This document shows, in pieces, positions 1 through 64,000 of a stretch of DNA of 64,000 bases; the first letter of the stretch is position 1, and each line of letters opens with the position of its first letter. Both the position numbers and the translations under genes were made by a program. Source of the DNA: Porphyra umbilicalis (Eukaryota; Rhodophyta; Bangiophyceae; Bangiales; Bangiaceae); NCBI GenBank assembly GCA_002049455.2, contig KV918767.1, positions 304,256 through 368,255 on the forward strand, given 5' to 3'. Under the pieces are notes generated by a model. It had not been told where the DNA came from. It did not search any database and worked only from the letters and a program-made list of their open reading frames with translations.

Positions 1-1511
1 CCCCGCCACCCGCGGCGGTACGGCGGCGGCGGCGGGTGCGGCGGGGCGGCGGTGGGGCGCGCGGGGGGGGCCGGGGGGGGTGGGGGGGGTACCCCCGTGC
101 CGTGACCCCCCACAGTGGCCCCGCCGCCCAACGGGGCGCCACGGTCGGCGGCGGGTGCGGCGCGCAGCGTCGGCGCACCGACGGGGGCCCCACCCCCCGA
201 CGCGCGCCGCGTGGGGGCGGGGGGCCCGCCCACCCCCCCGCGTGCGGGGCGTGGCGGCGGGGGGTGCCCCCGCCGCCGCGGCGGGGGGTGGGTGCTGCCA
301 GCCGCCCCATTGCCGCGCCTCAACGGGGCGCCACGGGGGCGCCCCCCCCCCCACCCCGCCCCGGGCGCGGCACCGCCGCGCGCCCACCCCCGCCGGCAGG
401 GGCACCCGCCGCTCGTGAGGGTGGCGCCAGGGGGGGGGAACCCCGCCGGCGCCGGCGGCGCCCGTCTGACCGCGGCCGCCGCCTGCCTGGCGGCCGCTGG
501 CGGCTCCCCCTGCCGCCAGCACCTTGTCGCTCGAGTGCACCCCCCCCCCCCCCCCTACCCCGCGTCATCCTACGGGGCCAAACGCGGGGCGACGCCCGCC
601 GCGGGGGGACCCCCCACGTCCGACACTCGAGACACGAGGCGACGCACACCGCAGGCGGCGGTGCCACCACGCACCGTGGCGGCGGGGGGCGTCGGGGGCG
701 ACACACCCCCCCCGCGACGCGGCGGCGGCGGCGGCGGCGGCAGCAACGGCGGCGGCAGGGGGCGGTGGCGCGTGGCCGTGGCCGCCGCGGCCGGCGGCGG
801 CGCGGCGGCGCGCGGCGCGGCGTCGGGCGCGCCACCCGACCAGCGTCGGTACGGCGGCGCCCCCCCCCCCCCCCCCCCACCCCCCCCGCCATTGGCGGTA
901 CGCGCGGCGCCCCCCCCCCGCCGCGGACGCGGGCGTCGGCAGCGCCGCCGCGTCGGCGGCGGCGCGCACGCCCGCGGGTGGCCGCGTCGGCGGCTGCCGC
1001 GGCGGCGGCCGCCTCCGCCGCCGCCGCAGCCGCCGCGGCAGACGAGGCGGGGGGGTGGCGGCAGCCGCGGGGGGTGGCGGGCGGGGGATGAGGCGCGGAA
1101 ATGGGTGCGCAGCGACGGCAGCGGTGGCCGCCCGCGTTTCGGGGGGGGGCAGAGCGGGAGACGGCAAGACGCGGCGCGGCGCGCCTCGCCGCGCGCCGCG
1201 CGCCGGCGCGCGGCGCCGCGGCGCGTGGCGCCGCCGGTCCGCGGCGGGCGTCGTCGTGCCGCGCGAATCGACGCTGCCGATTGGCCGCGCGGCGGGGAGG
1301 CGCGGCGGGGTGTGCCAGCAGACCCCATTACGGTCGCGCGCGCCGCGTGCCCAGTGCCATAGGCTGGTGGTGGGGGCCCGGCCGGCGCTTCACTCCTCAC
1401 GCCAGCCACGCCGGCGGGGTGGGCTTGGTCCGACCAACTATACAGTACACGGGCGAATCGCCCCGTTTGAACAGAGGGGGGCCGCTTCCCACGCATGCCA
1501 CGTTGCGGGCT
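1..1511. other. GC desert, no gene seen
   Basis: This stretch is dominated by G/C with long C and G runs (for example near 540-556 and 860-890) and CGG/CCG trinucleotide runs. Open frames occur on both strands only because stop codons need A and T. None reads as a recognisable protein: they are Arg/Pro/Ala/Gly strings. The last 100 bases become less GC-rich as the transposon end is approached. Confidence 0.7.
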
Positions 1512-1640
1512 GCATCGTCTGCTTTAGAGGAATTTCTCATCGAGGCCCATCAAGCCCCATCGGCCATCGAGATGTGGTTTCGATGGGGGGTTCAGGCCCC
1601 ATCGACACGCCCCATCGAGGGCACTTCTCGATGAGCCGAA
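1512..1640 (+). repeat. Left terminal inverted repeat and subterminal motif cluster
   Basis: Bases 1512-1533 match 11581-11602 in reverse complement without mismatch. Similarity continues imperfectly for another dozen bases. From 1536 to about 1640 the motif CCCATCGA or close variants recurs about six times in both orientations, including cgatgggg at 1580 and ccccatcga at 1597. Such subterminal repeats are the usual transposase-binding sites of CACTA-type elements. Confidence 0.8.
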
Positions 1641-2106
1641 AGTGCTCGAGCGGGACCTTGCGTCGATGAGGCCCGTTGGAACACACAGGCTCAGCGGCCA
1701 CGCGACCTCTATCACGTGCAACGAGTTCCTGCAACTCTATTGGACCAGCGGATGCGAAGAGACACGGCCTCTGATCCCGCACAGTGCTTACTGTGGCCGC
1801 GGTCTGCTGCCGTCGTTGCCGACAGTCATTCTTGCTTTGGGGAGTAGAAGCCCGACGGAAGCACAGTCGTGCCATCGCGACCTCCAGCCCATCTCTGTTC
1901 TCTCCACTCCAGCGGGCGTACACTGCCGGCGGGCCAGACTGCCAATGACGCGTTTCCCCCGCCTGTGTCAAACTATCTGCATCGCCGCCGAGCACGTGCG
2001 GCAGGGGGCTGGCCGTCGTGCTCGCCGCCCACCCGTCCAACACGTCAATTTACGTCGACGAGAAGGACTACAGATGCAGGTAGATAGCGAGTGGAATGCG
2101 CAATGT

Positions 2107-5100
2107 TTATACGTCCCACGTACAAAAGGCATTAAAAAAGTACCGCATGGCCACGCGCTCCTCCAGAGGAGCACCAACGTCAGCCGGCAGGGCGTCATAC
2201 CCCCTCCGCTCGGCGAGATCCTTGAAGTCTGGTACAATATGGGCCAACCGACGCACGGCGAACATGGGCACCGCGCACAGCGTCACATTGGCGCCTACCT
2301 CGCGCACGTGCCACTGTAGGCGAATGCAGCCGCGCGACACTAAGGGGCACTGCGAGTCGTGCGGCAGAGGCTTAAGGAGGCTCAACAGCCCCCAGTCCCC
2401 GTCGGCGCGACGTACGATGGCGCGCAGCTCACCGAGGCGCGGGGTATTGGGGGAGGCGGGCGCGTGAAAGAGCACCGCGTCGAACCACGGGGCGCCCCGG
2501 TAGTCGGGGTCGGCCCGCACCATCTGCTTGGTCTCGGTGCCGTCATCAAACCGCGCAGAAATGCGATGGCGCTTCACCAACCGCACTCTCACGTCCTCCG
2601 ACACACGCAGTGCAGCCGCCGCGCCGCCCAGGCCCGGTCGCTTTGCAAGCTCCCCGACCGAGATGAGCTCCAGGTGATACGGCTTCTTCATCTTTGAGGG
2701 GGCAGCGCCACGGGTAGAAACACCGCTTCCGCTCCCCCCCTGCACCCCCCCGCGAGCAGAAACGAGAGCGGCCGTCGCGGCCGCCGAAGCTGCTGCCGCG
2801 AGAGCTGCGTCCTCCCTGGTCTTGTCCGCCGCAGCGGCGGCGGCGCCATCGTCGGACGAGTCGTCGTCATCTGCTGCCGCGGCAGCCGCAGCAGCTGCGA
2901 TGCTGGCGGCAGTAGCCGCCGTAGAAGCAGCCGCCGACGCACGAGCGGCGCGCTCGGCCAGCTTGGCACGGTGCGCAGCGACTGCGGCGGCGTCCTCCTT
3001 TTGAAGCTTGGAGAGCTGTGCTCGCGTGCCATGGGACTGCCGCACAAGCTGCTGGGTGAACGTGACCAACGCCCCGTTGGTACGCATGTAGAACGGCTTG
3101 TCCGCTTTATGGCCGCTCTCGTTACTGTCCGTGTTGCAGTTGCGCAAGTTGCCGTGCAGCCGCACAGCTTCGGCGACGTGGCACAAAAGTTTGTGCACCT
3201 TTGTGGAGGTGACTTTGCCGAGGATGGGCGTGATGAACTTGTTGACGAAGTTGGTCGCCTGCTCCCCGAGCGAGATGCCCTCGGCCATCGACATCGGCGC
3301 AGGCACGGAGGAGGTGGCCGACCGGCTCATGCGTGCGTACAACCTGGCGTACTCGGCAAACATAGCCGTGACGGCCACGTCCACAGGGGTGTCCTGCCAC
3401 TGGGCGCGGTAGGCAGCCCAGTCGAAGTGGAAGTTCTTGTCCACCTTGTCCGTCTCCCCATCATCGTCAAAAAGGATGCTCTCGTCGCCCCCCGTTGGAG
3501 CTGCTGTACCGTCCGCAGCTGGTCCGCCGACGACACCCGTGTCGCTCTCTTCGGGTCCCAATGGGGCCCCTCCAGGCGCTGGGCCAAACACTCCCGGGAA
3601 GCAAAACGGAACAAAAGGGGTGGCGTCTCGTTGGCTTTTGGCCGTGAATATTTCCTGCTTTTCTTTCCCGGTGATAAAGTACCTGTAGGAAACAGGGAGG
3701 GCATGCCAGCACACTTCCACGCAAGTCATCGTGCTGAGCCGCGTTAGAAAATGGTGCATAAACAGACGAAGACGCGGCCACAGCTGGGCAGCGGACCGGC
3801 GACCCAGTGCAGCCGCCGCGAGCTTTCCAGCACGTGTGCAGGTGAGAGGGCCTCCTCAAGAGTCATCGTCGGCCGATACCGCCACCGCCATTCGTGGGTT
3901 TGCCACAAGGCGGCACTCCTCCTCACCAGACAGCTGCGTCTCTCCTTCGTTTGAGTCGCCCGTCAGGGCGATGGCGCCCAATGAGTACGCACCGCAAGAG
4001 CGGACGCAGGCACACCAGCAAACAGCGTCGCATATCAGAGTGGACAAACGACACTTACCCTGGTGGGGCCTTGCTTGCCTTGCTGCGTCGCCCGAGCCAC
4101 TGGAAGCGCACGTTGGTCACGCGACGCCCCGCCGTCATGGAGCCCGTCGCGGGCCTCACGCCGTTGCACATAAACGGAAAGACCCGCACCAGCCTCTGGG
4201 TCAGCATGCGGGTCACTCCCAAGTCCATCACCTACAGCGCATTGCAGATGTGTACAGAACAGATAAGGATTCGGAAAGGGCAATGGACTTGTCAGAAAAA
4301 CCTGACACAAGAGAGAGCCCTGCCAGTTGCACCTCGACTCAGAGCCGAGCCAAAAAAGAAGCAAAGGAACTTACGTGGAGAATGTCAAACCCAATCATTT
4401 GGTAGAGAAGCAGGGGCTCGGTGGACAGCCCGGCCACCCCCGCCAAAGCCGGCACAAAGCTCGTGAGACTGCCGACGGCCTCTAGCGCGACTCGTCGTTG
4501 CCGGTGACGTGACCGCCTAAGGTGCTCGGCCGCCTCAATCTGGCCTGCGAGCGAGTCGATCACGCCGCGCTTGGCAGCCGTCACGGCCACAGCCGCACCG
4601 GCCTCTGCCAGCGGCACCATACACGTGCTACACGGAAAGTCGCATTGGCCGGCCTTCAAGGCCAGGACCGCCCGCTCCTCGGGACGGTCGCAGAGGTAGC
4701 AAAGAACCCGTCCAAACACCTTAATCGTACGCCCCTTGTACTGCACGTTCATGCCGGTATGGCTGCACGACGCAAACTCGCGGAACGCCGCGTAGAGCAC
4801 GCGCTGGAGAACGCCGCAGCGGCGTACGCGGCCACGGTCATCGGCGGCAGGCTCCTCCAGCTTTTTGACGATTGGTATGTAGGCGATGGTGATCCACTTC
4901 GCCGCGTCCGTCTCGACGTTAAGAACCCTGATGCGGACGGGGTATAGTTTGTGGGCTGTGAGGATGGCGTGCAACAGGCAGTCAACCAACGAGAGAGTGG
5001 CAGGGCGTTAAGAGTTAGCATCATCCGAGAGACAAGAGTACATAGTGATGCAGAAAGACAGTGCACCCACACGAACACCAAGACGCAGTTGAGACTGGCA

Positions 5101-6317
5101 CGACCGCACGTACCTCCGGACCAAGACAGTTGGCTCGCGTCGCTGAATACGTGCAACGCGATGATGGCGCTATCCTCGCCATTCTTGTCCACAACCTCCT
5201 TCTCGCAGAGCTTGAACGCCTCGCCGTCAAACGGGGTCTCGCGGCTGTTGTCCAGCGGCGCTGGGCCCGACTCGCCGCTCCATCAGCGCACATTGTCGCC
5301 CGCCGCCTTGATCAGCGCCCGCGTCACGCCCAACGCGGAGCGAAAGTAAGCCTGGTACGGCTGTTCCAGCTCGACGAGCGTCACTTTTTTCCACCCGGCC
5401 TCGTTGACGGCCTTGTCAATGTCGTCCTGCAGCGCGTGACGGAAGGCGCCGACGTCGGGGAAGGCGTCGCGCAGCAGCTGGTAGTGTCCTGCGTCCTCAG
5501 GCATTCCCTCTTTCGTCCGGTCCCACACGTCGAGGAACTCATACAGCTTGGCCTGCTCGTTGAGCGACAGGCCCGCGCCGCCCGCCTCGAGCACAAAACG
5601 TTGCAGGGCGCGGAGGCAGAAGGAGTTAAACTTTCCGGTGAGAGGTGTCTTGCGGCGCGCGTCCGCCAACGGCGTCGCCCGCTGCACGTCTTTCAGCTCC
5701 TCATAAAGCACGCGCACGTGCGTCGCAATTGTGGAGTAGACAAACTCTGGCGACGACGCAACGGCATCATCGTCGCTGTCGGCGTGGTCGGTGTTGCCGC
5801 GCAGCGCCGCCTCGTCGATGCGGACACGCGTCAGCTCCATCAGCGCCCGCAACTCGGTTGCAATGGCAGCCATGCCGCTCGGGTCCATCGAGGAGGCGAC
5901 GGGGGGGATGGGGGGGGGGGGCGGGGTCCGTCGAGGAGTGCGGGGGCGGAGTGGGGCCCGCGATGGAACGGGGGGTGGGGAGATGGGGGGCATGCGGAGA
6001 CGCTGGGGTGTCCGTCAAGGCCCGAAGGAGAGTGGGAGTGGGGGGGCGAGGAGGGGTGCCTCGCCGCCACCAGCGTGATTGGCTCCTCCGGCATCGCGGC
6101 GGCCATCGTCCGCAGCAGACGACAATTCGCCACGGACAGCACGCTGCAGCGCCGCTAGATGGGGGGACGGCGGCTGCATGCGCTGGCGGTGCTGGCCATC
6201 CCCCTCGGCGCGCCCGTGCACCGCACGCTGGTGCCGGCGCAGGAAGAGGAGTTCTCGCGTCCGGTACCCACAGATAATACACTCTAGCTGCTGTGCCGAA
6301 AGCGGCACATCCGACAT
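2107..6317 (-). CDS. TNP2/Plavaka-like transposase (spliced)
   Basis: This is the likely transposase that moves the 10 kb element, acting on its terminal repeats in the nucleus. It starts at the ATG at 6317 (MSDVPLSAQQ). A C2H2 zinc finger, C-x2-C-x12-H-x4-H, follows at once. A helical block lies at about 5290-5890 (with FPDVGAFRHALQDDIDKAV). Next is about 5114-5250 with the FSDASQLSWSG motif, whose Asp is probably a catalytic acid. An exon at 4375-4955 starts AHKLYPVRIR and includes the Cys motif CDFPCSTC. An exon at 4059-4231 starts VMDLGV. A C-terminal block runs from about 3850 to the stop at 2107, ending near IVPDF. Clear intron borders are GTACGT at 5113 to AG before 4955 (158 nt), and GTAAGT at 4374 to AG before 4231 (143 nt). 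A further GTAAGT donor lies at 4058. The junctions near 5250-5300, 3850-4058 and 5900-6100 are not resolved. The gene looks largely intact. Confidence 0.72.
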
Positions 6318-8647
6318 GGTGGTGGCAGGCGGCGCCTCCCCTGCGTGCAATAGAAAACAACCAACAAAGAGCCAGCCAAGCGAGCATGACGACCACAGGA
6401 AGGGGATGTGTGCGTCAAGTTAGCGCCGGGCTCAGGTGCTCCACGGCGAGCCTCAAATGCTCTGCCGCACCACCCACATATGGAGCGACGCCGGCCAGGG
6501 GGCCGTCTCGACTGATGGGTATCCGGCCCACCCACCCCCCGCTCTCACCACCTAGGACAGGTGCCCTTACCGTTCGCACAGTTGGGGCCGCCGAGGCGCC
6601 CCTGCTCACATGCGGCACGACCCATGGTGCAAAGCCCGTCCCCATCGCCTGCAATACCGACTCTTGAGGCCCGCGCCACTCAACGAGAAAAGTTGCGGCC
6701 ATGGCACGAGGAGCCCAAGATGCAGGACCCCTCACGTAGCCCTGAGGCCGGAAAGGGGATTGTCAGAGGGGGCCGAAGGGGGATGGGGGGCAAGCCCCCG
6801 CGGGCACACTCACGGCCAGTGCCCCCCACAGGGGCGTCAGGGAGGGTGCGACGTCGAGCAAAGAGCTCTAGACCCATCGGCCGATGGGGCTAACTGAGCA
6901 GACCGGGACTGCAGGGCGTTGGCAACAGCGGGCGTGCAAGGCGAGCGCCGCCGCGACGGACGGTGCCCCCCACAGGGGCGTCAGGGAGGGTGCGACGTCG
7001 AGAAAAGAGCTCGAGACCCATCGGCCGATGGGGCTAACTGAGCAGACGGGGACTGCAGGGCGCTGGCAACAGCGGGCGTGCAAGTCGAGCACCGCCGCGA
7101 CGGCCGGTGCCCGCCACAGGGGCGTCAGGGAGGGTGCGACGTCGAGCAAAGAGCTCGAGACCCATCGGCCGATGGGGCTAACTGAGCAGTCTGGGACTGC
7201 CGGGCGCTGGCAACAGCGGGCGTGCAAGACAAGCACCGCCGCGACGGCCGGGTGCGCGCCCTTCTCCCAAAACGAGATCGGATCGCTCCATATTTGCCCA
7301 ACACCCGAAAATCGTATATTTGCGGCCACAGGTGCTCAACATTCCTGAATTTGATGTAACTGCATGGTGCCAAACCCTTTCCCGTTAAAATACGCCGGGA
7401 CCTGCCCACGGAACAGCAGCATGGACCCACATACGCTTCTGTAGATTTAGTCCCTGGCAGGGTTGGAAGGAGTTTGTGCAGTGATCGCAGTGTATGTATC
7501 GCATTGTACTAGAAGTACGGTCCGAAAAGACACAATCCGGCCAATTTCCACCGTGAGTCTCCGTCCGATGAGATCACGGGCTTGTGGCACCGGCGAGTGT
7601 GTGGCCGCCGCTGCCCAGCAGAACCCGCAACCGCGCCTGCCAGCAACCACCTGGCCGCCCGTGGGTCCCGTCGGTGCCGAGGGACCGACTCCGACGCCGC
7701 CCGTCGCCGTCGCTGAGGTGCCCCGTGACGTGCTTTGCGGCGCCCGGATAGAGTTCCCACGTTGGCTCTGGACACACGCCTGGAACCCGCGCGAGCAATT
7801 TGCGAAGGTAGGGGTTGACAGTGACGCGGGGGTGGCCAAGCGTATCAGCGCCGGAGGACCGAGTCGGCGTGCCGAGTGAGCTTTCTGTTCGGGAGGGGGG
7901 TGGGTGCCTGGGTGCGATGCGGGAGGCGAATCTGAGGGTGGCGTCCCGCTGTAATCCGACGCACGGAGGTGCATGGGCCTCGTTGTCGCGCAGGCGGGGG
8001 GACACCACGAGCGCCAAAGGCGGCCATGCGGGCCAAACCGTCTGGGCGACCCGTTGACACGTCCGTGCGTCGCTTTGCTCCCGCCTTTTCCGCCGGTGGC
8101 TTAGAGCTGACGGCGCTCCTCCGTCTCCCGCCACACGACCTTTGATCGGCTGCCCGTGTCTGCTTCTCCCCGCCCTTCTCTTTGCGCGCCTTTTTCCCCC
8201 ACCCACCCCGCGCGCGCGCGCCGCACCTCCCACACCCCCCCCCGGTGCTAGCAACGTCTTCTCACATGGCACGTTGAGGTGTTTGCAGGACCCGTCACCA
8301 GCGCGCACGACGGCGGGCGGCGCTTGGATGGGCGCGCGCCTCACGCCCGCCCCGCCACGCGCCCGGGCGGGGGCGCCGTGCGGGTACTGCTGCTGCCGTC
8401 GCTCAGGACCTGGGTGGTACAGCGGGGGCGGGGTGGACGGCCTATTTAATGGCTGTCCGACGTCCAACCTTGGCGCTGGTCTGCACAATGGACACCACCA
8501 CCCCCACCCGACCACTCCATTTGCCCACCCCCCCGACGACTGCGGCTCGCCTTGTCTGCCTCTTTATCCCCTGCCGCAACGTTCCCCCGCCCTTGTGGCG
8601 GCTCGCCCCCAACACCCGCCCACCACGCCGCCGGCAACCGGTGCGGT
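6318..8647. promoter_or_regulatory. Divergent intergenic spacer of the transposon
   Basis: This 2.3 kb lies between the two divergently transcribed transposon genes, so it must hold both promoters. It contains the three 144-bp palindromic repeats (6811-7250). A less GC-rich stretch at 7260-7520 includes tatttgcgg-type AT-richer sequence. I see no convincing coding region: open frames across the repeats merely repeat a 48-residue unit because 144 is divisible by three. Confidence 0.5.
6811..7250 (+). repeat. Three tandem 144-bp units, each with a 16-bp palindrome
   Basis: The segment gacccatcgg recurs at 6871, 7015 and 7159, giving an exact 144-bp period, and the whole unit is over 90 percent conserved by eye. 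Each unit contains the perfect palindrome CCCATCGGCCGATGGG (6873-6888, 7017-7032, 7161-7176). This palindrome is two back-to-back copies of the CCCATCG core that also fills the element ends. The location in the divergent promoter suggests a binding platform for a transposon protein. That role is inference. Confidence 0.85.
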
Positions 8648-11159
8648 ATGGGTGCCGCCCGCATGCAAGTCGTGCCTGTATCGGAGGAGGAGCGGGCGAA
8701 GGCACACGCGGAGGACGACGCCACCCGCAAGGCCGCAAAGGCCATGCAGGCGCGTGCCGAGAAGCGCGCGCGCCGCGGCGGGTCTGCGGCGTCCACGCAC
8801 CCACCCCCTCGCACCGCGAGGAGCGCGACGGTTCTTCCGGGAGTTGCCGCTGTGTCGGCAGGACGGACGACTGCAGCTGTTGCGCAAGCGGTTGTGGCTT
8901 CGGCCACGGGATTTTTTCGTCAACGCCCTGCACCTAGACCTGCTCAAAGTGCTCGTGAGGGCGGTGGCAGCGCGGGCGTCGAGGCTGACGAGGTCTCCGT
9001 GGCCCACTCGGCCCCGGCGGTGCTGGCGTCGACGGAGCCCAGGACTCTTGCCAACGGTGGCGAGTCGCAGTCGGTATACAACCTACCTGCACTGCTGCGG
9101 AAGAGGGGCGACCAGGGCTATGGGACGCCGGCGTCTCCGGGCTACATTCGGCCCGAAACGCCGCCACTATTGGACCCTGTGGTGGCTTCTTTTCTACCCC
9201 CGTCTCGGGCCGGCGTGCCTACGACGGGACCGTGTCGACCGCCACCTCGCCGATCGGACACCTCGTCAAGAGGGCTGTCGGCCGCCATGGGACGCGGTTG
9301 CTTGCCTCCCTTGGTTCGGCGGCCCTCTATCTCCTTTTCCGCACGAGACAGTTCTCCCCCACCCTGCGGTCGGCACGTTGCCTTCGCGTCTCAGCCGGTG
9401 GACGCTGACGCTGGCTTTCCGTCGCCAGCCAAGAAGGCCAAGCCCATGGTGGCAACCGTCGCAAAATCTATTACGGCCAAGGCGAAGCAGACGGCTGCAG
9501 CGGCGGCCAAGAAAGTGGGTGGGCCCGCATCCAAGTCGGGCGGCCAAAAGGCGGCCAAGACATTGAAGACGCTGACGCTGGCGACCTTAACAAAAGCCGT
9601 GCTCGACGCCGCGCGACCAGCGATGGCGCTTGCTTCTCGACAAGGCGCTGGCGCTGGCGGTGCTTCCTCGGAAGGCGACGCCGCCCCCATCGCGTCTGAC
9701 GTGAACGCGGCTCTTGTGCAGGCCATCGTGGACGGTCTGCAGCCAGTGATTTTGGAGGTCGTCGAGACGGCCAACAACGTCGAGCACCTGCGCGGCGACC
9801 TGAGCCGGCTGGCGAAGAAGGTCGAGGTGCAGGGCGTCGGCCACGAGATGACCGCGAGAGCGGTTGTGCAGTTGCGCGACGAGCCGCCGCCTGCGGTCAA
9901 GGAAGAGATGGCAGATAAGCCTGTGTTTGTCGCGGACTGCGATGAGGAGCCCATCGACGTGGAGCTTCTGTCACGTGCAGACAAGAACTACCGCGACATG
10001 GCGGTGGTGCGCACCGAGTTTCGCAAGACGCTCGAGGCAGAGACCGCGCACACCACCACCAGCCGCACTGTCCTCTACGGGCCCGACCGCCTGACGGAAG
10101 TCATGTCAGAGGTGGTGGAGCGCCTGCACAATAGCGATGCCGCAAAGGCCAACACCTACTTGTGCCAACCGACGGTCTTCCCCGTGCGAAACAAGGCCAC
10201 CAAGACGCAAATGGTTAAGGTCCAGAAGCGGATTAATGGGCACGTGTCGCACATGCTCACGGACTTCCGCAAAGTGGGCGCTACCTCCCTTTTGGGAGGT
10301 GCTCCAAATTGACGGGGAGAACATCCAGAAGGAGGAAGCCACCACGTGGCTCGAAAAAGACGAGTTCATGCTGTCGGAGAAGGGGCAGAGAGCGGTGGCG
10401 GCCGCCGCTAAGGGCTTCTTCCGGCGGGCGGGAGCGCACAACCGCATCGTCGAGGGGACCGGGCTCGGGGGGGTGGAGCACGTGTCGATGACCGTGGGGC
10501 ACTTTATGCTCTTGGGAAGCTTTGCGCGGCATGAGCTGATGGTGGCAGCGGGCCTCCGACCGCGCCACCGAGCGGGCAGCGCCGACGGCACGTACAAGTG
10601 GTGGTGCGAGGAGGCGGTGGCCGTGCGTTCGGTCATGCCGTCCGACTCCCGTGTCTTCAACGGAATCAGTATCGTTGACGCCAAGGACCCGCGCCGGTAC
10701 GACATGGTGCTCATCCCGGCCGGCTCGTTTTCGGCCTCGGATTCCAACCCGAGTGGTGGCAGCGACTCGGTCTGGCCGGGCGGTCGTGCACCGTCTGGAC
10801 CACCCCGTCGTCAAGGCGGCCCTGCCGATGGGGGGGCTCCTGCTGGGCCCGCTGACGGGAACAACGGCAGCGCTGCGCTCAACGCAAACTGCGACGACAA
10901 CGGCGATGAGTTTGGGGATGCCGACCTGCTCCCATTCTCGCCCGTCGCCTCCGGGGCGGCGGGGGAGGCAATGTGCGGGGAGATGCAAGGCGTCGACGAT
11001 GAGGGTGACGGTGCGGCCGACGAACAACATGATAGTGATGCGGGGGACGTCGATGACGAGGAAGGGGATGAGGATGGGAGTGGGGATGAGTACGCGACCG
11101 AGGGTGGCGAAGGACGGGACGACGACGTCGGCCTCGACGGCGCGGACCTCATTCTTTGA
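8648..11159 (+). CDS. Transposon accessory protein, function unknown (two frames)
   Basis: I do not recognise this protein. The first in-frame ATG (8648) begins MGAARMQVVPVSEEE. The first frame runs to a TGA at 10310-10312 (554 residues). It is basic and Ala/Lys-rich (KKAKPMVATVAKS, AAAAAKKVGG), then has a helical section with NVEHLRGDLSRLAKKVEV. Reading continues in the +1 frame from about 10290 to 11159, with plausible globular sequence (GENIQKEEATTWLEKDEF, WWCEEAVAVRS) and a strongly acidic tail ending GLDGADLIL. The frame change falls on a 7-bp hairpin (10283-10300), not on a G/C homopolymer. It could be a sequencing indel, a tiny deletion or recoding. Its position opposite the transposase, in the slot where CACTA elements carry a DNA-binding TnpA-like partner, suggests a DNA-binding helper. 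That role is inference. Confidence 0.55.
10283..10300 (+). other. Hairpin at the frame junction of the accessory gene
   Basis: ACCTCCC-TTTT-GGGAGGT forms a perfect 7-bp stem with a four-base loop. It lies ten bases before the stop of the first frame, in the short window where both reading frames are open. Confidence 0.6.
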
Positions 11160-11459
11160 GGCAGCTGTGTACTGCAGTTTAGTGTGACATAGGTTCCATT
11201 TAGTAGTGTGACTCAGGTCCTTTTCTCGGCGCTGCTCAAACGGTGTCCCCCGTCGTAGTGGCAGGTAGAGCGGTGGAACGACGGCGCGCAGAAAAGCAGT
11301 AGTAGCGCACCGCGGGGAACAACAACCGTACTGTTGCGCTCTCTCGCCGGGGCACATCATTGGCTGGTTTAGACATTTAGAACAGCCTTGCCATTGGACG
11401 TTCTCTGGGCGTTGTTCCACATCCGTGATAGTCACGAGTGATCTCACCTGTGCAAGCCT

Positions 11460-11602
11460 TTCGGTCGAGCAAGGAGAAGCTCATCGAGCTCGTTTCTCAT
11501 CGAGATCCGCATCCAGACTGTATCGAGGACCCCTTTCGATGGGGTGTTCGGGCCCCATCGAAACCAGGCCTCGATGGGGCATTCCTCTAAAGCAGACGAT
11601 GC
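11460..11602 (-). repeat. Right terminal inverted repeat and subterminal motif cluster
   Basis: Bases 11581-11602 are the exact reverse complement of 1512-1533. Further inward, several CATCGAG/TCGATGGG motifs occur between 11480 and 11575 (for example tcatcgag at 11481, cgatgggg at 11537, ccccatcg at 11552, tcgatgggg at 11571). This mirrors the left end. Confidence 0.8.
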
Positions 11603-14600
11603 CGGCCGGCGTCCTCGGCCCGCTCCCCGCCTGGACCTTGCCCGGGCGCCTCGAGGCGCGCCGCACGCCGTGCGCGGGGCCCGGGCGGGGGGTTTTCACC
11701 GTGCGCCCGTCGCCGCCACCCGCCGCACACCAGCGGCGCGTCGCCCCGGCGACCGATGCCACCCCGCCGGCACTCAAACGGTGATGACAGCGAGGCTGGC
11801 GCTCTGGGCGCCTCCCTTGACTCACCCCCTCCCGCCGACGGCAGCGGACGGCCACACCCTATTTTTGGTCACCCACCGGGACGCTCCCCGCTGCCACTTT
11901 GACCTTCTCAGCCCCGTGCCCGTCAATGACGCGGACCTCTCCACTCCTTCCGAGTAAAGGTGCAAGTTTACGTTGATCCTTTTCTGGTCTGTAGCTGGTG
12001 AGGTACGCAATCAGCAGACCGCCATGGTGGTACTCGCGCAGCTGAGTCCAGCATGGTCAGCCTGTCGTCGCTGCTATGTTTCCGTCAGGCAAGTCTCAGA
12101 GTAGCTCTCCTGATGGCGCTGTATGCCGCACGTGGCGCGCGCCGCTCTCGTCACACGCTGGGCGTGAACAGATGGTCGCGTTGGCTGGATGTGTAGCTTC
12201 GCGACAAGAGCGCTCGACGTTCATCGAGCCTGCCAAAAACGGACACGGCTCTTGGCGGGCAGTTGTCGATCCTTCGCTTGCCGTCCATGGAATCGCCCGT
12301 CTGGCTACCTGCTCGACGCTCGCCGGGCCGCACCTCGCTGGGAGCATAAGCACACCACCCTCTTGGAGCGTCTGGGGTTCGCTGATGCGGTCGCCTCGTT
12401 TCTCACGCGTCGCGCTCGCAGCTACCCCTTCCATGTCGCGCGTCTGCAGATCGCGATCTGCAGCTACCCGATCGGGTCACTGACCCCGTCGCTGCGCAGC
12501 ACTCGTCGTTTTAGTCCTCCCTCGCGGCCATGCCACCCGCCACTGGAGCGCCGGCCGCGATGGACCAAACCCACCGCATTGACGACACCCCGCCTCCCGT
12601 CGGGCTGCCGACCTCGGCCATCCCCGTCAACCGCCGCCACCTCCGTCGCAGCAGTGATTATGGCAGTGGGGGTCGTCAACGTTGCCACGGTCGCGGCCGC
12701 GGCCGTCGTCAACGCCGCGCTTGACACCGCCCGCCACGAGCCCCATGTCCGACGCCCCGTTGTGGGTGACGGCAACCGCGTCGGCAGCGACCACCGTCCA
12801 CGACCCGTGGTTGCCGCGGCTGCAGGGGCGTGCAGCACCCCTCGTTGGATCCCCCTACGTTGGCGGCTGGGGTTACCGCCTCCCAAGGCCGAGTGGCTCA
12901 CTGGTGGCCGCGGCCTGGTTTTCGCGTGTGGCGGCGTGGGGCGGCGCACACGGGCCGGCGGTCGGCGCAGCACGCCATCGTGGGGGTGTTGGGACGACGT
13001 GTCGTCGTTTGGGATGTCGCCCCGTCCGAGGCGTCATCCCCACGCAGGCGCACCCGACCGCGCGCGTCGGTACGTCCCCGACGGCTGCGGCATGGATGCG
13101 GGCGACGAGCAGGGGGGCGACGGCCAACGCGCACGGGAGTCAGAGGGGGGGGGAGACGTGTCCGCTGCCCGCGATTCGGGGCGTCGAAGGTGGAAGGGAG
13201 GGACGGCAGGTGCGGTCCCGCAGGCGCAGACGCGGGTGCTGTTGTGTGCCTTGTTGTCGTCACTCTGGCGTTGCCACACGGGCAACTGCCATCCACCGGC
13301 GGCGGCCCGCGACGGTGCTCGCCCCGCCCGTGCGGCGGTCGCGTCGCCCCCGCCGCTGCGCCCGCGGGGCTCGGCCAGACGGCCGCCGAGGCGGTCGGCG
13401 GCGGGGAGCCCAGCGTCGGGGGCGCGCCCGCGCCCCCGCGCCCGCGCCACGCACCGGGACGGTGGTGGCCCCGTCGGCGGCGCGTCCCCCGCCGCGGCAG
13501 GGGGGCCCCCCCGGCCGCCTGCCCCGCGCGCCCGACGTCCCCCCTCCTTGACAGTTTCGGGAGGGTCGCCTGTCGCGAGATCCGGCCCGTCGGTGGGTCC
13601 GCCACCCCCTGCCCCCCCCCGCGCAGCGCCCACGCGGCGGCCCGTGGCACCGCCCCGTGAGCCGCCCCGTTGCCCGGCGCCGCCCACACTGTATGCCCGC
13701 CACACGCGCACGCGCGGCGGCGGGCCACACACACGCTCCGCCGCAGGCGGCACGGTCGGGGCGGCTCGGCGGCGCGTCGCGGCGCCGTCACCCCGCTGCG
13801 ACGCCGCCAACGGTCGGCCCAGCTCGCCGCGCGGCCGGCGGCCCCTCGCCGCGACCCGGACCGCCCGCCCGCCCGACGCTGCCGCCGCTCGGCACCGCGC
13901 CGATCAGCGACCACGAGCCTCTGCCGGGGGCCCGCTTTCCCGTCCGCCCGCCGACGACGCGCCCCCCACAGCTAGCTAGACCCCCCGCTTTGGTCTCTTT
14001 TTTGTTTTTTTGGTGCGCCCCCGAGGGACCCCGCCGGTGTGTGCCCCCGCGTGTGTCGCGCGCCGACCGCCGCGCGCCGCGCGCCGGCGCGTCGCGACCA
14101 CCGCCGGCCGCCGCTGCCGCGGGTCGGCGGCGGCAACGCCGCGGCACCCCCCCCCCCCCCCCCCCCCCCCGCTCCCCCGTCTCCGCCTGCCCCCGTCGGT
14201 CCACGGTGCGTGGCGCCGGCAGACATCTTTGGGTTGCCAAGCGGCCCCCGGGCCGGGGTCCGCCGCCGCCGGCGCCCATCCCCCGCCGTCCGGGTGTCGG
14301 CCACGCCGTGCGGTGCTTACGTTGCGGCCGGCCCGCGTGGCGGCCGCGGGGCCCGTGGCACCTCGACCGCGCCCCGGTGCGTGCGGGTGGGTGGGAGCGA
14401 CGCGTCACGCGCGTGACGCGGCACGCGGAGCGCCGCCGGGCCGCCCGCCGAGCGCCGCCGGGCCGGCCGTGGGGTGCTGAGAGGGGGAGCCCACCGGGGG
14501 GGGGGGGGGGGTGGTGAGGGAGGTGGGGCTTCCCCCTCGATTACGCCACCGCCGTGCGGTGCCGCGGGTCTGGGCGTTGGCGCCGTGCGTCAGTCCCGCA

Positions 14601-14756
14601 CCGCCGCGCGACGGACACGCACGTGCGTGCCGCGCCACACACTTGCCCCGCTGGCCGGCTCCCTCCTCCCGCCCGTTCCCCGATTCTTCCTTCTGCCTTC
14701 CCCCCCACCCCCCCCCACCCCGCCCCCCGCCCCGCCCGTCCCCGCCGTTGGACATC
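11603..14756. other. GC desert, no gene seen
   Basis: This 3.1 kb begins at the transposon end. Up to about 12500 the composition is moderate, with no homology I recognise. From 12700 onward it is CG-rich low-complexity DNA. Landmarks are a T-rich patch at 13992-14012, a run of about 25 C broken only once at 14147-14170, and a G run at 14491-14511. Open frames of up to about 600 codons here are compositional and read as Arg/Pro/Ala strings. Confidence 0.6.
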
Positions 14757-15923
14757 ATGGTGTCCCGCCTGTCGTCCCGCCTGGCGCCCTTTCGGCGACG
14801 TCCAAGCAGCGTGCGGCCGCCATCGTCCACGGCCTCCTCGTCGGGCGTGCCCCCTGCCGGCGCCGCCCGTGGTAGCGCCATGGCGGCGGGCGGGAGCGGC
14901 GTCGGGCACGGGCACGGGCAGCGGCCGCAGTCCCCCCCCCCCCCCGCGACCTTCCCCCCGGCCCCTGTCTTGCCGATCGCGGCGCCCTCCTCCCTCCCCC
15001 GCTACGCGTCGTCGGCGCTCGACACGGACCGCCTGCGTACGCCTGTGCTCGTCTATGCGCCCTATGGGCGGGGCGACCGCCTCGCCGACACTGTGTCGCT
15101 CGCCGGCAATGCCGGCCGTCGGTACCTGCGGGAGCTCCACACCATGACGGGGGCGATCCAGGCCGGCACCTTCCTCCTCGAGGAGGACCACATGCAGCGC
15201 CTCTACGCCCTGTACGAGACGCTGCGCTCGTACGCGGCCTTTTACGAAGACGCGGTCGTGCGGGTGTGGGCGCGCTGGTCGACCGCCGACGGGGGGGGCA
15301 TGCGGTCCGCCCTCGAGGCTGTCGGCGCCGCGCTCGGCGTCACCGACGCCGCGTGGGCAGCTCTGTCGGGCTCGGCCGACGCGGCCGCGCACGTTGGTGA
15401 CGTCCTCCGCGGCTGCCACGGCGTGTCGGCCGCCGCGGCGGTGGCGTTTGGGCGCGCCGAAGCGGCCATTGCGCCGGTGCTCGCCGCGGCTGCGGCGGGG
15501 GCGCCCAACGAGAAGGAGAAGCGGCGGCTCGTGCGGGGGGTGGAGGGCGCCCTCGTGGCGGCGGCCGAGGCGGCGTTTCCCGGGCGGGGCCTCCTAGTGC
15601 TCGCCCACTGGCTGCCGACCGAGGCGTACGTGGCCAAGTTTGTCGGCCGCTACCTGCCGTCGGGGGTGAGCGGCGCCTCCTCCCCCTCCCACCGCAAGCG
15701 GCTGTCCAAGGAGGAGGCGGCCGCGCGGTCACGGGCGGCCGACGCGGCGCGGCGGTCGTTTGCGGCGGGGCGGTCGGCGTTTGAGGAGGCGAGCCGCGGG
15801 GCGCTGGCGTTTTTTGAGCGCCACCAGGGCAGCCAAACGGCGCTGCCTGGGGGGGTGGGGGGGGCCGCTGTCGCGGGGCCCCAGCGCCTGGCCTTGTTAC
15901 CGGCGCCGGTTGGGCCAGTGTGA
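14757..15923 (+). CDS. Hypothetical Ala-rich helical protein
   Basis: I do not recognise the family. The ATG at 14757 (MVSRLSSRLAPFRRR) is the first Met after a run without good start context and gives 388 residues. Residues 1-80 are a Ser/Pro/Gly-rich, basic leader that could be a targeting peptide. From about residue 82 (LDTDRLRTPVLVYAPYGRGD) the sequence looks globular and mostly helical, with YLRELHTMTGAIQAGTFLL and LYALYETLRSYAAFYEDAV, an Ala-rich middle, then a charged helix SKEEAAARSRAADAARRSF near residue 320. The spacing of hydrophobics would suit an all-helical bundle. There is no transmembrane segment. Real amino-acid diversity and a matching downstream convergent gene support it as genuine. 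Confidence 0.6.
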   Translation: MVSRLSSRLAPFRRRPSSVRPPSSTASSSGVPPAGAARGSAMAAGGSGVGHGHGQRPQSPPPPATFPPAPVLPIAAPSSLPRYASSALDTDRLRTPVLVYAPYGRGDRLADTVSLAGNAGRRYLRELHTMTGAIQAGTFLLEEDHMQRLYALYETLRSYAAFYEDAVVRVWARWSTADGGGMRSALEAVGAALGVTDAAWAALSGSADAAAHVGDVLRGCHGVSAAAAVAFGRAEAAIAPVLAAAAAGAPNEKEKRRLVRGVEGALVAAAEAAFPGRGLLVLAHWLPTEAYVAKFVGRYLPSGVSGASSPSHRKRLSKEEAAARSRAADAARRSFAAGRSAFEEASRGALAFFERHQGSQTALPGGVGGAAVAGPQRLALLPAPVGPV

Positions 15924-16328
15924 CGGCGCGGGGGGGGAGGGGGTGAGGGGCCCACCGCCCGACGAGGTTTGTGTACATAGGGAGCGGTGGGGTGCGGGTA
16001 GGCGACGGCGGCGGGCGGTGATTGTGGTAAGGCGGTGATGTGGTGGTCGTTCGGTGAGTTTTGGTAGCGGAGCGCTCCCTTTTTTTTTTCTCGACATCTT
16101 GTGTATGTGGCGCGCTTCCGTCGCCAGCGTTTTCCCATCCTGGCGTCGCCGACAGCGGCCCTGCGCGGGACACTGGCTTGGACGGTGCCCCCGGTTCTTA
16201 TTGAGCGTGGCCTGCGTAGGTGTGTGCTTTTCCCGTGTACCGCACGCACTCTCATGGTCATACTTGGTCGGCCCGGCGCGGACCCTCCCGCCCAGACGCC
16301 GGCCAGCCCCCCCCCCCCCCCCCCCACC
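15924..16328. other. Convergent 3' spacer
   Basis: This spacer separates the stops of two convergent genes. It holds a T tract (16079-16090) and a C run of about 15 just after 16310. No gene is seen. Polyadenylation signals are not evident as AATAAA. Confidence 0.5.
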
Positions 16329-18716
16329 TCACGCCGCGAGCGCGTCAGCCCACGCTTGCGCAGCCGCGTCGCTCCCCCCGCACAGCGCCACCCCCCGGCG
16401 CAGCGTCTCCCGCGCCAGCCGCACCGCGTCCACCTCCAACGCCTGCTCCCGCAAGCACATGCGCATGTGGGGCAGCTCCGCGTGCGGCCCGTGATTCAAC
16501 CCGCCGACGACGCGGCGGCGGCCCGGCGCCGCCGCCCCCGTCGCCGCCGCGTCGGCGGCACGCCGCGCAAAGGCGGCGACGAGCGCCGCCGCCGCCGGCG
16601 CGCCCGCACTCGACGGCGGGTGAAAGTGGGCGAGGCACGCCGCGTGGGCGGGGGCGTCGGGCTTGGCGGCCACCTGGAAGAGCTGCACCCCGTACGCGTC
16701 GGCTTGGCGCGGGAAAATGTCCGCGTCGTAGTAGGCGGGCATGACCTCCGCGAGCACCGCGCCGCGGCGCAACCACACCGCGTTGGTCACCTCCGCGCCG
16801 TGGAGGGAGATGACCATGTGGGCGGCTTGCATCGCCGCCACCTGCGCCGCGACGGGGAGGTCCGTAAAGGTGACGACGCGGGGGGTGACCGTGAGGGAGG
16901 ACACGCCGGGGGGGAGGGCCGCCGACGCGGCGACCGCCTCGAGGCGCCGCCCGAGGTCGACCGCGTTCTTAATGTGCCGCCGGTTGAGGGCGGCGGGGCC
17001 CGCCGGCGGCGGCCGGTTGACAATCGTCACGTTGAGGGTGCACGCCCCCGGCTGTGGGGGAAAGGCGCGCGCGAGCCCATTCCCGCTAAACAGCACGTGC
17101 TCCTGGTGCGCCGCCACGGACAGGCGGTCCCCCCCATACCGCATGCGCGGGACGGTGAGGGAGCGGAAGCAGGCGGTGCCGTCGCCGCTCGCCCCAAACG
17201 CGTCCGTGACGTAGAGGCCCTCGGGGCCGCGGCCGCCGCCCCCATTCTTCTTGGGCGGCAGCATGGCGAGGACGGACTTGACCCAGGACGTCCCCGCCTC
17301 GGCCCGCAGGCGCTCGGGCAGCAGCACCGCCGGCGCGAGGAGGTGCGCCGGCGGCGCCTTGCCGTCACACGGCCCCTCGCCGAGGCACGTGACTTGCAGC
17401 TTGGACCGGTTGGTCGCGAGCAACACGCCGTACGCTTCGGCGGCGGGAAGAAAGTCCGACCAAAAGTGCGGCATGTGGTACCGCGGCACGACGGCGCCGA
17501 CGAGGTCCACGTCGAAAAAGGGGGGGCCCCCGTCGCCCCCCGCCGCCGCCCCCGCCCCCACGCTCGTCCGCATCGGCAGCGCGCACTCGGCGCGGAGGGC
17601 GGGGAGGTCGGCGGCCAGGGCCGGCGGCAGCGTCAACGCGCCGCGGCCGTCGAGGCACGCGTCGGGGAGGCGGCACGCGAGGGCGGGCGCCCCGTCTTTG
17701 CCCCGCCGGTAAATGTGGGCCACGCCGAGGGGCGGCCGCCGCGCGGCGCCGGGGGGGAGGGGGGGGGACCCTCGCGCCCGGTCGCGGGGTGGAGCAGCGT
17801 CCGGAGGCGGGACCGGAGGGAATCGCGGGGTGGGGTGGCGGGGGGGGGGGGGGAGGGGGGGCCACCCCCGCCCTTGCGCGCTGCGCCGCCGCCTCGGCGG
17901 CGGCGAGGATGCCGTCCCCGTCGGCGCCCTCGTCCTCGTCGGCATCGGCCACCGGTGCGAGCGCCACCACGTCCGTGGCAGCGTCCCCCGCCACGTCAGC
18001 GTCGGGCGCCAGCACCGCACCCGCCGCGGCGCCCGGTTCCCTCCCGTCGGCGCTCGCGGCGGCCGCCGCGGCGTCGGCACCCCCCCCCCCTTCCCTGCCC
18101 GTCGCACCCACCCCATCGTCGTCGGGCGTCGACGCGCGCGCCGCGGTCGTCAACGGGTCGGCCACCTCCCGCCCCTCCACGCCCTCACCGGCCGGGGCGG
18201 CGGGCCCACCCCCCAGCGGCAGCGTCCCGTCGGGCGCGCCCTCCCCCCCCCCCCCCCCCCCGCGCCCTGCGTCCAACTGCATGCCGAGGCTCGCGAGCGC
18301 GCCCTCCCGCCACGCCGCCCCCGCGTCGGCCGCCGCCCCCGCCCCCGACCGCCGCCCGACCGCCGACAGCAGCAGCGTCGCCGCCACATTTGCAAGCACA
18401 CACACGCAGAGGAGGGCGCCGAGCCACCCGAAACAGTGTTTGGTGTCGGCGAGCACCGACGCGTCGGCGGTGGCGCCGCCCCCACCCCCACCGCCGCCCT
18501 TGGGGTGGGGGGGGGGGAGGCGGGCGCGCCCCCGCCGGGCTTGGCGTCCTTGCGGTACGCGTAGAGGGGCGGGCGCGTCGCGACGGCGGTGCGGCCGGCG
18601 CCGCCGCCGCCGCCGCCGGGGGGGGGTCCCCGCCGGTAGCGGCGGCGGGACGACGGCGCCTCAGATGCGGCCGCCGCCGGGGGGGGGCCGACACGGGAGA
18701 GGAGGGAGCGGAGCAT
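16329..18716 (-). CDS. GT61-family glycosyltransferase, type II membrane protein
   Basis: This is probably a Golgi or ER glycosyltransferase of family GT61 (DUF563; EOGT, xylosyl- and arabinosyltransferase kin). The ATG at 18716 opens MLRSLLSRVGPPP. A membrane anchor (WLGALLCVCVLANVAATLLL) lies near 18420, followed by a long Ala/Asp/Pro stem. The catalytic part includes PRYHMPHFWSDFLPAAEAYG, the family hallmark HGAEVTNAVWLRRGAVLAEV and then YYDADIFPRQADAYGV, ending at 16329. The open frame changes twice. One change is at an 11-G run (18507-18517). The other is at one of the G runs at 17752-17768 or 17840-17861. I read both as homopolymer length errors. The acceptor substrate cannot be told. 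An EOGT-like or plant-like role is equally possible. Confidence 0.82.
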
Positions 18717-20947
18717 CGTGGGGCGGCGCGGGGGGAGGGAGCACGGCGGGGGGGGGGGGGGGGGGGGCACGCACGCCGCCACTCCCGGTCGGGTGGGCGT
18801 CGAGGGTGCCCCAAGGTCGGCGTCGCGGCTGCGCACCGGGGGTTGGCAAAAGGGGGTGGCGACCGCGCGCGCGGGGGGCGACGCGGCGGACCGGGACTGG
18901 GAGCGCGGCGCACCCGACGGGGGTGGTAGATGGCCACCCCACACAGCGTCGGCGGCGGCGCGGGGGCACGGCGCCCGCCCGTGGGGCGTGGCGGCGACGC
19001 GGCGGCGCGCAGCCCGCGCGGCGGCGGCCGTCAAGGACCGCCCGACGGCGACCGCGGTCGCCCCGGCCGGCGGCGGCAGTCGAGGTACCGGTACCCCGCG
19101 CGGCGGCCGCCGCCGCCGCCGCCGCCCGTGGCCACACCCGCCCCCACCCCGCAGCCACACGCGCAGCGTGCGGGCGCCCCCCGCGTCGGCCGCGCAATGC
19201 ACACGCCCGCGCTGCCCGCGGTGCGGGTGCGGCCGGGGGCGGCGGGGGCGGCGGCCGACGCCCCAACGGGGCGGCGGCCGCCAACCCCGCCCCCCCCCCG
19301 CCCCCCCCCCCACCGCCCGCCCGCCCGGCGGCCGCACGCAGCCCGCCGCCGCCGCCGCCGCCCCGGCGTGGCGGGCGACGCGGCGCCCGCGGGGGCGGCT
19401 GTCGGCGCCAGCCGGCGGCCGCGCCCCCGGCCGCCCCCCGCTGCCGCCGCCGCCGAGGTGTCGGCTGCCGTCTCGGCACGGGCGGGTCGGCGGGGTGGCC
19501 ACCTCCATAAAAAAAAAGAAAAAAAAAAAAGAAAACGGGTGGAGGGGGTACAAATCCCCCCCGCGCATCCCCGCGGGCGGGCGGGCGGGCGGGCGGGCGG
19601 GCGGGGGGGGGGGGGGGTTCGGCGACGGCCCGGGCGGCGGCGGGGGTGCCGCCGCGCCAGAGGCACGCGCCGGCGGGATTGCGGGGCGGGGACGCGGCGG
19701 GCGGGGGGTGCCGCCAAATGATTTCAGGGAGGGGGGGGGGCGCGGCCGCGCCGCCGCCGCGACCGCCGTCGGCGGCGGGACTGTCGGCCGCCCGGCTGCC
19801 CGCGGCCACTGTTGACGCGCGGCGCCCGACGGCGGCTGCCGGGCGTGTCGCCGCCCCCGTGGCGGGCGGCGGCGGGTGTGGCGGGTGGACCGTCGGCGGG
19901 GCCCGCCGGCGCGGCCACCGCCCCCGCCCCTGCGGGCGGTGGTCCCCCGCTGACGGGCGCGCCCGCCGCCCCCGCCGACGCCGGCCGTGGCCCTCCCCAC
20001 CGACGGGCGGCGCCGCCGACGCCGCGTCGGCGGCCGACGCGGCGCGACGCGCCGCCGCCTGCCCCCGGTCGCTTTCCCCCCCCGTGGCGGGAATGCCAGC
20101 CGGCCGGGGCGGCGGCCGCCCCGCCACGGGGGTGGTGCGCCCGCCCCCCCGCCCGCCCGCCCGCCCGCCCGCCCGCCCCCCCGCCCGCCGCCGACGCGGT
20201 GGTGGCGGCGGCGGCGGCGGCGCCCCCCCCCTGCGGTGCGGCCAAACCCCCCCGCGCGGCGGCGGGGGGGTGGGCGCCCGCCGCCGAGCGGCGGCGGCCG
20301 CGGCCGCGACGCGGCGGCCGACCCACCCCCGCCGCCCGCCGCTGCCAGACCGACGCGGAGGGGGGGGGTCGTGCCCCGCCGCCGCGGCGGCGGCGGCCCC
20401 CCCGCGGCGCACGCGCCCCCGACGTGGTGCGGCGGCGCCGTGGCGTCGTCCCGCCGCGCGAGGCCCGCGGGTGCGACGCCGCCCCCGTGCCCGCCGTACC
20501 GCCAACGTCACGGGCCGTCGGCGCATGCGCGCGCGTTGTGAGCGCGGCCCGCCTGCCCCGTGGCGCGTCGGTAGCAGGCCCCACCGAGAGAGGTGTGTAT
20601 CAGTTTTCGCCACGAGGACGGTGTTTGGCTCTCGTCCAGCCACCGAGTATTGGCTGACAGTGAGAAGGATCTACGAGGTCCGAGTATGAGTATCGCCTAA
20701 TTATGCCGCGGCTGAGGACATTTGGCACCCATCATACTTAATTTCGAGCGGTCTGTCTGCTTCTGCATGACGACGACGCAGGAGGCGGAAGAAGACGCGC
20801 AGTCGTCAGGCCGCCGTCCGTTCGCAAGAGGTGTGGTGGCTGTTGGTCCAAGGGCGGTGACAGCGGCCTGCCCGTGGACCCCCCGACCACCCCCGCACGT
20901 TGCACTGTTCGTAAACGTCAAGCTGGCGCGCACCACCCGGCGTCCCG
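18717..20947. other. GC desert between divergent genes
   Basis: This 2.2 kb lies between the starts of the GT61 gene and calcineurin B and would have to hold both promoters. It is almost pure G/C with CGG/CCG runs, except for an A-rich island at 19508-19535. There is a (CGGG)n tract at about 19573-19604 followed by a G run, and a (CCCG)n tract at about 20143-20180. From 20560 the composition becomes normal. No gene is seen. The long open frames here are compositional. Confidence 0.6.
19573..20180. repeat. Complementary (CGGG)n and (CCCG)n tracts
   Basis: About eight CGGG units at 19573-19604 run into a 14-G tract. About nine CCCG units lie near 20143-20180. The two are reverse complements 550 bp apart, so they could pair as a cruciform. 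Each alone meets the pattern of four or more G-triplets with one-base loops that favours G-quadruplexes. Confidence 0.7.
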
Positions 20948-21939
20948 ATGGTGAGTACGCCTGGATACGCCTGGTAGTCGTCTCGGTTTGGCCGAACACC
21001 GCGCTGCGGCTGGCAAAGAACTGCTGCCTGTGGCCAATTTGATGCAGGCTGTTTGTTGCTATGCATGCTGCTGTTGTGGCCATACTGAGCGCTGACGCCT
21101 TTTCCGCCATGGCCTGTTTCCCACTGTTGTCATGCGCGTCGGTTGTTTTTTGACGCTGTCTGCCCGCTTGTTGCTGACGGCTTCTTTTTCCCCCATCCCC
21201 TGCCCCCCTTTCTCGCGTGTAGGGCGCCAACACATCCGCGCTCCTCGCGGATGAGATTGAGGACATATCCCGAGACTGTAACCTGACGCCCGCCGAAGTC
21301 CGCCGCCTGTACAAGCGCTTCCAGCAGCTCGACCGCAACCGGTCGGGTAACCTCCAAGCAGAAGAGCTGCGGATGATCCCCGAGCTCGCCATGAACCCGC
21401 TCATGCCCCGCATCATTGCGCTGTGCGACAATGCCAACTTTAGCCAGTTTGTGCGCACGATTGCGGTGTTTGGGCCCAACAGCACCAAGCAGGCCAAGAC
21501 GGACTTTGCCTTTCGGGTGTACGACGTGGACGGGGACGGTTTCATCTCGGCCGCCGACCTGACGCAGGTGCTCCACATGATGGTGGGGGAGGACAACTTG
21601 GACGAGGCGACGACGACGCGAATTGTACAAAAGGTCATTGACGATGCGGATACGGATGGGGATGACCGCATCAGCCGAGACGAGTTCACCTTGGTACGTT
21701 GGCTTTCCTGTTTTTGTCCAGGGCACCGGCCGCTGCTCGAGGAGGAGCTGCGCGCCCGCGCTCGAGCTCTGGTGGACGGTTTCGCTGAGCACCGCACCTT
21801 TCTCCAATACGCGAATCGTGGTGTCGACCACTCACACCGTCGTGTTCCTCTGAAGACCTTTGCTTTGCCTCTGTGCTGTCGGTAAACGCAGGCGCTTGAC
21901 CTTGTAGATATTGCAGCCAGAATGACCGTGGCGTTGTGA
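20948..21939 (+). CDS. CNB1: Calcineurin B regulatory subunit (CNB-like EF-hand protein)
   Basis: This is the regulatory, calcium-sensing subunit of the calcineurin phosphatase. Three exons give 173 residues, close to the usual 170. Exon 1 is only the ATG (20948-20950) before donor GTGAGT. Exon 2 is 21223-21693 and exon 3 is 21892-21939. Introns are 272 and 198 bp, both phase 0. Splicing yields MGANTS, an N-myristoylation consensus that matches the MGNEAS start of animal CNB. EF-hand loops are DRNRSGNLQAEE, DVDGDGFISAAD and DADTDGDDRISRDE. The expected second loop is shortened to CDNANFSQF and should not bind calcium. The C-end ALDLVDIAARMTVAL aligns with the CNB tail. A CBL or CHP relative is possible, but the MMVG motif favours CNB. 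Confidence 0.85.
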
Positions 21940-22316
21940 CGGGGCCCTGGGAGCCGGGCATGGTTCAATCTGGTTTTTTCTACAATCTGTTGTATTTTTT
22001 CTTCTTTCCCTTCTCGAACCTGGCCGCGCATTGACGAGCTGCTTTCGAGCTAGACCTATAACAGCTAGCACTTCTTTTGGTAGCATGGTGTGTGCGCTCC
22101 TCCAGGAGTGGTGGGTTCAAACACACGCCGTTTCCGAGTTGGCTCCTTGTCCCGAGTGCTTCAGTGTTGGACATCAGGACAGGGTGCGCAGCACTTTCTT
22201 GGTCTTCACGATAGGCGTACAGGCGCACTACAGGAACGCACTGATTGACACCGATACCTACGAAGCACCCAGCGCTGTGCATGTGCTTTACAGACGACAC
22301 GGCCGGCGGTTGGCGC
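21940..22316. other. Convergent 3' spacer
   Basis: This spacer lies between the stops of calcineurin B and CCT7. It is moderately AT-rich, with a T-rich patch at 21973-22013. No gene is seen. Confidence 0.5.
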
Positions 22317-24455
22317 CTACCGCATGCGACGGACTCCCCGCCCACCCCTGTTCATCATCCCCCCCATACCCCCCCCGCGACCGCCGCCGCCCGGTGGTCC
22401 AGGCACCCCAGGCTGCTCGCTCTTGGGGTTCTTAATCGTCTCGTCGACGGCCAGGATTTGGCACGCCGCCTCCGTGGCCGCGGCCAGGGCGTTGAGCTTG
22501 ACCACCGCCGGCTCCCACACGGCCTTGGCCCAGGTGTCGACGACCGAGGCCGAGTCAAGGTCGACCCCGTAGCAGTGGTTCCCGTCGGCCGACGCGTGCG
22601 CCGCACGGAGCTTGTTGAGCACCTCGGTCGAGTCAAAGCCGGCATTGTCGCACAGGGTGCGGGGGATGACCTCCAAGGCGCGCGCGTACGCCGACATGAT
22701 GAGCTGGTCCTTGCCTTCAATCTTGACCGCCGCCGCCCGGATGTGGCGAGACAGGTCCATCTCAATGGCTCCGCCGCCGGGCACCGCCGTCGGGTGCTTG
22801 ATGGCGCGGCGGACGATCATGATGGCGTCGTGGAGGGACCGCTCCGACTCCTCAAGGAACTGGTCCGAGCCACCCCGCACGATGATCGTCGCGGACTTGG
22901 CCTTCGGGCAGCCAGTGAAGACATTGTACCGCTCCTTGCCGAGCTGACGCTCCTCAAAGCGCCCACACTCGCCAAGGATGTCCGCGCCCCCGTCCTTGAG
23001 GTGGTTGACGGTCGTCTGCACGGAACCGCCGACCGCGCGTTGCACCCGCCGCATGTCCTCCTCGGCGACGCGGCCCGCACAAAAGATGTCGCGGTCCGCA
23101 AAGTACTGCGTCGCCACGTCACCAATGGCCAGGCGGGAGAGCACCACCTTGGCGCCCGTGTTGACGCACGCCGCCAGCTTGGCGTAGATAATGCCCCACT
23201 CCGCGTCGACAATCGCCTGATAGTCGGCGGTGGAGTTCACGCGAACCTCGGCATTGTCCTTCTCCGCCTTGAGCTCCAACTCGAGGTTGAGCAGCATGAC
23301 CTTGGGATGGTCAAAGCTCTTGGGCTGCTGCTCGAAGCCGGCGTACGAAAATGTCTTCTTGAATGCCACCCCCGTCACAAGTTGAGAGTCGGTTGTCGAG
23401 CCGCCGTGCACCTTCTTGATGCCAACCATGGAGACGTCCAGGGAGTCGGCGTCAAGCGTCAAAACCGCGTCCGTCACAATGCCCGCAAAGAACTCCCTTT
23501 GGTGGGAGACCAGCTTGGAGTTGAGGGATGTGCCCGCGCAGCGCATTAGCATCTCCCGCCGCTCGGTTGGATTCGTACCCATAATGTCCCGCGCAACCTC
23601 CCGGATGCGAGCGTCGGCAAGCTGGCCAGCCTTACGGAAAGCCCGAATGAGGACCTGCGAGTGTACGCCGTCCTCAATGAACTACCAGCAGCAAAAGATT
23701 GAGAAACAGAACCACCGCAGGCGCGTACGATGCCAGTAAACAACATTGCCCAAGATATAGTAGTGCATCGAACATTCAGGTCAGAGTCTGTTCTGCGGAA
23801 CTCACAAGACCACCACTCGCCGCGCACCACATGGACCACATGGAATCCAAGACCACCTAGCATTCCACCGAGACCGCACCGCCCGCATACCTCTTTGCAT
23901 TTGTTCATCATCTCCCCAGCGAGCAGGATCACCGACGTGGTGCCGTCGCCAACCTCCGCGTCTTGGCTCATGGAGATGTCCACAAGCGTCTTGGCGGCAG
24001 GGTGTACGATTTGCAACAGCTGCACAATAGTCGCCCCATCGTTGGTGATGGTTACCTTCCCGCGGCCCTCATGGATGAGCTTATCCAGGCCGCGGGGGCC
24101 GAGCGTCGTCCGCACCAAGTCAACAACCGCATTGCAGGCGTTAATGTTGGAAATCAGGTGCCCTTTGCCCTGGGAGGTGTCGGTCCCATGCTTGAGCAGC
24201 ACGATCTGAGGCGCCTGCGCTTTGGAAAAAATGAGTACAGAGCGAACCAGCAGAGCGGATGAAAAAGAAAGACACCGATGCGACAACCAGACGAAGAGGA
24301 ATCGGCGGTGTGAGATGGATGTACCAATGTGGCGATGAGCGGCGCCTGGCCGCATCGCTGGCTCCATCGACCGCCAAACAAGGCGCAAACAACCGCAGAG
24401 AGCAGCAGGAGCCCGAAAGACCTGAGCAACAGCAACGTACCAAAAACTGAGACAT
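22317..24455 (-). CDS. CCT7: Chaperonin CCT subunit eta
   Basis: This is the eta subunit of the cytosolic CCT/TRiC chaperonin, which folds actin, tubulin and WD proteins with ATP. Three exons: 24441-24455 (MSQFL), 23891-24214 and 22317-23681. Donors are GTACGT and GTATGC, introns are 226 and 209 bp, both phase 0, and the protein has 567 residues (family about 545). Group II chaperonin signatures are [30 protein letters not shown] and [11 protein letters not shown]. Subunit-specific eta features are [19 protein letters not shown] and the near-terminal [10 protein letters not shown]. The tail is Gly/Arg/Met-rich. The gene is head-to-head with RPA2. Confidence 0.97.
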
Positions 24456-25192
24456 GATGACAACCGCGTCGCGCTCGACGTCGGCTCCCGGATCCCGACG
24501 ATGGCGGATGGCTGCGACGAAGTCGGAACGGTGCACGTCGATGGCCGCGGTCGCCAAGATCCGATACGAAGTGTATTGGTAGCGATGTGACGAGTTGGCT
24601 GTCACTGGTCTGTCAGTACCGAAACTGCGACGTCTGTCGACACGCTAAATATGTGCCGTTGAACCAATAAGTTCGCGAATAATTGTTGTCCCTCATGTAC
24701 CATTGTCTGCAACCGCGTCCTCCCGCCATAAATAGGTGCAACAGAGAAAGAGGCGCGCGGGCGGGAATGGTGCGATTCCGGGGTGGCTGGATTGGGAGAG
24801 CACACGGCTTGCTGGCGCCCGCACGCCGCGAACTCATTGGCGAAAGGGCACCTGCAGCCCCTGCCAGCGAGCTGACGCCGACGGATTCGGGCGCACGGTG
24901 CCGTTGTGTGGTGTGCTGTTTGTGTCGGCTTCTTTCTCGTCTCTGCGTCCATTCGTCGACGGTGTGCGCTTTTTCTCCCCCCTCTCTCTCCCCCCCCCCT
25001 CTCCCCTTCCCACGCCCCTGCACTTGGCTGCCACCGGGCTTGATCGTCAAGCTTGGTGATCGCGCACCTCTTTGATTCTCCCCGGCCGCATTGCCGCCTG
25101 GCCTCCACCCCGAGGTTCTCCCCGCTCGCATTGCCACCGTCCTCCCACCACCCGATCCCGGCACGCACGCCGTCGACCACACCTCCGTCGCT
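24456..25192. promoter_or_regulatory. Shared divergent promoter of CCT7 and RPA2
   Basis: 737 bp separate the two start codons. A TATA-like ataaatag lies at 24728-24735, about 460 bp before the RPA2 ATG. A pyrimidine-rich run (24975-25010) follows. No coding sequence is seen. Assignment of the TATA-like site to either gene is a guess. Confidence 0.4.
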
Positions 25193-25384
25193 ATGTGGAA
25201 TAGCACGGGCCCGTCGAGTGGCTATGGCGGCGGCGGCGGCTACGGTGGGGGTGGTGGCGGCACCGGCGGGTATGGGGGCGGCGGTGGTTATGGTGGGGGT
25301 GGAGGCACCGGCGGGTACGGGGGCGGGGGTGGTTATGGTGGTGGGGGTGCCGGCGGCGGCGGCGGCGGTGGAGGCTTCATCCCA

Positions 25385-25429
<45 letters not shown>

Positions 25430-26311
25430 GGCGGCGGTGGCGGCGGTGGCGGTGGTGCCGCGTCCAACGCCGACGCTGTGCAGCCCGTCACCCTCAAGCA
25501 GCTGTCGACGCTCAACCCCGACTCGAATGAGGCCTTTTCCCTGCACGGCGTCCCCCTCAAGTCTGTCACGTTTGTCGCCCGCATCACCTCCGCAGAGTCC
25601 GCCACGACCAACATCAAGATGACGATGGACGACCTGACCGGCTCCGTGTCGGTCGTCTACTGGCTTGACGCGGGCGACGGCGGCGGCGACGGCGCGGCCG
25701 GGGGCGTGGACCGCGACAAGGTCGGCTTGCTCACCGAACAAACGTGGGTGCGCGTCGTCGGCAAACTGTCGACCTTTGCCCGCGCGCTGAGCGTCAAGGC
25801 CAACCACATCGTGTCGGTGGACGACCCCAACGAGCTCATGTTCCACCGCCTCGACGTCGTCCGCGCCTTTAGCGCGCAGACGAAATTGGGCGGCGCGCCA
25901 CCGCGCGCCGCCGCTGCCGCTGGGGGGGGGGGGATGACCGGCCACACGGGGCGGGGCTTTGGTGCCTCCGCGGGCGGCGGCGGCGCGGGGATGGGGTCGG
26001 GGATGGGGATGGGGATGGGCGGCGGTGGGGGCGGCGGCGCCCCCCCCGCGGCGGCGGCCACCATGGGCGGCGCCGCCGGCGGCGGTGGGGGCCTGGGCGA
26101 GGGCCTCTCCCACGCCCAATCGCAGCTGCTCGAGGTCATCCGCGTGCGCTCCGAGTCGATTACGGGCGTGTCGTACGCCGAGATTGTGGCGGCGATGCGG
26201 CACACGGGGATTGCCGAGGGGGCCCTGCGGGGGGCCCTCGAGGTGCTGTCTGCAGAGGGGCACATCTTCTCCACGTCGGACGACGACCACTACAAGGTGT
26301 GTGACGTTTGA
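25193..26311 (+). CDS. RPA2: Replication protein A 32 kDa subunit
   Basis: This is the middle subunit of the single-strand DNA-binding RPA heterotrimer, used in replication and repair. It is a single exon of 372 residues (family about 270). Residues 1-95 are Gly/Tyr-rich (SSGYGGGGGYGGGG) ending in a long poly-Gly tract coded by GGC/GGT repeats (about 25384-25455). The OB fold spans about 100-220 (QPVTLKQLSTL, FVARITSAESATTNIKMTMD, DDLTGSVSVVYWLD, WVRVVGKLSTF) with a Gly/Asp insert in one loop. A second low-complexity Gly/Met linker follows. The C-terminal winged helix is at about 300-372 (SQLLEVIRVRSE, EGALRGALEVLSAEGHIF, DDDHYKVCDV). The N-terminal phosphorylation region of animal RPA2 is replaced by Gly/Tyr repeats. 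Confidence 0.95.
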
Positions 26312-26616
26312 GGGGGGGGGGTTGCCGCGGGGGGGGTGGCCGCGCGTATGTTCATGGTGGCGTGTAGGGGGTTGGGGGTGGCGAGATGCGTATGGATGGC
26401 GTGACTGCCGTGTGTATCGGCCGTGCTCCGCTCGCTTTCTGGTCATGGCTGTTTTGTCTTGGTGTGCGATCTCTTGTGTTTCTCTAGAATATCATGCGCT
26501 GCCACGTAGCCGTCTATATGAAACAAACGCCGACGGCCCGCGGTTTGGCACAGCACCCGACGCTCCCCACACCCAACCCCTGCAGTTGGCCGCGTTCGAC
26601 ACGGTGCGCGCCCCCC
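26312..26616. other. Convergent 3' spacer
   Basis: About 300 bp between the stops of RPA2 and the SDR gene. It starts with G runs and becomes T-richer at 26430-26490. No gene is seen. Confidence 0.5.
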
Positions 26617-27579
26617 TCACGCATTGACGTTGTCCGTACAGTTCCCCCTCCAAAACCCCTCGTACGTATGCACGGGCGCCCAGCCGAGCGCCGCCCGCGT
26701 CGCCGCCCCGTCAATGCGCTTGCCCATCACCCCCGGGTCGGTCGGCAGGGCGGGCCCCCCCCGCCCCGCAAACCGCTCGTGCGCCATCGTCGCCGCCACG
26801 AGCGCCTCCACCGTCAGGGGCACCCCGTCGGTGACCACAAACGGGGCGCCGCCCACATCCGTCGGCGCCCCCCGCGGCAACCGCAACGCCGCCACCACCG
26901 CCGCCGCCGCGTCGTCATAGTGCAGCATGTTGATGTATAGGCGGCGGGGCATGGCCGCCTCGGCTGTCCCGACAAACCGCGTGTGGCCCCCAACGCGCAG
27001 CGCGTACAAGCCGCCGAGGCGCACGACGACGCCGCCGCGGTCGCGGATGACCGCCTCGGCGGCGGTGACGCGGCCGTCGGCGGGGGTGCCGTGCTCGGTG
27101 ATGGCGCCGCCCCCCTTTTCCGCGAGCGCCGACGTGGAGGAGGTAAAGACGAGGCGCCCGCCGCCCGCGGGGCCCGCCCACAGGGCGGCCGCCCGCGCCG
27201 CCTCGGCACCGTAATCGTCGGCCGAGCGGGGGGTCATGGAGAAGACGACGTTGGCAAAGCGACCGCCGTCGCTGTTGTCGGGCGCGGCGCCCGCCGCCGC
27301 ATCCGCGTCGGCGCGGGTGCGGGGCTCGGCGCCGGTCGCGGTTAGCCGCGCGTGGCGGTCCGTGCTGCGCGTTTCCGCCACGACCCGCGGGGGCGCCGCG
27401 TCGTCATGGGCGCCGGGGAGGGCGCGCCACGCCGCCGCCACGCGGGTGCCGAGCGTGCCCGCGCCGACGATGAGGAGGTCCCCGACAGCGTCTGGGCGGG
27501 GGGCGGGGGGGGGGGGCGCCACCGCCGCGGGGGTGCTGGTGGTGTCGTGCGCCGCTGGGGGGGGGGCCGTGGCCACCAT
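26617..27579 (-). CDS. SDR-type NAD(P)-binding protein (YeeZ/epimerase-like)
   Basis: This is a short-chain dehydrogenase/reductase of the atypical or extended type, substrate unknown. The ATG at 27579 begins MVATAPPPAAHDTT. Upstream in-frame codons lack an ATG. The protein is 320 residues. After a Pro/Ala leader of about 30 residues, which could be a plastid or mitochondrial targeting peptide, comes the Rossmann motif LLIVGAGTLGTRVA. Further conserved features are VVFSMTP, RLVFTSSTSAL and GGVVVRLGGLYAL. The conserved block NMLHYDDAAAAVVAAL and the C-end WAPVHTYEGFWRG follow. The GAGTLG form and lack of a clear YxxxK favour the YeeZ-like group of NAD-dependent epimerases over classical SDRs. 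It is downstream of, and convergent with, RPA2. Confidence 0.8.
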   Translation of the reverse strand: MVATAPPPAAHDTTSTPAAVAPPPPAPRPDAVGDLLIVGAGTLGTRVAAAWRALPGAHDDAAPPRVVAETRSTDRHARLTATGAEPRTRADADAAAGAAPDNSDGGRFANVVFSMTPRSADDYGAEAARAAALWAGPAGGGRLVFTSSTSALAEKGGGAITEHGTPADGRVTAAEAVIRDRGGVVVRLGGLYALRVGGHTRFVGTAEAAMPRRLYINMLHYDDAAAAVVAALRLPRGAPTDVGGAPFVVTDGVPLTVEALVAATMAHERFAGRGGPALPTDPGVMGKRIDGAATRAALGWAPVHTYEGFWRGNCTDNVNA

Positions 27580-28115
27580 CGTGTGGGGCGGGGGGGGGTA
27601 GAGACGGAGGGGGGGGCCGACCACCGAGACGCGTAGCGACCGTGACGTGGTGGCGGGGTCGGCGGTGTCATTGGCGCGGGCGGCGGTCGGTTCGACGGCG
27701 GTATGTACTGTAGCGGTGGATGGAGGTGGAGGGCGACGCGGGCCCGAGAGAAACGGCCAGCCCTGCTCCTGGCGCCAAGAGGCGGCCCTGGCGGCTCTGG
27801 TCGTGCGTTGAAAGTCATGCGGAACACAATCAACTGTTGCATGGTCAGGCGCAGATCAATGGCACTCGAGACTCTGCTGGTTTTCGTGCATCTTCAATCC
27901 GCCGATCGAGTTGCTGACCGGTTGTCGTTGTCTTGGAATGGCCGGACCGCTTCCCGCGGGAACGTCATGCCTGCGCGGTGCGACCACCGGAAGCCGAACG
28001 AACAAAGTAACTGGAGCCAGTGCTCCTCCCTCCGACCCCCCTCCCTTCCCCCCAAACCCATGCTACCCGCACGTGGACGCCCTTTCCACCCTGCCACTCC
28101 TCCCCCGCCTACACG
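27580..28115. other. Spacer upstream of the SDR gene
   Basis: About 540 bp between the stop of the membrane-protein gene and the start of the SDR gene, both on the minus strand. It has mixed composition with no coding sequence or clear promoter element. Confidence 0.45.
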
Positions 28116-29861
28116 TCAAAACGATTGATACAGCCCGTCGGGCGACGCCAACCACTCGTCAATCGCCTGCGCCGGCGCCGCGGCCGACGGCATGGTCGGC
28201 GGCAGCTCGGCCCAGGGCCCCCCGGCTACCCCCACCCCGCCCCCATCCTCCGTTCCGACCGTCGACAGGAGCGCGGCGGGCATGGGCGGCGGTGGCAGGT
28301 GGCCCGCCGACGAGGTGGCCGTCGCGCCCGCAGGCCACCCACCGCCGGCGGGTCGGGCGCGCGCCGGCGCCGGTGCCGTGGCGGAGGCGGCGGCGGCGGC
28401 GGCGGCGCCCGGTGGCCCCCCGGGGTTGCTCCCCCACAGCGCCGACGTGCCGTCCATGCTGTCAATGACGGGCGACGTGCCGCCGGTCAGCGGCCACGCG
28501 TCGCCGGAAGGATTCCCGTCCTGCGCCTCGGGGCCAGGGGGGCGTGGGGGCAGCCCAGGGGGTGCGGCCCCACCCGGCACGGCGTGGGGGTTGTGGGTCG
28601 GGTGGGGGGCGGCAAGGGGGTGGGACCCTGGTGGGTCTGGGCGCGTGCCGCCACCCAATGGGGGACCTTGTCCAGCGTGGGGGGGTGGGCCGTGGCCGGG
28701 GTGGCCAGGGACGGAGGGGCGTCGACCGCCGCCCGGGTCGGCAGCCGCCAGCACTGGCGCTCCACCGCTTGGGGGGGGCTCGGCCGACGCGCTTGTCCAA
28801 GTGTCGGGCGCCGGCGCGCCCCCGTTCGCCTCTGCCAGTTGCGCCGGCGGCATGTCCGCCGGGGGCGACACTCCCTCGGCCAAAGGCGGCAGCCCCGCGT
28901 CCGCTTCCGCCGCCGCCTTGCGCCGCCTCCGAACGATACAAAACACCACACCGACGAGGAGGGCGACGGCGAACAGTGCACCGAATACGGCACCGACAAT
29001 CGGAGCGACGTGCGTGCCGCCGCTGCCGCCTTGATCCACGTTGTGGCTTCCCCGTACGCCCCCAGACGCCTGGCCGTCGGGCCCGTCGTCTGTGCCATTG
29101 TCATTATCCCCCTCGCCTCCCCCGCCGATCGCGTAGAAGCACAGGTCGGAACCGACGCTCAGGAGCGCTAGTGGCTGCCCTTGGTCAGCTCCCAGCAACG
29201 CTGTCTTGGATGTGGCGGTCGTAAAGAGAAAGAAGGCCGCATCGTCGCGCCCCTTGCCGCCCTCTCCACAATCCCAGCCCGTTGGCAGCAGCAACAGCGC
29301 CGCACCGTCATCGTGGCCCCCAATCGCCTCTAACACGTCCCGCTGGTCGGCCTCAAGGATCGTTAAGCTCACGTCGAAGGCGGCTCCAAACAGGCCTTTG
29401 ACGCCATCAACAGTGCAGGGGCGGCCGTCAAAGGATATGGCGTCGGTGGGGAGGGCGATCGTGCCGGCGGTCGACCTGAATGTCAGGTCGGTGACTCGGA
29501 AGTTGACGGGGCACCCGCCATTGTCGGTTACCCGAACGTACCGTTGGTCTTCGATGCTCACGTCCCCGCCGCCGAAAATTTTGCGGGAGAGACGGGGGGT
29601 AGTGGGGTTGGTGGTAGTTACGCGTGCGAGGGGAGTGTGGGGCACGGATGCGGCGGCCACCGCCGAGCCTGTATGGTGCACCCGGGGAAGAGGGCCGACA
29701 GCAGTGGCTTCAGTTGGCCCCCCCGCCGCCACCCCCATCACGGCCAAGACGGACACAGCAACAGCGGCGGCGGCGCCACGTGGGCGCGCCGCGGGGATCG
29801 CCGCGCGGCGTCGACGCCACGGGAAGCGGTTGTCTGGAAGGAACAGCAGGCGGGTGTTCAT
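28116..29861 (-). CDS. Single-pass membrane protein with Pro-rich tail, function unknown
   Basis: I do not recognise a family. The first true ATG is at 29861 (MNTRLLFLPDNRFPWRRRR), giving 581 residues. A signal peptide or anchor (AAAAVAVSVLAVMGVAAG) follows the basic stretch at about residues 28-46. The lumenal or extracellular part (about 60-285) contains paired Cys and beta-rich text such as DQRYVRVTDNGGCPVNFRV, AISFDGRPCTVDGV and LLLLPTGWDCGEGG. An acidic Gly/Asp linker leads to a transmembrane helix, VGAVFGALFAVALLVGVVF, followed by the stop-transfer RRRRK. The remaining 240 residues are a disordered Pro/Gly/Ala tail. This is a type I topology and suggests a surface receptor or cell-wall sensor. 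The role is a guess. Confidence 0.7.
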   Translation of the reverse strand: MNTRLLFLPDNRFPWRRRRAAIPAARPRGAAAAVAVSVLAVMGVAAGGPTEATAVGPLPRVHHTGSAVAAASVPHTPLARVTTTNPTTPRLSRKIFGGGDVSIEDQRYVRVTDNGGCPVNFRVTDLTFRSTAGTIALPTDAISFDGRPCTVDGVKGLFGAAFDVSLTILEADQRDVLEAIGGHDDGAALLLLPTGWDCGEGGKGRDDAAFFLFTTATSKTALLGADQGQPLALLSVGSDLCFYAIGGGGEGDNDNGTDDGPDGQASGGVRGSHNVDQGGSGGTHVAPIVGAVFGALFAVALLVGVVFCIVRRRRKAAAEADAGLPPLAEGVSPPADMPPAQLAEANGGAPAPDTWTSASAEPPPSGGAPVLAAADPGGGRRPSVPGHPGHGPPPHAGQGPPLGGGTRPDPPGSHPLAAPHPTHNPHAVPGGAAPPGLPPRPPGPEAQDGNPSGDAWPLTGGTSPVIDSMDGTSALWGSNPGGPPGAAAAAAASATAPAPARARPAGGGWPAGATATSSAGHLPPPPMPAALLSTVGTEDGGGVGVAGGPWAELPPTMPSAAAPAQAIDEWLASPDGLYQSF

Positions 29862-30979
29862 AGCGAGCACGCAAACGGTGGAGATGAGAAGGAAGGCGGA
29901 GCAGTTGACAGAATTTTCGCAGGTGCTGGATGCAGTGGCAGCCTTGACCGACAAGGCCGTCCGGCTATGGCGGGGAGGAGAGCGAGGCGACGGGAGTCGG
30001 AAGACCGAAAGGTGGACACCGCGACGCAGGAGGCGGCATTCGCATCACTACGGCCAATGTGGTATGAGCTTGGGATGCAGCTCAGGGAATTCACCACCGA
30101 CCATCGTCAACCGTGGGTGTCATCCAGTGGGGAGCGCGCGCGTCCTGACCGAGCAGGCGGCGCAACGCCGACCGCCCCAAGGCATGGTGTGGGGGGAGTG
30201 AAGGGGAGACGGTATCACGAGTGGGGACGGACCGCCCATCAGCCCTTCCATCCGAATGCAGAAGGCCGCGGCCTGGCGTGGCTGGCTCCGGCAGCGCAAG
30301 TGACTCAACAGCCATCGGTCCCGGTCTCTCAAGGTGAGGGACCCCGATGACGAGAGCGGGTTCTACCGCCAGCCCCAGCACATGGACGGGCAGGTCGAAA
30401 ATGAAACGAGCGGCCGATGCACGCACCCGGCGACAACCACGCCGACCCGTCGTGACGCATATGTTTCACGGCTCTCGCCAACGTCGTGTAGGGCGCTGCG
30501 GCGGTTGCTTCGGCGAGGACACCGGGCGCCACGGCCACGTTGGCAGCCCCAAACTTCGCCGGGAGCGAGGGCGGACCCACGTGCCTCACGAGAGCAACGT
30601 CCGTGCGGAGAGCGCGAGGCGTCCGGTGAACGGGCTGAAGGGGTACAGCACGGCACACACGTATCCCAGGGTCCGGTCCTCAAACCTCCTCTTCTTCGAT
30701 CGTTTACGCTTCGCAGCTCTGCATGAGCTGCGAACTACTCATCATGGACATAAGTAGGACTTGGTCGCTGACTTACTACCTCATGGTTGGGGTGCGCGTG
30801 CTCCATGGAGCGGATCCACTGCCAGTCGCCTGTTTTCCCCCTAAACGAGCCTGCCGACCTGTCCCCGGTGTACGCCCCCCTGCCCTCGCCGTTCCTTGTC
30901 TGAAACACGCACTGCTACCATTCGCACTGCTGCCTTTGTTTTGTTCTGCTTTTTCCTCTCTCTCCTCTGTGCCGTCATT
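29862..30979. other. Divergent spacer before AP-1 sigma
   Basis: 1.1 kb between the membrane-protein start and the AP-1 sigma start codon. Composition falls from GC-rich to about 55 percent GC toward 30950, where pyrimidine-rich sequence precedes the ATG. No gene is seen. The short open frames show no family features. Confidence 0.45.
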
Positions 30980-31805
30980 ATGGTGCGTTTTGCTGTCTCA
31001 CTTGCGCGGTGGTAGTCTGCGTCGGACGAAGTCTGCTGCGGTTGTATTCTTTCCATATGCACATGGCTGCGCCGTGTGCTCTTGTGGTATTCTGACCTGT
31101 CGTTTATGATTTCTGCCCTTTCATGCGAGCCTTGCCTTTATTGCAATGCTTTCTGTCGCATATTGTGCTTCGCTGGTGCTGCCGCTTTTCTTTTTTTTCT
31201 GCTGCCTTCGTCGGTTCCTCCTGGTGCTTTTGTCTCTGCTATAGATTCACTGGATGATGCTCATATCGAGGCAAGGCAAGGTGCGGCTCTCTAAATGGTT
31301 TGACGCCTCCACCATCGCCCAGCGCACGGCCATCATGCGGGACGTCGTCACGCTCGTGCTCCCGCGCCCGTCGGTGATGTGCAACATTGTCGAGTGGACG
31401 TCCCCCCCGCCGCCGTCATCCTCTGCATCCCCGTCCGAATCGTCGTCCGCTTCGTCGACGTCTCTCGCGCGAAAACTCATCTACCGCCGGTACGCGTCCC
31501 TCTACTTTGTGCTCTGCATCAGCGACGGGGACAATGAGCTGTCTGCCCTTGAGACTGTTCATCTGTACGTTGAGTCGCTCGATAAGTACTTTGGCAACGT
31601 GTGCGAGCTGGACGTCATCTTCAACTTTGACCGTGCCTACTTTCTTGCGGATGAGCTCTTCCTCGCCGGGCACTTGCAAGAGACCAACCGGGCGACGGTG
31701 CTGCGAAACGCGCGCGCCGCGGACGAGTTGGCGGAGCGGGTCGTCAAGTTTTCGGAGAAGGACGCGGCGGCCCGTCGGGCTGCGGGCGTGACGTCGCGCG
31801 TCTAG
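30980..31805 (+). CDS. AP1S: AP-1 clathrin adaptor sigma subunit
   Basis: This is the small subunit of the AP-1 adaptor, which sorts cargo at the trans-Golgi and endosomes. Exon 2 (31245-31805) opens IHWMMLISRQGKVRLSKWF, one residue short of the universal MIHFVLLISRQGK start, so the Met must come from an upstream exon. The best donor is at 30980, where an ATG is followed directly by GTGCGT. The 262-bp intron ends in a T-rich tract and TATAG. The product is 187 residues (family about 155-160). The excess is a Ser/Pro insert (WTSPPPPSSSASPSESSSA) before LIYRRYASLYFVLCIS. Longin core motifs DNELSALETVHLYVESLDKY and CELDVIFNFDRAYFLADELF are intact. An internal Met start (31254) would clip the first strand. 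Confidence 0.88.
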
Positions 31806-33602
31806 TATCTCGGGGTGGGCGGTCCACGGGTGTGCGTGCGGCGCTGTCGGTGGGGGGCAGGGGAACCTCGTACTCGTGTACCCCGTTTCGACCGACGCGC
31901 GCATCGGCTGGGGCGTGTAGGGTGCCATCCGCGCGTGGCTTTCTCGCCCGCCGTCATTGAAGAGGGGGGCGGGGACTGCGGTGGAGGTGGGCAGCCAGGG
32001 GTCGGCTAGCGGGAGTGCTCGGTACCCTTTGCGACGTGAATGATAGTGGCTCGGGGGAGCGTCGAGGGACATGAGGAGCGCTGCATGTCTGTTGTGACTG
32101 GTCGCGGTGGCGCCCAGCCCCCCCTTTTGTGGTGGGTGAGCGCACGGAGGCCGACGACATTCGCAGCGGTGCATGCGCTCCGTGGGGGTGGAACGGGAGG
32201 TGGACTGTCTGTTTACTCTGCTGACGGTTGGGCTCGACGCCGCCGGATGATTGTCAGATGCCGTCGCTCTCCCGCCGCCGTCGAGGCGGTGGTGGCTGGG
32301 GCGGGCATCCGTCGTGTGGCATTGCGGTTGTCCTTGGCCGCCATTGTGTCGTCGGGCTCCCCGGTGTTTACGGCTCGCCGTTGCGAACCGTCCGGGCCGT
32401 GGCGAAGTCGTCTTTGGGGCGACATCGCTACGTGTTGTTGGTGATGACCTGCCAGTCGGTGGTGGGCTCACGGTGGCATGGCAACGGCTGTCGTCGCGCA
32501 TCGGTGAGGCAGGCGAGGTGCGTGTGTGAGGCGGTGGCGACCGCTTGTCGCCGGCGGAGGCGCCACGCCCTGTGCCGTCGGTGGCGTTTCCGCCTTGGAC
32601 GCCCCGCCCCGTCTCAAACGGTGCGTGTGTGAGCACCGTCCCCCCTCGGCCCTGGCCAGCGGACGTGCCCGCCGTGACGCTGCGGCAGCGGCATGGGCCA
32701 TGCAGGCTCAGTCGCCAGCTCTTTTGGTCGGCTGTTTCCTGTCGTGTGTCGCACTCTGTGTGTCTCGCTTGTTCGTTGGCGCGGGGCCGCGGCTGGGGCT
32801 GCATATTGTGCTCTGCCCCTTGTTTTTCCACATAAATAGAGGTAGTCGGATTCATGCAAGGCAAGGTGTGTCTGCCTGGTTGTGCGAGGCGTGTGCTGCT
32901 TTATAAATCGCAGCTACGGTCGACAGTATCAGGGACGCGTTCGCTGAGGCCAGCGACCCAGCTGTGGAGGCCAGCGACCCAGCTGTGGAGGCCAGCGCCG
33001 TCGGCGTTGACGGCGGCATGAGTCCCAGTTCAGCATCACGGCCACTCGCGCCTTAACCCTTCCCTACACCCCTCCCGCTCCGGCGGGGGCGCTAGGGGGG
33101 TTGCTCGCCTCAGCGCCGGCGTCCGCCCCAGCCCCGTGAAGGGATTGCGGAGGTGGCCGCGACGGTGCGCGGTGCAACGGGGTCGACCCTCCCCCCCCCC
33201 CGCGATGCACCACTCCCGGGAGGTGGGATCCCACCTCCGCTGCCGTCACGGCCACCCACGCCTGCTGCCGGCGAAAAAAAAAAAAAAAATCAACTCAACT
33301 CGAAAGACATAAAGTAGCACCCGTATTTCGCACCCTATGTGCGGAAGCGCGCCAACTGCAATCGACTTCACCATCGCTCGGGCCTCCACGACGAACAGTA
33401 CTGTGTGACATGCGTGTGTATGAGGTTGTCGGACCTCTTTTTTGAAGGCAGTTGGCCCCGCTGCCCCTGCGTGTGATACCTCTCCTCTACCTTGACACCG
33501 ACGCTGACCGAAAGTCGCTCGTGTTCAAGACTAGTACGGCGTACACGCGTCGTTGCTTGGCTGCGTGGCGTTGTCGTCGCCCTTTGGGGCACGGCTGGTC
33601 AC
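31806..33602. other. 1.8 kb spacer between AP-1 sigma and DCAF7
   Basis: No gene is recognised. It contains TATA-like sequences (cataaatag at 32830-32838 and tttataaatc at 32901-32910), a 21-bp direct repeat twice in tandem (about 32949-32992), a G/C-rich patch with a C run at 33188-33200, and an A16 tract (33271-33286). The open frames have no family features. Confidence 0.5.
32949..32992 (+). repeat. Tandem 21-bp repeat, two copies
   Basis: The unit ggccagcgacccagctgtgga occurs twice head to tail, and a third partial copy (ggccagcg) follows. Confidence 0.75.
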
Positions 33603-35128
33603 ATGGACACCGACCCTTCCGCGTCGGCGGACCGCTACACGTACGACGCACCATGGCCGGTATATGGTGTCAGCTTGGCCCGCAGGCGTGTACGTTTTCT
33701 CGGTGGGGAGGCTGTTGTGGTCTGGCTAGTCGCCAGGCTCCGCCTTTTTTGTTGCAGGTGCCGCGGGGTCTTGTTACCTCTTCCGCTGTGGCTGCTCATC
33801 TCGTGTTCATGGGCAAGAGAGTGCACTCTCCGTTGCGGTGGCGCCCTTTTGTTTTCTTTTGCTTTGGTGGTCTTGCCGTTTCTTGAGAACTTTTCTGACT
33901 GCTCACTCTGGTCTGCTTGTGCCACGCGCGCTTTCATGGACACCTGACATCTTGGCTGCCTCCCCCCCACCTTTTCTCTGCGCATCAGGATTCGACCTTT
34001 CGCGTTGCGGTGTCCAGCTTTGTGGAGCAGTACGCCAACCAGGTGCAAGTTATTGATTTGGTGGCCAACACCGCCCCTTCCCCACCGCCCGGCTCGGGGG
34101 AGCCCTCCCCCCCCCCCTCCATCCTCTCCCCGGTGTGTACCCTGGAGCACCCCTACCCCGCCACCAAAGTCGGCTGGATCCCTGATGAGGGCGGCGTGCA
34201 CCCGTCGCTAGTGGCCACCACCGGCGACTTTCTTCGCATCTGGGACGTGTCGCCCGACGGCGGCGGCGGTGGCGGCGGCGATGGTGGCGGCGGGGGCGGC
34301 ACGGGCGGCAGCGGTGGGGTGACGAACGTCGGCGGTGCGGCTTCAACCGCCCCCACCACCGGCATGATGAAGTGCCTCTTGACGTCCAACACCGCCAGCG
34401 AGTATTGCGCGCCGCTGACGGCGTTTGATTGGAACGAGGTTGACGTGTCGCTCATCGGCACCTCCTCCATCGACACCACGTGCACTGTGTGGGACGTGAC
34501 AACACAGCAGTCGGTGACGCAGCTGATCGCCCACGACGCGGAGGTGTATGACTTTGCGTTTGCGGTGCGGTCGACCAACGTGTTTGCGTCGGTCGGCGCG
34601 GACGGCAGTGTGCGACTGTTTGACTTGCGGTCGCTCGAGCACAGCACCATTGTGTACGAGGCGCCCGACGGGGCCCCCCTGCTGCGGCTGCGGTGGAACG
34701 CGCACGACCCAAACTACCTGGCGGCGGTCGTGGGGGGCTCCCCAGACGTTGTCCTCCTCGACATCCGCGTGCCGTCCACGCCCGTGGCAACGCTCCGCCA
34801 CGGGGGGGGAGCGGCGACCGACGGCGGCGGCGGCGCGGGCGGCGCGGGCGCGACGGCGGCGGGAGCCGGCGGCGCCGGCGCCGTGGGCGCCTCCCCCAAC
34901 AGCGTCAACGCGCTGTGTTGGGCGCCCCACTCGGCGGCGCACCTGCTGTCCGTCTCGGACGGCGGGGAGGCGCTCATTTGGGACGTGTCGCGAGTGCCGA
35001 CGAGCACCGCCGAGCCGGTCTTGTCCTACGACGCGGGCGCGCCGGTCAACAATGGGGACTGGTCCGCCGCCAACGTGGACTACTGCGCGGTCGCGGTGGG
35101 GTCGTCGGTGCAGCTGCTGCGGGTGTAG
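33603..35128 (+). CDS. DCAF7: WD40 protein DCAF7/WDR68/TTG1
   Basis: This WD40 scaffold of the DCAF7/TTG1 family binds DYRK kinases or transcription factors. Exon 1 (33603-33689) encodes MDTDPSASADRYTYDAPWPV and ends in YGVSLARRR before donor GTACGT. After a 299-bp phase-0 intron, exon 2 (33989-35128) continues DSTFRVAVSSFVEQYANQV. It totals 408 residues (family about 342). Family text is nearly unbroken: PYPATKVGWIPDEGGVHPSL, LTAFDWNEVDVSLIGTSSID, TTCTVWDVTTQQ, KTQ-like VTQLIAHDAEVYDFAF, FASVGADGSVRLFDLRSLEH, STIVYEAPDG and the final LLRV. Extra length comes from Gly-rich loops near residues 115-140 and an Ala/Gly loop between blades near 300-320. Confidence 0.95.
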
Positions 35129-35603
35129 GGCGGGGCGGCGGGGGAGGTGGGTGCTGCGCGTCGCGCGCGCGTCGTTGGACGAGCCCAACAGGAGGAACAA
35201 AAGGGGGCTGTGTACGACTGCGCCGCGGGGCTGGTTGAACGGTGAGTTTGACGAGTGGCGACGGGGCTGCGCCTGAGACGCGGCTGGGCGGCGGCGGCGG
35301 TGGTGTTGATGCCAGCCGCGGTCGACAGGCGCGCTCGCCCGTGTTTGTCCCCCTCGGCCGTCGGGAGTGTAGGGACCGCACCGCGCGGCCTCCCCGCGCG
35401 CTTTGACCAATCAGGGACGCGGTCGGCGGTGGCGAGCCACGCCGTGTCGGCATCGGCCGCGCGGTCAGGTCGCCGACGCGGCGACAGTGTCGTCGGCGAG
35501 CACCGCACCCCCTCCACGTGCAGCCTTGCGCTTTGCGCCGCGGGCGAGGCAGGACCGTCGCACGCCTGTGCTATGCGCCCCACCCCCACGCGCGTGCCCC
35601 ACG
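35129..35603. other. Spacer upstream of the Nudix gene
   Basis: 475 bp between tandem plus-strand genes. GC-rich with no coding sequence recognised and no clear promoter motif. Confidence 0.45.
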
Positions 35604-36715
35604 ATGGGGGCGCCCACCCCTCCGATGCGTGCCGCCCCCCCCCCCCCGGCGGGCACGCCGACGCCCCGCCCCTTCACCACCCTCTTCACCGCCCCCGCCG
35701 CGGCCGTTGATTTTGATCCGGTCCGCCACGGGCGGGTCCCCCACCCCGACCCCGCCCGCGAGGCGACGATCAACACGGCCTGGGCCGCCGCGCTCGCCGC
35801 CCGCCCCCACACGTACAACGGGGCCAAGTTCCGCCTCGCGGGCGTCACGGGTGCGCCGTGGCGCCCCCCCACCGCTGCGGCGTCGGCGGCGGTGACCCTC
35901 CACCTCGGCTTGACCGACTACCGCACGTACGTCGGCACGCACTTGGGCGACGGCGCCGCCGACCCGGTGACGGTGTGGGGCCACCCCCGCCACCTGGCGC
36001 TGGCGCTCGGCAACGCGGCGGTCGTCGTGACGGCCGACGGGCGGGTGCCGCTGCTCCGCCGCTCCCGGGAGGTGGCCGAGGGGGGGGGCGGTTGGGCCTC
36101 CCGGGCGGCCACCCGGAACCGTCGGCGGTGGTGGGGGGGGTGGGGGGGGCGGCCGCCGGCAGCGCCGACGGAGGCGGTGGCGATGCACCCACCGCCGCCG
36201 CCGCCGCTGCCACCGCTGCCGCCGCCCAGACGGCGGCGGTCGCCGCCGAGTTGGACGATGCCATCGGGCGGGAGGTTACCGAGGAGCTCTACCTGCCGCG
36301 GGCGGCGGTGCCGCCGCACGCCGTTGCGCTCGTCGGTGGCGTCGCGCGTGCGGGGGGCTGCGGGCGCCCGCAGCTGTGCTACGCGGTGCGCCTCGACGTG
36401 CCGTCCGCGGCGGTGGCGGCGGCGTGGGCGGCGGGGGTGGCGCGCCACGCCGCGGACGTGGCGGCGCCCCGGGGCGGGCGAGTGGGAGTGGGCGGTGGCG
36501 ACGGCAGCGTCGGGGGGGCCCCTGTCGAGGCGGTGGAGAGCACGGAGCTGGTGTGGGTGAGCGAAGCGAGCCTGGGGGAGCTGGCGGCCTGCGGGGGGGT
36601 GGCTGGGGGGCTGTTGCCGCCCGAACACTGGGGGGCGGTCGCCCTCTACTGGGCGACGCGCGGGGAGCGGGGAGGGGGTGGGGCGACTCGAGTCGTCGGT
36701 GCGGTATCGGATTGA
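35604..36715 (+). CDS. Nudix hydrolase of the NUDX9/NUDT22 type
   Basis: Family members hydrolyse nucleotide sugars; NUDT22 cleaves UDP-glucose to UMP and glucose-1-phosphate. The ATG at 35604 begins MGAPTPPMRAAPPPPAGTP. The N-terminal block typical of this subfamily is clear: RPHTYNGAKFRLAG and LHLGLTDYRTYVGTHLGDG, then LALALGNAAVVVTADG and VPLLRRSREV. The Nudix box is GLPGGHPEP, a spacer of about 49 Gly/Ala-rich residues, then REVTEEL. Spacers here are known in the family but this one is long. The frame changes at a 9-G run (36080-36088) inside the box, which I attribute to a homopolymer length error. The C-terminal part (GCGRPQLCYAVRLDVP, STELVWVSE) reads normally to 36715. Confidence 0.87.
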
Positions 36716-37658
36716 TGGCCTGCCCGCCGAGCCGTGCGCAGCAGACTGGCGGACGAGCGTCACATGGACTGTTTTCAGCGAGCCATGAGAATTCTCTCTT
36801 GTCCGGCGTGGACGATTTTCTCTCTGTGTGACGTCTCCCAACATGGTTGCCGTTTCTCTACCCCTGGACGAATGCGGCCTGCGTCTGTGTGGCCCGCCCG
36901 CCGACGCCTGCCGCCCAACGTCTGCAGGCGTCGGTCGGCTGCGGCACGCATGCCCTCACCTGCACGACGTTGGGGGCGGGGCGCTATCGCCCTCCTAAAC
37001 ATCCAGAGCGCCAGCGCACACTGCTGGCGACAGTCTCACTGGTGCAGACTGCCAGGTCGTCTCTGCGCTACGGCACGCATGCTTGCACAGAGAAACGGCC
37101 GCCGCCGCGTTTCTCCCACCCCCCCCCTAGGGGGGAAGAGGGCCCTCTCCACGGGTACCCGTGGAGCCACCCGGGTGGCGGACGCTGCGCACCCGCCGCC
37201 ACCGATTGCACCGCCCAGGCAGTGGAGGCCACAAAACGCCGCCGCGTCTGGCGGCCCGTGGCGCCCCCATCCTCGTGCCGGTTGGCCAATCAAACGGTGG
37301 CCGGGCCACTCGCGGGGCGACGGCAGCTGACGTGCCGCCCCCCCCTCGCCACCGTGGGGGTGGAACCCGCGAGAGGCCCCCCCCCCCGAGATGCATCGGT
37401 GGCGCGGCGGCGGCGCCGCCGCGGCGCGCCACCCGCACCGCACGGGATCCCCGCGGCGACGGGGCGGGCGGGTGCGCCGGCGGCGGCGCCGTCAAAGGGA
37501 GCGACGTCCACCGCCGCTGCTGCGGCGACTGCGGCCCGACCCCGCCGCTGGCCCGGCTCCCGTCCTTTGCCACCGGGGCGGCTTCTTTCACCCGGGGCTC
37601 GCCCGGCTCGCCGCTTCCCTGTCCCGTCCGTCTGCGCCGCCTCCCACGCCGCCCGGCC
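36716..37658. other. Spacer with adjacent palindromes
   Basis: 940 bp upstream of the FAD oxidoreductase. Up to 37080 the composition is moderate, then GC-rich. It holds two abutting perfect palindromes (37147-37178). No gene is seen. Confidence 0.5.
37147..37178. other. Two back-to-back perfect palindromes
   Basis: CTCCACGGGTACCCGTGGAG (37147-37166) is a 20-bp perfect palindrome. CCACCCGGGTGG (37167-37178) is a 12-bp perfect palindrome that abuts it. They lie about 480 bp before the oxidoreductase ATG. A dimeric protein-binding site is one possible reading. Confidence 0.6.
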
Positions 37659-38734
37659 ATGGGCAATGACCGGGTGGACACTGCCGGCAACGGCGGCGGT
37701 GGTGGCGGTAGCGACAGTGGCGGGGGCGGCGGCGGCGGCGGCGACGGCGGCGGGGGCGGCGCCCCCCCCCCCCCCGCCCGCCCCCCCCCATCGTCCTCGT
37801 CGGCGGCGGCCACGCGCACGTGCAGGTGCTCCTCGCGAGCCGCGCCTGGACGGGCGCGGCGGGAATTGCGCCCAAGCTCCTCATCTCGGACAATGCCGCC
37901 GCCGTCTACTCTGGCATGGTCCCCGGCACCGTCGCCGGCCTCTACACCCCCTCCGAGGCGGTCGTCGACCTCCGCGCGCTCGCCGCGGCGACCGGCTGGG
38001 AGTTTGTCCTCGCGCGCGTCGCGTCGGTCAACGCGGCCGCGCGCACGGTGACGCTCTCCGCCGCCGCCGACGGGGAGGGCGCCCTCCCATCCGGGGCGGG
38101 CGGCGCCGGCGGGGCCCGCGGCGCCGACACCCCCGACTCGACGGGGGGGCACCCGGCGGCGGCGGCCGATGGCACCTCGGCGGCGCCCGCGGTGGCCGTT
38201 GCGGCCGCCTCGTCGGCGCCGCCGCGGACGCTTGCGTATGGGGTCTTGTCCCTCGACGTTGGGTCGACCGCGCGGCGCCTCGACGGCGCGTCGGCGCCCT
38301 CCCCGTGCGTGCTGCCGACGCGCCCGATTATCGGGCTGGCGCTCGGCGTGGCCGCCTTTGCAACCGCCGCCGTCGGCCGCCGCACCCCGCCGGCGGTCAT
38401 TGTCGCCGGGGGGGGCGCCGCGGGCGTCGAGTTGGCGTTTGGGCTGCACGGGCGGCTGACGGCCGCCGCCGCCGCGGCGGGCGGGTCGTGCGCCTGGCGC
38501 ACCCCCCGCGTGACGCTCCTCACGTCCGCGCCCGAGGGGGCCCTCCCCCCGTCGGCGCACGGCGTGGCCGCCCACGCGGCGGTGGCGGCGGCGCTCGCGT
38601 CCAAGCGCATCGCCGTCCTGCCGGGCCGCACGGCGGTGCGCGTCGACGAGGCGGGCCGCCGCCTGTACGTGGCCGTGTCGCCGGCGGCCGCTGCCGAGGC
38701 GGCAGCGGCGGCGGCGGCGGCGCCAGGCGGCCGC

Positions 38735-38777
<43 letters not shown>

Positions 38778-39125
38778 TGCGCTTTGACTTGCTGCTCACC
38801 GCCACGGGCGCGGCGGCGCACGGGTGGCTCGGCGGCTCGACGGATTTGCCGGTGGATGGCGGCGGCTTTGTGCGCGTCGGCCCGACGCTGCAGGTGCCGG
38901 GGTCGGCGGCGGGGGGGCGCGTGTTTGCCGCCGGTGATTGTGCGGCGGTGGATTTGGGGGGGGAGGGGAGGGGCGACGCCGGGGGGGTACCAAAGGCGGG
39001 CGTCTTTGCCGTCCGCCAGGGGCCCATCCTGGCCGCCAACGTGGCGGCGGTGGCGGCCGCCGACGCGGCGGGCGGCCTGCCGCCCCCGCCACCCGGTGCA
39101 GACGGCGGTGACGGTGGGGCGCCGC

Positions 39126-39156
<31 letters not shown>

Positions 39157-39781
39157 GCCGCGGGCACCCGCCGGCGTGCCCACCCTCCGCACCTTTAACC
39201 CCCAACACAGCTACCTGTCGCTGCTCATGACGGGCGACGGGCGCGCGATCGGCACCAAGTGGGGGCTCGCGTTTGAGGGGCGCTGGGTGTGGCGCCTCAA
39301 GGACGCGATCGACCGGCAGTGGATGCGGCGGTTTGCGGTCGGCGGCGCGTGGGGGGCGGACCAAGCGCCGAAAAAAGACGGTGCGGGGGGGGGGGGTGCG
39401 GCGCACGCCGCCGGCGACGGCGGCGACGGCGACGGCGGCGGCGGCGGCGGCAGCGGCAGCGGCGGCGGCAATGGCGGCGGCGGTCGGCCCCCCGACGACG
39501 CCGACGCGGCGCCGCGCGGTGCCGGCGGCGGCGCCGCCTTTGCCGCGTCGACGGCGCCGCCCGTCGGGCGGGAGGCGGCCGCCCTGGACGGGGAGCTGCC
39601 CTTCCCCGGCGCCCCCGCCGAGGGCGCCGCGCAGCTGCTCGGCCGCGACGGGGAGGACGCCGCCTACGCCGACGCGCTGGCGGTGATGCACCGGATGGAG
39701 GCGGAGCCGCGCTACCGCGACGCGGTCCTCGCCGCCGCCGCGCGGCCCGAGTGGCGGGACCGCCCGGAGCGGGGGGGGTGA
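37659..39781 (+). CDS. FAD/NAD(P) oxidoreductase of the SelD-associated type
   Basis: This is a two-dinucleotide-binding-domain flavoprotein related to type II NADH dehydrogenases. It is closest in text to the pyridine-nucleotide oxidoreductases that are fused to, or paired with, selenophosphate synthetase (TIGR03169 type). The ATG at 37659 begins MGNDRVDTAG, then a Gly/Ser/Pro leader. The frame changes at C runs (37762-37775 or 37781-37789). The FAD motif VLVGGGHAHVQVLLAS follows, then AVYSGMVPGTVAGLYTP. A second Rossmann motif, VIVAGGGAAGVELAFGLHG, lies mid-protein, then GRVFAAGDCAAV, KAGVFAVRQGPILAANV, NPQHSYLSLLMTGDG and GRWVWRLKDAIDRQWMRRF. Poly-Pro, Gly and Ala tracts are inserted at several loops (38700-38780, 39120-39165). 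No SelD domain follows: the last 120 residues are low complexity. The substrate is unknown. Confidence 0.82.
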
Positions 39782-40046
39782 GGGGGGGGGTCGACGCCGT
39801 GGTTTTGGGGGGGGGGGGAGGGGGGGGGGGGGGACCGCTGCCGGCATGTAAATGGGAGGGGCACGGGGTAACATGGGTGGCTGGCGCCGGTGCGGGCCCG
39901 CGGTATCATACATGACGTGGCGGGCACCACGGGTGGGGACCGGCGGTCATCCCGGGCGGTGTGGCTCCCCCAGCGCAGCACGGAAAGGTCAATGCGCACG
40001 CCCCAACACGGTTCCTCATTTATTGGTGCCAACCCGGCACCGGCGC
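39782..40046. other. Convergent 3' spacer with long G runs
   Basis: 265 bp between convergent stops. G runs interrupted once or twice occupy 39780-39833. No gene is seen. Confidence 0.5.
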
Positions 40047-41807
40047 CTACTTGGCCTTGGCCCCCTTGGTGTCCTTGACGCGCTTCCCCTTTTGCCGCTC
40101 CTCCACCGTCTCGTCGGGGGGCGCCACAAACCAGGGCAGTTTGCCGCGCTGAAAGTCGCTGAGCATCGCCCGCGCCACGTTGGTCACGTCGGGCTCCCCC
40201 TTCTTGAGCAGCTTGCCCGACCGCCGCGCGAGCTTCTCACAAAAATCGTCCCCGTCGGCCCACGCCGACACCCCATACGCGCGGCGGAGGGCGTCGGGGG
40301 ACACCCGCGCGAGCAGCGGCGGGATGTAATCCACGGCCGTGTCGCCGAGGGACTCGACGCGGACGACGCCCTTGAGGACGGCGTCCGCCTCTGAGTCGCA
40401 CTCCCCCTGGTGCACGACGCCCGGGCAGTCGACGAGGAAGATTTGGCGGTAGAGCGTCACGTACTGCCACACTTTTGTTTCCCCCGGCACAGGCGCCACG
40501 TTGACGACCTTTTTGCCGCGGAGCGTGTTGATGACGCTCGACTTGCCGACGTTGGGGTAGCCGACAATCCCCACCGAGATGCTCTTCTTGTCCGCGTGCA
40601 ACTTTTTGAGCTGCCGCAACACGTTGATGAGGGCGCCCTTGCCAAACGAGTGGTTGACGCTCGCGTGGAAGGCGAGCGTCGGGTGCTCCCGGGAGAGGAT
40701 GCGGAGCCAGCGGGAGGTCACCCACGTCGGCACCAAGTCGCACTTGTTGAGGAGGAGGACGAGCTGCTTGTGGGCGCCCTGCTTGGCCAGCAGCCGCTCC
40801 ACGTAGCGGCAGCGGGTGCCGGCTGGGTCCCGCGCGTCGAGCACCTGGATGACCACGTCGGACGAGTCGACGACCTTGTGGAGTTCCCCCCAGATGCGGC
40901 GGGATTGGCCCTTGTCAAACACCCGCCCGCGGTTGGCGTCTTTGAATTCCGCCCACGGGTCGACGGGGGGGGGGATCACCTGCGCCGTCCGCGCGGCGGC
41001 GGCCGCTTTGGCAGCGGCCGCGTCGGCGCCGCCGGCCTCCTCCGCGGCGGCCGCGCCGCTCGCCGCCGCCGCGCCGCTCGCCGCCGCCGCCACCCCGTCG
41101 GCCGGCACCTCCCCGTCCGTGTCCCCATCCGCCGCCTCGGCGCCGTCGCCACCGTCCTCCCCCGTTGCCCCTGCGCCCGCGGCGCTCCCACCCCCCGACG
41201 ATGGGGGGACGGTCAGCGGCAGCGGCACCGCCGCCGCCGCCGCCTCCTTGGCGACAAACGCGTCGGCGCGCGACGCCGCGTCGGCGGCCAACCCCTCCAC
41301 GCTCGTCACGCTGAGGCGCGGGCGCTTGCGCGAGCGCGCTTGCGTAAACACCTGGTCGTACGGCTCGTTGGCCAACAGGCCGAGCTTCTCCCCCGCGAGC
41401 GCGCGGCCGGGGTCGTCCGCGTCGTGGATGAGGGCGAGCGGCAGCTTGCGGGACTTGAGGAGCACCGAGTAGGGGTCCGCCGCGGCGGCCGACACCGACT
41501 CACGGAAGCGGGTAAGGTCCGCCTGGTCAACGACGCGCGTCGTGCCAAACCACTTGCGGTTGGGCGCGGTGCGGCCGGCGCCGACTTGGGGGATGCGGGA
41601 GGTGAGGTCCCCCGCCCCCTCCACGATTTTGCCGTGGCGGTCCCGCTTAAACGCCTTGGTCCGATACATGTGCAGCCGGTTGACCGTCGACCGGTCGCGG
41701 ACGCCCGTGAGGGTGTGGTTGGGGCGGGCGGCGGAGAAGGAGTGGCCCTTGCGGGTGCCCGTCTTGTCCTTGCCGGACATGGGGGACTTGCCTTTGCCGC
41801 GATACAT
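40047..41807 (-). CDS. GNL2: Nucleolar GTP-binding protein 2 (NOG2/GNL2)
   Basis: This is a circularly permuted GTPase that acts in nucleolar and nuclear maturation of the 60S ribosomal subunit. It is a single exon of 586 residues. The NGP1NT domain occupies roughly 20-140 ([40 protein letters not shown]). An Ala/Gly/Asp-rich linker of about 90 residues follows. The permuted G motifs come in the expected order G5 DARDP (about 323), G4 NKCDL (about 354), G1 GYPNVGKSS (about 416) and G3 DCPGV (about 460). The tail is short and basic ([14 protein letters not shown]), shorter than animal and yeast proteins that reach about 490-730 residues with long charged ends. The 5' end faces SEC11. Confidence 0.96.
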
Positions 41808-42458
41808 GGTGGCGGGGGGGTAAGGGAGCAGCGCCCGACAATGTTAAGAAGAGAGGGGGGGGGAAGCCGCGAAAGCGCGATGCCGTAGGGTGCAGAGTCG
41901 AGGGTGGCCGTCAAAAGAAGGTCCAGGGACGACGTCGCCGCGGCGCGCGAAAGAGACGCTTACGACCGGGAATAGAGAAGCGCAGTAGTGGCAGCTGTAA
42001 CAGCAGACGCCGAACAAGAGCAGTCGCCCACAGCGGCACTTCGTGTCGGTCGACCGACGCGGGCCTGGAGGCGTGGTTACGACGGCCTCGATGCACGCGT
42101 TACACAGCAGCGTTTGCGTCGTTGACCGGACGGACCGGACGGCCGATGTGCGCCGTCGTCGCCTTCTCTACTTGAGCGCATTGGCCGTACTTTTCTTGGA
42201 AGTCGTACCTAGTTGTTGATGCCTTCTTTTCTGAGAGATTTGACCAGCTTGCGCCTGGCGAGCCACTTTTTGGTGTTGATGAATCGCAGACACAATCACT
42301 CGACTGTCAGCAGGCTCAACGTTGACATGTGTTGAGTTCTGACGTGTCTCATGTTCCCGGCCTTCGTCCTTGTGTTGTGTTCCCGGTGATCGCAGTGCTG
42401 TCTCCGGACGAGACCAGCGGGCGGCTGCTGAACGCGGCGGCTGCCGCAGCCACCTGCA
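41808..42458. promoter_or_regulatory. Divergent promoter region of GNL2 and SEC11
   Basis: 651 bp between start codons. Composition drops from GC-rich to about 52 percent GC toward SEC11. No TATA box or repeated element is evident. Confidence 0.4.
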
Positions 42459-43929
42459 ATGAGTGTGCGGTCCTATCTTTCTGAGCAATGGAGCCGCTTC
42501 AGAGAGACCAAGTTCCGTAACGTGCGTTGACAACTTCCTGGGCTCGTCGGTGGTCTTGGTCTTGCGCGCCAACATGTTGGGCGTCTCTGCTGCTACTCGT
42601 GTATCTATGGTTGTCGGCTGTGAAGCTTGCTTTCCGCGTACGTACAGGATGTTCCTGCGACGCATTTGGATTGCATTCTTTTCTGACCATGTCGACGTCG
42701 ATTGGGTACTATCCACAGGGACACGTCACATAGTGGTGCATCTGGCAGTCTCTTTATGGTTCTGTGTTTGTGTTATTTCTGACGCATTTTGTGTTGTGCA
42801 TTTGGCTATCTCGTTCCTTGCTGCTGTTTGGATGTGACCACTGGTCCACTGGTTCGCTGATGCCCCGCAGTTGGCTATGCAAGTGGCCAGTCTGGGCTTG
42901 CTCCTCTCTGGTGCCCTGATCATGTACAAGTCTTGCATGCTCATCACCAACTCGGAGAGCCCTATTGTTGTCGTCTTGAGGTGCGTTTCGTGTACCAATG
43001 AACTCTTGGTTGTGGCCGAGTGTTTTCACAGGAGTGGGGCTCCTGCTTGCGCGTTCCTTGACTGGTGTCGCACGGCTGGTGCGGGAGGCTGGCCGCCACT
43101 TGTTTCATGGTTCAATATAGGCTGGTCCAGTCGTGCACGTGCGGTTCCTGACCATGAGCTTGTTGTCACGCATACGTGCCGGTCCCCATCCCCACTCCTG
43201 CCTGGCTGTTGGCGCTCTTGGACTGTCCGATCCGCTTCTCGTCCTTTATATTTGCAGTGGGAGTATGGAACCGGCCATTCATCGTGGCGACCTCCTGCTC
43301 TTGTCCAACCGGTACAGTACTCCCTTGGTGTCAGGTGACATTGTCGTGTACAAGCTCCCCGGGCGCGACGTGCCCATCGTCCACCGCATTATCAAGGTGC
43401 ACGAGGAGCACGACACGGCCGAGGTCGACATACTGACCAAGGGCGACAACAACCTCCCAGACGACCGGGAATTGTATGGCGACCGCAAATGGTTGTCGCG
43501 GGATATGGTTGTGGGTCGGGCATTTGCGTTCCTTCCCCGGGCTGGCATGGTACGTGGGCGATGTGGGCGGCGTGAGCGGTGGATGCGTTTTGGATGGCGA
43601 CGGTTCTGGATGGCCGCGCGCTCCGCGCGACGCGGATGCGAGTGGATCCGGCGCATTGCGGCGGCGCCTTCTGTCTCACTTTTGGCTTCTTGTGCTGATC
43701 GTTCCGCGACGCTCACTTTCTGACCTGTAGCGCTATGGGTTTCCGCTCTATGTCGTTGCTCCCTGCGTGACGACCCCGTACCATGCTTTTCCCTGTATTG
43801 CTGCTCCCTGCCTTCCCCTTCCTTCTTTCGCTCTCTCCGCAGCTCACCATCCTCATGAACGATTATCCCAAGCTCAAGTTCGCCCTTCTCGGAGGCCTCT
43901 CCCTTCTCGCCCTCGTCGCCGGCGATTGA
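42459..43929 (+). CDS. SEC11: Signal peptidase complex catalytic subunit SEC11
   Basis: This is the catalytic subunit of the ER signal peptidase, which cleaves signal peptides with a Ser-His dyad. Four exons: 42459-42521, 42871-42980, 43258-43549 and 43843-43929, giving 183 residues (family 165-180). Donors are GTGCGT, GTGCGT and GTACGT, with introns of 349, 277 and 293 bp. Exon 1 encodes MSVRSYLSEQWSRFRETKF. The membrane anchor is LGLLLSGALIMYKSCMLITN. The catalytic Ser sits in VVVLSGSMEP, where the codon is split AG|T across intron 2. The His is in DVPIVHRIIKVH. Box D is LTKGDNNLPDDRELY. The last exon encodes LTILMNDYPKLKFALLGGLS. The gene is the least GC-rich in the window. Confidence 0.96.
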
Positions 43930-44120
43930 GTCGACAAGCCTTTGGGTTACGATGCAGAATATACTTTTGGGGTTGCGAAACGCAAAAAAAAGCACGCAGT
44001 GACCGCAAGCAAAAAAGAGATGCAAAATGTACACAAATAAAAAGGGAACACACCGCACGCAGGAGCCACGAAAAGAGGGACCACGACGATGCAAGGGGCG
44101 GGCGGGATCCACTCCCCACC
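43930..44120. other. Short convergent 3' spacer
   Basis: 190 bp between SEC11 and the RS/C2 gene, A-rich on the plus strand (43980-44045). Confidence 0.4.
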
Positions 44121-47072
44121 CTAGGCCGATGGGAACGAGAAGCGGACATCCACAAACGACCGCTGCTCCTGCTGCTCAGAGCGGGAGACGAGCGCAGCCG
44201 CCCCCGCCGCCGCCTCGGGGACAGTGCAGAAGCGGGGCAGCGTCTGGTCGGGCGACGCCGCGAGCAGCTCGCCAATGGTCGTCCGCACCGACGCAACCTG
44301 CTTGTGGTTGCCGGTCGGGTGGTACAGGTAGACGGAGAGGAGGAGCTCCGCGTGCACGGGGCTGCGGCTGTCGCCGAGCGGGGGGATGCGGTAGTAGCGA
44401 AAGGCGGTGGCGTAGGGGAGGGTGGCCGTCGCCAGGGGCGCCGAGCCGCCGGCGCCAATGCTGTCGACGCTGCCGACGCTGCCGGCCGTGCCGCCACCGC
44501 CGGCCGGAGCGGGGGCGCCCCCCATCGACGCGTCGGACCGATCCCGCCACAGGCTGAGGCTGCCGACCAGGTGGCTCAGGCGCTTGTGCGACGACTCGCC
44601 CGTGCCGGCCGGCCGCGCAGCCTTTGAACAATCCACCGTTACCGCCTCTGACTGGAAGAGCTGCTTCCACGACTCGCGCTCCGCGTCCGACGCCGAAGAG
44701 CCGCCGTCACCGCCACCGCTGCCGCTACCGCTGCCGGCACCGCTGCCGCCCCCAGACCCGTACACCTCGCCCGCGGGGCCCACCGCCGACCGGTTCCGGC
44801 GGGAGGGCGAGCGGCGGCGGTGGAGCACAAAAAAGACGCTGACTTTGCGACTCCGGCCCGCCGTGCGGGTCGTCGACAGGTCGGCAAACAGCTGCCCAAA
44901 CGCGAGGGAGACGCGGAGGAAGCAGCAGGCGCCGGCCTTGAGCCCCCCAAAGTCAAACTGCAGCGCGTACCGCACGCCCGCCGGCACCGGGGCGATGAAG
45001 CGCAGGCACGCGCCGCCCGACAGGTTCTTAAACTGCGGGATGTTGAGGGCGAGGGTGCCCCCACTGGCGGGCATGGCGCGGAGCTCGTCGAGGGACGTTT
45101 GCAGGATGCTGAGCAGCCGCGGGTTGCCCGACGTTTTGTAGTGGAAAAACTCAACGAGCAGCGGCTGGTCGCTGTCGACGGCCGAGCCCGCCTGCCCCGC
45201 CAACGCAGACGGCGGCAGTTCGACCGGGCTGTAGTGAAGCACCGACGGGCTCCGCCCAAAGCCGCCCGCGACCATCACCTCGGAACGCCAAATGGGTTTC
45301 CACGCGCTGCCTGGCCCCGCGCTGGGCACGTAAAGCACGAAAAAGGGGCGGGCGGCCGAGAAGGGCCACCCGACCAGCCGGTCGACGGTCACAGAAATGT
45401 CAATGAGCACCGGCTGCACGCCCGTCCGCACGTAGTCGAGGGTGAACGCGGTGGTGAGGGCCGGCAGGTGCCGCCGCCCGCCGAGCGGACGACGGCTCAG
45501 CGCCGACTTTTTGATGACGCCCGGCGTGCCGCCCGGCGTGGACGGGATGGGCTCGATGGGCGCCACCAGCCGCCCCCAATCCATCTGCGGGATGCGCTCC
45601 AGGTGGGCGGTGGAGCAGGCCAGCCCGACCCGCTCCGCTTCGGAATGCACCGTCGGCACGAGCTCGTAATAGACGACCCGCACCTCCCGCGAGCGCCGCC
45701 GCAGACCCGACTGGGAGTGGAGGGTGAGCGGCTCGTCAAACCTGGTCGTCAGGGGCCCCGCCAACAGCTTGGACCGCGGCAGTGCCACCTCCTCCACCGC
45801 CTCCCACCGCACCATATCCCGCCGTGAGGCGGTCGTCACCTCGTGGCGGGCGGGGAGGACGCGCGTCTCGAGCACCGCCACAATGTCCCGCTCCGTGAGC
45901 GCCACCAGCTCCGTCGGCGTAATGCACACGCGCACGGGCGGGGGGTCCCCCTTGTCCCCGCCGGCGGGGCGCGGCGGAGACACGCCGACGCCCGACGACG
46001 CGACCGAGGAGGAGCGGGACGGCGGCTCCCGGCCGTCGGCAATGCCGAGGACGTCCGCCGCCGAGTAGGGGGGGCCCCGCCGTGGCGCCTCGCCGCCGCC
46101 GTCGCGGGCGGCGCGCAAGCGCGCCGCCTCGTCCCCCTCATGCACGGCCGCGGCGGGCCGGTGGTGGCGGCGGCGGCGGCGGGGGGCGCTCCCCGCCGAG
46201 CTCCCCGACGAGCGGCTGGCGGACCGCGCGTCGTCGCGCGCCCGCCCCCGCCCGCCGCCACCCGCCGCCCGTGCGCGCGCCGACGGCGGGTCCCCCGTGG
46301 CGCGCGCGGCGCCGCGCGCCGCCGCCGGCGCCCCAGACGCAGACGACACGTCCGACTCGGAGGTGGGGGTGCCCTTGAGCGACGAGCCGCGGGGGCCTGC
46401 CGCGCGCGGGAGAAACACGGGCTGCAACGCGCCGCCGGGGCGGCTCACCGCCCGCCCCGACGGGGCGGGCGCGTCTCGCGTGGTGCCGCCAGGGGCCACG
46501 GCGGCGGCAGCCGCCGCCGCCGCCGCCGCCGCCGCGGTCGCCGCCCCTGCCGACCACCCGCGTGGCGGGGAGAGCGTCCGCGACCGCGCCGAGGCGGTTG
46601 GGGAGGGCGACCGCGACGGCGGCGGGGAGGACACCCACGTCTCGTCCGCACCCGCGGGCGCACCGGCCACGGGCACCAAGGCCGCCGAGGGGGCGTCGCG
46701 GGCGCGCGAGGCGCCGCCCGAGCGGCGCCCGCGGGGGCGCTGCGACGGCGAGCCACCCCCATACGCCCCGCGGCCGCGCCGGTGGTGGCCGCGCGACGGC
46801 GGCGCGCGCGCGTCGGCGTCGGCCGGAGGGGCGGCGGCGGCGCCACCCCGCCGCCGCCGCCGCCCGTCGTGGCCTGTGTGGCCCCGGTGGCCGCCCCCGA
46901 CGTGCCGCCGGGAGCGGCTGTGTGGGCGCGTCGACGAGGACGCGGCGGCGGCCGACGGCACCGCGGGGGGGGACCCCTCCCCGTGCCGCCGCCGCCGCGA
47001 CCGCCGCCCCTCCCCCCGCCCCCGCGGGTGGCCGCGCGACGACCGCCGCTCGTCCTTGAGGGGCCACCCGTT

Positions 47073-47104
<32 letters not shown>

Positions 47105-48347
47105 GGCCCCGCGTGCCGCTGCTGCCGGGCTCGTGGGCGCCGCCGCGCGCGTGGTCGCGCTTGCCGCCGTGGCGGCGCGGGCGCTCGTGGGGGCGCCCCG
47201 AGGAGCGGGACGCCCGGTAGCTGCGGCTGCCATCCTCCCAAAACGAGGGGGAGCGGGAGGGGGACCGCCGTCGCGACCGCGACGCGGGCACGGGGGAGTG
47301 GGGGGAACCCGATCGGGAGCGGCTGCGGCTGTACGAGTCGCTCCGGGTGTAGGGGGTGTGGGAGCTGTGGCCGTCGCGGCTGCGGCCGCGACTCACGCTG
47401 CGGCTGCGGGTGCGACTGGAGCTGCGGCTGCGGCTGCGACTGTAGCTGCGGCTGCGGCTGCGACTGTAGCTGCGGGTAGAGGAGGAGCGGCTGCTACTGC
47501 GGCTGCTGCCACTCCAGCTGCGGCTGCCGCTGTAGCTGCGGCTGCCGCTGCTGCCAGAGGCCGTCCGGCTGCGGCCGCGGCTGTTGTGCCGCCGGCTCGT
47601 CAGGTAGTGGCCGTCGCGGCCCTGGCGGTGCCTGCCGCCAGACGCGCTGCGGCTGCGGCTGTAGCTGCGGCTGCGGCGGCCGCCCCGGTGGTCCCGCCGC
47701 GACGGCGGGGCGTGGCCGTGGTCCGCCCCGCCGCGGTCACCGCGGCGGCCGCGGGATCGCGACCGCGACCGCGACCGCGACTGCGACCGCGACGGCGACG
47801 GCGACGGCGACCTCGACGGCGAGCGGCGGTACAGCCGCTCGTCCCGGCCCCGCGGGCGGCGGCGGGCCCCGCGTTGGTCCTCCCGCGCCGCCAAATCGCC
47901 AGGGCCCACGACGAGCGGCAGCGACGGCCGCTGCACCGCTGTCCCATTGGGCGCCGGGCGCGAGACGTCCATGGCGACGGGGGGGGTGGGGGCGCCGCCG
48001 GCACCGCCGGCACCGTCGCCGCCGCGGCCGCCGTTGTGCCCGTCGACGCCAACGGCATGGGCGGGGGCGGCCTTGCCGTCGGCGCCGCCGGGGCCACCGA
48101 CGCCCGCGCTGCTCCCGCCGCCGCCGCCGCCGCCGCCAGAAGCACACCCGTCGTCGACCGCCGCCGCTGCCGCGGCTGCCGCCGTTGCCGCCGTTGCCGC
48201 CGTTGCCGCCTCTGCCACCGCGACGGGGGTGGTGGACGCGGACGGTGAGCGGCGCGTCAGCTCTGCCGACCGGCTCTCCCGGCGGATTGCCCCACCGCGC
48301 GGCACGGGCGGGCGCGCGAGCGCCAGATCCAGCTCGCTGATAATCAT
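44121..48347 (-). CDS. Large RS-repeat protein with C-terminal C2-like domains
   Basis: I do not recognise an ortholog. The ATG at 48347 (MIISELDLALARPPVPRGG) gives 1,408 residues. An in-frame upstream ATG would add about 39 GC-biased residues. Residues about 170-370 are Arg-Ser dipeptide repeats like those of splicing SR proteins (SRSRSRSRSR, SYSRSRSRSYSRSRS). Up to about 790 it is Arg/Gly/Ala-rich and disordered. The last 600 residues are globular. One section begins VRVCITPTELVALTERDIVA. A C2-like section with ARPFFVLYVPSAG, WKPIWRSEVMV, LLVEFFHYKTSGN and ILQTSLDELRAM follows, then another with SVFFVLHRRRS, LFQSEAVTV, LLLSVYLYHPTGNHKQVASV and RTTIGELL. The pair resembles copine C2A-C2B, but no vWA domain follows. 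Membrane and RNA roles both remain guesses. Confidence 0.7.
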
Positions 48348-49618
48348 GGTGGGGGTGGGGGCGCCGTGCAAATCATGCGGTGGCACCGACGGACGGCGGG
48401 CGGGGGCGTGGTACCGCCTCCCCCACCACCGGGCGACTTGTGTAGGGGGGGGGCGTGGCCACACGGACGCGCCGCACCGGCCACCGTGCGGCCGGCAGAG
48501 GCCACCTTGCCTCTAGCAGCGTGGCGTCACCCCCCAAGGACGTGCTGTCCAACCTCTAGCGCCGGCCGGGGCGCCCGACGTCGACCGCAGAGCCTCACCC
48601 GCCCCCTCCTCGACACGCCTCACCCGCGCACCACCCGCCAAGGGGCCACACCCCGACACAAAGCAACGAACAGCAACGGTGGCGGCCGCGCGAACCGCGG
48701 GCGCCAGCGACCACGTGTCCACGCCCACCGCGGCGGCGGGAGGGGGCGGTGCGTCTCCACCACAGCGGCGCGCGGGGTGCTGGACTGGCAAGCAGCCAAC
48801 TCGCGCGGGGACACGCCCGAACGCGCGTGGACTTGGAGCGCGGGGGAGTGGGCCCCGCCCGAGGCCGCGGGTGCTCCCAAGCACCAACAGCACAGCGCCG
48901 CAGCCACCTTTGGTGGCTGCCCCTCCTCGTCCGTCCCGCCACGCGGCCCCACCGCCGCCGCCTTGGTCTGACAAACGCGGCACTGCGCGGTCGACGGGGA
49001 CACGCGCAGGCAGCGCCAGCGGGGTGTCAATCAGCTTTGGGTTCCCCCCCCTCCCGCCCCTCTCTCTGAGACACCGACCGCCGCGTGCCTCCCCGCTCCC
49101 GGTGGGGGCCGCCATCCACGCATCCCGTCCGAGACACGTAGGGTGGCCACCTGAGGTGGTCAGCTGCACGAGCGGGGTTGGCCTCCGCCGCGGCCGCGTG
49201 GCCGGCACCCGCAGAGAGCGTGTGTGCGTAGCAGCCACAGGCAATCGGCAGCGACACGTGCCAACGGCATGCCGGATGGAGCGCGCACGAGACCACCGAC
49301 CGGGTGCGCCTGTGCAGTGCGCTGTGGGGGAGGTCACGCCGGCTGTGCGCGTGTGTTATTGTTGAGGGTGGAGGGGGCGACAACCAATGGTCGCGCGGCG
49401 TTCAGAGCGCCAGGCCCTGCTGTGACCCACGTGAATCCTCCTGCAGAATGTCGGCTGAGGGGACTGTTGATTCAAAAGGCATAAAGCAGGGTTTGACCAA
49501 GTCCAAGATGATTGTGAATAGCAATATCTCAACATATCGGCAAAGCACTTATTTAGCGCCAATACTGTTTTTGTTTTTTTTCAACGGTGGACTTCGGCGA
49601 GGTGATATATGTGGCATA

Positions 49619-49653
49619 CGTGATCGTCGCTTTGACGTGATCGTCGCTTTGGG
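49619..49653 (+). repeat. Tandem repeat, two 17-18 bp copies
   Basis: The unit acgtgatcgtcgctttg occurs twice in a row within the less GC-rich island. Confidence 0.65.
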
Positions 49654-52547
49654 AGGAGTGAGTGCATGCTCAAGTGTGCCACAGCTAAAGACTGGCTTCA
49701 CACCGTCATGAACAGCAATGCAGGCGCCATGTCCTTCAATGCCAAAGTGTGTTACTACGCAGGACATCTGAGTTATGTTCTCGTGTACGGAGGCAAAACG
49801 GGATCACATTGACCTGGCGTCGTCTTTCTCTTCCGTGCTGGGAAATCACGTGTCGCCAGCCTATTTGTGCCTTTCTCACAACAGCAACTAGCGTACCAAT
49901 GATGTCCCTCAGAGCTGCTCAGAAGTCCAAGGTCATGGTCTGGGAAGCCGAGAGCTGCTACGTAGCATCGTGACAAATGGCTGAACCAGATAGAAGCGTG
50001 GAGAGCGAAGTGTCCCTCACACCATTGTGCATCACGGGCTTCTTTGTCTGCTGTAGTGGCGCGTCGCTTGGGGGAAAGGCGCATTGGCGCCGAGGGTGTG
50101 CGGCTCGCCCGAGTGCGGCCCTCGGGCCTGTCAGTCTCTGGCACTCGGGCTGCGAGCCAAAACTGGCTAGACTGTTCAGCATGATGGAGAAGTGCGCTTT
50201 GAACAGTATTATCCACATGTTCGTCGGTAGCTTGTTAACTTGTTAGGAAGTCAGATATGGTCGTTTCATATATTGCGAAGATATGTGATTTGGCACAGCT
50301 GACCGACTTGGACTAACCGTCCATCAAGACTCCCGGCATGTGCGGTCGTCCGTGCGCCACGCCGATCCGTTTCGCATTGGGCAAGGCTCTGCGGTCTACC
50401 CGGCTGGGTGGCTGTGGCGGGGGATGGCCGCCGCGTGGGGCCCAAGAACTCCCGCAAGCCGCCTGATCCGGCCGCGTCTGCCGCGCTCTGCAGGGGTCCG
50501 GCGGGCTGTCGCCACCCGGTCCCGCCCCCACACACGGCTGCGCAGAAGGAAATGCGGGGGACAGCTGCTGGCGTGGACTGCGCCGGCGGCAGCGACCCCG
50601 GAATTGTCAGAAAAGTCGACGCCCTGGACGAGGGCTCCTCCCGTTCAGCCTTCCGTCCAGGCAGCGCTGTTCGCGAACGGGCAGGACTCCCGTTCCATAC
50701 ATGTTCGTGTGCATGGCTCTGGGTCACGGGACTTCCGCACTTGCCACGCATCTTTGGGCTTAAATCTGCTAAGAAGCACGCCAGAAGGACCGATGACTCG
50801 TGGAGGAAATCCATAGGCACAGACCCATTAGGCTGCGATCGGAACCGGGATAAAACCCGGATCGATGGCACTTCGATTGGCTGACAATCGCCCTCACGGA
50901 GGGCGGAAGACGGCGACTACCGCCACGGCCACGGGCACCCACCACCACTACTGTACCACCCCCATACGCACCGTCACAAAGGCGAAGACAGAGCCAAGCC
51001 CGTCACCCAGCACCACTGGTACGCCACCGCACAAGCACCTGGGCCAAACACACTGACAATGAGCCACCACATCCCACCCTCCGCCCCTCACAGAAAATCG
51101 CCATCCTCATCTCTCCCCCCCCCACCCTCCCGTACTGAGAAGACAAGCCCAGACGAGCACAAAAAGTGAAGAAAGAAAAGAAACAAGGAAACAGCAACGC
51201 GGAACAACAGAGCAAAAGGAAAACGGTCAGAAGACGTCTCGCTGGAGGCAAGAAATCATGGCACGACCTTGCGCCACATATGACGACCGGCGTCACACCC
51301 TCATGTCCACTGCAAGCCACCCGAGCAACACAAGATGCTCCAAGCAACCGCCCCCCCACCCTCTTACAAAGGGACGCCACCTCCCCCCCCACATCCTGCA
51401 CCCCCGAAGGAAGTCAACAGTCAGACACAGGAGGGTAAATTAACATGGAAAAGAGGAAGCAGCCAAGCGCATAAGGTCATGAAAGGGAACGGACGAGGGT
51501 GAGGTGCGGGTGAAGACGGGACGAGGAGGACGCGGCACTGGAGGCGCGGCCCTCGACTGCCGCAAGGATCCGCACCTCACCCCCCCCCCCCCCGAAAAGC
51601 GGCACAAAGATATACCTGACATGTCACACACGGTGGGCAGGCACCTCAAACATCCTCGCACACGACGCACAACCTCGACGAAGGCAACCGCGACACAGCG
51701 CGTTGATGAAATCTCGTGTCAGGTTCCAAGGTATCTGCAACAAGGCCGAACCGTATTGCTGCTCGACCCCTTTGCGTTCAGAGAGAGATCGAAAATGAGT
51801 ACATAACTCCTCTTTGCCCAATCTTTAAGGAGAAGTTCACATCCTTCGAGACATATGTTGCGAGACTCGCCGCAATGATCCCTCGGAGGTCTCGGGGAAG
51901 AAGTGGAGCAAGACCCTGACGGAGGAAAGGATGTGACACCGGCCAGCATTGAGGATACATGCCAAAGATGCATTGAAAGACACGGTCGCTTTATTGTTGC
52001 TCGGCGCGGGCACGGGTGGCAGAGCAGACACGAAATCGATAAGAAAGCCACGGTGTGCTACAGAGTCACGCAGACATGTAGCTAACTGCACACAGCCGCA
52101 AACTCTGACAGAGCTACAGGCCACCGGACAACAGCAAGCTCACCATGTCAGCGACTCGCGGACACCACGCATGCATGTGCGTATGACACAAGTTACTCGA
52201 CTTCGATGTCAGCAACACCCATTGGTTTGCAAAGAAACAGAAGCCAAGAAAGAGGAAGCCATCGCACATATGCATGGTAAGGATACATGGGGGACGGGCG
52301 AGCGAACACGAAAAAGAAGTACGTGGTCAGTTCATCCAACCCATCCACCACCCACCCACCGCGCGCGTCACACTATCCACACTGCGCCAGTGTGGATCCC
52401 CACCCAATCGCCACCACCACTAGTCCAGCGACTGCAAACGTCGTCCGGCCCGTCGTAGAGTGACTCCCCCCCGCCCCCGTGCGAGCTGGAGAGAATGCGT
52501 GGGATGGAGGGGATGCAGATAAGAATACGACAGGAACGAGGGCGGTC

Positions 52548-52690
52548 GGCAGGAGGGTGGGCGGGGCGATCGAACAGAGGGTGGCCGGGGCTTCCGGCCA
52601 GGAGGGTGGGTGGGGCGGTCGACCAGAGGGTGGGCGGGGCGGTCCGCCAGGAGGGTGGGCCGAGCGGTCGGCCAGGAGAGCGAGCGGGGA
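52548..52690 (+). repeat. GC-rich minisatellite, about 24-bp units
   Basis: Five to six imperfect units of the form cagagggtgggcggggcggt plus 4-5 variable bases follow each other. Units alternate between starting cagagggtg and caggagggtg, hinting at a 48-50 bp higher-order period. G runs make it a possible recombination or slippage hotspot. Confidence 0.8.
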
Positions 52691-53085
52691 TGTTGGCAGC
52701 ACTTGTGCACTTGGGCGGCAGCCAGGAGCGGGGCTGGGGGCAGCATGGCAGTCACCTGCACACATGCCGAGGGCGCGCATTGGCGCCGCCCAGCACTTCG
52801 AATTATTATTAATCGCCCCGCTATCCCCAAGCACAAGGCTTGACGTTTTCCAGCCCGCTGGTTGGCTGCCCGGTTGACCGGGGGCGCATCCTGGGTCCCC
52901 ATTGGTAGCAGACTATCATGCCAACAGGTACTGAACAAAGTCTGGCTGACACAAGCTACGACGGTGAGGCGTCCGAGCAGAGGTCTCCATGTGCCCGCAA
53001 GAATGCATACTGTGTACGCCAAGTCTGCCTTGAACTGGGTGTGAAGGGTGCCGTTTGATCGCGCAAGGAGGACCCGCCCCATGAC

Positions 53086-53516
53086 CCTGCCAGAGCTCTG
53101 CACGGCAATGCCAGCAGCCGTCCCACTCTAGCGACACCGTTTGCGCCCCCATCCTCCCCGACCCCCTCGGCATGTATGTGCAGCCCCCCTCGCCCCCCCC
53201 CCCCCTGCCAGCAGGAGAAAGGAGTGGGAGAGGACAGGAAAGGAGGCAAGCACAAGTGTCCGTGGTTGGGCGGTGCCCGCAGCTATTGGGAGTAGACGAG
53301 TACGCACATGGGTAGGGGTGACCAGGTGGGTGGGGTAAGAAGGTCTCTGGGGGTGTCAGAAAGCCTTCTCAGACAGAGCCTTTTAGAGATCGACACAGCG
53401 ACATTTGCGAGGATGGTGTCACGAGGTTTGCTGCATGGAAAAACATTTCTCTCACGACCTCTCACGGTTCGCATATATTTTAAGTTCTCCGTGACCCAAT
53501 TTGACAACGTGCTGTG
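53086..53516 (+). repeat. Left arm of a near-identical long inverted repeat
   Basis: Bases 53086-53516 match 64000-63571 in reverse complement over the whole visible length. I found one substitution near 53490 and one difference in a C run (13 versus 12, at 53193-53205). Homology stops sharply at gtgctgtg (53516), so this is a real element end or recombination breakpoint. The arm continues left of 53086 by an unknown amount because its partner leaves the window. Confidence 0.93.
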
Positions 53517-53791
53517 GATGCGAAGCAGATCTGCTCGGGACACCGCGGCTAACGCGTGCAGTCGCCAACTTGGGAATCGGCGCGACCAATGCCCCAGCCT
53601 TCGGACCCCCACGAGACGCAATTGCATAGTCCTCACGGCAGCGGGCCGCAGACATCCCCTGGTTAGCGGGAGATGGGGTGTTGAACGCAATCTAGTGCGC
53701 CCATTGGGCCTTAATAGGTATGGCCTAAACAAGGACCTCGTGCTTGGTCTGCTGATGCCACGGAGGCGGCAAGAGCCTGGCACGGATTTTC

Positions 53792-53816
53792 CTGAACGGG
53801 ATTTCCTCCCGTTCAG
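53792..53816 (+). other. Perfect 10-bp hairpin
   Basis: CTGAACGGGA and TCCCGTTCAG are exact reverse complements separated by five bases. Further cccgttc copies follow within 90 bp. Confidence 0.6.
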
Positions 53817-54760
53817 TCTGCTGTTCTCAAACGTAAGGGTAAACAGAATCAGCTCCCGTCCAGCCGGTCAGCGAACAGGACTCCCGTCCTGGCTCCCGTT
53901 CGGGACGTCGTTTTTCTGACGATGCGCTGTCCCGCGGGCCCACTGGTCCGATCAAACCTATGGGGGACCCGTGCAGCTCGCGTCGTGCGTGCGTGGACCT
54001 CGCTCCCAGCGAGTCCAAAGGCTCGGGGGGGAGGTGGACACGTCTTAATCCGCCAACGCGACGGTTGAGGTGTTTCGCAGCAGACTTGCAGGGCAGCAGT
54101 CGTCCGGACAGCCTTGTGTGCTGTCAAACATAGCCCCCCTCCTGCTTCCCAGTGCCATCGACAGGGCCGCGGTGTGCAGCACCCCGCCGGGTGACAAACC
54201 GGATGCGCGCCGGGGGTTCCAGAAAAGAAAAATATTCTGGAAAGTGCGCTGTCTCTCATATGCATCCTAATGAGGGTGCACAAGACAACCACACCAGACT
54301 GTGGCACAGCAGGCCGGCCACCTGTCGGTCTCGTGCCCACATTCTACAACAGATTTGCTACGCTGGGTCCTGCGCAAGGCTTGGCGTCGGCCGCTGCAGC
54401 CGTGGGAGACGCATTCCCGGCACGACCATTGGTCGTCAAGTGGAGCCACGCACGACAGTCAGTCGCTTTGCCGGCCATCTGAGGACTGAACGACAACGAC
54501 TGGTCACTGGGGCCCCCCGATTCAGCAGAGGATTCAAGTCGTCTTGCACAGGCCAGTTCGGTTAAGTATTGATCCGGAATGGACATGTGGCCTGGCGGTG
54601 TCGTCTTTTCTCCGTGCTTACAAACCCAACCACGCCCGACACGACCAGCTGGTCGTCAGCCTGCAGACTGACATCCTCCGACTCGGCTCGGCGCTCCGCC
54701 GCGGCGGCGGATACCGATGGGGTGGTGGCGGCGCCGCCACCCCATCGGTACCTCGACTGG

Positions 54761-56916
54761 ATGGGCACCTCTTTGGCCGCTCAGCGGCGACTCCTTACCC
54801 TCCCCCTACCAGTGTCTCCCTCTCTCTCATCACCCCTGTTTTCTTATTCCCCCGCTTCCCCCCACTGCGTCGGCCGTGTGCGGTTGGTACTGGCGGCGCT
54901 GGTCGCGGTGCTCGCCCTCCCTCTGGCCGCCGCCACGGCCGCCGCCGCCACGGCCGCCGCTACCCCCCCTGCCACCGCCACCCCTGCTGCGCTGGTCCCC
55001 GGCGACACGTGCAAGCGGTACGTCCCGAGCCGGTGGCTGCTGTCGTCCCCGCCTTGGGCGCCCCCGACGTGCCCGTGGCGCACTGGCGGCCGGCCGGCCG
55101 TGCCCCTGGCCGCCGCCGTCGACGAGGCGACGGCAGCGGATGCGGCCGCGGCGGCGGCCGTCGTTTCCTCTCGTAGAACCGCCGACACCAATGGCAGCCA
55201 CGTCGGCGGCGGCGGCCGTGGCGGGAGCAACGCCCCACCCCCGCTCCGCCCCGTCGTCATTATCCTGACGCACACGGCGGTGGCCAACCTCCGCCGCACG
55301 CTCATGGCGCTCGCGCGCACGCCCGCTGCTGACCGGGCGCCCTATACCTTTGTCGTGAGCGTGGATGTTGGCGGCGGCATTGCACCCGTGCGGCGGCTGG
55401 TACGGAGCGAGTTTAGCGACCTGGGGGTGGCCGTGTGGGAGGGCCCCCCGCCGCCCGTGGACGAGGAGGAGGGTGACGGTCCGGCGGGGGGGGGGTGAAC
55501 GACGCAGCGCAAGAAGTACGCCGGCGGCGGCGGCGGCAGCGGCGGCGTCGGTGGCTACCGCCGGGCGGTGTGCGCGGGGCCATTGCGGCCCATTATGCGC
55601 GCGTGCTCAACCGGGCGTTCCCGCCACCCGCCGCGTCGGCTGCCGCCACCAATGACCAGGACGGTAGCGGCTCTGGCGGCACCGGCAACGGCGCCGGCTA
55701 CACCCACGCGGTGCTTCTCGAGGACGACCTGGAGGTGGCCCCCGACTTTTTCGCCTACTTCTCCGCCACCCTCCCCCTCCTCGACGGCGACGCGTCGCTT
55801 TTTTGCGTGTCTGCGTGGAACGACAATGGGTACCCGCCGTGGGCGGCCGATGAAAGCGCCCGCACCCGCACCGACTTTTTCCCCGGCCTCGGCTGGGGCG
55901 TCGCCCGCCGCGCCTGGGCCGGCCCGCTGCGGGCGTCGTGGGGCACGCTCGCCGCCCCCGACGGGCGCGCCGCCGCCGCCGCCCCCCCCCCGTCGGCGCG
56001 GCGCCCGTGGGCGCTGACGCCCGCCGCCGTGGCGGCGGCGGCGGCGGCCACGACCGGGTGGGACCACTGGCTGCGGCTGCCGCGCCAGTGGGCGGGCCGC
56101 GAGTGTGTCGTGCCGGCGGCGCCGCGGGTCGTGCACTTTGGGGGGGCGGGCAGCGCCAACGTCGGCGCCCCCCAAGCGCGGCTGCTGTCGCGGATGGGGG
56201 TGGCGACGAGGCGGCCCGTCGCCTACTCGGACGCGGCACGGCTGACGCGCGCCGCGGCCGACGCGGATGGGGCGGCGGCCGTGGCGGCGGCGACGCGCGT
56301 GTCGGCCGCCGTCGCGGTGGCTGCCGTCGCCGCGGAGGTGGGGGCCGGGTCCCCCCGCCCCCCCCCGCGCACGCTGCTGGTGCTGTACCGGCGGGAAGCG
56401 TTTGCGCGCGCCGTGGCGCGCCCGCTCGGCATCTTCCCGTCGCCCCGCGGCGGCCGCCGGGGCGTCATCCGCTTGACGACCGGCCGCCTGACGCTGCTGC
56501 TCGCCGACGTGCGGGGGTGCCCGTACCTCCGCCCCCCCGAGCGGGTCGCGCCCCGCGCCGACGCGTGGGCGACCGTGGCCGCCCGCGGGGAGGCGTGCGC
56601 GGCCGCGTGCGCGGTCACGGGGGCGCCGGCAGGCCGCCCCGCGCCCGCCACGGCCGCGGGCGCGGGCGGCGGGCGGTGTGACGCGTCGGCGGCCGCGTGG
56701 CTCAATGACTGCACGGTGCTCGCGGCGTTGACGGGGTGCGGCGGGTGCGGCGTGGAGACGGGGGCGGACCTCCCCGCCGCGGTCGTGGGGGACGATGGCC
56801 ACGCGTTGGCGACCGCGGGGTTGTGTTTGGTCGTCCCGGAGGGGGGGGGGGGGGGGTGCGGCGGGCACTTTGCGCACACCCGCCGCGCGTGTGCGTGCGT
56901 GCCGCGGGGGGCATGA
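54761..56916 (+). CDS. GT13 GlcNAc-transferase-like protein with Cys-rich tail
   Basis: This is probably a Golgi GlcNAc transferase of family GT13 (MGAT1/POMGNT1 kin), using UDP-GlcNAc. The ATG at 54761 (MGTSLAAQRRLLTLPLP) precedes a signal anchor (LVLAALVAVLALPLAAA). The first Rossmann-like part is RPVVIILTHTAVANLRRTLM. The core follows: HAVLLEDDLEVAPDFFAYF with the metal-binding EDD, FCVSAWNDNGYPPW, RTDFFPGLGWGVARRAW and GWDHWLRLP. The frame changes at a 10-G run (55486-55495), which I read as an assembly length error. After residue about 500 a separate C-terminal section follows, with spaced cysteines (GEACAAACAV, RCDASAAAWLNDCTVL, CGGCGVETGADLP, TRRACACVP). Its spacing resembles the Cys-rich C-end of MGAT5-type transferases. 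That last comparison is from memory. Confidence 0.85.
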
Positions 56917-57583
56917 GGGGGGGGGTGAGAGGCGGGGGCGGGGTAGGAAGACCACGACCTGCGCGGCATTTTCGCGCGCAGCCCGCGCACTCCCGAGACG
57001 CAAAGTTTTCACGTGCGGTACAGTGATTTCTCGCTTTCAGATCGCCGGCCATGAGATCGTTTCCGAAATAACCTGCGTTTCCAGGTCGTCAAGGGGGGTG
57101 AATATGAAAACTTGCAAGGGCCTTGCCAAATCACCCCCGGCCTTGTAGCGAGTACGCACGGTATCGCGCCATCGAGACAAGGAGATCAACTTTGTGCGCC
57201 GAGTTGGTGCACGTGATCCGTGATCCATCGCTGATGGCAAGCCATAGCTCCGGCGCTCGCGGGTGACCGCCCAACATGATGGCGCCGCCCTGCGGCGCTA
57301 CCGTCGTCGTTGACGCCGTCTTTTCCGGGCCGCGAGGCTGCAGGTAAGGCCGTCCTTTGCACCACGCAGCCGTGTCCTGTGGGATTCCGGCGTGTCGCCC
57401 TGTCTTCTTAATGCCGCCCCCCCGCGCGGCCCATCAAGCCCCCGCCCCCCTTGTCGCCGAGCCGTTGCCGGTGGTCGCTGCCCGGTGCTCCCGGCCGTCG
57501 CCACGGTGCGCACCCTCTTCAAGAGACGCGCACTCCCCTTCTTCCCTCCCTTGTCTTTTTGTGTTGCGCCGCGCGCTACCGCC
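56917..57583. other. Spacer between GT13 and the DUF4336-like gene
   Basis: 667 bp, moderately GC-rich, with a less GC-rich middle (57000-57150). No coding sequence or clear element is seen. It must hold the promoter of the downstream gene. Confidence 0.45.
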
Positions 57584-58461
57584 ATGGGGCTCGAAAACAC
57601 CGACGTCCTCCGCTTGCCGTCGGGCACCTACGCGCGCGTGCGCCCCCACGGTCCCCTGGAGCTGGTCTTTGGCGGCGGCCCGGCGCCCGCCGACGGCACC
57701 CCCCCCCCGACGGCCTATGGGTGGTCCACGGTACCTTCCCCATTGCGGGCATCCTCCCCTTTCCCCGCACCATGGCCGTCGTACGCACCGGCGGGCGCCT
57801 CGTCCTCGTCAATGGCATGCGGCTGGACGGCGCGGGGGAGGGCGCCCTCAAGGCCCTCGGCCCCATCGCGGCGGTGGTGCGTCTCGGCGCCTACCACGGC
57901 GTCGACGACGACTACTATGCGCGGGTGCACGGGGCGGCGGTGTTTGGGCTGACGGGCATGTCGACGCCGCGGGGGGAGGGCGGCGCGGCGCCCCGCTGGC
58001 TGGTGCCGCCTCTGCCCGAGCGGGTGGCGTCGGCTGCGCCGACGGCGGCGCTGCCGGCGCCCGCTGAAGTTGGGTGCCCCATCCCCGGCGCGCGCGTGCA
58101 CGTGTTCCGCCTGGTCAAACCGGAAGCCGCCCTGCTGCTGCCGCCAATGGGCGGTGGCGGCGCCACCCTCATCCTCTGCGACGCGCTCATCAACGTGCCC
58201 GACGATCCGCCGCTGCTCGGGTGGCTGCCGCGGGTGCTCCTGCGGCTCGGCGGGTGGACGGGCTTGCGCCAAGAGGCGCTGTGGTACGGGTGGCAAAAGT
58301 CCCTGGGTGGCCTCGACGACCGTGGCATGCGGTCCGAGTACGACCGGCTGTTGGCTGAGATGCAATTTGAGGCGGTCGTCTTTGGGCACGGCGCGGTCAT
58401 CCGGGAGGGGGGGCACGCGGCGCTGTCCACCGCCATTGACAAGCACATGCCGAATGAGTAG
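57584..58461 (+). CDS. DUF4336-like (metallo-beta-lactamase-fold) protein
   Basis: The ATG at 57584 in good context (gccATGG) begins MGLENTDVLRLPSGTYARVR. A C10 run (57699-57708) then shifts the frame. The second frame continues WVVHGTFPIAGILPFPRTMA, VVRTGGRLVLVNGMRL and LGPIAAVVRLGAYHGVDDDY. This matches the DUF4336 pattern, in which an MBL-like fold starts from a conserved FPRxMxVVR strand. The usual HxHxDH zinc motif is not visible; only GAYHGVDD stands in its place, so it may not be a hydrolase. Later conserved parts are LILCDALINVP and a final VVFGHGAVIREGGHAAL. The total is about 292 residues. Function is unknown. Confidence 0.72.
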
Positions 58462-59738
58462 GTGTGTCGGTCTCATGCAGCCAGCGCGCGGGCGTTCATC
58501 CGATTGCCTGTCTTTTGTATTCTTGCCTGGTTTTCTCTTGCTTCTGCCGAGATGTTAACATTCCCTTTTCTGTCCATCTCGCCCAGCCGCTGCCAAGAAG
58601 AGAGGAGGACACAGCGTGAGGCCCGTTCCGTGACATGGATCCGGGTTTGTGTTGCCCGTTTGTTACGCCACAAACCCGGCGTCACACCGGTCAGAGCATT
58701 CCGGGACATCAGGCAGGATATGGGTATGTGATGTCAATGAATGTAAGTACACAAGATAATTCAATATCTGCACTCCAATCTCAATCGTCCGCGGCTTTCT
58801 GTCCACCCGCTGGCGCACGTGTGTAGCAACATTGCTGATCGGCACGGGCGCTGCGGCGCGCACCGTGTGGCGACACGCACCACCGCGGGTGGAGAGAGTG
58901 ACTAGAGGGGCGTGCCCACACCGCGGCACCCTCTGCGTAAGCTCACACAGCTGCATCTCCGGTTGGCGTCTGACGCGGGATGGCTCCCGTCACCGGTCCC
59001 CTCACAGCGCAAAAAGGTAAAGAACGAGCAGGCTGTGGCGGGAAGCGGTGTGGCCGCGTACGAATACGAAAAAGCCGACTGTGTGAGCTGCTGCGTGCGG
59101 TGGGAGGAGGTGTGACCCGCGCAACTGCAGCGCAGCGGCTGCGGCCTCGGCCGACGTGCGGTGAGATCACTCGACACCATTCCCTCGCCAATGCACCGGA
59201 AAACTCTTGCGTCACTCCGTCCGTGATCGATTCTAATTCTCCAGGCAGGCCATTCAGCCTGCCTCGTCACATGGCTCCGGCCGAGTGGCGCAAGCCAGGC
59301 ATGCCTGGGATCGGCATGGGCAAGTTTAGCACGTGGCAGAATTCAGCCAACCAGCGTTCGACAACGCTTGTCACAAACACCGTCACAAACACGGACCCAT
59401 GTCACGGAACGGGCCTGAACGAGTACATGCAGTGCATGCGCCTCCAGAGCGGCACCACGCTGGTTCCTCCTCGACACCGCCGAATCGATCAAAGATTTGA
59501 GAAATCGGCGACTGCCGCTTGCAAACGCTCGAATCGGCCTCTGCTGGCAGTCCGCCAACCCCGTTCCTGTTGGCATCGTGGATCGTGAAGTGCCCCCTTT
59601 GCCTGCCAGCCTCTTTTGCCGTCCCGCCCCTCTCCCCACGCCGCTTGGCGCCCCTTTTCCAGCCCCCCCCCCCACCCTCATCCTCATCCCCGCGGTCAGG
59701 CAGGCTTCCGTATTCTTCCTTGTCGCTCGACTGCCACC
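58462..59738. other. 1.3 kb spacer with a stem-loop
   Basis: No gene is recognised between the DUF4336-like gene and succinyl-CoA ligase. It contains an 11-bp stem-loop (58641-58679) and a pyrimidine-rich stretch leading to the ATG at 59739. Confidence 0.5.
58641..58679 (+). other. Perfect 11-bp stem-loop
   Basis: CCGGGTTTGTG (58641-58651) and CACAAACCCGG (58669-58679) are exact reverse complements with a 17-base loop, 180 bp after the upstream stop codon. It could be a 3'-end structure or a small mobile-element remnant. Confidence 0.65.
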
Positions 59739-60689
59739 ATGATGCGGGTGCCCGCGTCGCGGCTGGCCGCCGCCGCCGCCTCCCTGTCGACGGCGGCCAC
59801 CCGCCGTCCCTACCCTGCCGTCGACGCCTCGACGCGGGTGCTGGTGCAGGGCTTCACCGGCAAGCAGGGCACCTTTCACGCGGAGCAGGCGCTCGCGTAC
59901 GGCACCCACATTGTGGGCGGGACCAACCCCAAGAAGGCCGGCAGCACCCACTTGGACCGCCCCGTGTTTGCGACCGTCGAGGAGGGGATGAAGGCGGGCG
60001 CCAACGCGTCGCTCATCTTTGTGCCCCCCCCCGGCGCGGCGGCGGCCATTGAGGAGGCGGTCACCGCGGAGATGCCCCTCATCGTGTGCATCACGGAGGG
60101 CATCCCCCAAAAAGACATGGTCCGCGTCACGGGGCTGCTGCGCGACGCGACCGGCTCGCGGCTCATTGGCCCCAACTGCCCCGGGATCATCAAGCCGGAC
60201 GTGTGCAAGATGGGCATCATGCCCGGGGAGATCCACACGCCCGGCAACATTGGCGTCGTCTCCCGCTCCGGCACCCTCACGTACGAGGCCGTGCACCAGA
60301 CGACGGCGGTGGGCCTCGGGCAGAGCTTGTGTGTGGGGATTGGCGGGGACCCGTTCAACGGCACCAACTTTATCGACTGCCTCGACTTTTTCCTCGCCGA
60401 CCCGGCGACGGAGGGCATCGTCATGATTGGGGAGATTGGGGGGACGGCCGAGGAGGCGGCGGCAGACTTTTTGGCGTCGTCGCCCGTCAAGAAGCCAGTC
60501 GTCAGCTTCATTGCGGGTGTGACGGCGCCGCCGGGGCGGCGGATGGGCCACGCCGGCGCCATCATTTCGGGCGGCAAGGGGACCGCCGCGGACAAGATTG
60601 CGGCGCTGGAGGCGGCGGACGTGACGGTCGTGCGATCGCCGGCGGGGATTGGGGCGGCGATGAAGCAGCGCATGGAAGCGCTTGCGTAG
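59739..60689 (+). CDS. SUCLG1: Succinyl-CoA ligase alpha subunit, mitochondrial
   Basis: This is the alpha subunit of the TCA-cycle enzyme that converts succinyl-CoA and ADP or GDP plus phosphate to succinate, CoA and ATP or GTP. It is a single exon of 316 residues. The ATG at 59739 in context ccaccATGA starts [20 protein letters not shown], an Arg/Ala/Ser-rich mitochondrial presequence of about 25 residues. The CoA-binding motif is [19 protein letters not shown]. Next come [21 protein letters not shown] and [11 protein letters not shown]. The phosphohistidine loop [14 protein letters not shown] places the active-site His near residue 271. All core motifs are present. Confidence 0.97.
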
Positions 60690-61012
60690 GGGGGCAGCGT
60701 GTACGTTTGCGGGGGGGTGAGGGGGACGTGGCAAGTAGGAGTGTGATGCGGGCGGGGGAAGAGGAACAGCTCTGTACGATGTACCAAAAATTAGGGGCGT
60801 AACTACATGCGCAAACACCGATCCCTTAACCAGGCCGATTAGCGAGGCTGCAGAGCTGTCCGTTGTCATCTTGGTCTGTTAGGCGCACTCGCCGCGGAGG
60901 TTGCGCCCGCGGCGTCGGCGACGACGCCGTCGTCTTCCTCGGCCGGCTCGACGGCTGGTGACCGGCTGCAGAAGTCACAGGCTCGTGCGCGGAGCGCTGC
61001 TTTAGCTCTATC
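60690..61012. other. Spacer before CIAO2
   Basis: 323 bp between tandem plus-strand genes. No coding sequence or obvious promoter motif. Confidence 0.45.
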
Positions 61013-61818
61013 ATGAATTCCGTGGGTGTTGCGGACAACCCGACGCCCCAAGTGCGGAGTGTCGACCGCTCGGCGCCCGTGGAGGATTCTTCCCTCGCCG
61101 CACGAGTTTTCGGTACGCGGTGCCGAGCCTCCACGTCTGCAACACGGGACAGCGATGCCCCGCTGTGAGCCCTTTCCGCGTGCTTGTCCTCCACCGCTTT
61201 CGCCTCCACCTCTCTGGTCCTAACGTACAGCTGCCATTTGTCCTCCTGCTGCACCCACCCCCATTCCTCGGTCCCCCCCGTGCGTCTGCTGCCCGCCCAG
61301 AGAGCATCCGAGACATCCGCGACCCAGAACACCCCAACACCCTCGAGGAGCTGTCGGTGGTCGACCGCGACTGCGTCACCGTCACGGAGCGCACGCCCGG
61401 CTCGGGCCTCGCCTGGGGCACCGTCGCCATCGCCTTTACCCCCACCGTCCCGCATTGCAGCTTGGCGAGCCTCATCGGCTTGTCCATCCGGGCAAAGTTG
61501 GACGCCGACGGCATCCTGTCGCCGGCGCCATGGACGTCGGGGGGGAGCGACGGGAGCCCGCCCAGCGGCGGCGGGCTGCTGGTCGCCGCCCCCGCCGCTG
61601 TGGCCAATGGCGCGGGCGCGCCGGCAGGGGCGGTGCCGTCCCCGCGCTACTACAAGCTGGACGTGTCGGTGGCGCCCGGCACCCACACGACGGCGGCGGA
61701 AATCACCAAGCAGCTCAATGACAAGGAGCGGTGTGCGGCGGCGCTGGAGAACCCCAACCTGCAGCGGATGGTCGCGGGGTGTATGCCGCCCGAGGTGGTG
61801 ACGTTGGCGGGACGCTAG
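61013..61818 (+). CDS. CIAO2: MIP18-family cytosolic Fe-S assembly protein (CIAO2)
   Basis: This is a targeting factor of the cytosolic iron-sulfur assembly machinery. With CIAO1 and MMS19 it delivers clusters to nuclear and cytosolic enzymes. Exon 1 (61013-61112) encodes MNSVGVADNP to SLAARVF. A 188-bp phase-1 intron (donor GTACGC) follows. Exon 2 (61301-61818) continues ESIRDIRDPEHPNTLEELSV. The total is 205 residues (family about 155-165). Conserved text includes VAIAFTPTVPHCSLASLIGL with the reactive Cys, KLDVSVAPGTHTTAAEI and KERCAAALENPNLQRMV. The extra length is a Gly/Ala/Pro loop between RAKLDADG and RYYKLDVS. The exact paralog (CIAO2A or CIAO2B) cannot be told. Confidence 0.95.
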
Positions 61819-62558
61819 GGGGGGTGGGCGTGATGGGATGCATGTGCTTTTGCATCGGCCAGAGCGTCGACGGACCTTGTACAGGTGCTGAGCTGGTAAA
61901 ACTGCTTGCGACTCGCGATGCCACCCGTGTCGCGGGTGCGTGCCGGGGCTGCTCCCTCCACGCCGTGGCCCGGGCACGACTGCCAACACGCCGGTGGCGG
62001 CTCGACATCCACCCATCGCGCACGCATCGCCCAACGGGACTGTGTTTGCTTAGCAAGGAATGTCCACACGTGCCCCCACGCCCACAAATCACGCGACAGG
62101 TTCCCCGTCCTACGAGTGCACACGCACACGCCCACACACAGCGGCTCCCGGTCCCGACAAGGTCACCGCACGGAGCAAAAAAATTGGTTTGATTCTAGGG
62201 GCATCCACCCACGCGCGCCGCAGTAGGACAGGGAACCAGCCGCAGCAGCGGCGGGCCACCAACCAAGTCGCGGCCAACGCCCACTCAAAGCGCCGCAACG
62301 GCACCACGATTGCCGGCAGGGCCCCCCTCCCACCCCACCAGCCGCCCCACCGCTGCGCCACCCGCGGCCGCTGCCACCACCCTCTGGCCGCATGGCCGTC
62401 CCGGTGGTGCACCCCGACGGCACGCAGCGACCGCCCGCTCCGACCGCCCGCGACACCCACCCCCACCTCCGCGTCCCGCCCGTCCCGCCCGGCCGCACCC
62501 ACCACCACCACCGCCTCTCCCACCACCCAAGGTCCCCGTAGCCGGCATCGCATCCGCT
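61819..62558. other. Convergent 3' spacer
   Basis: 740 bp between the stops of CIAO2 and eL43. Contains an A7 patch (62177-62183) and CA-rich sequence at 62100-62145. No gene is seen. Confidence 0.5.
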
Positions 62559-62843
62559 CTACATCTCGGCCGTCTCGCGCAGACGCCGGATGGTCGACCG
62601 CATCTGCACCGCCGCCTGCGTGTTGACCGACCACGCGCCGCCCGCAATGATCTTGCCACACGTCTTGGCGTTGCACTTCCAAATGCCAGTGGCCGTGCGC
62701 TTCACGCTGTTCTTGCCGCAAAAGGGGCAAGTGTACTTCATCCGCTGCCCAATCTCCATGTTCTTGGCTTGCTTCCGCAGGGACGCACCGTAGCGGGTGC
62801 CGTACTTGCCCATGAGGCCGACCTTGCGCGTCCGCTTGCCCAT
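62559..62843 (-). CDS. RPL37A: 60S ribosomal protein eL43 (L37a)
   Basis: This zinc-binding protein of the large ribosomal subunit is a single exon of 94 residues, the usual length. It starts [20 protein letters not shown] and ends [10 protein letters not shown], as in other eukaryotes. The zinc ribbon is [18 protein letters not shown] followed by C-NAKT-C. The second pair is therefore C-x4-C, whereas yeast, animal and plant proteins that I remember have C-x2-C. No intron is seen. Confidence 0.97.
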
Positions 62844-63570
62844 GGTGAAATGGGGGGGAGGGGGGACAAGGAGTCTGACTTGGGGGGGGGGGGGGGGGGG
62901 GGGGGGACCGCGGCGGAACAGCGGCAGGGGGCGGGGAGGATGTGGTGGTATGTACGAGCTCCGAGCGGGAAGCGGATGGACAGGGGCACTGGCGGTGTGC
63001 GTGACCGCGACGACGCCAGGCCGATTCGGCCGCGCCGGCCCAAATCAGAGGACCATCGAAGCAATCGACAAAATATGGGGCGGGCTTGACCGCATCTCCA
63101 CCGACCCGACCACAGCTGTCCCCCCGTGCTGATACTGCAAGTACAACACTTGAACACTCGACGACCGAGCGCGCGCGGGCCCCCCAGGCAAGACTCCTAC
63201 GTAGCGCTCGGTACCATGCCCGGCACGCCGTGACCTGTCACCCCGTCGCGCCCCGCGCGGCACACGAATCGCCCACGTCACGGCGCTTCGCACCGAACCC
63301 CCCCCCCGGCAGATCCCCCCCCCGCCGGCAGGCACCAGCGGCGGCGGTCCCCCCACTGGCGACCCCCCGCGCGCGCGGCGGTGGCGCGCCGCCGCCGCCG
63401 CCGCCGGCGCCACCCCCCCGCGCGCCGGCCGGCCGGCCGGTCGGCGCGGCCGCGCCGGCACCGCCCCCCGCGCGCGCGGCCGCGGCGGCGCGCGGCCGCG
63501 CCCGCGTCTGCCACGCGGCGCGGCACGCGGCGGCGGCGGCGGCGGCGCCAGGCCGGCGGCGGCAGACGAG
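62844..63570. other. Promoter side of eL43 with a 25-G tract
   Basis: An uninterrupted run of about 25 G lies at 62882-62906, about 40 bp upstream of the eL43 start codon (a C run on the coding strand). From 63230 to 63560 the DNA is a CG-rich desert like that at the window start. No gene is seen. Confidence 0.55.
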
Positions 63571-64000
63571 CACAGCACGTTGTCAAATTGGGTCACAGAG
63601 AACTTAAAATATATGCGAACCGTGAGAGGTCGTGAGAGAAATGTTTTTCCATGCAGCAAACCTCGTGACACCATCCTCGCAAATGTCGCTGTGTCGATCT
63701 CTAAAAGGCTCTGTCTGAGAAGGCTTTCTGACACCCCCAGAGACCTTCTTACCCCACCCACCTGGTCACCCCTACCCATGTGCGTACTCGTCTACTCCCA
63801 ATAGCTGCGGGCACCGCCCAACCACGGACACTTGTGCTTGCCTCCTTTCCTGTCCTCTCCCACTCCTTTCTCCTGCTGGCAGGGGGGGGGGGGCGAGGGG
63901 GGCTGCACATACATGCCGAGGGGGTCGGGGAGGATGGGGGCGCAAACGGTGTCGCTAGAGTGGGACGGCTGCTGGCATTGCCGTGCAGAGCTCTGGCAGG
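63571..64000 (-). repeat. Right arm of the near-identical long inverted repeat
   Basis: Reverse complement of 53086-53516 with one substitution and one homopolymer difference. It begins abruptly at cacagcacg (63571) after unrelated GC-rich sequence and runs past the window end. The true length of the repeat is therefore at least 430 bp. Confidence 0.93.

Follow-up and report, generated by a model that had tools for sequence, protein, structure and literature searches.

Two diverged groups of Plavaka transposons occur in the genome of Porphyra umbilicalis, and both carry a second gene, divergent from the transposase, that belongs to one new protein family. The reading we favour, with a probability of about 0.6, is that this gene (gene 2) encodes a DNA-binding partner of the Plavaka transposase, with TNPA-like functions in end pairing and regulation. 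Judged from the sequence, a DNA-binding role of either kind, TNPA-like or VANC-like, is very likely. The element analysed here spans positions 1516-11598 of the window, a stretch of 64,000 nucleotides (69% GC), with an AT dinucleotide duplicated at both borders. When its nature as a transposon, its ends and its class are taken together, it is almost certainly a DNA transposon of the cut-and-paste type, belonging to the Plavaka group. The genome searched comprises 83.8 Mb in 665 contigs, and the window copy is designated C7.

Ends, target sites and copies of the element

The features of the window copy are as follows.

1514-1515: left target-site duplication, AT (16 of the 17 copies in the insertion table are flanked by AT on both sides)
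1516-1533, plus strand: left terminal inverted repeat, CGTCTGCTTTAGAGGAAT, 18 bp
1546-1616: left subterminal repeats, CCCATC at 1546, 1556, 1598 and 1611, GATGGG at 1582
2107-3682, minus strand: transposase exon 5, with HKLLCH (H4H) and E (SNESGH)
4059-4231, minus strand: transposase exon 4, splice borders kept in C1
4375-4955, minus strand: transposase exon 3, with second D (CDRPEE), C2C (CSTC) and the Pfam Plavaka match
5114-5885, minus strand: transposase exon 2, with first D (FSDASQLS) and a stop at 5283-5285; 5' border (exon 1/2) uncertain
6216-6281, minus strand: C2H2 finger CIICGYRTRELLFLRRHQRAVH in exon 1, from sequence reading; ATG at 6317, exon end uncertain
6812-7251: tandem array separating the divergent genes, 3.1 copies of a 144-bp unit, with CCCATCGGCCGATGGG at 6873-6888, 7017-7032 and 7161-7176
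8648-11159, plus strand: gene 2, with N-terminal region, coiled coil, conserved helical core (about 9716-10730) and acidic C-terminal tail
11538-11578: right subterminal repeats, GATGGG at 11538 and 11573, CCCATC at 11554
11581-11598, minus strand: right terminal inverted repeat, pairing with CGTCTGCTTTAGAGGAAT, 18 bp
11599-11600: right target-site duplication, AT (same basis as on the left)

The preliminary description gave the element 22-bp perfect terminal repeats. These are present as stated, and the 22-base pattern, offset by 3 bases and with up to 3 mismatches, had no match in 100 shuffles, but the true repeat is the 18-bp CGTCTGCTTTAGAGGAAT flanked by the duplicated AT. The outermost GC of the longer repeat is due to chance, since other copies carry different bases there. 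The subterminal motif CCCATCGA, already recognised in that description, occurs seven times in the element on either strand, six of them within 150 bp of an end.

Both the target-site duplications and the empty sites to be expected of such a transposon were found, the latter for a sister family. Two insertions of a sister family (C100 and C149, transposase 65-66% identical) are informative: C100 is flanked by AG on both sides, and C149, flanked by AT on both sides, is inserted in a repeat listed at about 30 further places; all 12 empty copies fetched from these read GCGCACA-AT-GACTG, with a single AT. Because of these empty sites and the AG/AG flanks of C100, we take the duplication to be 2 bp and the termini to be CGTC...GACG. 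The one tabulated copy that does not have AT on both sides, C64, has lost its left end. In C34, a reading frame running across the insertion speaks for a single retained AT, an observation that is suggestive only. A search with the joined flanks of the 17 copies found no empty site. Longer duplications (GC-AT, CATG) were considered and rejected, as the flanks past the AT disagree between the two ends in most copies. The repeat targeted by C149 (present in C206, C122, C114 and others, about 30 listed places) is at least about 120 bp long and 90-98% identical between places; it is possibly the end of another mobile element.

GACGAT likewise terminates C235, C395 and C93. It is found at least once within about 2 kb on the right side in 10 of 10 further gene-2 elements sampled (C16 and C36 being ambiguous), a count that has to be read knowing that a six-base word also arises by chance and that only some sites in this 10-element sample adjoin end repeats. 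In the distant group treated below, GACGAT at the alignment border ends C234 and C323, C123 and C268 are alike, and C62 is ambiguous.

Further copies with the same ends exist in the genome, so the lack of a second copy cannot be held against a transposon. Three additional copies are full-length (C550, C393 and C1, respectively 99.2%, 98.9% and 82% identical to the window copy), and C159, C63 and C83 are remoter relatives. C550 has its right flank in common with the window copy and a different left flank, probably through a contig-end overlap or mis-join, and was for this reason left out of the insertion table. Copy pairs with a common flank (right, C7/C550 and C93/C575; left, C516/C405 and C137/C57) are probably contig overlaps, duplicates or assembly mis-joins. 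Eight copies of about 1.0 kb, forming one main group, match the window element at the ends only (left about 94-107 bp, right about 155 bp), with the left subterminal region (1546-1616) in common. Seven of them are mutually 95-99% identical and the eighth, C533, is about 80-81% identical; all eight carry CCCATC in their outer 160 bp and none has it in the middle. C115 is a copy of the 1-kb type interrupted twice by other DNA (about 9.7 kb and 1.0 kb), and a second element related to that of C395 (ATCGTCACTGCCC...) starts 8 bp past the right end of the latter as a tandem insertion.

The element had also been described as whole. This is true of its structure but not of its coding capacity, which is lost in both genes: the window copy is coding-dead because of the in-frame stop at 5283-5285 in transposase exon 2, absent from the other three full copies, and a gene-2 frameshift near 10270. 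Both mapped frames are open in only one of the four full copies, C393; C550 is broken in transposase exon 5, and C1, like the window copy, in both genes.

The GC-rich photosynthetic host proposed from the letters alone is borne out by eight light-harvesting matches at E<=1e-10 in the genome. For one of these, PDB chains 7y5e_42 and 9vfj_11 tie for best, and for another the best chain is 7y5e_52; we take 7y5e to come from the red alga Porphyridium, and these best matches suggest that the host belongs to the red algae or their wider lineage. Elsewhere in the window, an open frame on the minus strand (22320-23681) resembles, by eye only, a CCT/TCP-1 chaperonin subunit.

The transposase and its place among superfamilies

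A spliced minus-strand transposase had been proposed, and its introns (5113-4956, 4374-4232 and 4058-3683) indeed have GT-AG borders, all of which hold in the 82%-identical copy C1 too. The spliced exons 2-5 of C393 encode 1033 residues without a stop and score 30.2 bits against the Pfam Plavaka model (cut-off 26.3), in agreement with the Plavaka type first suggested; no other Pfam family appears at E<=1. Exon 3 of the window copy alone scores 21.7 bits, under the cut-off. Of 123 Plavaka matches in the genome, 118 are above it, one of these only together with its neighbours. The residues D, D and E, with C(2)C and H(3-4)H between the second D and E, are found as in Plavaka, the choice of catalytic residues following from the motifs and their order and not from a structure. 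The motifs FSDASQLS, CDRPEE...CSTC and HKLLCH...SNESGH recur in relatives from both transposase groups, and dN/dS between C393 and C1 is 0.16. The structure model of the transposase is poor (pLDDT 52.6), and its top three fold matches are RAG at E 0.02-0.05, which is not significant. Viral contigs searched with the transposase gave no confirmed relative. As for the N-terminal C2H2 finger of the preliminary description, it can be read by eye at 6281-6216, but Pfam finger models match it below their cut-offs.

The suggested TNP2/KDZ assignment does not hold, as Pfam gives only Plavaka at E<=1 and the duplication is 2 bp, within the 2-3 bp of Plavaka and not 7-8 bp. Neither the CAC..GTG ends, nor the 3-bp duplication, nor the TNP2 match of EnSpm/CACTA elements was found, and the 2-bp duplication and the transposase are not those of KDZ elements (7-8 bp duplication, KDZ transposase). 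The part of Kojima (2025, PMC12730594) available to us groups Plavaka with CACTA/Mirage/Chapaev/Transib (CMCT; EnSpm, Transib/RAG1) and describes D, D, E with C2C and H4H for the Plavaka group. The same part reports 7-8 bp duplications for Kyakuja and Zisupton and no sequence similarity between Plavaka and KDZ transposases. The KDZ elements (Kyakuja, Dileera, Zisupton) are thus like the present ones in being transposons able to carry extra genes, and differ in their duplications (Kyakuja, Zisupton) and transposases.

Fungal PlavakaA and PlavakaB are alike in Pfam match, in D-D-E with C2C and H4H, and in the 2-bp duplication. Their termini, TGT..ACA and CATCA..TGATG respectively in the same portion of Kojima (2025, PMC12730594), are not those found here (CGTC..GACG), and by its termini we would file the element in neither. 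The CATC of PlavakaB resembles the AT-CGTC seen here, which often has a C before it; however, the empty sites of C149 place the AT outside the element. That source also names TET/JBP as cargo of some fungal Plavaka families, in place of which a divergent gene of a new family is found here. Plavaka had been described at the outset as best known from fungi; the group is in print outside fungi, being recorded in the accessible text of reports on the green alga Auxenochlorella (PMC12633428) and on Amoebidium (PMC11244446). Plavaka itself is therefore already known, including from a green alga, and the new part is the second gene.

Gene 2, its two branches and the end motifs

The long opposite-strand gene seen at the outset is real, though frameshifted in the window copy. 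It forms one frame of 836 codons in C550 and C393 and has one internal stop in C1. Between C393 and C1 its dN/dS is 0.28, with a C-terminal tail free of constraint; among three copies about 99% identical, which differ by few changes, the ratio is above 1.

No recognisable family had been seen for this gene, and we found no Pfam match at E<=10 and no fold match. When the alignment of 26 members was compared to Pfam, eight families appeared at E<=0.1 with 1-2 of the 26 members each, and one PHROG match (E 0.0037) concerned a single member; all were judged to be chance. The one PDB match below 0.001 for the gene-2 profile, a designed coiled coil, was rejected. Viral contigs searched with one gene-2 protein held no confirmed relative. 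AlphaFold2, given the 26 aligned near-branch sequences, produced a model with mean pLDDT 79.9, which shows a long helix at the N terminus and a core that is mainly helical. The core lies mostly at pLDDT 83-95 from residue 81 on, apart from one drop to 63; a fold search with the model returned no PDB chain and no viral model at E<=0.001. By sequence or fold (Pfam, PDB, viral models), gene 2 showed no relation to known DNA-binding proteins and no relevant relation to a known partner protein.

The helper had been presented as the feature of one special element. Instead, gene 2 is a protein family paired with Plavaka transposases genome-wide. With a core query of 338 residues, 96 matches (115 of 115 candidates scored) were obtained and merged into 90 loci, 68 of which have a transposase in divergent orientation no more than 15 kb away (median 5.0 kb); one is convergent, one is on the same strand, and 20 have no listed transposase within that distance. 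About 5 of the 90 loci would be paired by chance in any orientation. The transposase list holds 150 matches of 311 candidates, which makes the pairing counts lower bounds. Among these 150, a divergent near-branch gene 2 accompanies 9/9 transposases with at least 60% identity to C393, 43/53 at 50-59%, 13/16 at 45-49%, 3/7 at 42-44% and 0/65 below 42%. Within this near branch, gene 2 and transposase also co-diverge: over the 8 pairs with both sequences the Mantel r is 0.90 (6 of 40320 permutations as high), three close pairs carrying part of this value, and without the close family the Spearman coefficient is 0.55 over 62 pairs.

The 65 of 150 listed transposase matches that are 35-41% identical form a distant Plavaka group (for example C234:104600-113100 and C323:65300-72300). 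That this group has no gene 2 was considered and rejected. Upstream of its transposase, C234 has a divergent frame of 466 codons that scores 43.5 bits against the near-branch gene-2 profile (controls: best of 2000 shuffles 5.9, best of 123 window frames 5.8) and is, by sequence comparison, a remote gene-2 homologue. The single-protein core search of the genome missed this far branch. Searched against the genome, the C234 frame has at least 110 matches (91 of 112 candidates scored) in 69 loci, among which 30 are divergent from a listed transposase, 2 on the same strand, 1 convergent and 36 without a listed transposase, about 4 being expected by chance. A recount that added 22 transposase matches, chosen manually in knowledge of the second-gene contigs, put 42/69 in divergent orientation and is not relied on. 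The transposases paired with the 30 divergent loci all fall in the <42% bin, the higher bins being unrepresented. Each second-gene branch therefore goes with its own transposase branch, the near and far groups being defined by identity, not by a tree. Taking both branches together, a divergent second gene accompanies at least 98 of the 150 transposases listed.

The motif CCCATC-N13-GATGGG lies near an end in six of seven near-full-length elements (C7, C1, C159, C235, C395 and C100, not C63). An internal inverted CCCATC pair is present in five of the seven (C7, C159, C100, C235 and C395), about midway, at 5.4-6.2 kb of elements 9.9-11.2 kb long; first-order Markov shuffles contained one in 2-3 of 300 for each positive element. 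As the pattern was chosen after C7 had been seen, the other six elements are the test, and four of these have it, C235 and C395 being related. In C159, C100, C235 and C395, the intergenic placement of the pair is judged from its position in the element and not from mapped gene starts. No internal pair was found in C1 and C63, both near full length, in C83 at spacers to 10, or in the partial stretches of C262, C52 and C73, which cover part of the intergenic region only. Its inner bases track the end motif of the family: CCCATCG in C7 and C159, CCCATCA in C100, and CCCATCCA in C235 and C395. The 144-bp tandem array of the window copy, with its CCCATCGGCCGATGGG palindromes, is a candidate operator. 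Gene-2 families with end repeats other than CCCATC also occur: C478 has CCCGTTCA-like repeats, C16 and C36 are ambiguous, and the distant group (C234, C323) has CAGTAC-type repeats at the right end, with no CCCATC in the C234 stretch read.

Possible roles of the gene-2 protein

Because many related elements in the genome carry gene 2 divergently beside the transposase, it probably works together with the transposase and is not simply carried along. Its lack of known relatives and the loci without a listed transposase within 15 kb (20/90 and 36/69) would suit a host gene or unrelated element carried by chance; nevertheless, the divergent layout in 68/70 and 30/33 loci with a listed transposase nearby, and the agreement of the gene-2 and transposase distance matrices, leave this explanation a negligible probability.

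We propose that a DDE transposase, encoded by a spliced gene and bearing a zinc finger at its N terminus, would cut the CGTC...GACG ends, insertion making a 2-bp duplication that is nearly always AT. The divergent gene 2, which appears to be standard for Plavaka elements here, would encode a coiled-coil and helical-core protein that most likely binds the family-specific end repeats (CCCATC-type) and helps end pairing. The same protein would most likely also bind the internal inverted motif pair between the genes and regulate both, a role comparable to that of TNPA in En/Spm. The window copy, with both frames lost while its ends are kept, would be mobilised only by proteins in trans. In CACTA elements, as far as the available text of PMC2613891 goes, cutting is done by TNPD, while TNPA attaches to the subterminal repeats and has a regulatory role; neither is dispensable, and little similarity is seen among TNPA-type proteins of different elements. 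The elements described here are like En/Spm (TNPA and TNPD) in having two element proteins, conserved ends, fast-changing subterminal repeats and partner proteins with little similarity between elements. En/Spm differs in its 3-bp duplication, CACTA ends and alternative splicing, whereas the duplication here is 2 bp, there is no CACTA and the partner is a separate divergent gene; no homology was found.

VANDALs are Mutator-type elements and differ in this from ours, but VANDALs with VANC, known from Arabidopsis, are alike in having an extra gene, a family-specific repeated motif and a tandem array. Gene 2 might be a VANC-like anti-silencing factor, binding noncoding motifs and lifting host silencing with no role in cutting or joining. 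In the accessible part of PMC5735166, VANC targets are often tandem repeats that vary between related elements; the motif here likewise lies in an intergenic tandem array and at the ends, and differs between families. However, its most regular feature is the N13 inverted pair by the ends, which is kept in geneless copies and fits the reaction itself, and we regard a VANC-like role as unlikely. We give still less credence to binding of the end repeats by the C2H2 finger of the transposase, with gene 2 serving in assembly, nuclear import or target choice. Finger-like transposase N-termini in both groups (by eye) agree with it, as does the lack of a recognised DNA-binding fold in gene 2, yet the finger alone leaves the retention of gene 2 and its co-divergence with the transposase unexplained, and the supposed Plavaka group without gene 2 is refuted by the homologue of the C234 branch.

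In the literature on Plavaka and red algae, as far as the accessible portions of these sources extend and with Repbase outside the search, we found no such Plavaka partner gene and no red-algal Plavaka described. The chances are close to even, if slightly against, that gene 2 founds a new DNA-binding family with an undescribed helical fold, serving the Plavaka elements of this algal lineage as their usual second protein and diversifying along with its recognition motifs. If so, these elements would provide a ready-made series of protein-motif pairs, and gene 2 would join TNPA and VANC as a third type of partner protein encoded by transposons. The gene-2 family has a well-predicted core of no known fold and matching DNA motifs in several families; with protein family and motifs paired in this way, it becomes directly testable why transposons on the CACTA side rely on partner proteins that are unrelated.
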